A stretch of DNA of 64,000 bases from Anagrus nilaparvatae (lineage: Eukaryota > Arthropoda > Insecta > Hymenoptera > Mymaridae), in the NCBI GenBank assembly GCA_022575985.1, contig JAKSXM010000007.1, forward strand, positions 870,501-934,500, given 5' to 3'. How positions within the stretch are numbered: the stretch's first letter is position 1; every line of letters begins with the position of its first letter. The position numbers and the translations under genes were made by a program. The notes beneath the pieces were generated by a model, which ran no database searches, was not told the DNA's origin, and saw only the letters and a program-made list of their open reading frames with translations. Of the stretch, positions 1-64,000 are shown piece by piece.

Positions 1-262
1 ATTAAAAGATTCACACTATCAAAAAACAAAATTTATACGATTCTTTATTTTATCATTACATAATGACACAATTAAATAATAATTCTGCTTAAAATAAGAT
101 CCTTAATCTCTAAATAAATTAAATTTAATTGCTAAATTATGACAGTAAATATACACGTATTATTTTTAAAACCGTTTTGATTTTTTTATTTATGAGAAAA
201 TGTAGTCAAGACTGCAATTAAAATATTTCTTTGTGTAAATTTTATGTAATTTTTTTTCTTAG

Positions 263-375
263 ATGTTGAAAAAGTATCTGATGGTCTCTGCCAAAAAGAC
301 GCAGAAGAACAAAAAGCCCGAGAAGAAGCTGAAATAGCCAAAATAGAAGCCGAAGAAGCCGCAAAAAACCAATAA
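263..375 (+). CDS. Terminal coding exon of an unrecognised gene
   Basis: A pyrimidine-rich acceptor (tttttttcttag) ends at 262. The exon then reads in one frame from 265 to a TAA at 373-375, with two leading bases that complete a codon from an exon outside the window. The encoded tail is about 37 residues. After a short segment with one Cys it becomes a strongly charged run rich in Glu, Ala and Lys (for example DAEEQKAREEAEIAKIEAEE), which looks helical or coiled-coil. AATAAA signals lie at 428-433 and 584-589, as expected for a 3' end. The rest of the gene is upstream and I cannot name the family. Confidence 0.55.
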
Positions 376-1217
376 GTACATCTTAGAAAATTATTTATTC
401 TTTACTTAAATTATTTGTTTAGTTTAGAATAAATTTTATGCTAATAGTTATTTCATAAAAAGTAAAAATTTTTTTTTCCTTTTTGTTTCAATTCGAAATC
501 ATGTATAAAATATTGTTATTTTCTTAAATTTGTTATTAAAAAATCATTTTTTATGTTTATAAAATATAATTAAATAATCGAACAATAAAGAAAACTTATA
601 CATAATTTAATATTCATTATTATTTTTATCTCATCTCCTGAAAATAAATCTATTGCATTATTTTAAACTCTCAGAGTCGAATTGACAGTCGAAAATTCGT
701 GGCATAAAGCTCATATTATAATATAGGTCACACTTTATAATATTAGTTACTTGATGAGTTGCGAGATGACTTGAGAACTTAGGAATATCTCTAGACGCAT
801 TAAAAAAAAATAAGTAAAGGTTCTGACCCTGTTTACAACACCGGGTTTTTCCCATTTGACATAAAATATTTTTTTTTATAGAAAAGGCCCAATCAATGAA
901 TCCCTGATTTAGGGCATCCTTTAGCCATGGGTTATTTTTTTTTTTTTAACGAATTAACAGGACAAACCCTTTAATGTAGACTTTTTACCGGAAAACTCTT
1001 TATTTGGCTGCTAACATGAAAATAAACTTTTTCGTATTTTGAATAAATAATTGCTGGCTTGATATGATATTAAAGAATTCTTTTCATATAATAATGAGTT
1101 TCTTGAAAACCCGTCATTATAGTTACTCTATCTTAAAGTCCAAAATTGGTTACAATTATCAAAAGTTTTTTTAGGTAAATTTTAATTTTTTGTTAATCTA
1201 ATCAATGGTGAAAAAAA

Positions 1218-1305
1218 TTTTTCTTGTCAGTGGCCAGAAAGCACGTATTTCCCGGGCACTGCGCGACCGGAAAAGACGCATTTTCTGCCACTGACAAAGA
1301 AAAAT
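1218..1305. repeat. Hairpin repeat, first of an adjacent pair
   Basis: The left arm around 1218-1240 (tttttcttgtcagtggcc...) pairs with the right arm around 1280-1305 (...ccactgacaaagaaaaa). The loop is GC-rich and contains cccgggcactgcgcgacc. It stands out sharply from the AT-rich flanks. It looks like a short MITE or a hairpin remnant. Confidence 0.5.
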
Positions 1306-1312
1306 CGTATAC

Positions 1313-1427
1313 GACCCTTGTCCATAAATAAAGAATGACCCAAATCGCAGTTTACCAACCTCGGCTTCGATTCAGATGGTAATTTACGTGAGATTTGAGC
1401 CATTCTTTACTTCTCTGGACACGGGCT
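1313..1427. repeat. Hairpin repeat, second of an adjacent pair
   Basis: The left arm (gacccttgtccataaataaa then gaatgacccaaatc, 1313-1346) is imperfectly complementary to the right arm (gatttgagccattctttac then ttctctggacacgggctc, 1392-1428). It directly abuts the hairpin at 1218-1305. A diverged copy of the middle and right part is recognisable at about 33186-33265. Confidence 0.5.
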
Positions 1428-4007
1428 CATAATATACTAATTGACCAGTAGAATGCTAAATTTTTAAAATCGTATAAGCATTGTATTCTCCTAATTTGAC
1501 AGTTGATAAAAATTGCTTGGATATTAATTGATTACCAATATGAGTAAAATTAGGGTATCAATTACCAGTATTTTTAATTAAATGAGCTAAAATATTGAGA
1601 ATATTTTTTTTTTTGTAAACGACACTCTGCAGTCGAATTATTTCTTGATTTTTTTTAAACTGTCAAGTTCATAACTATAGTTAAAACTTTTAAGTTTTAT
1701 AAAATTATCTTTTGGTCATTCTAATAAAAAATCGCTCAGCGGGCTTATGAAAATACCTCTTTCCCGAACGCAAACTCTTATGGGCCTGAGGGTGCATTTT
1801 ACATAACTGACTTCTTATAATAAGCTTAGTATACGAAAATTAACCCAAAAAAGGCTAATTTTAAGTTTTATTCTTTTATATATAGTTAATTTTGTTTAAT
1901 TTATACCTGAATAAGGGTCAAGAACCTATAGCTGCTATTAAAAAATTTCAGATTTATTTTTAAAATTTTGAAAGCTATACTCTCGGCAGAAAATTTATTT
2001 TCATTTTTGCAATAAATTAAAGAAGCCTCAGTTTTTATACTTCTTTTTTATTTTAGACCTCTATGACCAAAACAGAACTTGATCCCTGATAAAACCTTCG
2101 AAATATAATGCTTCATGAATTAAATAATTTTAAAAGTGCAAATTTTTAATATCATTTCAACAAAGTGACCTTTTATTGAACGTCTTTTTATTTTTAATTA
2201 TATTTTTCAATATAAAAAAATGTGCCTTGAAAATGAAATAGCATACATGAATAATAAAAAGATGAATGTTAGTTAATATAAACTTTATATTTTAATTTAT
2301 ATTTCTTTATAAATATTATAATATCATATACTATAGTTCCTATTTTCTGTTTATCAAATTCGGATGCACCCATGGTCTATATCTCATAAATTATCAAAAA
2401 TATCTGCGGAATTCAATTATATAAGATTTCTAAGGATAGTTTCGGGTTAATTATATTTCTATAAAAGTGCAGGACAGGATTGGCTTTCAACATTTTAAAA
2501 TTTTAAATTTTCTTATTTTCACATTTATTTAAGTCAATTATGCACCCTCAATATTAAAAAATTAAGTAAAAAAATCGATTTAAACTTTATAAAAAATATG
2601 CTTTTATCGTAAAAGAAAAAAAAATTGACAAAAGCAAGCAAAACCAGAAATTATCTCTGGTAAAATGCACCTGCTTAGAATCTGCAAAAATATCAAAACG
2701 TAGCAAATGTGTTGCTGTTATACTTATGACTCAGTCAGTCGACCAAGCCCCATAATGAACAATGTCCGAAAAAAAAGAAATGTTTTCAGAATGTAATAAA
2801 ATATAATTTGAATTGAATAATGTAAGTTTTCAATGATTATTAATTATTTTTACATGAAAAAAATGAAAACTTATAGTTATAAAAGGTAATAAAATAAACG
2901 CAATTTGTTTTTTAAAAAATTATTAACTACAAATTTCATTTTTAACTTGTATATTTCTTATAAAATTTTAGTTATTTAACAAATATTATTATTATTAAGG
3001 TATAGATAAATGCCAATATATTAGTAATTATTAGTTAACAAAAAAACAGAAAAAAATGGTGATGTTACTTTTTATTAACTACAACAAGATAATCTACATA
3101 CATGTAATAACTATGATTTTAAATCAAAACGTATATATAAAATACGTAGATAATAAGTATAAGCTCTATTTTTTAGATATTAAGACTATAATAAAACACA
3201 TATTTTTCAAAAAAACATTTAAGTATAAAAAAGTTTATGCTAACTTATTTTAATCATTTCTTTTCTCATTATATTAATACTTTTATCATTATTACTATTA
3301 TAATTGAAAAAACATTTACTTTCTTTGAAAAACGAATGTAGACCAATATTTATGAAAATAGTAAATACACTTAAATATAAAATTACAAATACTTTTTTTA
3401 TATTTTTTTATATGTTAAATTAAAAATTCTATGAATTATTAAACTTAGAATTTTAATCATCAAACTTTTTACTTGATGTTAATAAAAATGTTCATTATGC
3501 ATCTTTGAGTAAATAACAAAAAATTATGAAATTAGGAGGTTTTAACATAAAATTTAAAATAAATTGCTTTTTTTTAAAGTTAATTCATTACTAAGAAATC
3601 ATTTCAAATCGACTTACAAAAAAATACAATTCAAATTTGTTTTCTGCTTTATTATGGCTTACTTTATTATGCTTTCTTTATGTGTATTTGTTTTAGTCTA
3701 TTTTTTCAATCTCTCTACATATTTTTAGGACGAAATCGAAATATGTCTATTTAATAAACCATTTCATCAAAAAACAGGAAGCAAATCAATCAGAAATTCT
3801 TTCAGAAACCTTAAAACTGAAATAATAAATTTAATTTATTAAAAATTAAAAATCGTTAAACATTGTTTTTTTTTTTATTTCAATTTAAAAATGGCAGTTA
3901 AAGGGAATGATTTTAATCTTTATATAAACAATTCAATATTCATTTTATGTAATAATTTTTAAAAATCACTGATGTTATTGAATTTACATTAACAAGTTTT
4001 TAAAAAT

Positions 4008-5243
4008 CTATGTTTGACTAGAAGCGTAAATAGGTCCTGCTTTTTGTTTTGCAAGGTCTGTTGCTTTTTTTGCCGCATCTTTCATTTTTTCTGCTCTATC
4101 TTGAAGAGAATGTTGGAAATCTTCAGCAGCATGTGAAAATTTTGATAGCGATGTTTCATCAACCTATAATTTTTTTTATTTTATACCTAATTTTAATTAT
4201 ATAATTTTGTTTGATATTGATTTTATAAAAAAAGACTATTGAAACTTATTCATTGGTATAAAATAGAAACTAAATTAACATACTTATAAAGCAAAACTGC
4301 ATAAAGAGGTTTTTTAGGTATGCAAGTTTTTATAAACAGTTAATATTATGTAATTTTATATATAAGCTGAAATAATTTCAAATTAATGCCCAAAATTTTA
4401 TAACTAATTTAAGTTTTCTTGATTTAATAAATACTAGCATATTAGATTATCAATAAAATGAAAATGATTATATTAAAGATTTAAATCATTATACAATAGT
4501 TGAATTGAATTTTTATTAACTTACTCTTGAAAATCCCATTTGTGAAAGATTTGGATTCATATATTGAGCTGTTTGTGGAAACATATGTGCTAAAACGTAA
4601 TTAAATCCTTGTGACATTTTAACACAATTTTTCTTAAATCTATCCATTCCAAAAGCTTGTATAGCTCTACTAAAGCCAAAAACTTGACTTTCTATCCAAG
4701 CCGATCTTGTGGCGACTGTCCATTCTGGATTTTCTGGAGATACAGTGTACACAACTTTTTCAATGACACTCTTAAAAATAAATTTAAAGTTTAAAACTAT
4801 TTAAAAAATTTTTATTTAGATTAAATTAAAGCATATATTACCATCACTTTTGCATAACCTAAATTTCTTGTATAAGTAGTTAAAACTTTTTCTTTTGGAT
4901 CAACGATACTTTCTTCAACAATTTTAACATTATTTTTGCTTATAAATCTTTCTCCCCATTTTGGTACACGATTTGTTTTGGTCAAAAGTCTTGTTGAATA
5001 TAATTTGCCATCTTTTATTTCTCTGTTTACTGTATCTTCACTTAACACATGGGTACTGAAAGAAATAATTTTTATTTTATCATATATCAATGAAATACAA
5101 TTTCTTTATTCCAAATAAGTAAAGGTTAATTAAAATTGTAAATTACAATACCTGTTAGGATTAGGATATCTGTTCCAGAACCCTTGAGTCACTTGTATCC
5201 AATTAAATTGAAATGTTGTTTGATTTTGAAAATATTTCACCAT
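4008..5243 (-). CDS. prel: PRELI-domain mitochondrial lipid-transfer protein (preli-like / PRELID1)
   Basis: Four exons on the minus strand: 5243-5152, 5055-4842, 4770-4525 and 4163-4008, all with GT..AG borders, giving 708 nt and 235 aa. The protein begins MVKYFQNQ and carries the PRELI/MSF1 landmarks: FWNRYPNPN, then [32 protein letters not shown], and the Trp/Phe-rich half with [17 protein letters not shown]. The C-terminal exon encodes a Lys/Ala-rich helix ([18 protein letters not shown]), as in PRELID1. Family members carry phosphatidic acid across the mitochondrial intermembrane space, in complex with TRIAP1, for cardiolipin synthesis. Length and exon phases agree with a complete gene. 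The start is the only ATG that gives the conserved MVKYF opening. The PRELID1/prel branch is preferred over PRELID3/slowmo because of the start and the helical tail. Confidence 0.93.
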
Positions 5244-6229
5244 TGTTGTAACTTATTTTTCTATTTTTTTAAATTTTAAATAAAATAGTTCGCTATTCCA
5301 TTTATTTATTTTTTCTGAAATAAATAAGCATTCACTTACAAAAAAACTAATACTTACAATTAATTAAAATATAAATATTAATATGAGTTTGTATTAATTG
5401 GTCTGATAATTCAGTATTCTTGGCAATAAAACATTATATCCATAACCTCAACTTATAAAATTATCCTACGTAAATACAAATATTATGGTAGAAATTTACT
5501 ATAATAATAAATTTATCATTCTCATGAATGAATTAATTTATTGTATAAGCGAAATCACTTATTGTAAACGTAAAATTTTCTTAAAATTGGTAAATTTAAG
5601 AAACACTTCAAGGACTTCAACGAACTCCGAAGGAAAGTTGTATTCTATTTATATTACATAATAAATTTTTGGCTCTGTATAATTATAACTAATAAACAAC
5701 AGTAAAATTAATTTATACGTTACTTACATACTATAATTAAAATTATTTTTATTTGTTAACTCATTCTAAACTTTTTGGAGCACGTAAGCATGCTTCGTTT
5801 TTCGGATAATTTTTTCGGTCAATTTGTGAACGTGTGTTTATGCACGAATACTACGCCAGAAAAACAATCATAAGGTGGAGACATCTGCTGACTATTTTTT
5901 CAACTATAAGTAACAATACATGTGTTGCATTGTTGCATATATTCTGGGTGCATTACATATTGCATGCAAAAAAAAATATATGTATGATTATTTTTATGAT
6001 TATTTATATGATTTTTCAAAAACAGCTAATTTTTTAAAAAAACGTTAAAGTACATTTTTCTAATTTATCAGACTTTTTTTTTTGTCAAAAAAAAATTGCT
6101 TTTTTCGATTTACAGAAAATTAGCGGAATTTATTAGCGTATTGTTAATGAAAAATACAAACAAACAAAAATTGCAATTCATTAAAGCATATTATTTGAAA
6201 ACTTTAATTATTGCTGCTGATCAGAAAAC
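5244..6229. other. Upstream region of the PRELI gene, no gene seen
   Basis: AT-rich. The 5' UTR and promoter of the minus-strand PRELI gene should lie in its left part, but I cannot fix a TATA box or initiator. A slightly more GC-rich patch lies at 5765-5880. No coding region or ordered repeat is seen before the tandem array begins. Confidence 0.4.
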
Positions 6230-9200
6230 TAAAATTAGTCCTTAGAAAAATTATTAGAAATTTCTGACACTAAAAAAATATAAATTATTGTTACACCATA
6301 ATTCTGGATATTAGTATTTTCATATAAATAAATTAAGTACTAAGTCCAAAAAGAAAAAAAATTATTGTGTTTTTTTAATCTTTTTATACAAAAAATTTTG
6401 AAAAAAAAAATTTCGAAAAATTGCATATCAAATGGAGAAATCCTTTAAAACCATAATTCTGGATATTAGTACTTTCATAGAAATAAATTAAGTACTACGT
6501 CCAAAAAGAAAAAAAATTATTGTGTTTTTTTAATCTTTTTATACAAAATATTTTGAAAAAAAAAATTTCGAAAAAATTACATATCAGATAGAGAAATCCT
6601 TTAAAACCATAATTCTGGATATTAGTATTTTCATATAAATAAATTAAGTACTAAGTCCAAAAAGAAAAAAAATTATTGTATTTTTTTAATTTTTTTATTA
6701 AAAAAATTTTGAAAAAAAAAATATCGAAAAATTACGTATCACATGAAATAATCATTTAGAAACGATAATTCTAAATATTCGTACTTTCGTAGAAAAACAT
6801 TAAGTACTACATCCTAAAAAAAAAAAAAATTGGCATTTTTTATATTTTTTGGTGGCAAAAATTTTGACAAAAAAAATTTCAAAAAATTAAGTATCAGGTC
6901 CAAAAAATTACTTTTATAGAGGTTCTTAAAACTAGTACTTTCTTGGAAGCAAATTATGTACTGCGTTCAAAGAAAAAAAAAAATTGGTGTTTTTTGTATT
7001 TTTTTATGACAAAAATTTTGGGAAAAAAATTTTCAAAAAATTAAGTATCAGATTTGAGATATCGAGTAAAAACCATACTTTCAAATATAAGTACTTTTAT
7101 GGAAATAAATGAGGTATTACACATAAATTAAAAAAAAAAAAAAAAAGTATTTTGAAATCTCTTGATGAAAAAATTTTTAAAGAAAAAATTAGATCTTAAT
7201 TCCATAATGGTTGTTAAATACCACCGATTGCAAAATTTTCAAATATTAGTACTTTCATGGAATTAAAGGAAGTATTACACTAAAAAAAAAAAAATATTAC
7301 AGATTTTTTAATTTTTTTGTTTTTTTAATTTTGAGAAAAAAATTTTGAAAAAAAAAGTATCAGGTCCAAAAAATTACTGTAAACGAGGTTCTTAAAACTA
7401 GTACTTCCATGGAAATAAATTAGGTACTACGTCCAAAAAGAAAAAAAAGTTTCGTATTTTTTGTATTTTTTTGTGAAAAAAATTTTAGGAAAAAAATTTT
7501 CAAAAAATTAAGTATCAGATTGGAGATATCAAGTAAAAACCATACTTTCAAGTATAAGTACTTTCATGGAAATGAATGAGGTATTACATCCAAAATAAAA
7601 AAAAAGGGGTGGGTTTGAGATTTTTGGATAAAAAAATGTTTGGAAAAAAAATTAGGTCTTAATTCGATAATGGTTTTGAAATATCACTAGTTACAATATT
7701 TTCAGATATTAGTAGGGTAATTCCATGGATAAATAGCACAAAATGGAACGCGAGGTCTCAGAATTAAAAAATTTTATTTTTATTCGAAAAAACTACTTAA
7801 AATTAGATAATTCACCAAATCTGAAGGTTTTTTATAGATTTTTAAGAGAGTTATGCTGTTCTAAAGTTTTTTGGTAAAATTGCTCTCCTCAGCCACCATT
7901 TTTGAAAGTTCCGTAAAAAAGCTCCGGAAAACGTTAAAAAATAAAAAAAAAAAAGGTTTTCGATGTAAAATTTGATGAGGAATTCGAATTTTCAGTCAGA
8001 TTTTCCCCATTCTGTGCCCATTCGCGGGAAAATTCAAATTTCTGCCCCAAATTTGACAACTTTAAGTGAAAATAGCTGAAAGGCTTCCCACTGAAAAAAA
8101 AATTTTTTCTTCTGAAATTTTTCGAAAATTTCATATATATCATAGAAAAAATTTTCCTGAGGGTAATTTTTGATATAAGAGAGTAATGCTGATTTTAGTG
8201 AATTTTTCAATTTTCTCATTTTCGACTTGTTAGTTATATTGCTAATTTCCCGCTTAGTCACGTGACCAAATGAAAATCTGACAAAAAAATTGAATTCTGC
8301 AGGAAATTTTACAAGGGTATAGTAATTTTGGTAGCCTTAGAATAATACATCTCAATTTGACAAAATAAATAAAATTGATTTTAAAAATATAGAAAAAATG
8401 AAAATCGAAAAATGTGATTTTATTGATTTTTGTGTACTTTTTTAATCATTTATAGACATTTCGATGAAAAATAAACTCTAAACTTTAAAAAAAACTTATT
8501 TTTCATTATTAGTAAAACTAATTTTTGTTTCCCCAAAAGAAGTACTTTTATTTTTAGATTTTTCATGATTTTTAGACTAAAAATGAAAAAAAAATCAAGA
8601 AAATCCCATTTTAAAAATATTCTTTTTATTAAATTTTTATAATTAATTTTAATTATTTTGTCAAATTGAGATGTATCATTCTAAGGCTACCAAAATAACT
8701 ATACCCTTGTAAAATTTCCTGCAGAATTCAATTTTTTTGTCAGATTTTCATTTGGTCACGTGACTAAGCGGGAAATTAGCAAAATAGAGAAAATTGAAAA
8801 ATTCACTAAAATCAGCATTACTCTCTTATATCAAAAATTACTCTCAGGAAAATTTTTTCTATGATATATAATATATGAAATTTTCAAAAATTTCAGAAGA
8901 AAAAATTTTTTTTTCAGTGGGAAGCCTTTCGGCTATTTTCACTTAAAGTTGTCAAATTTGGGGCAGAAATTTGAATTTTCCCGCGAATGGGCACAAAATG
9001 GGGAAAATCTGACTGAAAATTCGAATTCCTCATCAAATTTTACATTGAAAACCTTTTTTTTTTATTTTTTAACGTTTTCCGGAGCTTTTTTACAGAACTT
9101 TCAAAAATGGTGGCTGAGGAGAGCAATTTTACCAAAAAACTTTAGAACAGCATAACTCTCTTAAAAATCTATAAAAAACCTTCAGATTTGGTGAATTATC

Positions 9201-9738
9201 TAATTTTAAGTAGTTTTTTCGAATAAAAATAAAATTTTTTAATTCTGAGACCTCGCGTTCCATTTTGTGCTATTTATCCATGGAATTACCCAGCACTTTC
9301 ATAGAATTAAATGAGGTATTACACCAAAAAAAAAAAAATATTGCACTTTTATTTATTTTTCTATTTTTTTAATTTTGAAAAAAAAAATTTTGAAAAAATT
9401 AAGTATCAGATCCAAAAAATAACAATAAACAAGGTTCTTAAAACTAGTACTTCCATGGAAATAAATTAGGTACTAAGTCCAAAAAGAAAAAAAAAATTTG
9501 TATTTTTTGTATTTTTTTGTGAAAAAAATTTTAGAAAAAAAATTTTCAGAAAATTAAGTATCCGATTCGAGATATCGAGTAAAAATCGTACTTTCAAATA
9601 TAAGTACTTTCATGGAAATAAATGAGGTATTACATCCAAATTAAAAAAAAAAAAAAGTAGTTTGAGATTTTTTGATGAAAAAATTTTTGAAAAAAAAATT
9701 AGGTCTTAATTCCATAATGGTTGTGAAATTTCACCGGT

Positions 9739-9740
<2 letters not shown>
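6230..9740. repeat. Tandem array of ~155-bp degenerate units, interrupted by an insertion
   Basis: A block of the form 'attctggatattagtacttt...ataaattaagtactaagtcc' followed by A-rich and T-rich runs recurs at about 6295, 6450, 6606, 6760, 6910, 7060, 7215, 7375 and 7535. It resumes after the insertion at about 9295, 9430 and 9590. The first three units are nearly identical; later units diverge and alternate between two subtypes (ending 'aggtccaaaaaattact' and 'agattggagatatcga'). This is satellite or minisatellite-like DNA between two housekeeping genes. The array is split by the foldback element at 7715-9291 and ends in a CA microsatellite. Confidence 0.8.
7715..9291. mobile_element. 1.58-kb foldback element inserted in the tandem array
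   Basis: The left end starts gggtaattccatggataaat and the right end is its reverse complement (...atttatccatggaattaccc). The two arms match over roughly 660 bp each (about 7715-8385 and 8635-9291), around a ~250-bp AT-rich centre. Short open frames appear in mirror image in both arms because the DNA is inverted; they are not genes. The flanks AGTA (7711-7714) and AGCA (9292-9295) look like a 4-bp target duplication with one change. Removing the element and one flank copy restores the array motif attagtactttcat. No transposase is encoded, so it is non-autonomous. Confidence 0.8.

Positions 9741-9746
<6 letters not shown>

Positions 9747-9770
<24 letters not shown>
9747..9770. repeat. (CA)n microsatellite
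   Basis: An uninterrupted CA run follows catacata at the end of the tandem array and directly precedes the next foldback element. Confidence 0.9.
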
Positions 9771-9797
9771 ATTTTTGAGTCGGACGCACTGGGACCG

Positions 9798-10299
9798 AGC
9801 TATAATGCGGTCAAAGTTTAGACCTTTTTTACTAAATTTTCAAAAATAGATATTTCACAAAAGAAAAGAAAAACGCGTTTTTGATGAGTTTTTTTGATTT
9901 TTTGGTAGTCAAAAGTGTTATATATGGGTATGTAAAGTTTTTTACATATAATAATATGTTTGTGGATGTAAAATTTTGCATATATATGTTTCTGCACTCT
10001 CACACATAGACGTTGAAACCCCTAGAACGTGCTAGAACGTGCAAAAATGGATACTAAATAAAATGCATGTTCTAGAGGTTGCAACAGCTTGCAACGTCTA
10101 TGTGTGGGGGTGCAGAAACATATACATGCAAAATTTTACATCCACAAACATATTATTATATGTAAAAAACCTTACACACCCATATCTAACACTTTTGACT
10201 ACCAAAAAATCACTAAAACTCATCAAAAACGCGTTTTTTTTTCTTTCGTGAAATATCGATTTTTGAAAATTTGGTAAAAACGGTCTAAGCTTTATAGCT
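9798..10299. mobile_element. ~500-bp foldback element
   Basis: The left arm (agctataatgcggtcaaagt ... through 10030) is inverted in the right arm (10070-10299, ending ...gtctaagctttatagct). The arms are about 230 bp around a short centre with the repeated motif ctagaacgtg. Both arms translate to the same peptide pattern (KHI-AKFYIHKHIIICKK) on opposite strands, which is a by-product of the inversion. No transposase is present. Confidence 0.7.
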
Positions 10300-11704
10300 A
10301 CAATTTTTAATTCAAACTTTTTTTTATATTCTGCTTACTTTTTGAGTTATTTGCAAAACACCGTTTTGACCCAGCTTTTGCCCCCCCCCCTTGGGGGGCC
10401 CAGCACTGGATTTGAATGTCCGATTTTGTTCGCCCTTTCAAACTAGCCCAAAACCAACACATTCCACAACTTTTCATTTCTGGAGGATTTTTATCCAAGT
10501 CGAGATCTTTATTCAATGGCCTATGTGCTATTTTTTCTATTACCATGAAAGTCTCGCGTTAAATGATCTGATCGGTTGACTTTTTTGGTGTTAGTCTGCA
10601 GCTAAGAAGTCAACTAGATTTATAAATAGATGTAAAATTTTTACAATCTGATCAGGACTCCAGTTTTAATAGTGTTTTAACCTATCAAATCCCATTGAAT
10701 ATATAAAATCTCGCTTTATTTCTAATAAAATCCTATTCAAGGACGGGCGTTTTTTTTCGTTAAAATCTTATTAACTGAAACTTATTTTAAAAATAAAAAT
10801 ATAAATATGAATTTTATTATTTTGATAGGCCATTTTGCAGCTGTCATATTTAAAGTAAAAAATTACTTTACGGCATTGAAAACTATAGAGGCTTTAATAA
10901 AAAAAAAGGCTGTTTTGAATGAATAAAACTTAAAAACTGTATTGTACAGAGAGAAGTGGCTGATTTGATAAAGAATTACGCATATATGAAACTTAGTCAG
11001 CTCTTCAAATTGGCCCTAAAGTAATTTTTTACGAAACTAATACTAAAATAAACCATTTTCTCAATTTTTAGTTACAAAGGTTGAAGTCTTAAGTTTTGGC
11101 TGCCTATTTAATTTTTTGACTTTAAAAAAAAGAGATAAAACACACACATATTATAATTAACGTAAAAAAATTTTTTTTTAATTTTGATGCCGATTGAAAA
11201 AGCTTGGGGCGTGCTTGAGTTTGCCGTTCGAAGTCGGCAAGAGCCAAAATTATTATTTAAATTAATCCAGATAATTATTTTCAATAGAAAATGTGATATT
11301 TAATATAAAAAATAAAAATTTGAATTTCGCGCCACGACTATTTCGACTTTACTATATATAGTGTGTGTGGCTTCTCCATTCTAAATATTTATCAAAGAAC
11401 TAAAGAAGATATAGTATATATATAGTATATTATATCTCTCTTTTGTAGTTTGATATTATATAGAAAAACACAGTAGAAAATAAAACATTAAATGTCATCT
11501 AGAATATAAAAAAAAAAGTTCATTTACCTCTTCCACTTAGCTGATTACAAATGTTGATATTTAATAACAATTTACAGCAGTTAAAAGTTCATGATAAAAA
11601 CAAAACTTCCTAGCCTTCAAGCTGCTCCAAAATTATTAAAAAAATTTTAATAACTCCAATTTGAAGATTCACGTGTTCAATAATTTTTATCATACTTAAA
11701 AAAA
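10300..11704. other. Gene-free interval upstream of APC7
   Basis: It contains a poly-C run followed by a G run (about 10381-10400, ...ccccttgggggg), which can form a small GC hairpin. The rest is AT-rich. The APC7 promoter should lie in the last few hundred bases. A stretch rich in tatata is at 11340-11460, but I cannot assign a core promoter. Confidence 0.4.
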
Positions 11705-13789
11705 ATGTCAGGACTATTTGATCAAATTCAACATTTATATAATCAAGCTTTATATTCAAACGTCATATCCTTGGTAACTTTTATTTAAATTAATTCAGTT
11801 CAATATGCCTATACATATATAATATCAAAATTGCTATTTTATTATTGCAGGCAAACTTAATATTATCTTTGAGCGATCACAATACTGACCTATTGTCAGC
11901 CTGTACAAAATTCCTGGTTCACTTATATTGTGCCGATTCATATTTTTACCTTGGAAACTATCGTAGAGCAGAAGTTTTGTATAACAAATGTTTGCAATAT
12001 CGTAAGTGTTTAATAAAATCTAAAACAACTATAAAAAGTAATCAAGAAGGACAAAAGGAACTTACATCGGATGTTGATATAAAATATCAAATATATTCTT
12101 GCTTTATGAAAATGAAAAATTGGCAAGAAGCTCTTCAAATATTGCAAAGTATCCCTGGAAAACAGCGCACACCAAAGGTAAATTTAGTTGTAACACATTT
12201 TTCAAACAAATATTTAATATGCTATTCAAAAACAGATAAATATGGCCCTTGCTAAACTATTTCAAGAACAAGGGATGGAACGTTCTGCAATAGCAACTTA
12301 TAAAGAAGTATTAAGAGAATGTCCATTGGCTTTAGAAGCAGCAGAAGGTTTATTAGCTTTGGGAGTTAAAGGAATTGAAGTCAATTCAATTATTTTAAGT
12401 TCTAATTTAAATTTACAAAACTTTGAGTGGTTGAATGCTTGGATGAAAGCTCATTCTCATATACATAACAAAGAGTATAGTAATGCAGTTGCTACTCTTA
12501 GATCACTAGATAATGTTAATTGTTTAAGAGATAACTGTACATTATTAATAACCATGAGTGAATGCTATTATTATTCTGGCGATTACAAAAATGCTTTATT
12601 ATGCTTAAGGAGAGCAAGAATAATTGAACCTGATACTACAAGAGGGTTTGTAACCTACATACAAACATATGGCTAAAATTTATATTTTGTTAATACAAAT
12701 ATTTTTATTTAGATTAGACATTTATGCAGCTGTATTGCAAAGAACTCAACATATAAATGAATTAGAAAAATTAATTCCAGTTATATCAGCGGCGTCAGAA
12801 TGTACTACAGAAATGTACACAGCCTTAGCGTATGCATTATTTGCTTTGCACAAGTTTAATAGAGCAAGTAATATAGCTAATCAAGCTTTGCAATTAGAAC
12901 CAAACAATATTGAAGCATTAATTTTACGAGGTAATATTCTTTTTGAACAAAAAAAATATCAGGATGCCTTACAACATTTTCGTCAAGCACTACAATTAAA
13001 ACCACATCGATATGAAGTTTTGAAAGGATTAGCAGACTGTTTTGTTAATACACATAGAATGAGAGAAGCTTCTAATATAGCAAGTACTGCTTACAATCAA
13101 TTGGGACCAACTCCTAGAGTCTTAACGGTAAAATAAATTTAAGGAAAATTCTTTATTTTTAAAAAATAATAATATTTAATTTTTGTTTGAAAATTATATG
13201 GATTTCTTTAAAAATCTTGCAGCTTTATGCCTCAGTTTTAATGAAAGATCCAGTTACAATGACTAAGGCAAAAAATCTTCTTGAAAAAGCATTAAGTCAA
13301 GAAGAATCATATTTACAAGCTGTTTATTATTTAGCTGAAATATATGATCAAGAAGTGAATCCAGAAGCAGCAATAGAACTTCTAGAAAAACAAGCAGAAA
13401 CAAATCCAACTTGTAAAATTCACCAAATGCTTGGTGACCTTTGGTCAAGACAGCAGAATGCTGAAAAAGCACTGGACCACTATGCAATAGCTTTAAAGTA
13501 AGTAGAATTAACTTTCAAAATTTAAAAAAATAGAATTTATTAACACGATTCTAACTTATATTTCAGTCTAAATCCAAATGACAGAAGAGTATTAGAAGGA
13601 ATGCATAGATTAGAAAGTTCTTCGAACGCACTAGATTCTTCATATTACATGGCTGTGGGTGAAGAACATACAGATGGTTCATTTGAAGTAGGGGAAGGAT
13701 TACCAGATACCGACAATGACGAAGCAGCAGATGAAAGCGAAACAGAAGCAGTTTGGTCGGATATGGATTTAGAAGCAAATTGTCAGTAA
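11705..13789 (+). CDS. APC7: Anaphase-promoting complex subunit 7 (APC7), TPR protein
   Basis: Six exons: 11705-11773, 11851-12177, 12236-12645, 12713-13127, 13223-13497 and 13567-13789, giving 1719 nt and 572 aa, close to the length of animal APC7. The protein is built of TPR repeats. Recognisable APC7 segments are IPGKQRTPKINMALAKLF, TYKEVLRECPLALEA, LLALGVKGIEV, the repeat around ALQLEPNNIEALILRGNILF, ASVLMKDPVTMTKAKNLLEK, YAIALNLNPNDRRVLEGM and an acidic tail. APC7 is a scaffold subunit in the TPR lobe of the APC/C ubiquitin ligase, which receives co-activators. The donor of exon 3 is GTTTGT at 12646; it is preferred to a better-looking GTAACC at 12650 because only it keeps the frame (RG-L-DIYAAV). 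AATAAA at 13882-13887 is the likely polyadenylation signal. Confidence 0.93.
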
Positions 13790-14046
13790 TGATAAGTGTT
13801 TTGTGTTAAAAAAAACTTTACATAGTTATTTATATTTATATGTTTATTTGTTTTATTTTCTTTTTTATGTGAATACATAGAAATAAACATTTTTTGTTAC
13901 AGTTGTTTTATATGATATAAAATTATGAAAAAAAAAATATTTTATGACAATTGAAACTGATTTATAACTATAATTTACAGATTTAGGAAGACTTTGACAC
14001 TTATAATGAACTTTGAAAAAATTTGTATATATCTTTATTTTATACA

Positions 14047-14078
<32 letters not shown>

Positions 14079-15440
14079 AGTGTTGTGTTTCTCGATCAAC
14101 GAGCAGCTATTTTTAAGTAAATTTTTATGAGATACTAAAATATAAGATTGGTATTTAATCGAAATACTAAATTTTATTTATATTAGTCTGAGAGTTACTA
14201 TAAAAAATTGAGATTTTACAAAATAGGTAAAATCAGGGGGAATTTACTAAAAAAGTAAAACCCTTGAAGAATTTTTGAAAAATTCAAGAACATTATATTA
14301 TTTTGTCTGTAAATAGTACAACCTATTTTTTCTTGTTAATAAAGAACAAATAGAAAATAACTCTTAGGCTAATACATATTTTTTTTATAAATCTATATGT
14401 ACTTAAGAACTATTATAGACTAAGCTAAAGCCTAGTCCCAAAGACCTGAAATTATAATTTTGTCAAAAACAATTCAAGAATTATTAAAGTGTAAATATTT
14501 TTAACATTTATTTATTTTTTAAGTATTATTAACAATATTAGAAAAAAAAATAATTAAAGTAAATGTTTTTACAAACGATAAAGACGTGTAACTAACATTG
14601 AAATTAATAAATATTACAATAATTTAATATACTTATTAGCTAATTCGCTTTTAATATTAATACCTATTATTATTTTTTTTTGTTTGTAAATAAAATATTA
14701 AAATGTTTTAATAAAATTATAAATTTATTAATTCGCTTCAACATATCATTATTTTAAAAATTCATTTTGTTAATTACACTTTATTTGTGTTACAAAAATA
14801 GCAATAATATGTAAATATTAATAATTCATTAAAAAAATATATTTTTAATTTCTTATAAATTTACAAAGAAAAATATGTATATTTTTAAAATTTTCAATTT
14901 AATTCAAATTAAATAGTATATTGTCTGTATATATTGTAAATTATTTACAAGTTATCTTAAATTATATATTTCTCAAGCTTTGAGATTTAAAATTTTATAT
15001 TATAAGGCACAATTATGAAATTTAAAAACTAAATTTGCGGATTTAAAATATTTTAGTATAAAATTATAATAGATCATCATAAATGCTCGGAAGCATTCTA
15101 TTCTTTTTATTTATCTTATTAGAGTATCATGTGTGTAATACTAACATTAGTTAAAAAGTTTAAGCAAATTTTAGAACATTTTTTTCATGTTAAGTAAAAG
15201 AAGCTCTGCTTCACCATCCATTAATACATAATAAATAAATAATGTATTTTTTAATATGGCAATGATTGCTGGTTTGTTAATTTATCTTGCTAAACAATTT
15301 TAAAATAATTTACAGCATTAATAAAAACTTTTTTTTTTTCAATAAATATTAACTCTTTTTTAAATAGTCACAGTTTAATATTTTTTAGAGTTTCGTCAAA
15401 ATTTTATATTTAACAATACCTTTTTCTAAATTTTAATAAT
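13790..15440. other. Gene-free interval between convergent APC7 and Ras64B 3' ends
   Basis: It holds the 3' UTRs of the two convergent genes and AT-rich DNA with a (TA)n-rich patch at about 14044-14080. No other coding signal or ordered repeat is seen. Confidence 0.45.
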
Positions 15441-18038
15441 TTATATTAAAGTACATTTTTTCTTATTTTTTTTATAATTTGTTTCTAATGGTGGCCTTTC
15501 TGTTAAACGGAATTTTCTAATAATTCGTACAACTTCATGAAAAGCTTCATCAACATTCATACGTAATTTTGCACTGCATTCGACGTAAGGTATTTTAAGA
15601 AAACGTGCTAAATTTTGTGCCTCTTCTATTGATACCTAAAATTTTAAAGTTAATTAAGTCAATTTTTAATTTGTATACTGAGTCATTAATTTTTAAATTA
15701 TTCATCTTCAAAATAATTTATTTTTAAATATAAATATCCTAAATAAATTATAGGAAAGATGATAAGAAATAATTGTTCTTTTCAAAAAGGAGCTTTGCAA
15801 GCCCGAATAAGGATATTTTAAACCATGCATGAATATTTTAAAAAAACGACAATTTATGAAAAATTCAAAAATAAAGTGAAAAATGCAAAGTTAGAAATAG
15901 TTATTTTTTCCCGTGATTTAAAACGTTTTACATATAACGGGCAAAAAAGTCATTTCCCTAGGGCAGAAAATAGGCTTTTTTTGCCCTAAATATGTAAATA
16001 TTTATATTGATTCCCAGCATGAGAAAATGTGGTTAAATTGATATTAGATTGGTTTCTGTAAAATGTACTACCAAATTTACAGGTTTGTACGCAAAATATT
16101 TTTCTGTTTTTGGGTCCTCGTATAGCTATATACTAATTAATGTAAATTTCAAACTAGATTTTTATTCATATAAAATATTAAAAAATATTGTTCTGTGGAG
16201 GCAAAAGTTTAGCGAACCAGAAAAAATGTAGCTAAAAATGAGCCATAATTTAAAAATACAACTCTACCTGTCTCTGTCTATTTAAATCAGCTTTGTTTCC
16301 AACCATTAACATTGGAAATTCATCTCTATCCTTGACCCGTAAAATTTGTCTATGATATTTAGCAATTTCTTCGAACGACGAATGATCGGCAACAGAAAAT
16401 ACTAATAAAAATCCTTCGCCGCTTCTCATATACTGCTCTCTCATGGCACTGAATTCTTCTTGTCCAGCAGTGTCTAAAACTGGATATTAAAAAAAAAAAT
16501 TAGCAAATTTGGTATTAAAAATTATATAAATATTTTTTGAGTCATACTGTCTAGTTTAGCCGGGACATCGTCGATGACGCATTGTTTTGTATAGGAATCT
16601 TCAATTGTTGGATCATAATCTGTTGCAAAATAATTCTATAAAAAACAAAAACATATAAATTAATATAATTTTGAAATATAATCTTTGGCAAAAGATATAA
16701 TGCTAATTATAATTTTCTTTATTTTTTTTTTTTTGAGATGGGCCTACGCAAGTGTTATAACGCCTACAATCTTTTTTAGTTTTCTATGAGAGTTTTATAA
16801 AAACCGTAATTATAATATTATGGTTTCATTTGAACTTGGTATATCCGTATTTGCGATAACCATAAATTATAAATAAATATTTTTATCTGCCTCTTTTAAA
16901 GATTAGATAAAAAATTATGTCAAGTTTCTAAAATTCTCGTAGATTTCGTCTAGAAAAAATGTAAAAATAATTTCTGAAAAATAGAGCAAGAACGTTTAGA
17001 GCTAAAAAATATTATATTGCCTCGATTCAAAAAGATAGAAATAGTCAAGAATTATCCTTGAAGATCTGCAATAATTTACACATACACAACTACTGAATTT
17101 ATTCTTAATAAATTTTTTTTTCCTTTTTTATAAATTTAATATTTAAATATGCAAAAGTCATTATTTTTTAATATGATTCATTATTTTTTTCAGAATTCAT
17201 GTTTATTGTTTTGAATTTTTTAAAAGCTTTATTTTTTATAAACAAACATTTTTTTAATGCCAATGAAAATGTAAACAAGATATTTCATATATATTAAATT
17301 AAATTTTTTATGTCCATTAAAATTACTCAATTTATTGAATTTTTAAAAAATTCTAAAATTTAGTTAAAATGTCAATAACTCATTTGGGTGACAAAATACT
17401 CCGAAAAATTATATAAAAAACTTTCTTTTTCTCTAATCTGTATTTAAAAATTCTTTAAATATTTCACAGGTATTACTCAATAGCAATAATCAAAAGTGTG
17501 TAATATTTATGTGACCTCAAAAAAATTAGCATCTGGTTTAATGCTGACGTTTTAAACGTGGCACTGTAACCGTGCTTTTGCATAAATATTTTTTTAAATA
17601 TAAAGCACGTAAATATTTTTAATAAAGAATTTTTTCCTTTCATAGAAAAATAAATAACAGCTAAGCGGAGAATTCGTGATTTTTAGAAATTAAAATGATA
17701 AATTTATCTTATGTTATTACGTTTGCGGATTTTAAATATTAAGGAATTCCAAGAAAATAGCAAGAGTGTAAAAAAAATATAGTAAAAAATACGACCTCTC
17801 TCCGGCTATTCATTCAACACTCGGTAATAATAATAATAATGAATGAAATTTATCGTTCATTGAACTCGAGTTATAATAGAAAAATTTATTAGATAATTAA
17901 CAATAAATTATTGTTTTCTTACAAGAAAAAGTTTTATACCTGAATGAACTGTAGCGTGACAGCCGATTTTCCAACACCTCCACCACCAACGACGACCAAT
18001 TTGTATACCGATGAGTATCCACTATTTGCCCAAGACAT
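15441..18038 (-). CDS. Ras64B: Ras64B-type small GTPase (R-Ras family)
   Basis: Four exons on the minus strand: 18038-17940, 16635-16548, 16479-16268 and 15635-15441, giving 594 nt and 197 aa. All G motifs are present: P-loop [10 protein letters not shown] near residue 18, effector loop [14 protein letters not shown], switch [30 protein letters not shown] and [18 protein letters not shown]. The sequence follows fly Ras64B (Ras2) more closely than Ras85D or M-Ras, for example VPAKLDILD and [15 protein letters not shown]. It ends in a Lys-rich stretch and CTLI, a CAAX prenylation box, so the protein should attach to the plasma membrane. The residue matching Gly12 is Gly and the Gln of DTAGQ is intact, so normal GTPase control is expected. 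Intron 1 (16636-17939) is long; intron 3 contains the hairpin repeat at 15911-15998. Confidence 0.95.
15911..15998 (+). repeat. Dispersed hairpin repeat, copy 1 (in Ras64B intron 3)
   Basis: It starts ccgtgatttaaaacgtttta and contains an internal hairpin whose arms (acatataacgggcaaaaaag and ctttttttgccctaaatatg) surround ccctaggg. A second copy lies in reverse orientation at 19755-19845. Confidence 0.65.
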
Positions 18039-18665
18039 ATTGATTTTTTATTTTTTATTTTTATTAAAAGTCTTATTTATCTTTTAAAATGACGTAAGAT
18101 ATGATGTTAACTATGCATTCAGAATATCATAAGCTTCACTGCATCATTTCTCATAAGATCGGTAATGGATTTCACAGTTAAATAATTTTTTATTTAAAAA
18201 TGCACAAACACTAAAACACATATTATTCCTATTAGTATTAATTATTTAAAAAAACTTAATAATTTAACACTTTTTTGTAAAACATATTTGCGAGGACGCC
18301 ATAAACTTCGACACACTACACTCACTCCGTACGTGCCCGAAAGACTGTTGCTCCCTTTTTATTTTTGTATTTTCGAGTAAGTTACATATATTAAACAGAC
18401 ACTCACACACACATTTAAGAGTAAGAAGAAGATGATGATGCTGATGCTGATAATGATGAAGAAAAAAGGCTTAAAGATTTCTTTATTACCATCGTTATAA
18501 CTCACTATAAAAAAAAAACGATTTTTTGCAAAAAAATTGGTATTTATCGGTATTGGATCGTATATGTGATTGACGTTCGCGATTTTGTATTTTAATGGTT
18601 TTCTTGAGAGTTCCCCACCTTGATATATAAACTTTCAATGTGAATAAAACACATACATACAGTTT
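18039..18665. promoter_or_regulatory. 5' flank of Ras64B (probable 5' UTR and promoter)
   Basis: The Ras64B start codon is at 18038 on the minus strand. A locally GC-richer patch at 18290-18355 (ctcactccgtacgtgcccga) is the most likely promoter or 5' UTR zone. The placement rests on position and base composition only. A trinucleotide microsatellite (gaa/gat/gct) lies at 18424-18467. Confidence 0.35.
18424..18467. repeat. Imperfect (GAA/GATGCT) trinucleotide microsatellite
   Basis: A run of agaagaagatgatgatgctg followed by further gat/gct units and ending in gaagaaaaaa. Confidence 0.75.
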
Positions 18666-18870
18666 ATACACGGTCTTTGAGTGCTGGACGTGGTATTTTC
18701 AAAGTCATATGACAAAATTAAATTCATAGGTTGGTATAAATGAGAGATCTCCGTATTTCGCCTTAACTTATACTACGAAATATAGTGTTAGTGTATACTA
18801 ATGCCAATCCATAATTTTTTTTTGTCATTTGACTTCGAAAATACCACGTCCAGCACTCAAAGACCGTGTA
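18666..18870. mobile_element. ~205-bp palindromic MITE
   Basis: The left end tacacggtctttgagtgctg (then gacgtggtattttc) is inverted at the right end (...cagcactcaaagaccgtgta). The arms are at least 50 bp, with small differences near the centre. It lies just upstream of the Ras64B promoter region. It has no coding capacity. Confidence 0.75.
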
Positions 18871-19754
18871 TATTGTTGTTTTATAAGCATCGACATATAA
18901 GTACAGCCGTGGGGAGTTTATCGCATACGAGAGAAAATGACCCGCCTTTAATAGAAAAATTAAATATTGGTATAATATTTAAGTAGTATAGACTTTTTTA
19001 TGTCATCCGTTATGCGCCCTTCATTATGTTATACTACTTGTGCTAGTAATTTTTAAAACGCTTCTTGTCAATAATCCGCAACCCCAATTAAAACAAAACA
19101 ATAAAAATTTTCCGAATATATCTTTTAAAAAGCAAAAGTTTTAATATTATACCTACAGCTTTAAAATTTAAATTTAAAATACTTTGAAAAGTTCTACTTC
19201 ATCGGGTTGCATCTATTAACCAAGATAAATTCTGGGAAGCCAGCCGATTAGCGTCAATTTTTCTAAGTTTTACTTGCAGTTGGTCTGGCCAAGTTCACTT
19301 AGTTATAGTGGTTTAGCTTGCAGTGAATTACATTTTATTGACTTGATTCTTATAGTAGCAATTAACGAAATTCGCATTCACGTATTTTTACTAATTTTTT
19401 TCGAAATTTTAGAATAGTTTTACCGACCAGGTTAGAAAATAGTCTTTTTTAATAGATATGGAAAAATTTTGATACTAGCGTGGTCGCAATTTTAAGAACT
19501 AATTTTACAGCCTTCAAAAAGGCAAAAAATTAACTTGTATTTTGGGCCAACAGTAATTAAATGAAATCCTTACGCAAAAATTGTTGTAGCGCAAAGTAAA
19601 AGCGAGCTAGAGTGCTGAAAATTTCAAAACAATTATAATTAATTGTACCATGAAAAAATTATTTGGGTTGAAATTAGAGAACCATTCTATTAGTAATGGC
19701 AAACATGAGTGAATTTACCAGAAAGATATGTTAGACTTTCTTAGCAATCATAAA
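18871..19754. other. Intergenic, nothing recognised
   Basis: AT-rich DNA with a few GC-richer words such as ccgattagcg at 19240-19260. No open frame or repeat could be supported. Confidence 0.4.
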
Positions 19755-19845
19755 TTTTACATATCTAGGGAAAAAAGCCTATTTTCTACCCTAGAGAGAT
19801 GGCTTTTTTGCCCGTTGTATGTAAAACTATGTTTTGAATCACGGT
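19755..19845 (-). repeat. Dispersed hairpin repeat, copy 2
   Basis: Reverse complement of the repeat at 15911-15998 with moderate divergence. It shares the blocks acgggcaaaaaag and agaaaataggctttttt and the flanking atatgtaaa. The internal hairpin is preserved. Confidence 0.65.
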
Positions 19846-20605
19846 ATAAAATATGAGTTTCAACTGTTGCAACTGTTTGCAAAATCAAAACCAATATTTT
19901 GTCCTTTGTTTAAAAATAGCTATTGACACTTTAGTAGCTATTATAGAATATTATTTACAACTAAAACCTCAATGGGTAAATACTAAATACTAAATACTTT
20001 TGAAGAATTAATGAGATATTTAAATGTTAACAGGTTGCTTATATAAAAAAATCTATAATCAAGATTTATAGTTTATAACTTAGAACTGTATCTTAAAAAC
20101 AAAGTAAAACTTTAATTAATTACTCATTTGCAACATAAAGCTCTGAAGAAGAAAAGTTAATAAAATAAATAAAAATGCATTCAGTATAATAATTCATTCC
20201 ACTTTTTAAGTTTAATTATTGCTATGTTCCATTGTTCCCTGCAATTGATAAATTAATGCTTTATTATTTTTAAGTTTTTGCATGTGTTAATTATTCATAA
20301 CATAAAATTTTTCAATAAATTTGCAAAATGTTTACATCTCTGATCTGATCAAAAATAATTTTGTTTGCTTATAGCCGCATAATAAATATCCGATATTCTT
20401 CATTTTTACTAATTTTCAATTTTTGAATTTATTCATAACTTTGTAAAAAAATTCTGAAAAAAAAAATTTCATGATTGTTAATAATAATTTTTTATAATTA
20501 TACTATAGTATTCTCGCATTACAATTTTTATTTTACAACAATGCACCGCTTTATTGTAGTCCGCGGTGCGTGCTCACATCCCGCATACGAGCTCTATGTA
20601 ATCAA
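19846..20605. other. Intergenic, nothing recognised
   Basis: AT-rich up to about 20540. A GC-richer patch with the small hairpin gcaccgc...gcggtgc (20540-20570) leads into the promoter-like arm at 20606. Confidence 0.4.
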
Positions 20606-20640
20606 GAAAGTATAAATAGTGAAGAGGTATATTGCCTCAA
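20606..20640 (+). promoter_or_regulatory. TATA-type core promoter candidate
   Basis: tataaata at 20611-20618 sits in a locally GC-rich context, with gcctcaagaac about 25-30 bases downstream where initiation would be expected. A diverged copy (gaaagtatgaatgc on the minus strand) lies at 23043-23056. No transcript evidence is available. Confidence 0.35.
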
Positions 20641-21799
20641 GAACTAGAAGACAGTTTCGCGCGGGTTGTGCCGATCTAGCCCCTCCTTTCATTAAGAGCG
20701 CATGAATCAGAAGAAGCAGTAACAACAGCAAGTAACGTCGTGAGACTGGCATGTACATTATGTTTTTCTGTCATACCTTGACTTTCGCCGGTGAGGAATT
20801 TTTTCAACAGGAACGCATACTGCTGCCACTCGCGGCGTTACTATCCGCCATATTTGATTTCTGCCTTACCAACCTCAAGTACAATACATTTTATACATGT
20901 AGTATATACAATAATTTTAGGGGAAAGCCTTTAAACAAAGCTTATGTGGTCCTCCATTATGTCTCCGATAATATGGACCTTGTTTAAATTCAGCTAATTT
21001 TGTCAACGAATAAGCAACTTCTACAATCAAAGTTCATTATAAACCTTTAGATTTCTTGAAAATGAAAAATATCAAAGTTAAAAATATATTTTATACATGC
21101 CCTAGATGACGATTTTCGGTCCACTGTCAATTTTTGGGAAAAACAGTGTCACTGCCCGTTGATATGCTTATTTTGCTGTTTTTTTAGCGTTCTTTGCAAC
21201 TTATAGAGCGATTTAAGCCCGTTTCAGGACCGCAACGAAGTCTACAAGCTTGCACAGACAATGCTAGAGGTTGGTCCTATCGAAATTTCGACAAAAAAAA
21301 ACAATTATTGGATCCAATGAGAGTAGGAAAGGGGCCAAAAAGGACCAATAGAGCGTTTTGATGTAAGTTAGGCGGCTAGGGCCCGCGCGGCTCTTCCTCA
21401 AAATTCTGTCTTTCCGATCCACGGCACATATGATATACGAAGAGGTAGCAAAAACTAGTTATGAAACTTTGACGTTATGTATATATGTGCAATAGCAGTA
21501 CTATATATACATTTGCAATTGCGTTTATTTACTTGCATTTATAGTCTCTTAGTAACAACACGGTTAAATTGTTGATTATGTCCATTCTGACTGTTAACCA
21601 AACGACTCAGTTGTGTTGCTTTATAGGCATGAAAATTAGGATAAAGGAGGGGCTAAAAAGACACGATGCGAAACATTCGACAGTTCTGTATTTGCAGTTT
21701 ACTTTAATTTCATATTATAAGAGGCCTATGCATTTATATTATATGTATAAATATTATATGAATAAACATGTATTATGTATAATTTTTGCTTTTATGCAG

Positions 21800-21928
21800 A
21801 TGTCGTTTAAGAGTTTTGATATCACGGTAATACCGTGCAATATGTACGATTACGCCGAGCGATTCCATATAAGGCGACTTGAGGAATTGGGCGAGAATAA
21901 CAAGGGAACAAGCAGAAGTGTCGACTGA
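21800..21928 (+). CDS. Possible small coding exon (42 codons), unknown
   Basis: An acceptor-like tttatgcag ends at 21799, directly before an ATG. The frame then runs to TGA at 21926-21928 with mixed, non-AT-biased codons, encoding MSFKSFDITVIPC and a charged tail with RRLEELGENNKG. The frame is also open upstream, but there it is AT-rich and repetitive, which suggests intron. No family is recognised. It could be the last exon of a gene driven by the promoter candidate at 20606, or chance. Confidence 0.25.
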   Translation: MSFKSFDITVIPCNMYDYAERFHIRRLEELGENNKGTSRSVD

Positions 21929-22939
21929 TAGCGCAATATTCTTTTTTTTTTAACGCTCATCTCTTTTTTATGATCGTTCAGGTGTTTCATGTATGCATAA
22001 TATTAGTACATCATGTAGATACTTTTCTTACAGACAAAAAACCAGCTTTTCTTTAGCTCATATGTAATATATGTGATTTCTTCGCATCCTGAATGTAAAA
22101 ACATTAAATTTGTGAAAAACTTAACCAGTTTTGGTTTCATTAAAAATAAATTAAAATTATAATCCCCTAATTAAAAGTATAAAAAGTACTTAACTGTGGC
22201 TTATACAAAAAAACTGTAATTAGGAATCAACTCATGCTCAAGAAAGAATTCATTCATTGGTGTTTATCGCGAATTCATTCTGTTTTTAAAACATTCAATA
22301 TAGTAGAACGTGATTTTCTCACCTCTACTTAAGAAGTCGTTAAAATTTCGACTTAATATTTAACACTTGCCGTAATCATTTAGGCTCAATCAGTCGGGTT
22401 TTGACACCAGGCAAGTAGAATCAGGAACGAGGTTTGTTAAGGAACATGTGTTCAAATGTGTATATAAATTTATATATATAGGTATACATGCGAGATAGAT
22501 AAGAGTAGAGATATCGTGGCAAAGTGATTAAAAGTTAAAAGGAACAGTAGGGGAGAACACGTTTCTGCGATACTTTAAAAAATTATAAAATATGAATGTT
22601 TAATATGCGTACTGTTTAAGTATTATAGTTTGCATTGCATGATTAAAATAAAAGTTTTCCTTATAATTATTATAAAGTTTAATTATTATTGATTTGACAA
22701 TCTATTCCTATTATAATATTATTTAATTTAAATACAATGTGGTTACGGAACAATTATAAATACTATAATGCACCCTACTGCATATAACTTTGTCTATAAT
22801 ATGTGCAAATAATTCATGCAATAATAAAAAAGCTTGTTTTCAAAATTTTATTTAATAAAAAATTCAAAAATTATAATATATTAATAAAAAATTAGAAAAA
22901 AAATTTTTTAAAGAAAAATAAAAGTACATATAGTTAAGA
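21929..22939. other. Interior of the inverted-repeat segment, nothing recognised
   Basis: AT-rich with scattered GC-richer words. No open frame or repeat unit that I can support. Confidence 0.4.
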
Positions 22940-23348
22940 ATTTGAATGATTAGTTGTTTAAGATACTGCTCTCCTGATTAATGGAGGGGCTCGCTGAGAC
23001 AACCCGCGCGAATTTTGCTTGGATGAACAAGAGAGGAGAAAGCATTCATACTTTCCTGGTATTTTGACGTTTCTGGTGTGGAGTAACGACTGAGAGCACC
23101 GGGCTATATGGTTATGTTAATGTTATTCAGTGAACTGTTTTATGTCTTTTATGCGTGCGCTTTTACGCCAATTTATATACGTCAACGGTCAAAGTTTTTC
23201 CTAATTTTTTTTTATCTGATATATTTATTTATTTTTAAAATAAAAAATTAACAATTGTTTTTTTATAATTATTCAAGTAAATTACAGGCATATAATATTG
23301 AAATACAAAAGCTATAGTATATTATCAGATACTATTATATTATAGGTA

Positions 23349-23490
23349 CACTATAAAAAGTAACTTTCTTAGATTTACAAAAAAAATAGAATTTTTTCGA
23401 AAAATTAGTAAATTTTAAAAAAATTTTGTAAGTATTCGATAAAAATCGTAAATTTACTAAATTTAGAGCATTATCGAAAAATTCGTGAAT
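23349..23490 (+). mobile_element. Partial copy of the CACTG-end MITE family
   Basis: It starts cactataaaaagtaactttc and runs through the same A/T-rich words (cgaaaaattagtaaatttt, gtattcgataaaaatcgtaa) as the left half of the full element at 48699-49128. It then breaks off near 23490 without a right end. Confidence 0.7.
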
Positions 23491-23620
23491 TGAAAATGTT
23501 GGCTAAAATTAATATTTAACATATTTTAATATTTAATTCGTTTATTCTCTAGTTTTAATTATAGCTTTATACAAAAAATAATTTCGGATCGTTCTTAATA
23601 AAGTTTTACTATACAAATTA

Positions 23621-24233
23621 GGGTGTTTCTTATTTCCCAAATTGACAGTAGAAAAAATACCGACCCAAATGTAATACTTCAGGTCTAATCTAAAAAACTA
23701 ACTAAAATCGGTAAAAATTAGGAAAAAGATTTTAAATACGTTTTAAAAAGATTTTAGCAATCTTGCTAAACATGAAAAGTTATTTTTACTTTTTTGACCA
23801 GTCATAAAACCTGTTTCTTATTCATTAAAATAAGAAATATTCTCTTTTTCAAGAAATCAATTAATAAAACCGTCAAATTGCAAATGTCGTGGATATTTGC
23901 TTTGCAGACGACTGTAAATTTTAAATTAAGTTCAAATATGTTATAATTTTCAGTTTTTTAAAGATATTTTGTTGCTAATAAGCTTTAAGAACATTTGTTG
24001 AGCGCCCGTGTTTAAAATACATTGAGTATATACATACATATATAATATAACTACGAATTTAACGCTAACTGTAAGTTTAATTTTCTGACTTTTCCGATTT
24101 TTATTAGAAAATCGGTACATTTAATGTACCTATAAGTAAAAATTTTTTTTAGAAAATCGTTTTATTATATCTGAATTACTGTATTTGGGCCGGCATTTTC
24201 CTCTACGGTCAATTTGGAAAATAAGAAACACCC
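23621..24233. mobile_element. 613-bp MITE with TA target duplication (Tc1/mariner-like ends)
   Basis: The left end gggtgtttcttatttcccaa (then attgac) is inverted at the right end (...ggaaaataagaaacaccc). The terminal repeats continue imperfectly for about 55 bp (ccgacccaaat / tatttgggccgg). TA flanks both ends (23619-23620 and 24234-24235), as for Tc1/mariner-type insertion. There is no transposase frame. Confidence 0.75.
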
Positions 24234-25140
24234 TAATACATACATATATATGCTGACTTAATAGAGGACAAATTAGTTATGAGTCATAATTTAATCACAC
24301 GTATGAGTTACCTTCAATTTGAAACTTTAAGTTTATTTTATATGGCCAAGGGTTGCATTATACTACACGGTGGACCTGAAAAAAAATTATCCGACCTAAT
24401 TGGTGATAAAAATGAATTGGTTAATTATACGTGTTTTATATATAGTTTGTACATAAACAAAATCCCTGAGGAAACTCAAGATCTGCTGTGCTTTCCGTGA
24501 AAATCCAAAAACAAGTATTTTAACATGCTTGCAATTTAAAAATATATAGAACTTATAAGAATATTAATTATTCGTCTTTGAAAATCTGAGGTGAACGGGG
24601 TAAAGCAGCCTTATTAGGGTTATTCTTTATGGCAAATTTGTCAAAGTCGCCCCTATTTTAAAGAGTGCGGTAAAATTTTTGCATAAAATTGATGTTGAAT
24701 TTGAAATGTAGTAGCAGTAAATTTTAATTAGGAATATAATTTTAATTATAAAAAATAAGTTTTATTTTATTTTTTTTTAAACTACACTTATACAGATTTT
24801 AAGGCTCGTAAATAGGACCAAAATAAATAAGGTCTCAATGTATACAAAGTTTACTTAAATTTACAAAAAAAATTAATATGTTCAAACATTTTTTAATAAA
24901 ATTTGATACTTTAATAATTGATTTTTCCAAATATTTCCTAAGCCTGACCGACCCCTTTCATTCTCGTTTTTAGGGCATATTTAAGGGTTGTAGGTGAAAA
25001 CTAATGTCATATTCTGAAAGAGCATGAAATTTTACTATAGGAATGAAGTTTTTAGCAACGTATTTACAAGGGAATATATTTATTTTTGCTCACTTCCAAA
25101 ACTCTCCGCCCTTGCGTTAATGCGTTAAACTAGAATAATA
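24234..25140. other. Intergenic, nothing recognised
   Basis: AT-rich. The 73-codon frame at 24279-24500 has no recognisable family, start context or splice pattern and is not called. Confidence 0.4.
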
Positions 25141-25438
25141 GGCCGTGTTCTCAGCAAGCATTTTTTCGAAACAAAGCGTTTAGAAAGAGTAGTTTCTTCG
25201 AAACAACGAGTTTCGAAAGAATATATGGACTTCGAAATATCATGTTAAGAATCTGCATTCTCGGTCGGCATAAAAAATTTTTAAGCATTCAGTTATCAGC
25301 GCCTTATGATACACATCTATTGGTATATATAGGGTATTAATTATCGATCGGAAATTGAGCTTTTGAACATAGTATTTTGAAGTACTGCTTTTTCTTCGAA
25401 CACTTTGTTTTGGAAAATTGCTCACTGTGAACGCGCCC
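25141..25438. mobile_element. ~298-bp MITE with GGGCGCGTTC-type ends
   Basis: The left end ggccgtgttctcagcaagca (then ttttttcgaaacaaag) matches the inverted right end (ctttgttttggaaaattgct then cactgtgaacgcgccc) with about one mismatch in four or five bases. Termini of this shape are seen in PIF/Harbinger-type and some other DNA elements. I could not confirm a target duplication, so the superfamily is left open. Confidence 0.6.
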
Positions 25439-25722
25439 ATGTATCTTATACCTGCGGAAGGAATTTTTTTAAAATATGATTAAAAAAAAATATTATGCTC
25501 CCTTTTTTCATATATATTAATAAATTTATTGAGATTCCAACTTTTCTTAATAGGTAAGGAGTTAAAATAATTTTTTAACATCCGATTCTATTTTTTTGAG
25601 CTAGCAACAGTAAAAATTTAATAACTGAACTCATTTACAAATTTTTAAAGACAAATATTTAAAATTCTTACAAGTTCTATTGAAGTATTATACCCCTGTA
25701 TTCTTTGTTATTATTTGTATAC

Positions 25723-26040
25723 TTAGATACTTCTGATAGATAAAAATATTGGCTGTATATCATGTCTGTCTTCTAAATTTTTCAAAAACTTTTGAGACAT
25801 GAAACGAATTCTATAACCCATTAAAATTCTTTTCGGTTTTCCATATTTGATAAAATAATCTTCTGAAAGTTTTCTTAGTACAGCTGGACCATTTTGCTTT
25901 TTAAGTGGGTATAGAACCACAAATTTAGAGAAAGCATCAAATGTTGTCAAAATATATTTTACGCCCCCTATAGATGTGCAAAAAGGTCCAATAAAGCCAA
26001 TAGATAGTAACTCGCTGTTACAACATCCAAATAATGTCAT
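25723..26040 (-). pseudogene. Degenerate Ty3/gypsy integrase fragment
   Basis: The frame encodes a piece of the integrase core: a GGVKYILTTFDAFSKFVVLY block, then LYPLKKQNG and KYGKPKRIL. In active elements an Asp precedes the first beta strand and a second Asp follows the 'KPKRIL' block. Here the first position reads Gly (SIGFIGP) and the second region reads MGYRIRF, so the DDE catalytic acids are gone. The frame stops soon after, and no reverse transcriptase, gag or LTR is recognisable around it. It is a truncated, inactive relic. Confidence 0.8.
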
Positions 26041-26441
26041 TATAATGATCGTGCTGCTTATAATTCAGTATAAATGAGGTGTTTAAAATTGGTAGATGGT
26101 GTCAAGTTACTACTGTTTGCGAATCACCGTGTATATAAAAACAATTTCTTTGAATCAAGTCATATAATATTTATAGCGCTGCAATATAATATTCAGAGAA
26201 CCTCAAAACTTATAATTATTCAGTGTGTAAGTCTACCTGAACAATTTAATATCAAAAGTTTTAATACGTATTACCTTCACTAAGTTAACACATACAAAAA
26301 ATGTCATTATTACGACAATTAGCAAAGAAAATCAATGCAATAATTCGACAGTATATAAAAAATTCAATTTAATGTAGTCTATTGAAGTGGCTCGTGCACG
26401 AGGTTGAATTATAAACCCGTAAAAAAATTAGAAATGAAAAG

Positions 26442-29400
26442 ATGAAAGTCGCAATACTGCCTTTTAAATTATTAAATATTATTGGAGTTTGGGAATCTCA
26501 AAATATTAGTTCTAAGACTATTGAAAATTTCAGAAGAACTCGTCATTTTTGTTTTTATTTCTTTACTCTAACAGTAACAATTTTGCAATTCATTAAAATT
26601 ATTGCATTAATAAAATCGTCAGATTTAAATATTGACAATTTAACAGAAATTTTTTATACAATATCAATTCGAAGTTTAGTTATAATTAAAGTGTCAGAAT
26701 TGGCTTACAATAAGAAAAAGGTTTTACGTTTAGAAAAAATAATTTTATTATTTTCGGATAAAAATGATTTATTTGACCAAAAGTGCGAATCAACAATAAG
26801 GTAATTAACTTCTTGCAGTTTCATTCAATTAGATTGGTAAGTGATTATTCAATTTTTTTTTGTTCTTTTTAGTCGATTAACAACTGGTTTGTCTACTCTT
26901 GTTATTTTATTATTTACTTCTCATTATTCCCATTCAGTATTAGACAAGGTATTCGATAGAAACGATGATTTAAAATTGCCAGTAGAAATATATACATTTG
27001 TTGAATTAAATCAAAGTAATTACAATTACTTTTTAATTTTGGAAATAATTTCAGGCATAAATTCTTGTTTAGCAGGCTTAGCATTTAATTTAATGTTTTT
27101 TGGCTTAGTTTTAAGAGTTGAAAATCTTTTTCCAAAATTAAAAAATAATTTAGCAACTTTAAATGATATTAACTCTATAAAAGGATCGAAAATGCTTATT
27201 GAAAATGAAGAAAAAAAGAAACTTGCCGCAATTATTTTTCAGCATCAAAAAATTTTTGAGTTTGTATTTATTTTTTAGATTATATATTTTTTTTAAACAT
27301 TTTAATTAATTGTGTTTTATTATTACAGCGCCTCAGATATAATAAATAGTTCTTTTACTATATCATTAAGTTTGCAATATTTTACAAGCGCGATTTTCAT
27401 TAGTCTAGGTGTTTATAGATTATCAATAATAGACTTATACGATCTACCGACTGTACTTGCAACAACTATTTACGTGATAACAATGCTGACCGAGTTATTT
27501 GCATTTTGTAAAATAGGAGACATAATTTTGCATAAGGTACTTTTTTTTAATTAAGCACTTACGATATACTAGAAAGAGAAGAAGAATATAATAAAGAATT
27601 AGGATTCGAACTACTGCTTCTCTTTTCAATACAAAAATCGGGCAGATTCGTCACGGTATAGGTAGAGCTGCTTTGGTTGAATATTAATTATTTGTTGAAC
27701 CAGTTGGTTAAAAATTCAACCAAAAATAGTAAAATTCAACCAATTGGTTGAATATTCAACCAAAGCAGCTCTACCGTGTATTTAACTTTTGACGCAGAGT
27801 GCAGTACGGAAAGTTAAAGCACTACATTTTTTTCTTATTTTTCAACACATATCCAGTGAAAAATTGTTTTGATGGTTAATCTAATTATATAGAAATGAGT
27901 TTATTTTTTCAAATTAAATAGCTATTCTTTTACCAAGAGGCAAAATATTAAATATATAACGAAAAAAGAATTTTTTTTCATGCAAGGATTTAAGTTCCAA
28001 TGCTGTTCGCACTTTCTAGTGCATATATATACCACTGCTTTAAATTCATTTTTTTTTTTTTTTTTTTGTAATAGGCTTTAAAAATTGTAAATAAAAGTCT
28101 AATTTTTCACATTTTTTTTAGAGTTTCGAATTCAGAGAAGAACTCTACAATCCTGATTTTCATTTACTGAGTAAATCATCAAGAAAAACGATTGTAATTA
28201 TGATGATACGCTCATTGAAGCCTATAATAATATCTGGTGGACCGCTGATCGAGTTCCATTTAACATCATTTCTTAAGGTAATTTATAATAAAAAATCTAG
28301 CCTGCTCTTGGTGTACACATCTATTATAAAACGAATATTACTCCAGTCAAAATACGGGTTTGGTTATATAGTTTCTGGCCACCACCAGATTTGGTCTAGT
28401 ATAGGTTTCTTGGGTCGTTGATCACGAAAATCGGGGTCTTTTCTATGAGGAATTGGGGCTTGACCCTTAAATTGGCCAAAACTTGCCCTAAAAAGGGCAT
28501 TTTTGCTACATTCACTCTAAGTCTTTGAAATTTGGTATACGGGGGGGGGGGGTTTCGGGTCGCTGATCACGAATATTCAGGTATTTTTTATGAAAAATGA
28601 GACCTTCGCCCTTAAATTGGGACAAACGAGCCCTAAAAAGGGCATTTTAGCTATACATTCACTAGCCCTCTAAAATTTGGCATACGGGGGTTTCTTGGGT
28701 CGCCAATCACGAATATTCAGGTATTTTTTATGCAAAATTAGACCTTTGCCCTTAAATTGACCCGAACTAGTCCTTAAAAGGGCAATTTTGCTATATTCAC
28801 TCTAGCCCTCTAAAATTTGGTATACGGTGGTTTTTTGGGTCGCTGATCACGAATATTGAAGTATTTTTTTATTCAAAATTAGACCTTTACCCTTAAATTT
28901 GCCCAAACTAGCCCTAAAAAGGTCATTTTTGCTACATTCACTCTACCCCTCCTTGTGATTTTTTGTTTATTTTAATAATAAGTTTAAAACTTTTCAGGGT
29001 TTTTTTTGGCTAATTTATGGGTGAAGGTCTAGTTTTTTATAAAAAGTACCTCAAAATTCATTTTCAGTGACCCGAAAACCCCCGTATACCAAATTTTAAA
29101 GGCCTAGAGAGAATACAGCGAAAATGCCCTTTTTAGGGGTAGTTTTGGCCAATTTGAGGATGAAGGTATAATTTTTCATTAAAAAATACCTCAATATTCG
29201 TGATCAGCGACCCAAAAAGCCCCGTATACCAAATTTTAGAGGGGTAGAGTGAATGTAGCAAAAATGCCCTTTTTAGGGCTAGTTTGGGCAAATTTAAGGG
29301 CGAAGATCTAATTTGGCAAAAAAAAACCTCAATATTCTTTTTCTGTAACCCAAAAAACCCCTGCAGACCAAATTTCAAAGGCTTAAAGTGAATGTAGCAA

Positions 29401-30151
29401 ATATGCCCTTTTTACGGCAAGTTTTGGCCAATTTAAAGGTCAAGCCCCAATTTCTCATAGAAAAGACTCCGATTTTCGTGTTCAGCGACTCAAAAACCTT
29501 CTTCTTCTTCTTCTTCTTTACTGGCTCTGACACAGTGTGTCTTTTGGCCATCACCCGGTAAAGACTCATAGTAGACCAAATCTGGTGGTGGCCAGAAATA
29601 ATACAACCCCCCCCCGTATTTTGACTGGAGTACATATATATAAATCTGATATTAATAGACAAAAATTAGACCAAAAAGCACTGCTATTTTATTTATGATA
29701 TTTCCTCTTTTACACGGCTTGCCGCAAGCTTTTTTTCATTGTACTTATTTATTTAAATAATATAATATACATATATTAATAATTGCGAAAATAAATTTAT
29801 TTGCCTATTCACCTAGGCAACCTATATAGATCATTGATTGTCTTGGAAATTCGTTAGAAAAATTAATTTAACAAGTGCTAATTTTTAAATTTTTTTGTTA
29901 TTAAAACATAAAAATTGAGTAACCAATTATTTTCTTAATTTATTTCAAATTAGTTGTAATTAATTGTAATTGAATTATTATACATAATTAAAATTAGCAA
30001 GTCTATTTCAAAGCTTAGAAATAAAAAATGCTAGACATTTTATAAAATAAATAATGAATCCGATATTAATGTATTTTTTTTTCTTTCTGCTTATTTTTTT
30101 CAGGTACTAAAAATTTCTTATACTGCTTTTAACATGTTGAAAACAGCTTGA
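26442..30151 (+). CDS. Insect odorant receptor (7tm_6 family)
   Basis: Five exons: 26442-26800, 26873-27259, 27329-27536, 28122-28277 and 30104-30151, giving 1158 nt and 385 aa, a normal OR length. The chain starts MKVAILPFKLLNIIGVW, has repeated hydrophobic segments, and ends with the family's conserved C-terminal pattern: ELYNPDFHLLSKSSRKTI, then MMIRSLKPIIISGGPL, a transmembrane segment, and a short last exon VLKISYTAFNMLKTA. This tail binds the co-receptor Orco in the family. The donor of exon 2 is GTTTGT at 27260, chosen because it keeps frame into exon 3. The ligand cannot be told from sequence. Intron 3 holds a small MITE (27652-27778) and intron 4 a 1.3-kb foldback element. No frameshift is seen, so the gene looks intact. 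Confidence 0.9.
27652..27778. mobile_element. ~127-bp palindromic MITE in OR intron 3
   Basis: The left end cacggtataggtagagctgc (then tttggttgaatatt) is inverted at the right end (aatattcaaccaaagcagct then ctaccgtg). The centre repeats ttcaaccaa motifs. The arms are over 35 bp with a 4-bp difference near the tip. Confidence 0.75.
28341..29630. mobile_element. 1.29-kb foldback element with internal tandem units, in OR intron 4
   Basis: The ends are ctccagtcaaaatacggg (28341) and the inverted cccgtattttgactggag (ending 29630), each flanked by TA. Next inward both arms carry the tggccaccaccagatttggt block. The left half then has about four forward copies of a ~130-bp unit (gggtcgctgatcacgaatat ... 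ccctaaaaagggcattttt ... ctaaaatttggtatacgg). The right half has about three copies of the same unit in reverse. The unit itself contains the palindrome-like agccctaaaaagggcat. It carries no coding region. A fragment of another copy lies at 50551-50684. Confidence 0.8.
29499..29570 (-). mobile_element. Short retroposon 3'-end fragment with (GAA)n tail
   Basis: Read on the minus strand, a ~50-bp segment (gggtgatggccaaaagacac, then tgtgtcagagccagtaaa) ends in a run of GAA repeats. It interrupts only the right arm of the foldback element: the left arm and the copy at 50551-50684 are continuous at this point. A microsatellite-ended 3' fragment suggests a truncated LINE or SINE insertion. Confidence 0.5.
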
Positions 30152-33100
30152 GTTCTGATACCAAGATATATTCAGGAGTAAATATTGAATACCTGAATGA
30201 TCATCTTGAACTAAAATAAGAAGAGCTTTTTATGCTATGAAAATTTTTAAATAAACTTTTTCACCTTTTTAAATTGTCTAAGTTTCCACAATTTTTTATC
30301 TTATATAATTTAATTATAATCTAAGAAATTATTTGTATTAATTTAATTTTTAAGTACACTTTGCACTTTCATTTATTAGTGGGAAAATATTGTTGGAACC
30401 ATTTTTGAAGTTGCCCTAGTTATATAGCTAAAATTTAGGGGCGGGACCAGAAATAAATAAGCCTTTATTGATAATATCTTTTAAAATATTTAGCTGTTAA
30501 ATTTTGACTTACAAATAAATTTTTATAAATTTTCTTTATCGCAGATAAAAAATATCGATTATTGAATTAAAAAATGTAGGTAAAGGTGCTGTTCCATTAT
30601 TACGCAAAAGGAAATATTGCAGGGGCGTGGCTCGGGGTGGCATCTTTCGAACAAGTCTTTTATCAGGACAGCACACCATTCTGGAGGAAGTTTTTTCCTT
30701 CCTTTCGGGCATATATTTCTTCGAGTTCTCGTTATATTTTTATTACTATGTGTGTTATAAAGTTATAAACCACCTTGTTTTATATTCCCCTTTGGCAAAG
30801 AAAACCTTGAAGTATAAAAATGGATGTTGTTTGTGTCCCTTTTAAAAACCTTGAAAATTATATGGGTGGGAACGGCGAGCCCCTGTGAACAACATCTGAA
30901 ACAGGAACGCATTAATATGTAAGAGCTAAAAAAACTCATTTAATTCAAGGAACCAATATTCTTGAAATTTCAAAGTATTACGATACGCATTTTATACTTT
31001 TCGAATACCAAATACAAGTTTTTGATTTCTTTTTTGATTTTAAATGACAATATTTTTGATTGTTACGTTGTTCAGAGCAAGACTTTTAGATCAGTCTTTC
31101 TCATTTTATTTATTAATTTATTTTTTATTAAACAAAACAAAATTTATTACTAATTTTAAGTAAACAATAATATTTATTTCAACAAGTGCACTTAAAAATA
31201 TCAATTTGTTCGACAATTTTTTTTCGTTATTATTATAAACAATGAAAATTATTAATAAAAATATGATGACTAGCATAATGTTATATTAGTTTTTTATTTA
31301 AATTTATTCCAAAAAATATTTATTATTTTTCGAACTTATTTTTAAGCACCTAAACAAATTTTTTGTATATTTAGCTAAAAATAATTTTTAAAAAACTCTT
31401 TGTACTATTGCAAAAATTTTTTAAATAGCGCGTGCAAAAACTTTAAATAAAAATGTATAAATTAACCCAAAATTGGATCCACATAACAGGATGAAAGTTT
31501 ACGCACTTTCGCAAAAAAAAATTTTTTAACGTAAAAAAAAAAATTATTTTGCAGATAAATAATTAAAATATATTATTTTGCGCATCGATACAATTTAATT
31601 GATATTCAAAAATGTGCGGTATTTGCATAAAACTTGATAAAACGCACTCTCGCATGCGTAATAATATAGATCAGATATATTACTATACTTATAACACGTA
31701 TATTATCAAGTTCGCCCGGAGAATCATAACATTGCTACTTTCTAAAAAATTATGGCATCCTGTTAGGTGTGAACCACGGCGCCGCGTATCGACGCAACCC
31801 ATTAGATTCTTTTAATCTTCGATTATAATTAATAATAACAATAATTTGCTAAATTTCAATAATGGGTGTTAATTATCGAGTCTTTCACTATCTTTTGCAT
31901 TGGTTTTCCACTTTTTATTCGCATTGTTACTACTGTTTTTTTAAGCCGCAAGTCGCGATAGTCGATGTTTTATCCTTATTTGGAATTGTGGAGAACACTG
32001 ATATAACGGTACAATTCAAGTAATTAATTAATTTTTTTATTAAAATTCATGTATTTTTGCAGTTACCTCATTTGCTTATTATTATCTATCGGTTACTATT
32101 AAAAAACACTATAATTTTAATTTAAAAAAAATGCCAAGTACTCTTTTATACATTCAATCACCAAAAGATAATTAAATTTTTAATTAAAAATTCGTATAGG
32201 ACCACTAAAAAATAAAATTTTATTTCATTAAGAATAAACAAATAAAATGATTTAAAAAAATTAATTTTTTCTAAATTTAAAATTTTTTAAGCGTAAAAAA
32301 ATTTTTTGTTGTTACATTTTATTATTTTACTTACAAATTTTTATATTTTCCTAATAAGTTAAAAATTTTTTTGTTTAAACTTTTTAAAATGTTGTAAAAA
32401 GTTTAAAATTTTATTTTTCAAACGTCACGTACTTTTTATCAGTTTTTTTTCCTTACGTAATTTTTAATGAATTATTTTCAGTAAAATTAATTTTCATTTT
32501 TGCATACTTTTTAAATGACAGTTTTAATTTTTTATTTATTTATTTAATTAATTATATATAAATGTTTAAAAAGTTGAATGGAATTTTATTAAATTATAGG
32601 GGAAGGTGATTATTTTTTGTCTGTTATTTAATTATACAGTTTGTTAACAAAAAATTGATTGTATATTTTGACAAACAAAGATTTTATAGAAACTGAGAGA
32701 CATAAATTTAATTTGCATGAAAGCCAAAAAATTATTTTCTTGAGTGATTAATACATTAAATTATAGCAGATTAACAAACTTGTAGCTTTGAAATTTGAAT
32801 ATTAATTTGGGCTGACATGCAAAGTAGTAAAAAATTAAAATAATCATACTTGTATACTATTCGCTGCTTTTTATTAACTGTTTATCATAAATTATACCCA
32901 TACGGATATATTTAATGGAAAATTGCAAAGAAAATTAATTTTTTGATTTTCAATTGGCACATTGATGTAGCCAGTTGTCCAGATATACTGCAGGTGGTTT
33001 TGTTATTTTTGTAGTTTTAGAACTTTTTTATGCTTAGAAACTTTTCTAGCCATTTTCCCTTTTTTTAAATTTCCACGTCAAAAAAATTAGCCTTATAAGT

Positions 33101-35487
33101 AACCAGAAATCGCTTATTTACTGACTAATGCGTCCGACAATGGTGCATATTCTTATTACTGAGTTACTGACGAAGAAATAAAATACAACCCTTCTTCATA
33201 AAAAATTATGCCCTAACTCGGCTTCACCCCCGTAGCTAATTTACATGCAATTTGGGCCAATTTTTATTTTTTTGGTTACGGATCGATAATTTTTGTATCC
33301 TTTGATTTGTATTTAAAAAGGAAAAATAGGTAAAGATTTGGAAAAAATTTATACCCATAGAGGCCTTGATATTTTAGTAATGTAATATTTTCAAGGCAAG
33401 GGTAGGCTCTGAAGCTTTCTGAAGCTTTTCAAGTTCTAAATCAACTTAAAATTAAAGCTGCTTGGATTCATATTTTACTGGAACGAAAAATGAATATTTG
33501 CTCCAAATTTGCGTCAATGAAAGTTTATATTTTTTAATTTAAATATCTTTCAACAGAATAATAAATGGTATTGAAAAAATAAGATAAATAGAACCGGAAA
33601 CGAGTGATTTTTTCTATTTATAAAAACATAAACAAAAAAAAAATGAAATTTTAACGCTAATAAACGAAAATAATTTTTTTGCAAATATTATTATTGCAAT
33701 TAAATTTTTTGTTTAATATAAAAAAAATGTCGGGGTGATTATAATAAGCATGTGTGTTGATCCATATATAGAATCAGCCCCCACGCTTTTTTTTTGTTGA
33801 TGTATTATAACTAACACATTTAAATACCTGTCTCATGAACGTATATTCAGCAAACTATAAGTCTCGGTCCACAAAATTTTTAACGTTTATTCTAACGTGA
33901 TCAATTCAAATAATAACACAAAAAAAGTTTAAACACTTTGTTTTAAATACCAAATTCTGAAAATGCCTGGACGTCCATTGTGGCAGGTAAGAAACAATTG
34001 TAATTTTAATAGTTTCTTAAGTGGTTCCGCAGTTTTGGAATTACACACAGTGAACAGTGTTTTTTTTTTTTTGCGAAAAAATGTATAATTAGGTAAAATT
34101 TCATAGAATTTTGTCTGCACCGGTGAAAATGATTGCCAATAAACGAATACGTGCAAGTAATTAAGAGGGAAAATGTAAATAAAAAGGCTAGTGTGGCATA
34201 ACTGAGAATTCAAGTTCAATTTCAAATAAAAGTTGATATCTAAATTTTATTGATTTATTTTAAAAATTTGTAGAAGCTAATATTAGATTATTTAATTAAA
34301 TTTATGATTCACGCTTTTTTATTATATTAAATTAATGCGTGTTTTTGAAAATATCTAAAATTAAGTGTTACACTTTTTTTTTTTAATTGCAACATATTTT
34401 TTTTTTTAATTCGAAGGTTAGAAAAATTCTGAAAATATACGCACAAACATTTATTGTTTTATTTTTTTTTTAGTCTTGAAAACTTTACTAGCCTTGATAA
34501 ACTATAAAAGTAGCTGAACTAGCTTGAAGGGCTTATTTTTTGTGAAAGAAATCGAATTTGGTTGATGGGGTTTAATGGACCCTGAATAATGTTAAATATC
34601 GTGATGAATATTTCTTGAAAAAAATCTAAAGAAAAAATTGTGTCAAAATCACATTTAATGATGAAATTAAAATAAAAGCAATCGACATTGTATTTTACAT
34701 ATATAAACATTTATCTCAGTCTTTTAATTTTTCTTTTCCATTTTATAAACAATCCTTGGCTTTTTTAAAGATACGTAATTAGCAAAATAAATGAAACGTT
34801 AAAGAAAAAAACTTTTGTATATAAAAAAAAAACAGACACGAAGAATAAAATAAATTTTTTAAAATAATGATAAACTTTTCTGCACGTTGCATTATAAATT
34901 ATCTTGCATTAAATTTATGGCTATAAAATTTTCTTAATTGTTAAGCATGTAAAATATACCATCGCATTATTTGCCATCGTTAGTAAAATATTTGATATGA
35001 GACTTGGCAGAATTTCAAATAAATTCTTTGTAATTTTGAATTAGAAATTTTTAATCGTTTGCATTAGATTTTTTCTTCCAGTTAATTTTTTATGCTTATT
35101 TATTTTTGCAAATTTTTAAAAATTATTATTTTAAGTACGAGGTGAATGCACTTTTTCAATATTAAAAAAGATATCATTCGGCTTCTAAATTTAGAAAAAA
35201 CTCTACGAGAGTATTTTTTTAAACACTGCTAATATTTTTTTTTCTTTTTAGTGAAATTTAAAGCTTTTTTTTCTAAAAATAAAAATAATTGGATACTGTA
35301 AAAACATTAATAGAATTAATATGCTTCAATATTGTAAAAATTAAATTAACTTTTAAAAATTTCTATTTATTTAAATTAAACTTGCCTTTCTATTTTAAGG
35401 CAATTATAATTAATTTCTATTGATTTTTGGAAAGAGGATGGGTGCAAAAAATAAAAAGTTAGTAATATTTTAACTAACAGTTTTTCT
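30152..35487. other. Long gene-free AT-rich interval
   Basis: No coding region could be supported. The frames at 30586-30845, 31612-31815 and 33929-34225 have no family, splice or composition support. A diverged copy of the hairpin repeat from 1313-1427 is recognisable at about 33186-33265 (aacccttcttcataa, ctcggcttc, taatttacatg). The rest shows only A/T runs. Confidence 0.45.
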
Positions 35488-36067
35488 CAACTGTTTGGGA
35501 AGCTGATTTGCTTCTGACTTTCAGGACAGGAAGTGGTAAGTGAAAAAACACCTCCCCTATCCTCAGTTTACCTGAATTGGCCTCGTGGGCCTAGAAATTA
35601 AACCCCCTAACAGGGTTCTATGCTATAACACAGGGTTCTTTAGTCTCTGATTTAAATGACACTGCTACCTTGTAAGTCAAGCAAATATCTTCCTGGTCCC
35701 AGTTTTGTGTGCAAGCGTATTTTTTATCAGTAATTCTCTTACGCTTATAGCCAGTAAACCAATTTGCCATATATAGCCAAAATTAAACAATTTTTAAATT
35801 GCTGCCAAAATTGTAGTTTTTGACTAAAATGAGTTTTATAGATCTAAAATTTTCTACAAACTCTTAATTTTCACAAGTATTTTACTAGTTCCTTTTGTTC
35901 CACTTGTTTTCGTGATATCTATAAAGATGTTGTTTAAAATTAGCGTTTATTAAAAAATCTTAAGCCGCTACTCTGACTCTAAATTTTCATATAATCATAT
36001 CTCATGTTTTTTCAACTACCACAACCTGTTCTGAAAGTTAGAAACAAATCGGCTTCCAAAACAGTTG
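35488..36067. mobile_element. ~580-bp inverted-repeat element
   Basis: The left arm caactgtttgggaagctgat (35488-35530) is inverted at 36025-36067 (...cggcttccaaaacagttg) with a few mismatches over 43 bp. The internal sequence (cctcgtgggcctagaaatta, then ttgctgccaaaattgtag and gagttttatagatct) is related to the arm of the larger element at 43517-44516, although the ends differ. Confidence 0.6.
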
Positions 36068-38646
36068 ACACTCCCCTTGCTACTATCTATATTTATTCCA
36101 AACTATCAAAATTCTGAAATTTCTTACCAAATAAATTCGATAAGCTTATTTTAAATCTTTTTTATCAATTAAACTATAAGTTGAAAATATAGTTCAAGAT
36201 CAATCTTTGTAAAATTATTGCTTTGATAATAAAATTAATGGGTACAAAATATTTATACAAAAGAAAATTAAAAATTAATAAAGAAAAAAACTCATTGACG
36301 AAAGCTTAAGGGAATAAGAAGGACTTATTTTGGTTGCTATTTTAAGAAAAAATACTTTGAAAATAAAATGATTTAGACGAAAAATTTTTGATAACTAACA
36401 AGATGTTTGAAATGATTCATCTTAAAATTTTTATAATTTGTTATCATCTTGGAAAAATTCATTTTTACACAAACATTCTATACAAACAAAATTTGGTTCA
36501 GCAGTAAGAAAGGGGCCAAGAAGTGCTTTTTCCCTCTCGAATACTAATTTGATGCAATTTTTTATAGATTACATGATAATTTAAAGAATTTTTTTTCTGC
36601 CAACGATGTAATTTATGGAAATTCAATATTTTAGAAACTCGATGAATCTAAAGTTAGAAATTTAGAATTTTAGCAGATACAAGTAATTTTTGTAACTAAT
36701 TAATTTGAATATAATTACATAGTTTTAGCGTATACTTACTAATAATTATAAGTTCTTAAATCGAAATTATTATAGGTCCTACTCTAAATCCATTTGAGCT
36801 CCCCTTGACAACGTCACCTGATTATCCACCAAAAAAAAAAAATTTAGGGCCTTTTTTGAGTATCTCTCCCCTATTAATATGTTACAATATTATTTTTAAT
36901 AAAATAGATTATTCTATAATTAAAATACACATTAAAAATCATCTCTGAAACAAGTTGATTCATTATATGAATTACAAAAAATATTTAAGAACAAACCACT
37001 CCCATCCAACGAACATAGTATGTTACATTTTATTTTTGACCCCCTTAAAGGTGTGTTTTTTATTCAAACTACTTCTTAAGAATCTATTTTGAAGATATTT
37101 TTGTCCCATATCCTTTTGATGACTTATTTTTGTAAACCATTGTTCTAAAATATAAAACCATTGTTTTTATTTAGACTTGTCCATATAATTCTTTGGGTTG
37201 CTGAATACGAATATGAAATCCGTTTTTATCCAAAACGGTCCAGAAGCCAATAATTGTTTTGCGAGTATTTTAATATTGTTACCTGCTGTTTTTTGAGTTC
37301 CTGAACAGGAATATGGTGTATATTTTTATCCAAAAACGACTAAGTTTCCCGAAACAAGCATTTTTAAGTTATTTATTTTATTGGTTTCTTAGATATTTTC
37401 TTTTGTGGACAAGCAGAGAATTTTAATTAAAAACAGATACCATATTTGTGTTTAGGTGCCCAAAAAAGGATAAGTGACAAAATTTTTTGAAAACCGACAA
37501 ATTATAACATAAAAATTTCTATTGAGGGCAACTGAGCCATTTTTGGTTCCTAGATATTAGTTTCCTACGAATTTTCTCTAAGAAAGTGTACTCTCCTGTA
37601 CTCGAGAATTCAATGGCTAGAGAGACTTTAATCAAGCTTTTTATATACTTTGAAATATAATAATTATAGTTTTAAGCTTTGATTTAAGTCATAAATCGAA
37701 AAAATAAATTCTGCTAATTTTTTTGAAATAATAATAGCCAGAGTATTGAATTTTGGGAATTTCCGAAATTTGTTTCGGATTTTAGCAATTAATTATATTA
37801 TAATTTTCATGGAAAGCTTATTATTTCCTGTTACATGATTCTTATTTTGTTGCAATACGCACAGCGAAAAATTCTTGTTTCATGATTGGTTGTTTTATTC
37901 TACATAATGTTAATAATAATAAACTAACTTAATTCTTTGTTCAAATATGCTATTTGCTTGTATTATAAAAATGCTGTAGATAAAGTAATAAAATTAATTC
38001 TGCTGTAATCCGTTTTAAAATTATTTACATTGTTATCTTATCAAAATATATCCGCATAAAGTTCTTTACAAAATAGCTTATAATGTATATTCAGTAGGAA
38101 ATCTGCTAAAATTTCAGAAAGCTTTATAAAAGTCAAATAAAATGATTTTAATTTTTACTTAAAAATCTGTACTTTAAAATAAAATAATCAGCTCTAATTA
38201 TTTTAGATTGCCCAATTTTCTAAAATTTTTCTAAAATTTTATTAATTTAATTATTAATTTATAAATATTGAATTTTGAATAAATTTTTGTGTAAATCTAA
38301 AATCATTACCTAATTTTAAAATAACACTATTCAAATGATATAATTGAAAATATTAATTATAAACTGTCTGGATTTTTTACATTTTTTGATTTCCATAATA
38401 ATTACTTATATTTAAAGTGTTTTTCAATTGAAACTTACTTTTATACTTTTTATACCTAAATCGCACTATTAGTTATTTATAAGTTTTTCAAATTAAATAA
38501 TTGAAATGTGAATAAATTTATTTTAAAATACAATATTTATTTATTTAAGAACAGTATTACAAAGTAGTAATTTTATAATAGCAAAATAAAAATAAATCTT
38601 TAATATCGCATGTGAAAATATAGAATTTCTATTAAAATTAAAATTT
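36068..38646. other. Gene-free interval downstream of Chd64
   Basis: AT-rich. Around 37190-37480 there is a degenerate repeat (gggttgctgaatacgaatat, then gagttcctgaacaggaatat) resembling units of the foldback element at 28341-29630. Near 36797-36806 the word gagctcccctt recalls the ends of the 43517 element, but this is too short to call. The Chd64 3' UTR lies at the right end. Confidence 0.4.
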
Positions 38647-39832
38647 TTACATGTGTCTTGTGTTTCCGAAACCACCGTGTCCAGATTGACTAGCGCCTTT
38701 GTTGAAACCCATTTGTAAATTGAGTTGTCCTTCGCTGGCACGTAATTGATCTTCTGTAAATGTCCTTTTGTTTTCATCAGCCATTTTTGGTCCTAATCTT
38801 GGTCCAGTGTATTCTGGGTGTTTTTGTGTCTAAAAAACAATCGACGACGTTAGATCGAGTCTTTTGATTTAAGTAAATAAGTGTACTTACGATCCTTCCA
38901 AGTGAATATAAGCAAAGTGTAACTTGTGCAATGTTTCGTTTCTCGAATAAATCGGCTGTTTGGAAAATTTCTTCTTCCGGTACACCGTATTTCTTGATAG
39001 CAGCTTGGAATCTCTGCACGTTTTCCATTAATTGGAAATTCGTACCTTTTGTTTGTATTTTTTTAACTGAATCTGGTGCAATTTTATTTATTAATTTGCA
39101 TAAAACAACACCATCTTTTAATATGTCTTCGTAACTTCCACCTGATAATTTTTCACCCAATACATTTTCGATCCACTCCAATACTTCTTGTTCTTGTTCC
39201 TTGTTTCGTGGCTAAAAATAACATTTTAATAAATAAATAGTATTATTGATGACGTAAAACTTTATGGATCTCTGGCAATAATTTTGCATCTCTATAGACG
39301 ATTAGCTATTAATTCTAAAAATAATCTTGTAATTTATGATCTTGTTATTTCAATCAAAATTGATTTTCTTTTCAGCTAATTAATATCGAAAAAATACACA
39401 ATCGCATTGTTGTTCGATTTTCAAGGTGCGCAAAATATGAATAATGTCATAAAACAATTCAAAATTTTTCTTTTAATTTTTAGCTTTGACCGTGAATTAT
39501 TATTTTTCATCATATTTTTTGACAAAATCGTCATTTTTAAAATTTTTAATATAATATTATGGAATAAAAAAAAATATTAAATGACTTCCGGTATAAGGTA
39601 AAATGAAATTCAAAAATAGCATTTCCCGGATACATACATGCGTATAAAGTACGCATAAAAATTATACATTTTTAATAAAGAACGTCGACCTTTTATTGCA
39701 ACTTTAAATTAACAAACAGCAGCTAAATTTTTAAACAACATTGCACAATTTTCGTTAAATTTTTGAATTAAACGGTTTTTATTTTAGAATTAAAAAGCGT
39801 TCTAATTGCAATAATTGTGTACATACCGCCAT
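38647..39832 (-). CDS. Chd64: Chd64, transgelin/calponin-family actin-binding protein
   Basis: Three coding exons on the minus strand: 39832-39827 (only ATGGCG), 39211-38891 and 38829-38647, giving 510 nt and 169 aa. A single calponin-homology domain spans most of it (VLEWIENVLGEKL, YEDILKDGVVLCKLINKIAP, GTNFQLMENVQRFQAAIKKY, FQTADLFEKRNIAQVTLCLY). One calponin repeat follows (LNLQMGFNKGASQSGHGGFG) and the chain ends NTRHM, the same ending as fly Chd64. Fly Chd64 is an actin-associated protein also linked to juvenile-hormone response. The two-codon first exon is typical of this gene family. No break is seen. Confidence 0.94.
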
Positions 39833-41344
39833 TTTAACAAATTTTGTTTATTGGTGATTGTTGTAGTGTACTGAGATGATTAAAACAATTGAACAATTAA
39901 TTATGTAAATTAGGTATTTAACTAGTAAAAAGTGTTGTTAAAGACTAAATAAAATACCGGGCGTCGCGACGCTATATGGCGTTATCCCCTCTATTATTTT
40001 TTTTACATTTTATAAACTAAAATGATCTTCAAAAAATCTTTAAAAAAAACAGCTTTTTTTCTTGGCCATTATCCAACGTTAATGTTTCCCACACCCTCGC
40101 ATTAGGTTATGTTTTATAGAGAGAAAGATTTTCCTTTCCTACATCTTCGCTGCTTCTTTGTTTTATTTTTGAATAATTTTACTGTAAACATTCGAAATTC
40201 CAGAAGCCTTGAGTTGTATTTTTTTCTTTTTAAATTAATTACTGGAAGTCTCACATAATTTTTCATTAATAAAAAAGCTAATAGTATGACGTTTTAAAAG
40301 GTCAAATTTTATTACGCAAATCGTGCGTGCGTATTCCAAAATTAAACTAACTTTGATTTTTATTGCTGATCAACAATAATTTAGTTTGAATTTTTGATGG
40401 TCAACCGCAAGCAAAAAGATCGCCAATTTATTTATGAAATTTTATTTTTAAACTTTCTAATTCTAAAAAATTGAAACATTTGTTTCTTGTTATTAACATA
40501 TGTTAAAACAAACGAAACGAATCTTGTTAATTAAATTGTACTTTTATATTGTAATAGCGTTTAATTGTTAATAATTTAATCTTTGCCAATAAAATTACAA
40601 AAAAAAAAAAACAAAATTAATAAACTTGTCATCCAAAACATCAAACTTTTTTTCTTCGTTAATTCAAAATTTTTAATAATTTCATATTTTTTCCGGAAAA
40701 AAAATTTCAATTTTTTTTAATTATGGATAAAAGCCAGATTAAAATTGTCGATAGAGTAAAATTAAAAAAACACTGTTACTTTTATTTATTTACTTTTATT
40801 TTGAATAAAAGCCAATCCAAAAAATTTGTTGATGGCATCATCGAAATTATATATTTTTCGTCAATCATTAACCTTCTGAAATTATCATTCGTCTGTGTCT
40901 AAAAAAAAATGTGTTTTCATAATTTTTAATATTTATTTACTTGTTTGTTTATTTATTACATTTTTTTTTCGTACATAGGAAATAAAAATAAAAAATGATC
41001 ATTTAAGTAAATCGTTAGTTTTGATATTTACGATTTTTTAAATTATTTTTTTTAACCTTAAAAATGTATTTATTTCTTGCGCGTTGCTAAGTATTTTCGC
41101 ATAAAAAACAAAAAAAATAAATTAAATTTTATTATTTTTATATTTTAGCCGATAAAATTTGTATTTTATGCACGAGGCATTAGTTTAAGAAAATTTAAAA
41201 ATTTGAATTTTATGAAATTCCGCGCCCTTATGTCGCGCTTCTTGTAGTTCCAGCGCTAACTGCTAGGTGGCTAACCTAAATTCAATGCTCGTAAAAGAAA
41301 CGCGTTTAAAACTGTACTTAAGTAACTTTCACAGTATAAACTTC
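39833..41344. other. Interval between Chd64 and U4, no protein gene seen
   Basis: The left part should contain the Chd64 5' UTR and promoter (minus strand). A GC-richer patch (gggcgtcgcgacgctatatg) is at 39959-39978. The bases about 40-65 upstream of the U4 start (41280-41305) are where a proximal sequence element is expected, but I cannot identify one from memory. Confidence 0.4.
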
Positions 41345-41490
41345 AGCTTTGCGCAGTGGCGATATCGTAACCAATGAGGTTTTACCGAGGTGCGATTATT
41401 GCTAGTTGAAAACTTTTACCAATACCCCGCCAAGACGATGTGAAATACCATCGGCTAAGGCAATTTTTGCAAGTTTCTACGGAAACTGTT
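41345..41490 (+). ncRNA. U4: U4 small nuclear RNA
   Basis: It opens with AGCTTTGCGCAGTGGC, the U6-pairing stem II strand. The 5' stem-loop follows, with the kink-turn core AATGA/GA that binds the 15.5K (SNU13) protein (41364-41396). Then come the stem I strand ATTATTGCTA, TTGAAAAC, a central stem-loop CGATG/CATCG (41436-41453), the Sm site AATTTTTG (41462-41469) and a 3' hairpin AGTTTC-TACG-GAAACT (41472-41487). Length is about 145 nt, normal for U4. Relative to the usual U4, a G-C pair of the 5' stem has become A-U (ATCGTAACC / GGTGCGAT) and the central stem has also changed on both strands. Such paired changes argue for a working gene rather than a pseudogene. Confidence 0.92.
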
Positions 41491-42589
41491 AATTAAATCT
41501 AAAATTAAAAATTTCTCTATGTAAGGGCGTAGTTTTTAAAAAATTATTCTTTTTCCATAACATTAAAATTTCCCTACATTTTAAGCTTAAAATATTCATG
41601 CATGTTAAAAATTAAAATATATTTTAGGAGACATTCGCGTAAAACTATCAGCAATTTCGCAAGAGAAAATTTAATTTACAAAATTAAGTTTATAATTCTG
41701 ATGCCAAAATTTGTTTGTTTAACATAGTATTTAATTAATAAATTAAGTATTTTAGCTAAAAGTTAATGAAAATTGCAATATTTAGGGATTTTTGAGATCG
41801 AAAATTTGGTATCAGTCAAAAGAAAATTCGAAACTAAAATAATGATTTCAAAGGAAATTTATAATTATGAATGAATAAAAGTTAAAGCAATAAAATTTAC
41901 ACAAAAAGGGTCTGTATTTAACTAATTACAGGAAAAATAAAACTTAAAATCTTAAATTAAGAATAAATTTCAAAAGTTACTAAGTACAGAAAATAGTAAT
42001 ATTTAAAAATATTTTAAATTATTTCCGATTCTATAAAAAAATACATTAAATATATAATTATTTAATGCCAAATGTTCTAAATTTCCAAGAACTAGACGAA
42101 AGATTTAAGAAAAAAAACTAATTTATTTACAAATTTATTGTTTAATAATTCATTCAGCGTCTTTTTGAAAATATCGTTAGTTTTATCCTTGAATATTAAA
42201 TTATATATATTTTTTTAAAATTTAAATTCTGAAAAAAAAGTTTTTCCTGGTTTACATTTTTAAAATGAAGAAAACACCTAAATTGATTTTATCTGAAAGT
42301 ACGAGAAACTCAAACTTATTGTCTGATTACATTACGATTATTTTATTGTGTACTTGAAAGTTCATTGATCTCAAATTGTAATTCTCGTTGGTGCGTTCAC
42401 TTTGTACTGCCTAAAATCGAATTTTAGCATTATACAGTTAAATTTTTTTTTGGCATAATTGGAGTCAATCTGTTAATTAAGTTGAGGTAGCTATAAAATC
42501 CAGTAATTTTAAATAACTTTAAGTTTAAAGTGCTTGTATATAAAAGTACAATAAAAAAAAAAATGTTCATGCTATGAATACATGCGTTA
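41491..42589. other. Intergenic, nothing recognised
   Basis: AT-rich DNA downstream of U4. No gene or ordered repeat is seen before the dispersed repeat at 42590. Confidence 0.45.
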
Positions 42590-42900
42590 TATCCGAGTTG
42601 CACGAATGCCAACAAGTAATACGTGGAAATACAGTGGAAAATTGCTTTAGCTATAGAGAGCGAGAGAAGAGAGGATATACAAATACAAGCAAGTAATACA
42701 AGTGTACACTGCCATAAGCTCACTTATTCTCACCAAGACTTATGCAGCGAGGAAAACGTTGAATGGAAACTCAGCTTTTCTGATAGCCTGTTCATTTGAC
42801 TAGGATTTGTCTTGGGTGCGCTTCGTCTAGGCGATTCTAGTCAAATACTAGACTAAACAAACAATTCTATTACAAATCTCTAAGCTTGTTTTATGTAATA
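42590..42900 (+). repeat. Dispersed ~310-370-bp repeat with conserved hairpin, copy 1
   Basis: It shares an ordered set of blocks with 60505-60830 and 62577-62945: ggaaaa(c/t)tg, cataagctc, gaatggaaactc, tttgactaggatttgtctt, ttcgtctaggcgattctagt and ctaagc. The block at 42794-42848 folds into a hairpin (atttgactag...ctagtcaaat) of about 18 pairs. No open frame is shared by the copies, so it is non-coding. Confidence 0.75.
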
Positions 42901-43516
42901 GGTTGCATTAAACGTGGATTGGCAATATACACGTGGAAATATTAATGTTGGGTTGCCATAGTAACAAAACATTTTATAGACACGCTTTCTGATTGGCCAA
43001 GTTTAACAGAGAGTATGTATTGCAACACCTACAACGTGTACTCGGTGCAAGAGTATATTTTCATGTTTGCTATGAATGTATGATATAAGTGTTCGAGGAT
43101 ATGCAATCTAGTGTCCCAGGCTTACATACAGTTGATATCATGTGCGAAATTTTGAATAAATTTCATTTTTTTATGCAGTAGGTAGGAGTAAATAATCTTA
43201 TAAAATAAAAATCGTTTCTTTTAAGTTTATAAATTTTGTAACTTTCTCAATAAATTAATATTAAATAAAATTTAAAATCAAACAGTTAAACTAGGTAAAT
43301 TTTCAAAATGCTTTGCAAAAACAATACTTATGTGCCCATATCGCGCTTACCGATTAAAATGTTTTATGATTATATAAGTTCCTTTAAAAATTACATGAGA
43401 ACATGATCATTAAACATAATCTTGGCTAGTGTAAGTGAAAAAGGCCTAAATTACCAGTTATTTGCGACAAAAGTTAATAAAACTCTACAGGCTATTTTTA
43501 TTATTAAATAAATCTA

Positions 43517-44516
43517 ACAAGGGGAGTTCAATACATTTGGAACACCAAATTACACCAAATGGTTAAGGATGAGTTTGTTATGTTGAAAAAACATGCCGTC
43601 TACCCTTCGTTCCTTCCAATGGGCCTTCTGGGCCTAGAAATGCAGGGCTCAATGTTATAAAATAGGATTTTTTGATAATTTTCAATGAAATGCCAAAACC
43701 TCGTAAGTTAACCAAAACTCTTCTGGTTGTTCTCATTTTTTGGTTTAAGTATAACCTTTCATACGCCGTAAACCGCAATTTACTATCACTAATTCTCTCA
43801 TCACTGTAGCCAATTAACCAAACAGTCATTTTTGGCTAAAAATGACCAATTTTTAAAATGCTGCCAAATTTGTAATTTCTGACCAAAATGGGTTTTATAG
43901 GTCTGAAAAAATTTGTACAGTCTTCAAGTTTCCAAAACTTCTTTACTTTACCTTTTTCTATTGTTTGTTAACCAGATATGATAATTTGCAGTCACAGCCC
44001 AATTTTACGATTTTTTAATAAAGCTCATTTTTAATGCTAACTTTAAAGAGCCATTTCTTTAAAACGAATCAAGGAAATGAGACGAGCTAAAAATTTTTGA
44101 AAGCTTGAAGCTTGTACAAATTTTTTCAGACCTATAAAACCCATTTTCGTCAGAAATTACAAATTTGGCAGCATTTTAAAAATTGGTCATTTTTAGCTAA
44201 AAATGACCGTTTGGTTAATTGGCTATAGTGATAAGAGAATTAGTGATAATAAATAGCGGTTTACGGCGTATGAAAGGTGATACTTAAACAAAAAAAATGA
44301 AACCATCCAGAAGAGTTTTGGTTAACTTGCGAGGTTTTGGCGTTTCTTTGAAAATTACCAAAAAATCCTATTTTATAATATTGAGCCCTGCGTTTCTAGG
44401 CCCAGAAGGCCCATTGGAAGGAACGGAGGGTAGTCGGCATGTTTTTTCAACATAACAAACTCATCCATAACCATTTGGTGTAATTCGGTGTTCCAAATGT
44501 ATTGAACTCCCCTTGT
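43517..44516. mobile_element. 1.0-kb foldback element
   Basis: The left end acaaggggagttcaatacat (then ttggaacacc) is inverted at the right end (atgtattgaactccccttgt). Arms of about 440 bp each are nearly complementary, with the words tgggccttctgggcctagaa and taaaataggattttttg visible in both. The centre (about 43960-44070) is short. The 83-codon frame at 43578-43829 lies in an arm and is not a gene. It lies 0.6 kb downstream of the 3' end of the first Toll gene. Confidence 0.8.
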
Positions 44517-44550
44517 AAGTAGAAAATTTAAATAGTATTTTAAGTATCAA

Positions 44551-44745
44551 GGGCGTAAAGGTTTCGGCACTAGCGTGAGCACTAGCACGAGTGCTCGGCG
44601 AAGCCGGGCACAAGTGATAAGTGTTCACGCTCGTGTCTAAAGTATTTCGCCCATGATGCTTACACTATTTTTTGCCCACCTAGGCGTAGAACAAGTTCAG
44701 AAAATTCTTTACACACGAGTTTTACGCCCGGGAGGGCAAAAAATA
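44551..44745. repeat. Two adjacent GC-richer hairpins
   Basis: Hairpin one: gggcgtaaaggtttcggcac (44551) with ...ctcgtgtctaaagtatttcg ccc ending at about 44653. Its loop is full of cacgag/ctcgtg/gtgctc words. Hairpin two: ttttttgccc at about 44668 with gggcaaaaaa at about 44743, carrying taggcgta/tacgcc inside. They are much richer in GC than their flanks. Confidence 0.5.
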
Positions 44746-45084
44746 ATTTACGGTTTAGTTTGAGAATTATTAATCTTATAACATTATGAACTCTTATGAA
44801 AAACAAACGAAGGTCAACTGTGAAAAATTGTTGATCGGAGTCAAAGAGTAAAAACTTATTAATTTGGGTTAAAAAATAAATTCTGAATGTATATTTACCT
44901 ATATTGAGATCTGCAAGAAAATATCATTAAAAAAAATGTATTGCCAAACAAAATTCTTGTAACAGGTATGGATTTTATTTTTTAGGGTTTAAATATTTTT
45001 GAAATTCTTTGAAAAAAATTTAATTACGTAAACTTAAGATTAGCAAATAATTTAATACTTATTCTACATTTATTTAACTTCATG

Positions 45085-48000
45085 CTATAAAAGTTTGACC
45101 GGTATCTGGTTATTTGCACATGACAAACTAAAATATAATTTTTTCCAAAAATATCGATCACCCCATTCAATATAAGTGTTAAGGCGTAAATAACCTTTAA
45201 GTTCAGAATCAAGATCGTCATATTTCCCAATGTCACCATATAAAATTATAATAACCCTCGTCCTGTTTTCCTTTAGCATTTGACTATACGCAGTTTTAAA
45301 CTCCATCATTCCCCATTTACTATTAACAAAATTTTTTGATAAAACAATGAGGGTTCGTCTTGATTCTTCGACCGACTTAAATATATTAGTTTGTATCCAT
45401 TCTCCAGCTTCCCAATCTCGAACATGAATGCAAACTTTGAATTTTCTTGGGTTTTCTTCAATTTTTGGTAAAATTTCGTTTAAGACGACATCTTCGTCTT
45501 GGTGGCAAAAGCTTAGAAAAACGTCGTATTTTTTGCTGGGATCCAATTTATCCATTGGTATCAGCCAGGAGCAGACGTCGTGAGAATAGAGAAATATTTT
45601 TATTTCAAGTTGGTAAACGTAAAGTAATAAAATTATCATTAAAACGATACAGAGGAATGTCGCTGAGGATGCAACAACTATAATCCACTTTGAAGAACTC
45701 AAATTTAAGCAATATTTTTGAACGAAATCGTTGAATTCAATATTTTCCTTAAAACAGTTTATTTTCTTTAATTGATTCATTTTATCGGTAGTGAAATTCT
45801 GGTAAAGCAAATCTTGTAGTGAACAATCGCACTCTAAGGAGTTGTCACTTATTATTAAGTTTTCGAGGCTACTGAAGATTTTACGAAAAACTTTCACATC
45901 CTTAAAATGAATCGAGTTGTTGACCAAATTCAGATGCTGAAACAACAAATTTTACTGGTTAAATAGTTCTAACATTTTATATTTTCATGAAAAATCATAC
46001 CGTGTTCGGATAATTTAAAATTTTTTCATCTACATTTTTGATCGAATTATTTGATAAATCCAACAATCTGACTTTACGATGAAAAATTCCTTGTATATTT
46101 GGGACATCCGTCAGTTGGTTATTTTGTAAATGAATTTCAATGTTGGATGAATTTAAGTACCAGTTGAAATGAAATTCAGGCACTTTTGATAAATTTCTGT
46201 TGGAACAATTGAGTAACAGCACATCGTCGTATGGTCGGTGTAGGCAGTCGCAATCCCCATTTTTACCGCAAACACTGTTTAAGGCCAAACTTAAAAATTC
46301 TGGTTCGCAGGTGTAAGTCTTGTGATTAAAATTTGCAACTTTTTTAAAAATCTTTTGGTTTGAAGAGGAGTTTTGAAAAAAGCACGAAAAGTCGTCAAAA
46401 GTAAATAACTTTTTTTGACTTTTCTTTGAATTTCCCATGTACTCTATCAGATTTGATAGTTTACAGTCGCACGGTATCGAATTATTTTCTAAGTAAATAA
46501 GATTTTCTGTTTTATTCAAATTTTTGTTGCGTGAAAATTCTCGAGAGATGGAAATTTGGGAAATGTTATTATTTTCAAGGTGCACATTGATTACTTTGGA
46601 GTTGAAAAGGAAATGTTCTTGCTGAAATAATAATGTTTTAGAAGGTATGTTAAAATGATCGTTTAAAATAATAGCTTTAAAATTTACCGAAATATTCAAG
46701 TGAGTAAATGAATTGTTCGTCAAGTCCAAATTCACTAACTTTTCTAAATATTTCCAATCGTCACAAATTCTGCTGATATTGTTGTTGAGTAAATTTAATA
46801 TTTTTAGATTTGCGCAATTTGCGAAAGGTGAAGTGTTACGCCCTTGGCTCAAGTTATTTAAAAATGACATTTCATTATTGGCTAAGTTTACAGTGACCAG
46901 CTGACAAAATGTGGAGAAAACATGTTCATCAATGTATTTTAAACGATTACTTTCAAGGTTAAGATATTTTAATTTATTTAAATTTTTGAAGATTCCTCTG
47001 AAAATAAAAATAATATAATAAATAAAATTAGTAAAATACGATATTTTTAAATTACTGACATACAGCGAATCTGCCTTTAGATTACCAAATTTAACATATC
47101 TTTATATTATATACTTTAAAGTGTGAATCTATATCTTTGGAATATAATGTATATTTACTTAGTTATCTTTATTTAATTTGACAAGTACATTATCAAAATA
47201 TAAAAATCTCAAAAATTCGATATTTTAAAAAAAATAGAGGATTATAATTTCAATATATTGTCAATATATTGTTTATATTTTATCAAACAATATTATTTTT
47301 TTCAAAATATGGCTATATAAAATTATTTCAAAAAACTAGGCTGTCAATGGTAGTGTTATTGAAAAATCGCTTGAATACCATATTTTTAAAAAATTTATAT
47401 TTCGTGGGGTCCTATTAAAAACTGGCATGTATCTTTTTTCACAAACGAAGACCCCGATATCTTACTATGCATACAACGTATATTATGTCGGTGCCTTCCT
47501 TAGAAAAAAAATAACATAGCCAGTTTTTAATAGGACCCGACGATTTGATCATCTTTTTGGAAAAAGAAGAATGCCCTTTTTTGTAATAATTTCGTAATAA
47601 AAGGTTAGACTCTCTATCAGAATGAACTTACTTGGGTATTGCTGAAAGATAATTATATGATAAATCCAATAACTCAATATTTCTGTTTTTTATAAAAATA
47701 TCCCCTGACAACTTTTCGAGTTTATTGTGATTAATTTCAAGGTTATATAGTTCAGTAAGATTCTGGAAAATTAAGACAGGTAATTTTTTTATTAAATTAT
47801 TGGCCAAAAATAATTCAGTCAGTTTATTTGTATGTTGAAAAATGTTTTCTGTAAATATTTCGATTTTATTATTTTCAAGATGCAACTGAATCAAATTACT
47901 CAAATTTTTAAAAGCTGCAGATGGGACAATTGAAATTTTATTGTCATTCAGATATAATTTTTCCAAATTAGTAAGATTTCTGAACCCTTTGAATTCTGCT

Positions 48001-50216
48001 TCATTCGGTAGTGCAGTTAAATTTTTGCTTGAATCCGAAAATTCTTTGGGCAGAAACTCAATACCATTGAAACTTAAATCCAAACTTTTTAACATTGGTA
48101 AATTTAAAAATTTGCGTAAAAATTGCCAATAGTTTTCAATTTTGTTGATATTGTTGTGAGCAAAATTTAACTGTTCCAGCTGATTACAATGTGTAAATGG
48201 AGAGAAGTACAACTCTTCAGTAAAATTAATTGGCCGAGAAATTCTATTATTGGCGAAGTTGCCATACAGCAATGGGCAGTTGCTACTAAAAACAGCTGGA
48301 TCTATGTAATCGATGTGATTATTATCAAAATACAATGCACTTAATCTTAGTAGTTTGCTGAAAACTCCTCTAAAAAAAATAAAAAAATAATATTAAAACA
48401 AGCATTTCGAAGTTGAATGTATTTAAACTCGATAATTTGTGTCTTTTTTTCGTTTATAAAATATTTTTGTCCTATCTTATATCAAAGATTTCTAGCTTCC
48501 TAGATCAAATTTTTGTTTTTGACACCCGTAACTCAAATTCTAGAAGGGATTGCCTATCTGAGTTTCAAAAAAAGTATATAATAACTCGTTTTTGATTAAA
48601 TATTATTCGTTTGATAGAATAGATAAAATACAATAATATTGAGGTAATTTTTAGAAATAATGAAAAACACTAAAATGGCTGTCAAAAATTAATAATTGCA
48701 CTGTAAAAAGTAACTTTCTTAGATTAACAAAAAAAATAGCATTTTTTCGAAAAATTAATGAATTTTTAAAAAATTTTGTAAATATTCGATAAAAATCGTA
48801 AATTTGCTAAATTTAGTATATTATCGAAAAATTGGAGAATTCTCGATTTTTTTTTGTGAATTTACGAAAAAAGTTGTAAATTCACAACTACTTTTCGGAA
48901 ATTTACAACTATTTTTTGTAAACTTTTGAAAAAAAATTGTAAATTATCAATTTTTCTTGCGAATTCACAAAAAAAAAATCGAGAATTCTCGAATTTTTAG
49001 ATAATATATACTAAATTTAGTAATTATACGATTTTTTTCGAATATTTACAAATTTTTTCGAAAATTTACTAATTTTTCGAAAATGTTCTAATTTTTTTGT
49101 TAATATAAGAAAGTTACTTTTTGCAGTGTGGTATATAAAAAGTTAAAAATTCAGAATCGATTTAAAGACTCTAGCAAAATATTTATAAGTTTACTTCCAA
49201 ACGAATTTACTTAGGTAGCGTTGTAAGATGATTGTTTGTGAAATCCAAGTCAAAAATGTTTTGATTGTATTTGAGAATATCTTCTGGTAAGTTAACCAAT
49301 TTATTTGTACTTATTTTTAAGGAAAACATTTCAGTAAGATTCTGAAAAATATTGAAAGGCAAATTCTGTAAATAATTCTGGCTTAAAAATAAAAGTCTTA
49401 TTTTTTGAGTGTGTTGAAAAAGTTTTCCTGAAAGTTTTATAATTTTATTGTAGTCAATCCTCAAAACCTGCAATTCTTTTAAGTCGTCGAATGTTGCAGA
49501 GGGAATGGTGGAAATATCATTATGTTGAAGATACAATGTTCTTAATTTTCTAAGATTTCGGAATGCACCTGCCTCTATCGTGTTAATATTATTAAACGCG
49601 AAATCCAAAAGGTACAATTTCTCAAGTCCATCAAACCATCCAGTTTCAATTTTTTTGAGTAAATTATTTTCGATGTGTAATTTTTCTAAATTTTTATTTT
49701 CATTAAAGAATTTTTGTGGAATAACTTGAATTTTATTCGAGGCAAAAATTAATACACTAATCATTGGTAAACCTAAGAATTAAAAAAGATGTTAAATTAA
49801 TTTAATAATATCGATAAATTTTCAGATTAACATTTTTTACCTTTAATAAGATCGCTATCAAGTTCTGTAATGTTTAATCCTTTTAAATAAAGTTCCTTTG
49901 TTTCAAAGTAAGGTTCAAAATCTTTTCTCGACAAAATTATATTCCTTAATTCAAATATTTGAACAGACATATCGTTATTGTGTTTTTTTACTTTGAATGC
50001 CATGTATTTGTCATTTTCACAGCGAATTTTAGTTTTTTTCTCTTTGTCAGAAATTTTAGTTTCTTCACATTTGCAATCATAATAGCTTATGCACGCAGGC
50101 GAAGAAACCAGGTTAACAGCGTTAGATAACGATAATAACAAAAGAACTTTGAATAGCAAAAACACATCACAGTAGAACAATTTTTTGTAAAAAAATGCAC
50201 TGCAAATAGAAAACAT
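45085..50216 (-). CDS. Toll: Toll receptor, copy A (LRR ectodomain, TM, TIR)
   Basis: Five exons on the minus strand: 50216-49841, 49772-49211, 48369-47632, 46997-46001 and 45936-45085. Phases are consistent and give 3525 nt and 1174 aa. A hydrophobic signal segment precedes SSPACISYYDC. Many leucine-rich repeats follow (for example NLEKLYLNDNKISIVPSAAF). Then come a first cysteine cluster (PCDCKLSN...CSCFF-type) and a second N-terminal-type cluster (CGKNGDCDCLHRP), more LRRs, and a final LRR-CT (ECDCSLQDLL). A transmembrane helix lies near residues 975-1000, and the TIR domain from KYDVFLSFCHQDED (about 1027) to FWKKLYFSLS. This multiple-cysteine-cluster layout is that of Toll itself; such receptors bind Spatzle-type ligands and signal through MyD88. 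Introns 2 and 3 carry MITEs. Confidence 0.92.
47407..47538. mobile_element. 132-bp MITE in Toll A intron 3
   Basis: A perfect 20-bp terminal inverted repeat, gggtcctattaaaaactggc at 47407-47426 and its reverse complement at 47519-47538. It lies between exons 3 and 4 and is absent from the matching intron of copy B. Confidence 0.8.
48699..49128. mobile_element. 430-bp MITE in Toll A intron 2 (CACTG ends)
   Basis: The left end cactgtaaaaagtaactttc is inverted at the right end (gaaagttactttttgcagtg). The inverted similarity continues through the whole element as A/T-rich words built around tcgaaaaatt and gaattctcga. It makes intron 2 of copy A 841 bp, against 79 bp in copy B. A partial relative is at 23349-23490. 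Confidence 0.8.
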
Positions 50217-50550
50217 AATGCTTAGAAATTTTTTGGGTTTTATAATTTTTTTGGTTTACTCGAAACTTTCCTAAGACACACGCACTTAACAAGTACTTAG
50301 TTAGATTTTTATGAAATGTAGATATTACTCAATATTTATTTTAATTTAAAGTAAAATTAAAATTTTATTTTTATCGAAATATATACAAAAAAAGATATTC
50401 AATATTTTTTATCTGTTTTTATCTCTAAATATAAACACAGCAATCTTTTATGTACAGGTATTTTTATATATAATTAAAAAAATAACATCTTTTCTAGTTT
50501 ATACAACTTAATTTATTTATTGTTTGATGATGTTTACAGTTAGAGCGCTC

Positions 50551-50684
50551 AAAGTTAAAGCCCCAATTTCTTTGCCAAATAACCCCCGAATTTTCGTGTT
50601 CAGCGATCCAAAAAACGTATAACAGAGCAAATCTGGTGTTCAACAGTGATAATACAACCACTCTCTCTCCTGTTTTGACTGGAG
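50551..50684. mobile_element. Right-end fragment of the ctccagtcaaaa foldback family
   Basis: It matches the right end of the element at 28341-29630: taaagccccaatttct, gaattttcgtgttcagcgat, caaatctggt, aatacaacc and the terminal ttttgactggag. It lies in the 676-bp gap between the two Toll genes. It lacks the (GAA)n insertion found in the other copy. Confidence 0.7.
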
Positions 50685-50892
50685 TGCAAGTATAGTTGTC
50701 CCAAGTGGAGCGCTACTTGATGATGGCTCAGACCGTTTTTCACTGGTGCAGAAATAAACCATTTATTTTATTATTTTTATAATATTAAGAGCGAATAGTT
50801 TCTTCTTAATGAAAACTCTTTTAAAAAATTTTCTTTTATTTAAATTTTGAATGAGCTATTTTAACTATTTACTAACTTAATTTACTCCAATG

Positions 50893-53800
50893 TTATAATT
50901 GTTTGGTCGGCAGTTGGTTATCAGCACATGACAAACTATAAAACAATTTTTTCCAAAAATAGCGATCACCCCATTCAATATAAGTATTCAGTTTTAAATA
51001 ACTCATAAGGTCAGAATCAAGATCTTCATATCTTCCAACGTCATCATATAAAATTATAATAACCCTCGTCCTCTTTTCTTTTAGCATTTGACTATGCGCA
51101 GTTTTAAACTCCATCATTCCCCATTTACTATTAACAAAATTTTTTGATAAAACAATGAGGGTTCGTCTTGATTCTTCGACCGATTTAAATATATTGGTTT
51201 GTATCCATTCTCCAGCTTCCCAATCTCGAACATGAATGCAAACTTTGAATTTTCTTGGGTTTTCTTCAATTTTTGGTAAAATTTCGTTTAAGACGACATC
51301 TTCGTCTTGGTGGCAAAAGCTTAGAAAAACATCGTATTTTTTGCTGGGATCCAATTTATCCATTGGTATCAACCAGGAGCAGACGTCGTGAGAATAGAGA
51401 AATATTTTTATTTCAAGTTGGTAAACGTAAAGTAATAAAATTATCATTAAAACGATACAGAGGAATGTCGCTGAGGATGCAACAACTATAATCCACTTTG
51501 AAGAACTCAAATTTAAGCAATATTTTTGAACGAAATCGTTGAATTCAATATTTTCCTTAAAACAGTTTATTTTCTTTAATTGATTCATTTTATCGGTAGT
51601 GAAATTCTGGTAAAGCAAATCTTGTAGTGAACAATCGCACTCTAAGAAGTTGTCACTTATTATTAAGTTTTCGAGGCTACTGAAGATTTTACGAAAAACT
51701 TTCACATCCTTAAAATGAATCGAGTTGTTGGCCAAATTCAAATGCTGAAACAACAAATTTTACTATTTAAATAGTTTTAAAATTTTATTTTTTCAAGAAA
51801 AATCATACCGTGTTCGGATAATTTAAAATTTTTTGATCCACATTTTTGATCGAATTATTTGAGAAATCCAACAATCTGACCTTACGATGAAAAATTCCTT
51901 GTATATTTGGGACTTCCGTCAGTTGGTTATTTTGTAAATGAATTTCAATGTTGGATGAATTTAAGTACCAGTTGAAATGAAATTCAGGTACTTTTGGTAA
52001 ATTTCTGTTGGAACAATTGAGTAACAGCACATCGTCGAATGGTCGGTGTATGCAGTCGCAAACCCCATTTTCACCGCAAACACTGTTCAAGGCCAAACTA
52101 GAAAATTCTGTTTCACAGGTGTAAGTCTTGTGATTAAAATCCGCAACTTTTTTAAAAATCTTTTGGTTTGAAGAGGAGTTTTGAAAAAAGCACGAAAAGT
52201 CGTCAAAAGTAAATAAATTTTGTTGACTTTTCTTTGCATTTCCCATGTACTGTATCAGATTTGATAGTTTACAGTCGCACGGTATCGAATTATTTTCTAA
52301 GTAAATAAGATTTTCTGTTTTATTCAAATTTTTGTTGCGTGAAAATTCTCGAGAGATGTAAATTTGGGAAATGTTATTATTTTCAAGGTGCACATTGATT
52401 ACTTTGGAGTTGAAAAGGAAATGTTCTTGCTGAAATAATAATGTTTTAGAAGGTATGTTAAAATGATCGTTTAAAATAATAGCTTTAAAATTTACCGAAA
52501 TATTCAAGTGAGTAAATGAATTGTTCGTCAAGTCCAAATTCACTAACTTTTCTAAATATTTCCAATCGTCACAAATTCTGCTGATATTGTTGTTGAGTAA
52601 ATTTAATATTTTTAGATTTGTGCAATTTGCAAAAGGTGACGTGTTGCGCTCTTGGCTCAAGTTGTTTAAAAATGATAATTCATTGTTGGCTAAGTTTACA
52701 GAGACTAACTGACAAAATGTGGAGAAAACATGTTCATCAATGTATTTTAAACGATTACTTTCCAGATTAAGATATTTTAATCTATTTAAATTTTTGAAGA
52801 TTCCTCTGAAAATAAAATATGACTTTGAAAATGATATTTAATAATTGATTAGGATTTAATGCAAAATCATAGGACTTGCAAAAGTAGAATCTAAAGGCCT
52901 CGACAGATGTATTACATTATATCGGTACGTTCTTTTAACCAACAAGAGGTGTAAATTGAATTCTTGATCAACTAGGGAGCGTACATCATTTGGTACGCGT
53001 ACTAAGCTGTTCTAAACTTTAGTACGCGTACCGAATAATATACGATCACTGATTGATCAAGAACTCGATTTACACCTCTTTGGGACTTTCTACAATTGAG
53101 CGAATGAATGCACCGAAATAATGTACTGCATCTGTCGAGACCTTAAAAATATATGCGGACTTGTAGGTTTTGCAAGTAAAATTTCTGTGTTTTAAACTCA
53201 ACATTTTTTGCAAGCAAAAAATTTCAATCTTTTGATGTTAATGAAGAGGAGAATCAGTCTATAAGTGCATAGAATATTATTTTATCGAGATAAAATTTTA
53301 AGAAAATAAATTGATTTATTTCGTATGCATTGTAATTTAACGATCCAAAGGATAAATGCCTTTCTTGTGGCTATACTTACTTGGGTATTGCTGCAAGATA
53401 ATTGTATGATAAATCTAATAATTCAATATTTCTATTATTTATAAAAATATCGCCTGACAAGTATTGCAATTTATTGTAACTAATTTCTAGTTTAGACAGT
53501 TCAGTAAGATTCTGGAAAATTAAGGCAGGTAATTTTTCTATTAAATTATTGGTCAAAAATAATTCAGTGAGTTTTCTCGTATGTTGAAAAATTTTGTCTG
53601 TAAATATTTCGATTTCATTATTTTCAAGATGCAAGTGAATCAAATTTCTCAAATTTTTAAAAGCTGCAGACGGGACAATAGAAATTTTATTGTCATTCAG
53701 ATATAATTTTTCCAAATTAATAAGATTTCTGAATCCATCGAATTCTACTCCATTCAGTAGAGCATCAGTTAAATTTTTGCTGGAATCCAAAAGTTTTTGA

Positions 53801-55207
53801 GGGAGAAACTCAATACCATTGAAACTTAAATCCAAACTTTTTAACATTGGTAAATTTAAAAATTTGCTTAAAAATTGCCAATAGTTTTCAATTTTGTTGA
53901 TATTGTTGTGAGAAAAATTTAACTGTTCCAGCTGATTACAATGTGTAAATGGAGAGAAGTACAACTCTTCAGTAAAATTAATTGGCCGAGAAATTCTATT
54001 ATTGGCGAAGTGGGCATACAGCAATGGGCAGTTGCTATTAAAAACACTTGGATCTATGTAACCGATGTTATTATTATCAAAATATAAAGCTTTTAAACTG
54101 AATTGTTTGCTGAAAATTCCTCTAAAATTATAAAAATTAGAAAAATAAATTTATTGGGTAAAAACTATTTTTTTGGCTGAATAATATTTTAACGAACTTA
54201 CTCGGGTAGCCGTGTGATCTGATTATCTGAGAAATCTAGGTCAGAAATGATTATATTGTGTTGAAAAATTGTTCCTGGTAAGTTAACTAGTTTATTTGAA
54301 CTTAGTTTGATGGAATATATCTCAGTAAGGTTTTGGAAGATACTTGCAGATAGGCTTTCTAAATAATTCTGGCTTAAATATAATCGTTTTAGTTTTTGAG
54401 TATGCTGAAAGAGTTTTCCTGATAGATTTTTAATTTTATTATTGTCAATTTGCAAAACCTTCAATGCCTTTAAGTCGTCGAATGTTGTAGATGGAATTGT
54501 CGAAATGATATTATGTTGAAGATAGAGTGTTCTTAACTTTCTGAGATTTCGTAAAGCACCAGTTTCTATAGTGCTAATATTATTGTACGAAAAATTCAAT
54601 TCGAGTATCTTATCGAGTCCATCAAACCACCCAGTTTCGATTTTTTTGAGTAAATTATTTTCGATGTGTACTTTATCTAAATTTTTACTGTTATTGAAGA
54701 ATTTCGGCGGAATAACTTTAATTTTGTTCGATCCAAAATATAACTGCTTTATCATTGGTAGTCCTGGCGAAAGAAAAACGTTTTTATTTATTAAAATAAG
54801 TAAATAATTTTTAATTTTATTTCTGTACCTTTAATAAGATCTTTATCGAGTTCCGTGATGTTTAAGTTCTTTAAATTAAGTCTTCTGATTTCATAATAAA
54901 TTTCAAAATCTTTTTTCGTTAAAACTATGTCTTTTAACTTAAGGATTTCAATAAACCAATTGTCATTATTATGTTTTTCTACTTGGAATTTCAAATATCT
55001 GTTATTTTCGCATCGAACTTCAATTATCTTGTCTTTTTCCGAAATTTCAGTTTCTTGACATTCGCAATCATAATAGTTCTTACAAGCAGGTGAAGAAACT
55101 AAGTAAACTACGTTAAAAAATGATAATAATAGCAAAATACCAAATGACGCAGACACATAATTATAAAATAATTTTTTAATTGAAAGTGAATTTGAAAGAC
55201 GAAGCAT
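50893..55207 (-). CDS. Toll: Toll receptor, copy B (LRR ectodomain, TM, TIR)
   Basis: Five exons on the minus strand: 55207-54829, 54763-54202, 54121-53381, 52805-51809 and 51744-50893, giving 3531 nt and 1176 aa. An in-frame ATG at 55231 would add eight residues; 55207 is preferred because it gives a leader closer to copy A. Domain order is as in copy A: signal segment, SSPACKNYYDCEC, LRRs, two cysteine clusters (CDCKLSN, CGENGVCDC), LRR-CT (ECDCSLQDLL), TM near 977-1002 and TIR from KYDVFLSFCHQDED. Exons 4 and 5 are almost identical to copy A, while exons 1 and 2 differ at many residues. Exon 3 is one codon longer than in A. Intron 3 holds its own MITE (52894-53144). No frame break is seen, so both copies look functional. 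Confidence 0.92.
52894..53144. mobile_element. ~251-bp MITE in Toll B intron 3
   Basis: The left end aaggcctcgacagatgtatt is inverted at the right end (gtactgcatctgtcgagacctt, one or two changes). Inside are further inverted words: gaggtgtaaat/atttacacctc, cttgatcaa/ttgatcaag and ttggtacgcgtact/agtacgcgtaccgaa. It is absent from copy A. Confidence 0.75.
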
Positions 55208-55231
55208 TTCGTTTAGAAATATGAAAAACAA

Positions 55232-56163
55232 GAAATTTTAGTTTTTAAAGTTCTATTTTTTCAATAAAATTAGTTTTTTTATTTAATCTACATTCAATAA
55301 TCTTGTTTTTGATCTTATCTTATTTTTTGTAGACTAATTTTTGTTTTAATGATAAAAAAAAAGTAAATATTATTTTGGTATATTAATTAAATTTGTTAAT
55401 AAATTGACGTATAAAATTATGTAAATAGGGAGACCCATAAAATTATGACTAAGCTAAAATAATGTAAACTCATTTGATACTTTATCCTAGAGATTTATAA
55501 AAAATTTATAAAATTTACCAAAAATTAAGCGTCTATTTAAGCAAGAAATCGTGAATTTATGAAGCCTGCGAAAAAACTTTACTTGCAGGTGGGGCTCAAA
55601 TCAATCCACGTCTAACTCTAAAAGGAGTTAATTTTTAATTTTTTTATCTATGGATAAACTGATTGTTACCCTTATCATTCAGGGATGAAAGCTTCGTCAA
55701 AAATAAAGAAAATTATACTTTTGTAAGAGTTATTACGCTTACTAAAAAAAAGCTTAGGAGAATTTTTTTTTAGATTTCTTTTCAGGAATTGTTTTTCCTT
55801 ATCGCCTGTTTTGCGACTAATTGAGATATAATAACAATGTGCTGTTTTGCACGATGCATTGAATTTAGATCTAAAAATATTTTTTTAAGCTATGTTCATA
55901 GATGTTATATAATTTTTTTTATTTTTAGTGAAGTTTTTACTCTCGGATTAGTGTATTATTTAATTTACTCAAAAGAGCAAAAGATATGCTCCTTTTGGGC
56001 TTTGAAAAGAAATAAGTGGAGCCCAAGTATGTTTTTTTGGGATTTCTCTAAACAATTTAAAACGAAAGAATTTAAAATAAAATAAAATTGCAGTTTATTA
56101 AATTAATTGAGTTTACGCACACATTTATAAATTGTTATAAATAGTATATTATTTAATTTACAG
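55232..56163. other. Between Toll B and the Mp20 exon
   Basis: AT-rich. The 82-codon frame at 55837-56085 has no recognisable family. It should contain the Toll B promoter (minus strand). I looked for an upstream Mp20 exon here and did not find one. Confidence 0.4.
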
Positions 56164-56249
56164 GTAGCCGGAAAACGTGAGCCAGAACAAGAAGCTTTAG
56201 CCCAAGAATGGGTCGAAGCAGTAATTGGCGCGAGGTTCCCATCTGGTAC
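56164..56249 (+). CDS. Mp20: Internal exon of muscle protein 20 (Mp20), calponin family
   Basis: An acceptor (tttacag) ends at 56163 and a donor GTAAAA begins at 56250. The 86-nt exon reads in phase 0 and leaves two bases for the next exon. It encodes 28 residues in the pattern VAGKREPEQEALAQEWVEAV followed by IGARFPSG, which is the start of the calponin-homology domain of Mp20 (fly counterpart: ...KEAQEWIEAIIAEKFPAG). The first coding exon and the next exon (YED-LKDG region) are not recognisable within the window, so flanking introns must be long: the next exon would lie more than 7.7 kb downstream. Mp20 is a muscle-specific actin-binding protein. Confidence 0.8.
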
Positions 56250-56350
56250 GTAAAAAAAATATTACATTAATTAAACGTAGAAAATGTAACTCGCAATAAC
56301 TGCATATACCATCGGAGAAAGTTATCGATCCATTTTACAAAACTGTATGG

Positions 56351-57447
56351 GGGTAGTTGCGCGGTGTAACTGCAACGAAACCCTTATAATAGTAACCTAC
56401 TGTGGTATGAAACCCTGTTATTCAAAGGCACTAAGGGGTTGCAAGTCCAAAATTTTATCTTTTTTTTTTACAATTTTACCTTAAAATTTTAAAATATTTT
56501 AAATCTATAAATATTTTAATAATTTAATATTTACAAAAAAAAAATTTTTTTTTCAAAATTAAAAAAAATTGTAAAAGTTAATGCTTCATGTTTACTTTAC
56601 ATAGTGTTTTCATTCAGAGTTTTTTTTTAATATTTTAATAAATTAATATTTTAATATTTCAAAATTTTTTTTTTTAATATTGTAAAATTTCAAAAAAAAA
56701 GGAAAAAAATTATTTTATAAAGTTAATGTAAATGTAATGCTGGAAAATATTATTACATTGAAAAATAATTTTTCCAAATGGACAGGAACGCATGATGAAA
56801 ATTTTCCAAAAGCTTTTCTTTTCAATACACGTGAACATGTACGCACACACACATTCGCAAGTTTAGAAAATTTTTTGAAAAGAGTAGGGGGTGTGTGTAT
56901 TTAAATTGAAAATTTTCTGCATGTATCTAAAAGCCCTTTATAGTTAATATGAATTCCTGATAAAAGCAGGTGCCGAGGCTTTGTAAGCGTTTTCCGACTT
57001 GGGGATACCAAAGTTACACTGTTTCGTGTTCTATAAATATACGCATACAACGAGGGGTTGGTTATTTTTAGAAAATCAATATACAAGAGCGAGTTTTTGG
57101 CTCCTCTTTCGACGTCGTTAATCTAGCTTTCCTACTATGATCGCCGGATATTGACGTCGGGGCGCGTGACGTCGAAAAGGTTAAAATTCAAAGATAGGTT
57201 AGTAATTAACGCTATAGGGTTTATTATGCTTCGGATGTAAAGTAATACGTATTTTCTTACGTTGAAGGTACAAAAACTATGTTACGTATAAAATCTGCGG
57301 CGGATTGAGAAAATGTTTGTTTAATTAAAAATGTTATTGAAAAAGATAATACCTACTACTAAATTATATCGCGTATGAAAATCGACTCTTTTCAGTTTTA
57401 CTAGCCTGGGAAATCGCGCGCTTTATTACGTCATAGCGCAACTACCC
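56351..57447. mobile_element. Possible 1.1-kb element with 12-bp terminal inverted repeats
   Basis: gggtagttgcgc at 56351-56362 is perfectly inverted at 57436-57447. An inner inverted pair (tttcgacgtcg at about 57107, gacgtcgaaaag at about 57169) lies within. No target duplication or transposase is visible, so this could be chance or a single-stretch rearrangement. Confidence 0.3.
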
Positions 57448-60400
57448 TTTTTATTCTTTATATACTCAGCTTACTATATAATATTAAACATGTATGAAGC
57501 AAAGTATCTAGTATATAGTAAAATCACTATTTTAGTGACATTTTATTGAAATCTAGGTTAGTGTGTGAATAAAAAAAAAAATGTTTGTGTGTTGGTGCAC
57601 ATTGTTATAAAAATAAGTTTTATGATTCCCTGTTTGGTGAAATACGCCGAACATCGTCGCATTCGAAAATTTAATCTAAAAGTTAGTTTTTAGGTACATA
57701 TTTCTTGATAAATTTTTTGGAATTAATTTTTTTTTTAAAAGCAAATCTGGTATGTCGGATCAAAATAAATCTGTGAGGCTTAATTTATTTGGGATAAAAA
57801 GAGATAAAAAGAAACCCCCTAAGTGAATCAAGATTATTTGTACTACTTAAAGAATTTGATGCATGTTTCCAATCTTACCTTCAGGCATTCAGTTCATAAT
57901 ATTGCAAGCAATACATTTACAGATTTTTTTTAATTAAAAAATTGTATATTTATACATTGAGATTTTATAACTAAAATTAAATATTTTATATTTTCATTTG
58001 CTACTATGAAAGCTACTTGAGTTTAAAAAAAAATTTTTAAATAATAAATAATAGCTTATAGTTACTTGGTTATTTGCTTGGATTTTCAAAAAATTGTTAG
58101 CATTAAAAGAGTATTTTGACTACTTATAAAACAAAATATGATTTTTCCAAAGACTGAATAGAAAATTTAATTATACTTCTTTAAAATTAAGCTATTGAAT
58201 CTTAGAATATTATTGAAATTGAATTTCATTTGATTGGTACAGTGTTCTAACTCTAAGAAATGGTTTTGTAAATCTTATTTTTTTTTATGATACCTAAATT
58301 CAGTTCGGTGATACGACAATATAAGCAACTTTATGAAAGTAATAATAGTATAGATTATTTATTGAATGTAATTTGTTGGTTTTTATTAAAAAGAGTATTA
58401 ACGCAAGTTAACTAAACAATTAAAAAAAGTTTTATATAAAATAGCTTATAATTTATGCAAGTAAGATATAAAATTAAAATGCTATGTGTTTTAATAACCG
58501 CGTTTTAATAAAATTTATAGATATTCAATAAAAAATAGAATGAAATTTTCCAATAAAAGGAGCAGATGTACGATTTTTCCGTACAACCCAGAAGTAAAAT
58601 GAAAAGGGATAAACGAGTCGTACAATAAAATGTACATACAGTATCAAAGACACACATACATAGACATATGTATTGTGTATAATAATATTTTGTATATATA
58701 AAATAAAATGTTAAATAACTCGTTCAAAGAACATGTTATCCTGATAGCTCGTCTTCAAAATTTTACATATAAACATCAAATATATAAATATACAAATTTT
58801 CACTAGAACATATATGTTGACTTGTATTAAATTACAGACTATTTTTGTTATTTTTAGTATTGTATGGATTTTTTTAAAATTACGACTCGCGCGTCAAATA
58901 CATTCCTGAGCATTATAAATCCCTTTTCCAAAATATTTTTATTAAGAAGTTTTTTAAAAAAAATATAGCTTTATTTCTTTGTTACTCAACCCACTGAACA
59001 ATCATGTAATCCTGTTAAAATCTAGACATAGTTGGAGGTGTCTAAACAATAATGTCAAGTCCCACTTAATTTTCATATGTCAGTTAAAGACATGCCTCTA
59101 AATTTAAATGGTTCAAAACTATTCCCACCCCTATTTTAAAGCTCATAAACGCCCCTATCTATCCAATATCGTACCTTTTACTCATACACGCCCGAAATTT
59201 TCACTCTTAACCAATGTTGTTTTATCTATTTCGTTTAGGGGAGTTACGCGTATCAAAGCCCCTTTTTTTATCTGATATTTTGAGGGAAAAGCTCCCGCGA
59301 CTTAGTAAGCGCCTGGTCTTTCTGGATCGAGGCGCACCTGTCGAGGACACTTCGATGTACCTTTGATAATACTCAATTTTCATTCATTTTATTTCTTTTT
59401 TTTTTATTTCTAGCTTTTTCAACTTTCTTTTATTGAAAAGTACCAGATGCATTAAAATACAGAATTTAAAACGATGTGATAATTCTGATCCCTTAATTTA
59501 CACATTTGGGGGAAGGAAAGCTTGGAAAATCCTCTGAACGAAGGTTCCTAGAAATTTTTTGTAAAGTTCAATCTGGTGCTATTCTTTAATAATATCATTT
59601 AAAATTTGTACAGAAAAAAGGTATAAATTAACGCCAAGGGGGATCAATTAACCACTTTGACCATTACCAAAGAATTTAATTTTTTTCCTAATGTCCAAAC
59701 TTTCTTGATTTTATATAATTATACTTTTTAATTTAACATTTTATAGAGTAGGCGAAAAAAATTATTTGAATTTCATTTTTAATAAGCAAAATTCACCTTC
59801 TTAAACATAAATTTTCTTCCTTATTTCGAAAATTTTTAAACTATGTATAAAATTTTTAATGTGATCTTGGGCCCATGATTTACAGTCTTTCTTAATTCTC
59901 AATTTTTTAGACAAATACTTTTATATTTTTTTTTATGAATTACTGAAAAAAATAAAATTTAGTTTCATTTAATTGTAATTAACAATGTTATAGTACTTGG
60001 CGGTTTTTTTTTAAATTTGATATTTTTATAATATACCGGGCTTATTTGAATTTAAAAAGCTACGCTGCTCAGAAATGGTTCGAAATTTTTTCACGATATT
60101 TGATAGTTATTTTTAATTGTTAATTGCATTTTTAGTAATAAATTATTTATGGACAAAGTAATAATTATTTTATGTTTTTATTAATATTTTTGCCATTTTA
60201 TCAGATATAAATTTTCAAGGCCAGATTATAAACTTTAAATAGATATCAAATAAAAATGTGGAAAATTCATAATTTTTGTCAATGTAAATCAAAAAAGGAA
60301 TTTTAAAATTTAATTAAAGGCATTAAAATGCAAATTTAAAAAATATTTTTAAATTCAATAAATTTTTTGCTCATAACACAAAGAAAATTGTTGAAGCATA

Positions 60401-60504
60401 TAAAAGTATAAAGCCAATGCAAAGTGCACCTATATATAGACACTGAATACTCGTTTGTTAAATAAAAAAATTTTCATACCGCACAAACACAAACGAGTCT
60501 TTGG
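57448..60504. other. Gene-free interval, probably Mp20 intron
   Basis: AT-rich, with one GC-richer stretch at 59230-59360 (gaaaagctcccgcgactta). No exon with calponin-like coding was found. If the Mp20 exon call is right, this is intronic. Confidence 0.4.
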
Positions 60505-60830
60505 AATGTCGGTAGAGTAAGCGTGTATATGAAAATTTATACAGAGGAAAACTGCTAAACGACAAGGAGAATCGCGTGTTATATACACCAATATATACAA
60601 TACTAACAATACATTGCCATAAGCTCGTTTATTCTCACTAACACATATGCAAGAGAAAAACTTTATACATATATATATTGGAATAGAATGAATGGAAACT
60701 CTGCTTTTCTTCTGTTTTCCTGGTTATTTGACTAGGATTTGTCTTAGCTGCATTTCGTTTAGGCAATTCTAGTCTCATAATAGACTAACATATTTCCTCT
60801 ATTGCAATTATCTAAGCAAAATTCAATGAA
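60505..60830 (+). repeat. Dispersed repeat with conserved hairpin, copy 2
   Basis: It has the same block order as copies 1 and 3: gaggaaaactgc, gagaatcgcgtgt, ttgccataagctc, gaatggaaactc, ttgactaggatttgtctt, ttcgtttaggcaattctagt and atctaagc. The hairpin is kept but less perfect (ctagtctcat in place of ctagtcaaat). Confidence 0.75.
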
Positions 60831-61364
60831 AATTTACGTTTCGTGTATATCAAGGCTCACATGTGGATCTATTTTCACACACACATTAACATGTTGGTAA
60901 CATACTCACTTACTATTTACCCATACATACGTAAATAAACATGTACGTATTATATTAAGTTGATAAGTGTTGGTGTTCCTAGAGTTACTATACTACTGAT
61001 AAAGTAAACTATGCGCGTTCTTGCAGTTTTCGTAAAAACATTTTATGCATTTTTTTTAAATAATTTTTTATTTAATTTTCTTTTTAAAATTTAAATTTTT
61101 AAAGCCCGGGTCACTTATTAAAAAGTGACTTAAGTTAAAAGGCAAAATATTTAAGCCCATATCGTGTTTCGTCAGGCGCATCAATCGTTCAGGGTTCAAT
61201 AATCTCAAGTTAATACACTGGTTGGGTGAACATGTACTAAGTGTAAAGTGTTTTTTTAATGATATAAACGGAAGTTTAAAATAAAGGATGTTTAAAGCAG
61301 AGAAAACTGCCTTCAAGTATGACTTTAAGTATACGGCGAGTATATTCAGAACAAAATTATTACG
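60831..61364. other. Intergenic or intronic, nothing recognised
   Basis: AT-rich with short CA-rich words. The 82-codon minus-strand frame at 61068-61316 has no recognisable family and is not called. Confidence 0.4.
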
Positions 61365-61491
61365 AAGATTTTGTATAATTAATTGACCAGTACTGGGTTG
61401 AAATAAATTTATTTAACTAATCATTTTTTAAAAGATTAGTTAAATAAATTTATTTCAACCCAGTACTGGTCAATTAATTATACAAAATCTT
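61365..61491. repeat. Perfect palindrome, 58-bp arms
   Basis: The left arm 61365-61422 is the exact reverse complement of 61434-61491, around an 11-bp centre (attttttaaaa). Similarity continues a few bases beyond the arms with two mismatches. It is not related to the other inverted repeats in this window. Confidence 0.92.
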
Positions 61492-62120
61492 TATAATATT
61501 CAATTAAATATGGGTGATACATCGAATAATACTTATGAAAATTATTACGATTTTCGGTTTCGTGGACACCAGTTTTAGCCTAACTTAACAAACTTAATAT
61601 TACAAATTTTACAACTAATTAAGTGATAACAAAAGCTTGGTATATTTTTCCAAATTTTTATAAAAATTCATTGAATTTAAAAAATTTGCAAATGCATTAA
61701 TTAAGTACTTTATAATTTTAAAAAGACGAATGGAAAAATTTATTATATTTTCAATTAAGTTGTTTCCACGTTTTCAGATATTTTTGTGGTTTTTTTCGCA
61801 ATCATTCCTAATTATGTAACAATAGGAGAAGTTTACTTAATAAAAAAATTATGAGAAGTCTACTAAATTTGGTTTTCATTTATATTATTCTTAGTAAATT
61901 TGAATTTTTAGTTTTTTACTTGAGCACCTTTTGGTTTTACATTATTGTAAAAGACATTTAATTATGTTCATTTGACTCATTCAAACAATTAAACAAATAG
62001 GCAAATTCCTATTAAATTGACAAAATAAAATTTAAAAAAAGAAGCTTTTAATTAGCTGTCACTAGTATCGTATGTAAATTTTTAATTAAAAATTTTTTTG
62101 TATTTATTTTTGTAAATCCA

Positions 62121-62548
62121 GCTTCGTAGCGCGGTAGTATAAACTCTATACGTTTGCTTACAAAGTTAAGCAAAGATGAGCGCGGTTGATATCCGGATGG
62201 GTGACCGTCTCGGATTCTCGTGTAGAGTTTGTACTGACGTTATATACGCTGTCTGGTGAGGATCGTGTTTTCGGCATAGTGTTTAAAAGAAAAATCGAAT
62301 ACTATGTAGAAAACATGTATCCGGCTGTTCTTGGCATAGGTTTTCTGCAGTTTTCCTATGTCACGGATATTGTCAATGAATAGCTAATGAATAATTGGTT
62401 AATCATTGAAAATGTTCGGGTGAATACAAGTTCAGTTAACATCTTAAAGTCGGCTGCTCCGCAACTGCCCCAGCACAGGCTTAAGCCTCCTTGGGATACC
62501 CTACGTCGGTATATGTCAGTTCAAAAAAAAAAAAAAAAAAAAAAAAAA
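62121..62548 (+). mobile_element. 5S rRNA-derived SINE (SINE3 type) with poly-A tail
   Basis: The head carries 5S internal promoter landmarks in order and spacing: aagttaagcaaagatgagcg (box A region), gcggttgata, and ggatgggtgaccgtct (intermediate element/box C region) followed by gg-and-gtag. This is the 5S gene layout, not the tRNA box A/B layout. A ~300-bp unrelated body follows. The 3' end is gcacaggcttaagcctcctt, then gggataccctacgtcgg, and then an A26 run (62523-62548). This is a Pol III-type retroposon moved by a partner LINE. A target duplication was not found. It directly precedes copy 3 of the dispersed repeat. Confidence 0.8.
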
Positions 62549-62576
62549 TAATACATTGGGTCTTTATTGTATGAGT

Positions 62577-62945
62577 GCCAAAATAGTAGGTAGAGAGTAT
62601 ACGTGAAAACGTGTATTGGAAAACTGTTTTAACGAAGAAGAGAATCGCGTGTCTCACCTATACATCTGAAAAAGCACATTGCCATAAGCTCTCAAATATT
62701 CACTTATACAAATACCTTTATTTTATGTATGCACACACACATACGTACACATGGCATGTACACTCACACATATGCATAAGAAAAACGATATATATATGTC
62801 TACAAGGAATGGAAACTCAGTTTTTCTGATAGCCTGTTCATTTGACTAGGATTTGTCTTGGGTGTACTTCGTCTAGGCGATTCTAGTCAAATACTAAAAC
62901 ATCGAGCTTTTCTATTGCAATGATCTAAGCTATAATCTACGTAAT
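62577..62945 (+). repeat. Dispersed repeat with conserved hairpin, copy 3
   Basis: Blocks shared with copies 1 and 2: gtattggaaaactg, agagaatcgcgtgt, attgccataagctc, gaatggaaactcag, tttctgatagcctgttcatt, then the hairpin tttgactaggatttgtctt ... ggcgattctagtcaaat, and tctattgcaatgatctaagc. The stem is identical to copy 1; the loop differs (gggtgtacttc against gggtgcgcttc). Confidence 0.75.
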
Positions 62946-64000
62946 TTTTACTCAATGAAAACATAGAATATAGAAAGTCTAGTACGCAAGTATCTATACG
63001 CAGACTAACACACCGTTAATGTTATTATATATAAAATATCAAAAGCTCGACTTGCTTATAAAATGTATAACAGGTACGAGACTGTCATTGTGTTTGTAGG
63101 TTAAAGTATAACACATTGAAAAAAAGAAAAAAAAGCTCTTCGACTTGCAAGCCCCGACTGTTTTCCGGATAACCAAGGCTTTTGATGTTACTGGCTCATT
63201 TTAAACTCAACTTTATACAACGTGTTGATTCTAAAACTATTTCGACGCTTACTCTATATTAAGTTTATTTATATAAGTAAATTTCTATGTTTATCTACTT
63301 GTATCAGGAGAAACGTTTTAACAAGTGGCGTGTGTATTTAAATTAGACAAATTTCCAAAAGTTATTTTCTACATCCCCTTTTTTGGGTGTGGCCATATAA
63401 AGGGTTCCTAAAATACTATCTAATAAGTATACGTTCCGGATCTTGCAAGCTTCCTAGGCATGCCAGGCACGATCCTTCCCAGACGAACGACGAATGGTAA
63501 ATAGTTTTAGGGGTTTATTTTATGCTTATTCTGAAAAGCTTCATGGATCATTATGCATTGGTTTAATATATTTCATAAAATTTAGACTGTTACTTATCAT
63601 TTGCATTAATTGAATTATTTAATCTGTCAAAATAAATTTTTTACTTTATTGCAATAATAATTATTATTATTTATTTAATAAGCTACTTTAGCATAAAAAA
63701 TGCTTATTTTGACTTTATCAAACCCAAATATCGATATGTTTATGTCAACCGTTCATCATGTGACGTCTTAAGGTCGCTTTGAGATCAGGACTCTAGGAGC
63801 TTTTTATACACTTAACGTAAAATAGAAAAGTTTGCATAATAATAATAACAATGAGAGAGAAAATCGATATGCGCAGAAATTGACTCGCAAGAAAAAAAAT
63901 TGCACTTGAACTTGAACTTGAATTCAAGGCTTTTTTTATTATAATAGTTATAACTGTATAATAAGTTCACAGAAACGTTCACGGCCATTTTTGCAATGTT
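62946..64000. other. Right end of window, nothing recognised
   Basis: AT-rich with GC-richer words at 63140-63170 and 63450-63490. No coding exon or repeat is supported. It may still be Mp20 intron. Confidence 0.4.

Follow-up and report, generated by a model that had tools for sequence, protein, structure and literature searches.

Gene conversion between Toll-type receptors is known from mammals, where it is described for one gene pair, TLR1/TLR6, in nine species (Kruithof et al. 2007, PMC2077338). For insects, a survey table of 39 species gives 5 to 28 Tolls, with 28 in Manduca sexta, 12 in Onthophagus taurus and 8 in Tribolium castaneum (Lima et al. 2021, PMC8296651). Our literature searches found no report of conversion between insect Tolls. 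Here we compare with these systems two tandem Toll genes, A and B, that lie in a window (the whole stretch of DNA analysed) of 64,000 nucleotides.

Two tandem Toll genes and their subfamily

Gene A (45085..50216, minus strand) has an intact spliced frame of 1174 aa in five coding exons (exon 1, 50216-49841; exon 2, 49772-49211; exon 3, 48369-47632; exon 4, 46997-46001; exon 5, 45936-45085). Gene B, in tandem with it (50893..55207, minus strand), gives a spliced model of 1176 aa, also in five coding exons (55207-54829, 54763-54202, 54121-53381, 52805-51809 and 51744-50893). The exon layout and phases are common to both, as originally predicted, with GT-AG introns and zero internal stops, and when protein A was aligned with the DNA in spliced mode, the same gene B exons came out, the last without its stop codon. 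The product of gene A consists of an LRR ectodomain with an internal cysteine cluster (Cys 735, 737, 764, 789, 802, 808, 810 and 823), followed by pre-membrane cysteines (927, 929, 952 and 967), a transmembrane segment (TM) at about residue 975 and a TIR domain, with Pfam matches to LRR_8 (E 1.2e-71) and TIR (E 1.6e-19). We take an internal cysteine cluster besides the pre-membrane one to mark the multiple-cysteine-cluster type of Toll, which protein A fits. Two genes elsewhere in the genome (C62:8.6 Mb) have stop-free models in which, by eye, the internal cluster is absent.

In a TIR tree of 34 rows, five Toll-6-type rows separate at 100/100, and 12 rows from this genome fall among insect tolls that include Dmel Toll and Tehao, in no resolved branching order. 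As judged from domain order and TIR phylogeny, A and B are Toll-1 (Toll/Tehao) subfamily receptors. A Toll-9-like identity, suggested by a first tree, was dropped: the neighbour in question, P0006, is Tehao/Toll-5, and the second tree groups the family with Toll. The database proteins closest to the TIR half are 33-49% identical (best 12 listed), and five of the eight named proteins among these 12 come from beetles. A calponin-like gene nearby has about equally good matches in several insect orders.

The mosaic of divergence between genes A and B

Plotted along the genes, synonymous divergence is far from uniform, uniformity having been named in the original prediction as an outcome incompatible with conversion, and it falls into blocks. 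From exon 1 to exon 5, dS is 0.83, 0.73, 0.15, 0.085 and 0.094, and the amino-acid differences are 56/125, 55/187, 39/245, 21/333 and 18/283. The many residue differences anticipated in exons 1-2 are therefore there, and so are the roughly two differences in the first ~210 residues of exon 5 (2/210) and the drop in similarity over the last ~60 (15/60 differ). For exon 4 the anticipated count of about 20 differences holds, but the length of ~285 residues does not, the exon having 333. Exon 3, on which the prediction was silent, also has low divergence.

Segmentation of the third-position mismatches requires four breakpoints with sharp edges. The first block (codons 1-325, 107/325 mismatches) includes the diverged 5' part of exons 1-2, with the signal peptide and N-terminal LRRs (49211..50216 in A, 54202..55207 in B; these and all following coordinates are on the minus strand). 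A first putative tract of recent conversion, within exon 3, spans codons 326-418 (48054..48332 in A, 53806..54084 in B) and has 0/93 mismatches. After an intermediate block (codons 419-617, 35/199), a second candidate tract of recent conversion (codons 618-1112; 45274..46822 in A, 51082..52630 in B) runs through exon 4, intron 4 and exon 5 into the TIR domain with 13/495, and the TIR end, codons 1113-1174 plus stop in A (45085..45273; 50893..51081 in B), lies outside it with 15/62. Homogenisation begins some 12 codons inside exon 3, and the part affected covers most of the C-terminal ectodomain, the TM and roughly 60-65% of the TIR, counted from its start. Where A and B have the same amino acid (M and W excluded), they use the same codon at 142/202 positions in codons 1-318, 688/725 in codons 326-1126 and 26/33 in codons 1127-1174. 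Third-position GC in A/B, relevant to GC-biased conversion, is 0.277/0.274 in codons 1-318 and 0.327/0.326 in codons 326-1126, a weak rise, and 0.229/0.271 at the end.

The longest runs of matches at outgroup-polymorphic sites were 92 and 79 sites, against a maximum of 40 in 10,000 permutations, and the significant runs fall at codons 925-1014 and 621-706 (p about 1e-4). These run tests, our own Sawyer-type implementations of the conversion test that had been proposed, find significant blocks of raised identity at silent sites. Restricted to synonymous differences, a further test gave p = 0.0002, the lowest value that it can give. Since the per-exon dS values differ so strongly, the runs exceed those of all permutations and the synonymous-only test is significant, the A/B pattern is not due to chance.

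A 3' half that is simply under stronger purifying selection, with no recombination involved, would be one way to obtain such a gradient, and dN to the outgroup, gene C195_1990, is indeed lower in the TIR windows than in the LRRs (0.21-0.46 through residue 1020, about 0.15 over the following 120 residues). The same blocks, however, appear at synonymous sites, and intron 4, inside the second tract, is 58/64 identical and gap-free, with six differing sites. Moreover, we looked for a matching gradient in the comparison with C195_1990 and found none, with no step at exon 3: the dS of A and B to this outgroup is 0.57-1.51 in 16/20 windows each, with one above 2 and three saturated. For practical purposes the third-position and outgroup data refute constraint, which has next to no probability left.

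The limits of the tracts bear on how the copying may have occurred. Their ends sit in diverged or non-homologous sequence on both sides, giving two breakpoints. Between the homogenised exons 3 and 4, intron 3 of A (634 bp, 46998..47631, with a palindromic insert at ~47402-47543) cannot be aligned at any point with intron 3 of B (575 bp, 52806..53380, with a different palindromic insert at ~52944-53080). Intron 2 is 841 bp in A (48370..49210, with a palindrome at ~48699-49128) and 80 bp in B. Copying from a spliced transcript through cDNA would be blind to introns and would account for the unhomogenised intron 3, but it would neither carry the nearly identical intron 4 nor fit with zero introns having been lost in A or B, and we regard it as extremely improbable. 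The identity of intron 4 implies instead that intron-containing DNA was copied.

At the other end, A/B similarity stops about 13 bp beyond the stop codon, and no flank similarity was found in 600 bp on either side. A single unequal crossing-over in the tandem array, with one break close to where exons 2 and 3 meet, would produce a chimeric gene with a young 3' half and would explain the main divergence step; it should, however, have brought the 3' flank along, and the segmentation demands more than one breakpoint. Furthermore, the 5' halves of A and B are also each other's nearest relatives: among the genome matches listed, A and B are mutual best in exon 2 (70% versus 55% for the next, 150/748 candidates scored) and in exon 5 (94% versus 65%, 137/258 scored). 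A single crossover is for these reasons very unlikely, and no third gene appears as a donor among the matches listed, the next relatives being only 65% (exon 5) and 55% (exon 2) identical. Near-identical tandem copies can also be collapsed or joined chimerically during assembly, and haplotig contigs do seem to have been retained in this one (C113/C182, with blocks at 98.4-99.0%). The near-identical part of A and B nevertheless still differs at the third positions and intron 4 sites counted above, and both genes lie on a single 74 Mb contig (C62, at 915-926 kb), so that we give such an artefact hardly any probability. Constraint, a single crossover, cDNA-mediated copying and assembly collapse were all rejected on these points.

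For this one pair in one genome, the mosaic is very probably best explained by repeated interlocus gene conversion, and the claim of conversion in the original prediction is well supported by the synonymous mosaic, an outgroup that shows no matching gradient, double-ended tracts and the mutual closeness of A and B, among listed relatives, in both halves. A and B would go back to an ancient tandem duplication of a Toll-1-type receptor gene, after which stretches of exons 3, 4 and 5 would have been copied between the genes more than once, by interlocus conversion during DNA repair. The tracts would end where homology or similarity is lost: the flanks, the diverged exons 1-2, and intron 3 with its copy-specific palindromic inserts. 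The front half (signal peptide, N-terminal LRRs) would in this way evolve separately while the rear, from the C-terminal LRRs and LRR-CT through the TM to a point some 60-65% into the TIR, is kept nearly identical. The mosaic itself, its statistics and the exclusion of both the flanks and intron 3 are observed; that the events were germ-line DNA conversions, as well as their number and order, we infer. Two features count against this explanation: since exons 3 and 4 are homogenised around an unrelated intron 3, separate tracts or a later intron replacement are needed, and the intermediate divergence of codons 419-617 around this intron means that an older event must be assumed.

Other gene pairs and a large Toll family

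The idea that conversion preserves a uniform signalling half as the ligand-binding half diverges fits A/B in part, but the tract includes much of the ectodomain and omits the TIR end, and in three other pairs the block lies elsewhere. In favour of this idea, the exon 2 changes concentrate at exposed LxxLxLxxN positions (22/42, versus 33/125 at other non-consensus positions, Fisher p = 0.004); no such excess was found in codons 326-617 or 618-900. Selection might conceivably favour, or tolerate, a common signalling end with two ligand faces. Among 11 pairs, A/B included, divergence was heterogeneous at p < 0.05 in four, and in three, again including A/B, after Bonferroni correction; the other seven were non-significant (p 0.066 to 0.86). 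Across the heterogeneous pairs the low-divergence block did not consistently cover the TIR: in C195 2586/2590 it is the TIR that has diverged (dS 0.67-1.1); C195 2006/2012 has a close 5' part and most of the TIR close, with a diverged middle, and L024/L026 a close TIR with a diverged TM region. We counted the recurrence of patchy divergence in other pairs for the conversion explanation, and the seven pairs lacking significant heterogeneity against it. Several of the 11 pairs are not tandem neighbours (L016 on C95, L021 on C11 and L027 on C95, 4.8 Mb away, lie apart). The test omitted C195 1990/1995 (partial model), L032_8605/8609 and L033_8616/8619 (stops in the models), L009/L010 and L019/L020 (out of frame), L014/L028 and L013/L018 (models unusable), and L021/L027 and L015/L024 (compared in windows only).

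TIR loci listed for the genome number 156, or 147-150 after removal of suspected haplotigs, and most are clustered; for widely spread loci only the last one or two exons were used, because the models chained across genes. At one locus, L015, two intact ectodomain modules (407/408 aa, all splice sites present) precede one exon 4 and one TIR exon, the first module lying at C317:27324077-27325451 and the exon 4 at C317:27330395. The modules differ by dS 0.26 and dN 0.18; half this distance should leave about 12 stops in a copy evolving neutrally. The surrounding cluster has, as listed, 10 N-terminal modules (two with stops) versus seven exon-4 and seven TIR exons. Genome-wide, no TIR is listed in the 20 kb downstream of 25/143 exon-4-like modules. 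A further 22 have one 2.5-20 kb off; since at least two of these, the L021 and L028 genes, are normal genes in which intron 4 is long, we relied only on the 25. We tentatively hypothesise, from gene models, that at some loci at least two ectodomain modules, each with its own signal-peptide exon, may be joined in alternative transcripts to a single shared TM-TIR end, although we consider this rather doubtful. The plain alternative to such cassettes is that the modules encode TIR-less secreted or truncated receptors, or are recent fragments. Clustered first-exon loci are known from the protocadherins and UGT1, to which the Toll modules would be a counterpart; if true, the separation of a variable front from a constant back would be taken beyond conversion in this insect.

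Comparison with known receptor families

Sea urchin and amphioxus have hyper-expanded TLR families, large, clustered and lineage-specific, and sea urchin TLRs are mostly single-exon genes. The repertoire described here is likewise large, clustered and lineage-specific, but it is made of multi-exon Toll-1-type genes in an insect. The best-known insect Toll reads the cytokine Spaetzle. Set against the Toll/Toll-3/4/5 (Toll-1) subfamily as counted in the survey (PMC8296651), the family described here is alike in domain order and TIR phylogeny, but this genome has 147-156 listed TIR loci versus 5-28 Tolls, a family size that points to recognition of a more diversified or direct kind. With about 150 TIR loci on the list, it can be asked within one insect how conversion, duplication and perhaps exon sharing diversify receptor fronts while the signalling end is kept.

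The closest parallel is TLR1/TLR6. Aligned to TLR1, the A/B tract ends no later than the strand VIIILY, whose TLR1 counterpart is LILILL; this presumably places it no more than about 20 residues from where the tract ends in mammals. Both cases (PMC2077338 for the mammalian one) involve tandem Toll-type paralogs with diverged N-terminal LRRs, and in both, homogenisation takes in the C-terminal LRRs, the LRR-CT, the TM and the greater part of the TIR, but not its end. The share of identical codons for common residues is 96% (tract) and 56% (N-terminal part), as averages, for TLR1/TLR6, and 95% and 70% for A/B. Unlike the mammalian case, as described there, A/B is one pair in one genome, its tract extends further into the ectodomain and is broken by a non-homologous intron, and it has more than one level of divergence. 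Among insects, A and B may be the first known example of TLR1/TLR6-type conversion, and one that stops at a similar place in the TIR.

A mosaic of silent divergence in a tandem Toll pair

Two complete Toll receptor genes lie on the minus strand within 45085-55207, gene B (50893-55207) upstream of gene A (45085-50216). We located their exons from the GT-AG splice borders and the reading frame and confirmed those of B by spliced alignment of protein A to B DNA; both genes encode intact proteins (A 1174 aa, B 1176 aa). Protein A combines LRRs and an internal cysteine cluster with a membrane span that starts near residue 975 and a TIR domain that starts at residue 1028. The TIR half is 33-49% identical to its best 12 database matches, among which five of the eight named proteins are from beetles and the rest from fly, millipede and mayfly. 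The neighbours of the pair in the window are ordinary genes. At 38777-39211 lies a calponin/muscle-protein-20-like gene, identified by database search and matched about equally by several insect orders (best named match 90%, wasp); on assignment by eye, we take the gene at 11794-13789 for a TPR protein of the APC7/CDC27 kind and that at 26415-27554 for a membrane protein resembling chemoreceptors.

Silent divergence between A and B is uneven along the gene. NG86 dS was 0.83 and 0.73 in exons 1 and 2 versus 0.15, 0.085 and 0.094 in exons 3 to 5, and segmentation of third-position mismatches gave five blocks: 107/325 at codons 1-325, 0/93 at codons 326-418, 35/199 at codons 419-617, 13/495 at codons 618-1112 and 15/62 at codons 1113-1174. 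Both analyses bear out the original observation of a nearly identical rear and a diverged front. Matching runs at outgroup-polymorphic sites extended over 92 sites (codons 925-1014) and 79 sites (codons 621-706), against a longest run of 40 in 10,000 permutations, and heterogeneity, calculated from synonymous differences in shared residues only, reached the floor of the test (p = 0.0002).

No step matching this mosaic appeared in the distances to the outgroup gene C195_1990 over 20 windows: dS to A and to B was 0.57-1.51 in 16 windows, exceeded 2 in one and was saturated in the other three; dN stayed at 0.21-0.46 as far as residue 1020 and was about 0.15 over the next 120 residues. Among the genome matches listed, A and B are mutual nearest relatives in both halves, at 70% identity versus 55% for the next match in exon 2 (best 150 of 748 candidates) and 94% versus 65% in exon 5 (best 137 of 258). 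A simple crossover could be proposed as the origin of the pattern, but it would not leave unmatched flanks, and it is disfavoured because 600 bp compared on either side contain no alignable sequence and similarity ends about 13 bp past the stop codon. Given the silent-site mosaic, the outgroup without a step and the unmatched flanks, gene conversion, as first proposed, is the best explanation and a very probable one.

Intron 4, inside the large tract, is identical at 58 of 64 positions, and no similarity was found between the third introns of A and B. Each intron 3 holds a palindromic insert (47402-47543 in A, 52944-53080 in B), which we label "MITE-like", A's being unlike B's; another hairpin lies in intron 2 of A (48699-49128). 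On either side of intron 3 (exon 3/4 border at codon 558/559) divergence is intermediate over codons 419-617, as expected if non-homologous DNA hampers strand exchange; only older conversion events would then have reached these codons.

Fronts, rears and other pairs of the family

Once duplicated, the two genes would have diverged freely in their front half, which comprises the signal peptide and N-terminal LRRs, and conversion would have held their rear part nearly alike. Amino-acid changes in exon 2 concentrate at exposed LxxLxLxxN positions (22/42 versus 33/125 at other non-consensus positions, p = 0.004), an excess absent from codons 326-617 (9/53 versus 28/197) and codons 618-900 (0/25 versus 17/238). 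Drosophila Toll binds Spaetzle on this kind of surface. The uniform rear part may have been selected for, or may be a mere by-product of tandem-pair similarity.

Eleven Toll-family pairs from fetched loci, not all of them tandem neighbours, were tested for heterogeneity, and four, A/B included, were heterogeneous at p < 0.05. In C195 2586/2590 (p = 0.0020) the low block surrounds the internal LRR-CT/LRR-NT and TIR dS is 0.67-1.1; in L024/L026 (p = 0.0022) it is the TIR; in C195 2006/2012 (p = 0.023) it covers the 5' part and most of the TIR. The other seven were not significant (p 0.066 to 0.86), some having few differences to test. Patchy homogenisation thus recurs in the family and, since the low block is placed differently among the heterogeneous pairs, does not generally target the signalling half. 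The idea that conversion keeps that half uniform fits A and B only in part and does not extend to pairs with the low block elsewhere. One exon of C195_2012 (C195:2014465-2015746, in L031) carries 11 near-identical consecutive 24-residue LRR units, a recent growth in LRR copy number; as modelled, the tandem gene next to it, C195_2006, has one such unit.

An expanded family with unpaired ectodomain modules

The receptor family to which A and B belong is unusual in both its size and its composition. Across the genome (488.7 Mb, 393 contigs), a TIR profile search (best 150 of 189 candidates scored) and an exon-5 search (best 137 of 258) together list at least 156 TIR loci (27 clusters and 29 singletons among those listed), a lower bound because only the best candidates are scored, and one that takes in some TIRs outside the family. 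At least 150 remain without the suspected haplotig contigs C182, C292, C152 and C189, and at least 147 without C11 as well. In the one suspicion checked in DNA, L022 (C113:7002644-7012643) and L023 (C182:1409718-1419717) share blocks 98.4-99.0% identical; C182 appears to be a C113 haplotig that escaped purging, which would slightly inflate raw copy counts. Thirty-five TIR halves of the 156 loci form one group (95/92, 56-row tree), and 12 form one group (100/99, 34-row tree) that lies with Toll/Tehao, away from Toll-6; the 35 treed halves are Toll-1-type. Among the TIRs outside the family are two on C62, the contig of A and B (the window is C62:870501-934500), which lie in long single frames (1247 and 1292 aa) and appear to resemble Toll-6/7/8. 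Table 1 of Lima et al. 2021 (PMC8296651) gives 5 to 28 Tolls across 39 insects, far fewer than the at least 147-156 TIR loci listed here.

Locus L015 (C317:27322984-27332983; parts L015:1021-5194 and 7411-8938) has two N-terminal modules (exons 1-3; 407 and 408 aa), each of them including a signal-peptide exon, and downstream of these only one exon 4 and one TM-TIR exon. Both are stop-free with donors and acceptors in place, and differ by dS 0.26 and dN 0.177; neutral drift over half that distance would be expected to leave about 12 stops in a copy, and all 2000 simulated copies contained at least one. They are possibly alternative cassettes. The surrounding C317 cluster contains at least 10 N-terminal modules, two with stops (best 150 of 747 candidates), and, among the matches listed, seven exon-4 modules (leaving out a 67-aa fragment) and seven TIR exons, so that single-module TIRs are in the majority in this cluster.

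Outside suspected haplotigs, 143 exon-4-like modules are listed (best 150 of 248 candidates), the weakest at 27-30% identity, some of which may be other LRR genes. Measured against a TIR list of best-scored candidates only, a TIR starts within 2.5 kb downstream in 96 and at 2.5-20 kb in 22 (at least two of these being normal genes whose intron 4 is long), and for the remaining 25 no TIR is listed within 20 kb. Six exon-2 modules at C157:10.83-10.90 Mb, one with a stop (best 150 of 748 candidates), have no TIR nearby among the matches listed. Arrays of Toll-like ectodomain modules, the modules being nearly all stop-free, occur at C157:10834537-10903338, C157:8675009-8806298, C195:2989483-3031046 and elsewhere; among the matches listed, these arrays contain no TIR exon, and the next same-strand TIR lies about 2 Mb on from the first and at 8.827 Mb for the second, with none onward on the contig for the third. 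Judged from sequence, such modules could serve as alternative fronts to a common TIR, encode secreted receptors or be fragments of recent origin.

Comparison with TLR1 and TLR6

In the literature searched, most subscription journals being outside its reach, we found no account of gene conversion involving two insect Tolls. The geography of the A/B tract is similar to that of TLR1/TLR6, the end of the TIR being left out in both, and with exon 5 aligned to TLR1 the two tract ends fall within about 20 residues, on TLR1 residue numbers that we presume to be correct. Kruithof et al. 2007 (PMC2077338) found that TLR1 and TLR6 were converted independently in mammals (nine species examined), over a tract that begins at LRR16 and takes in roughly the first three quarters of the TIR; compared with that account, the A/B tract extends further in the 5' direction, is interrupted by intron 3 and combines stretches of different age.
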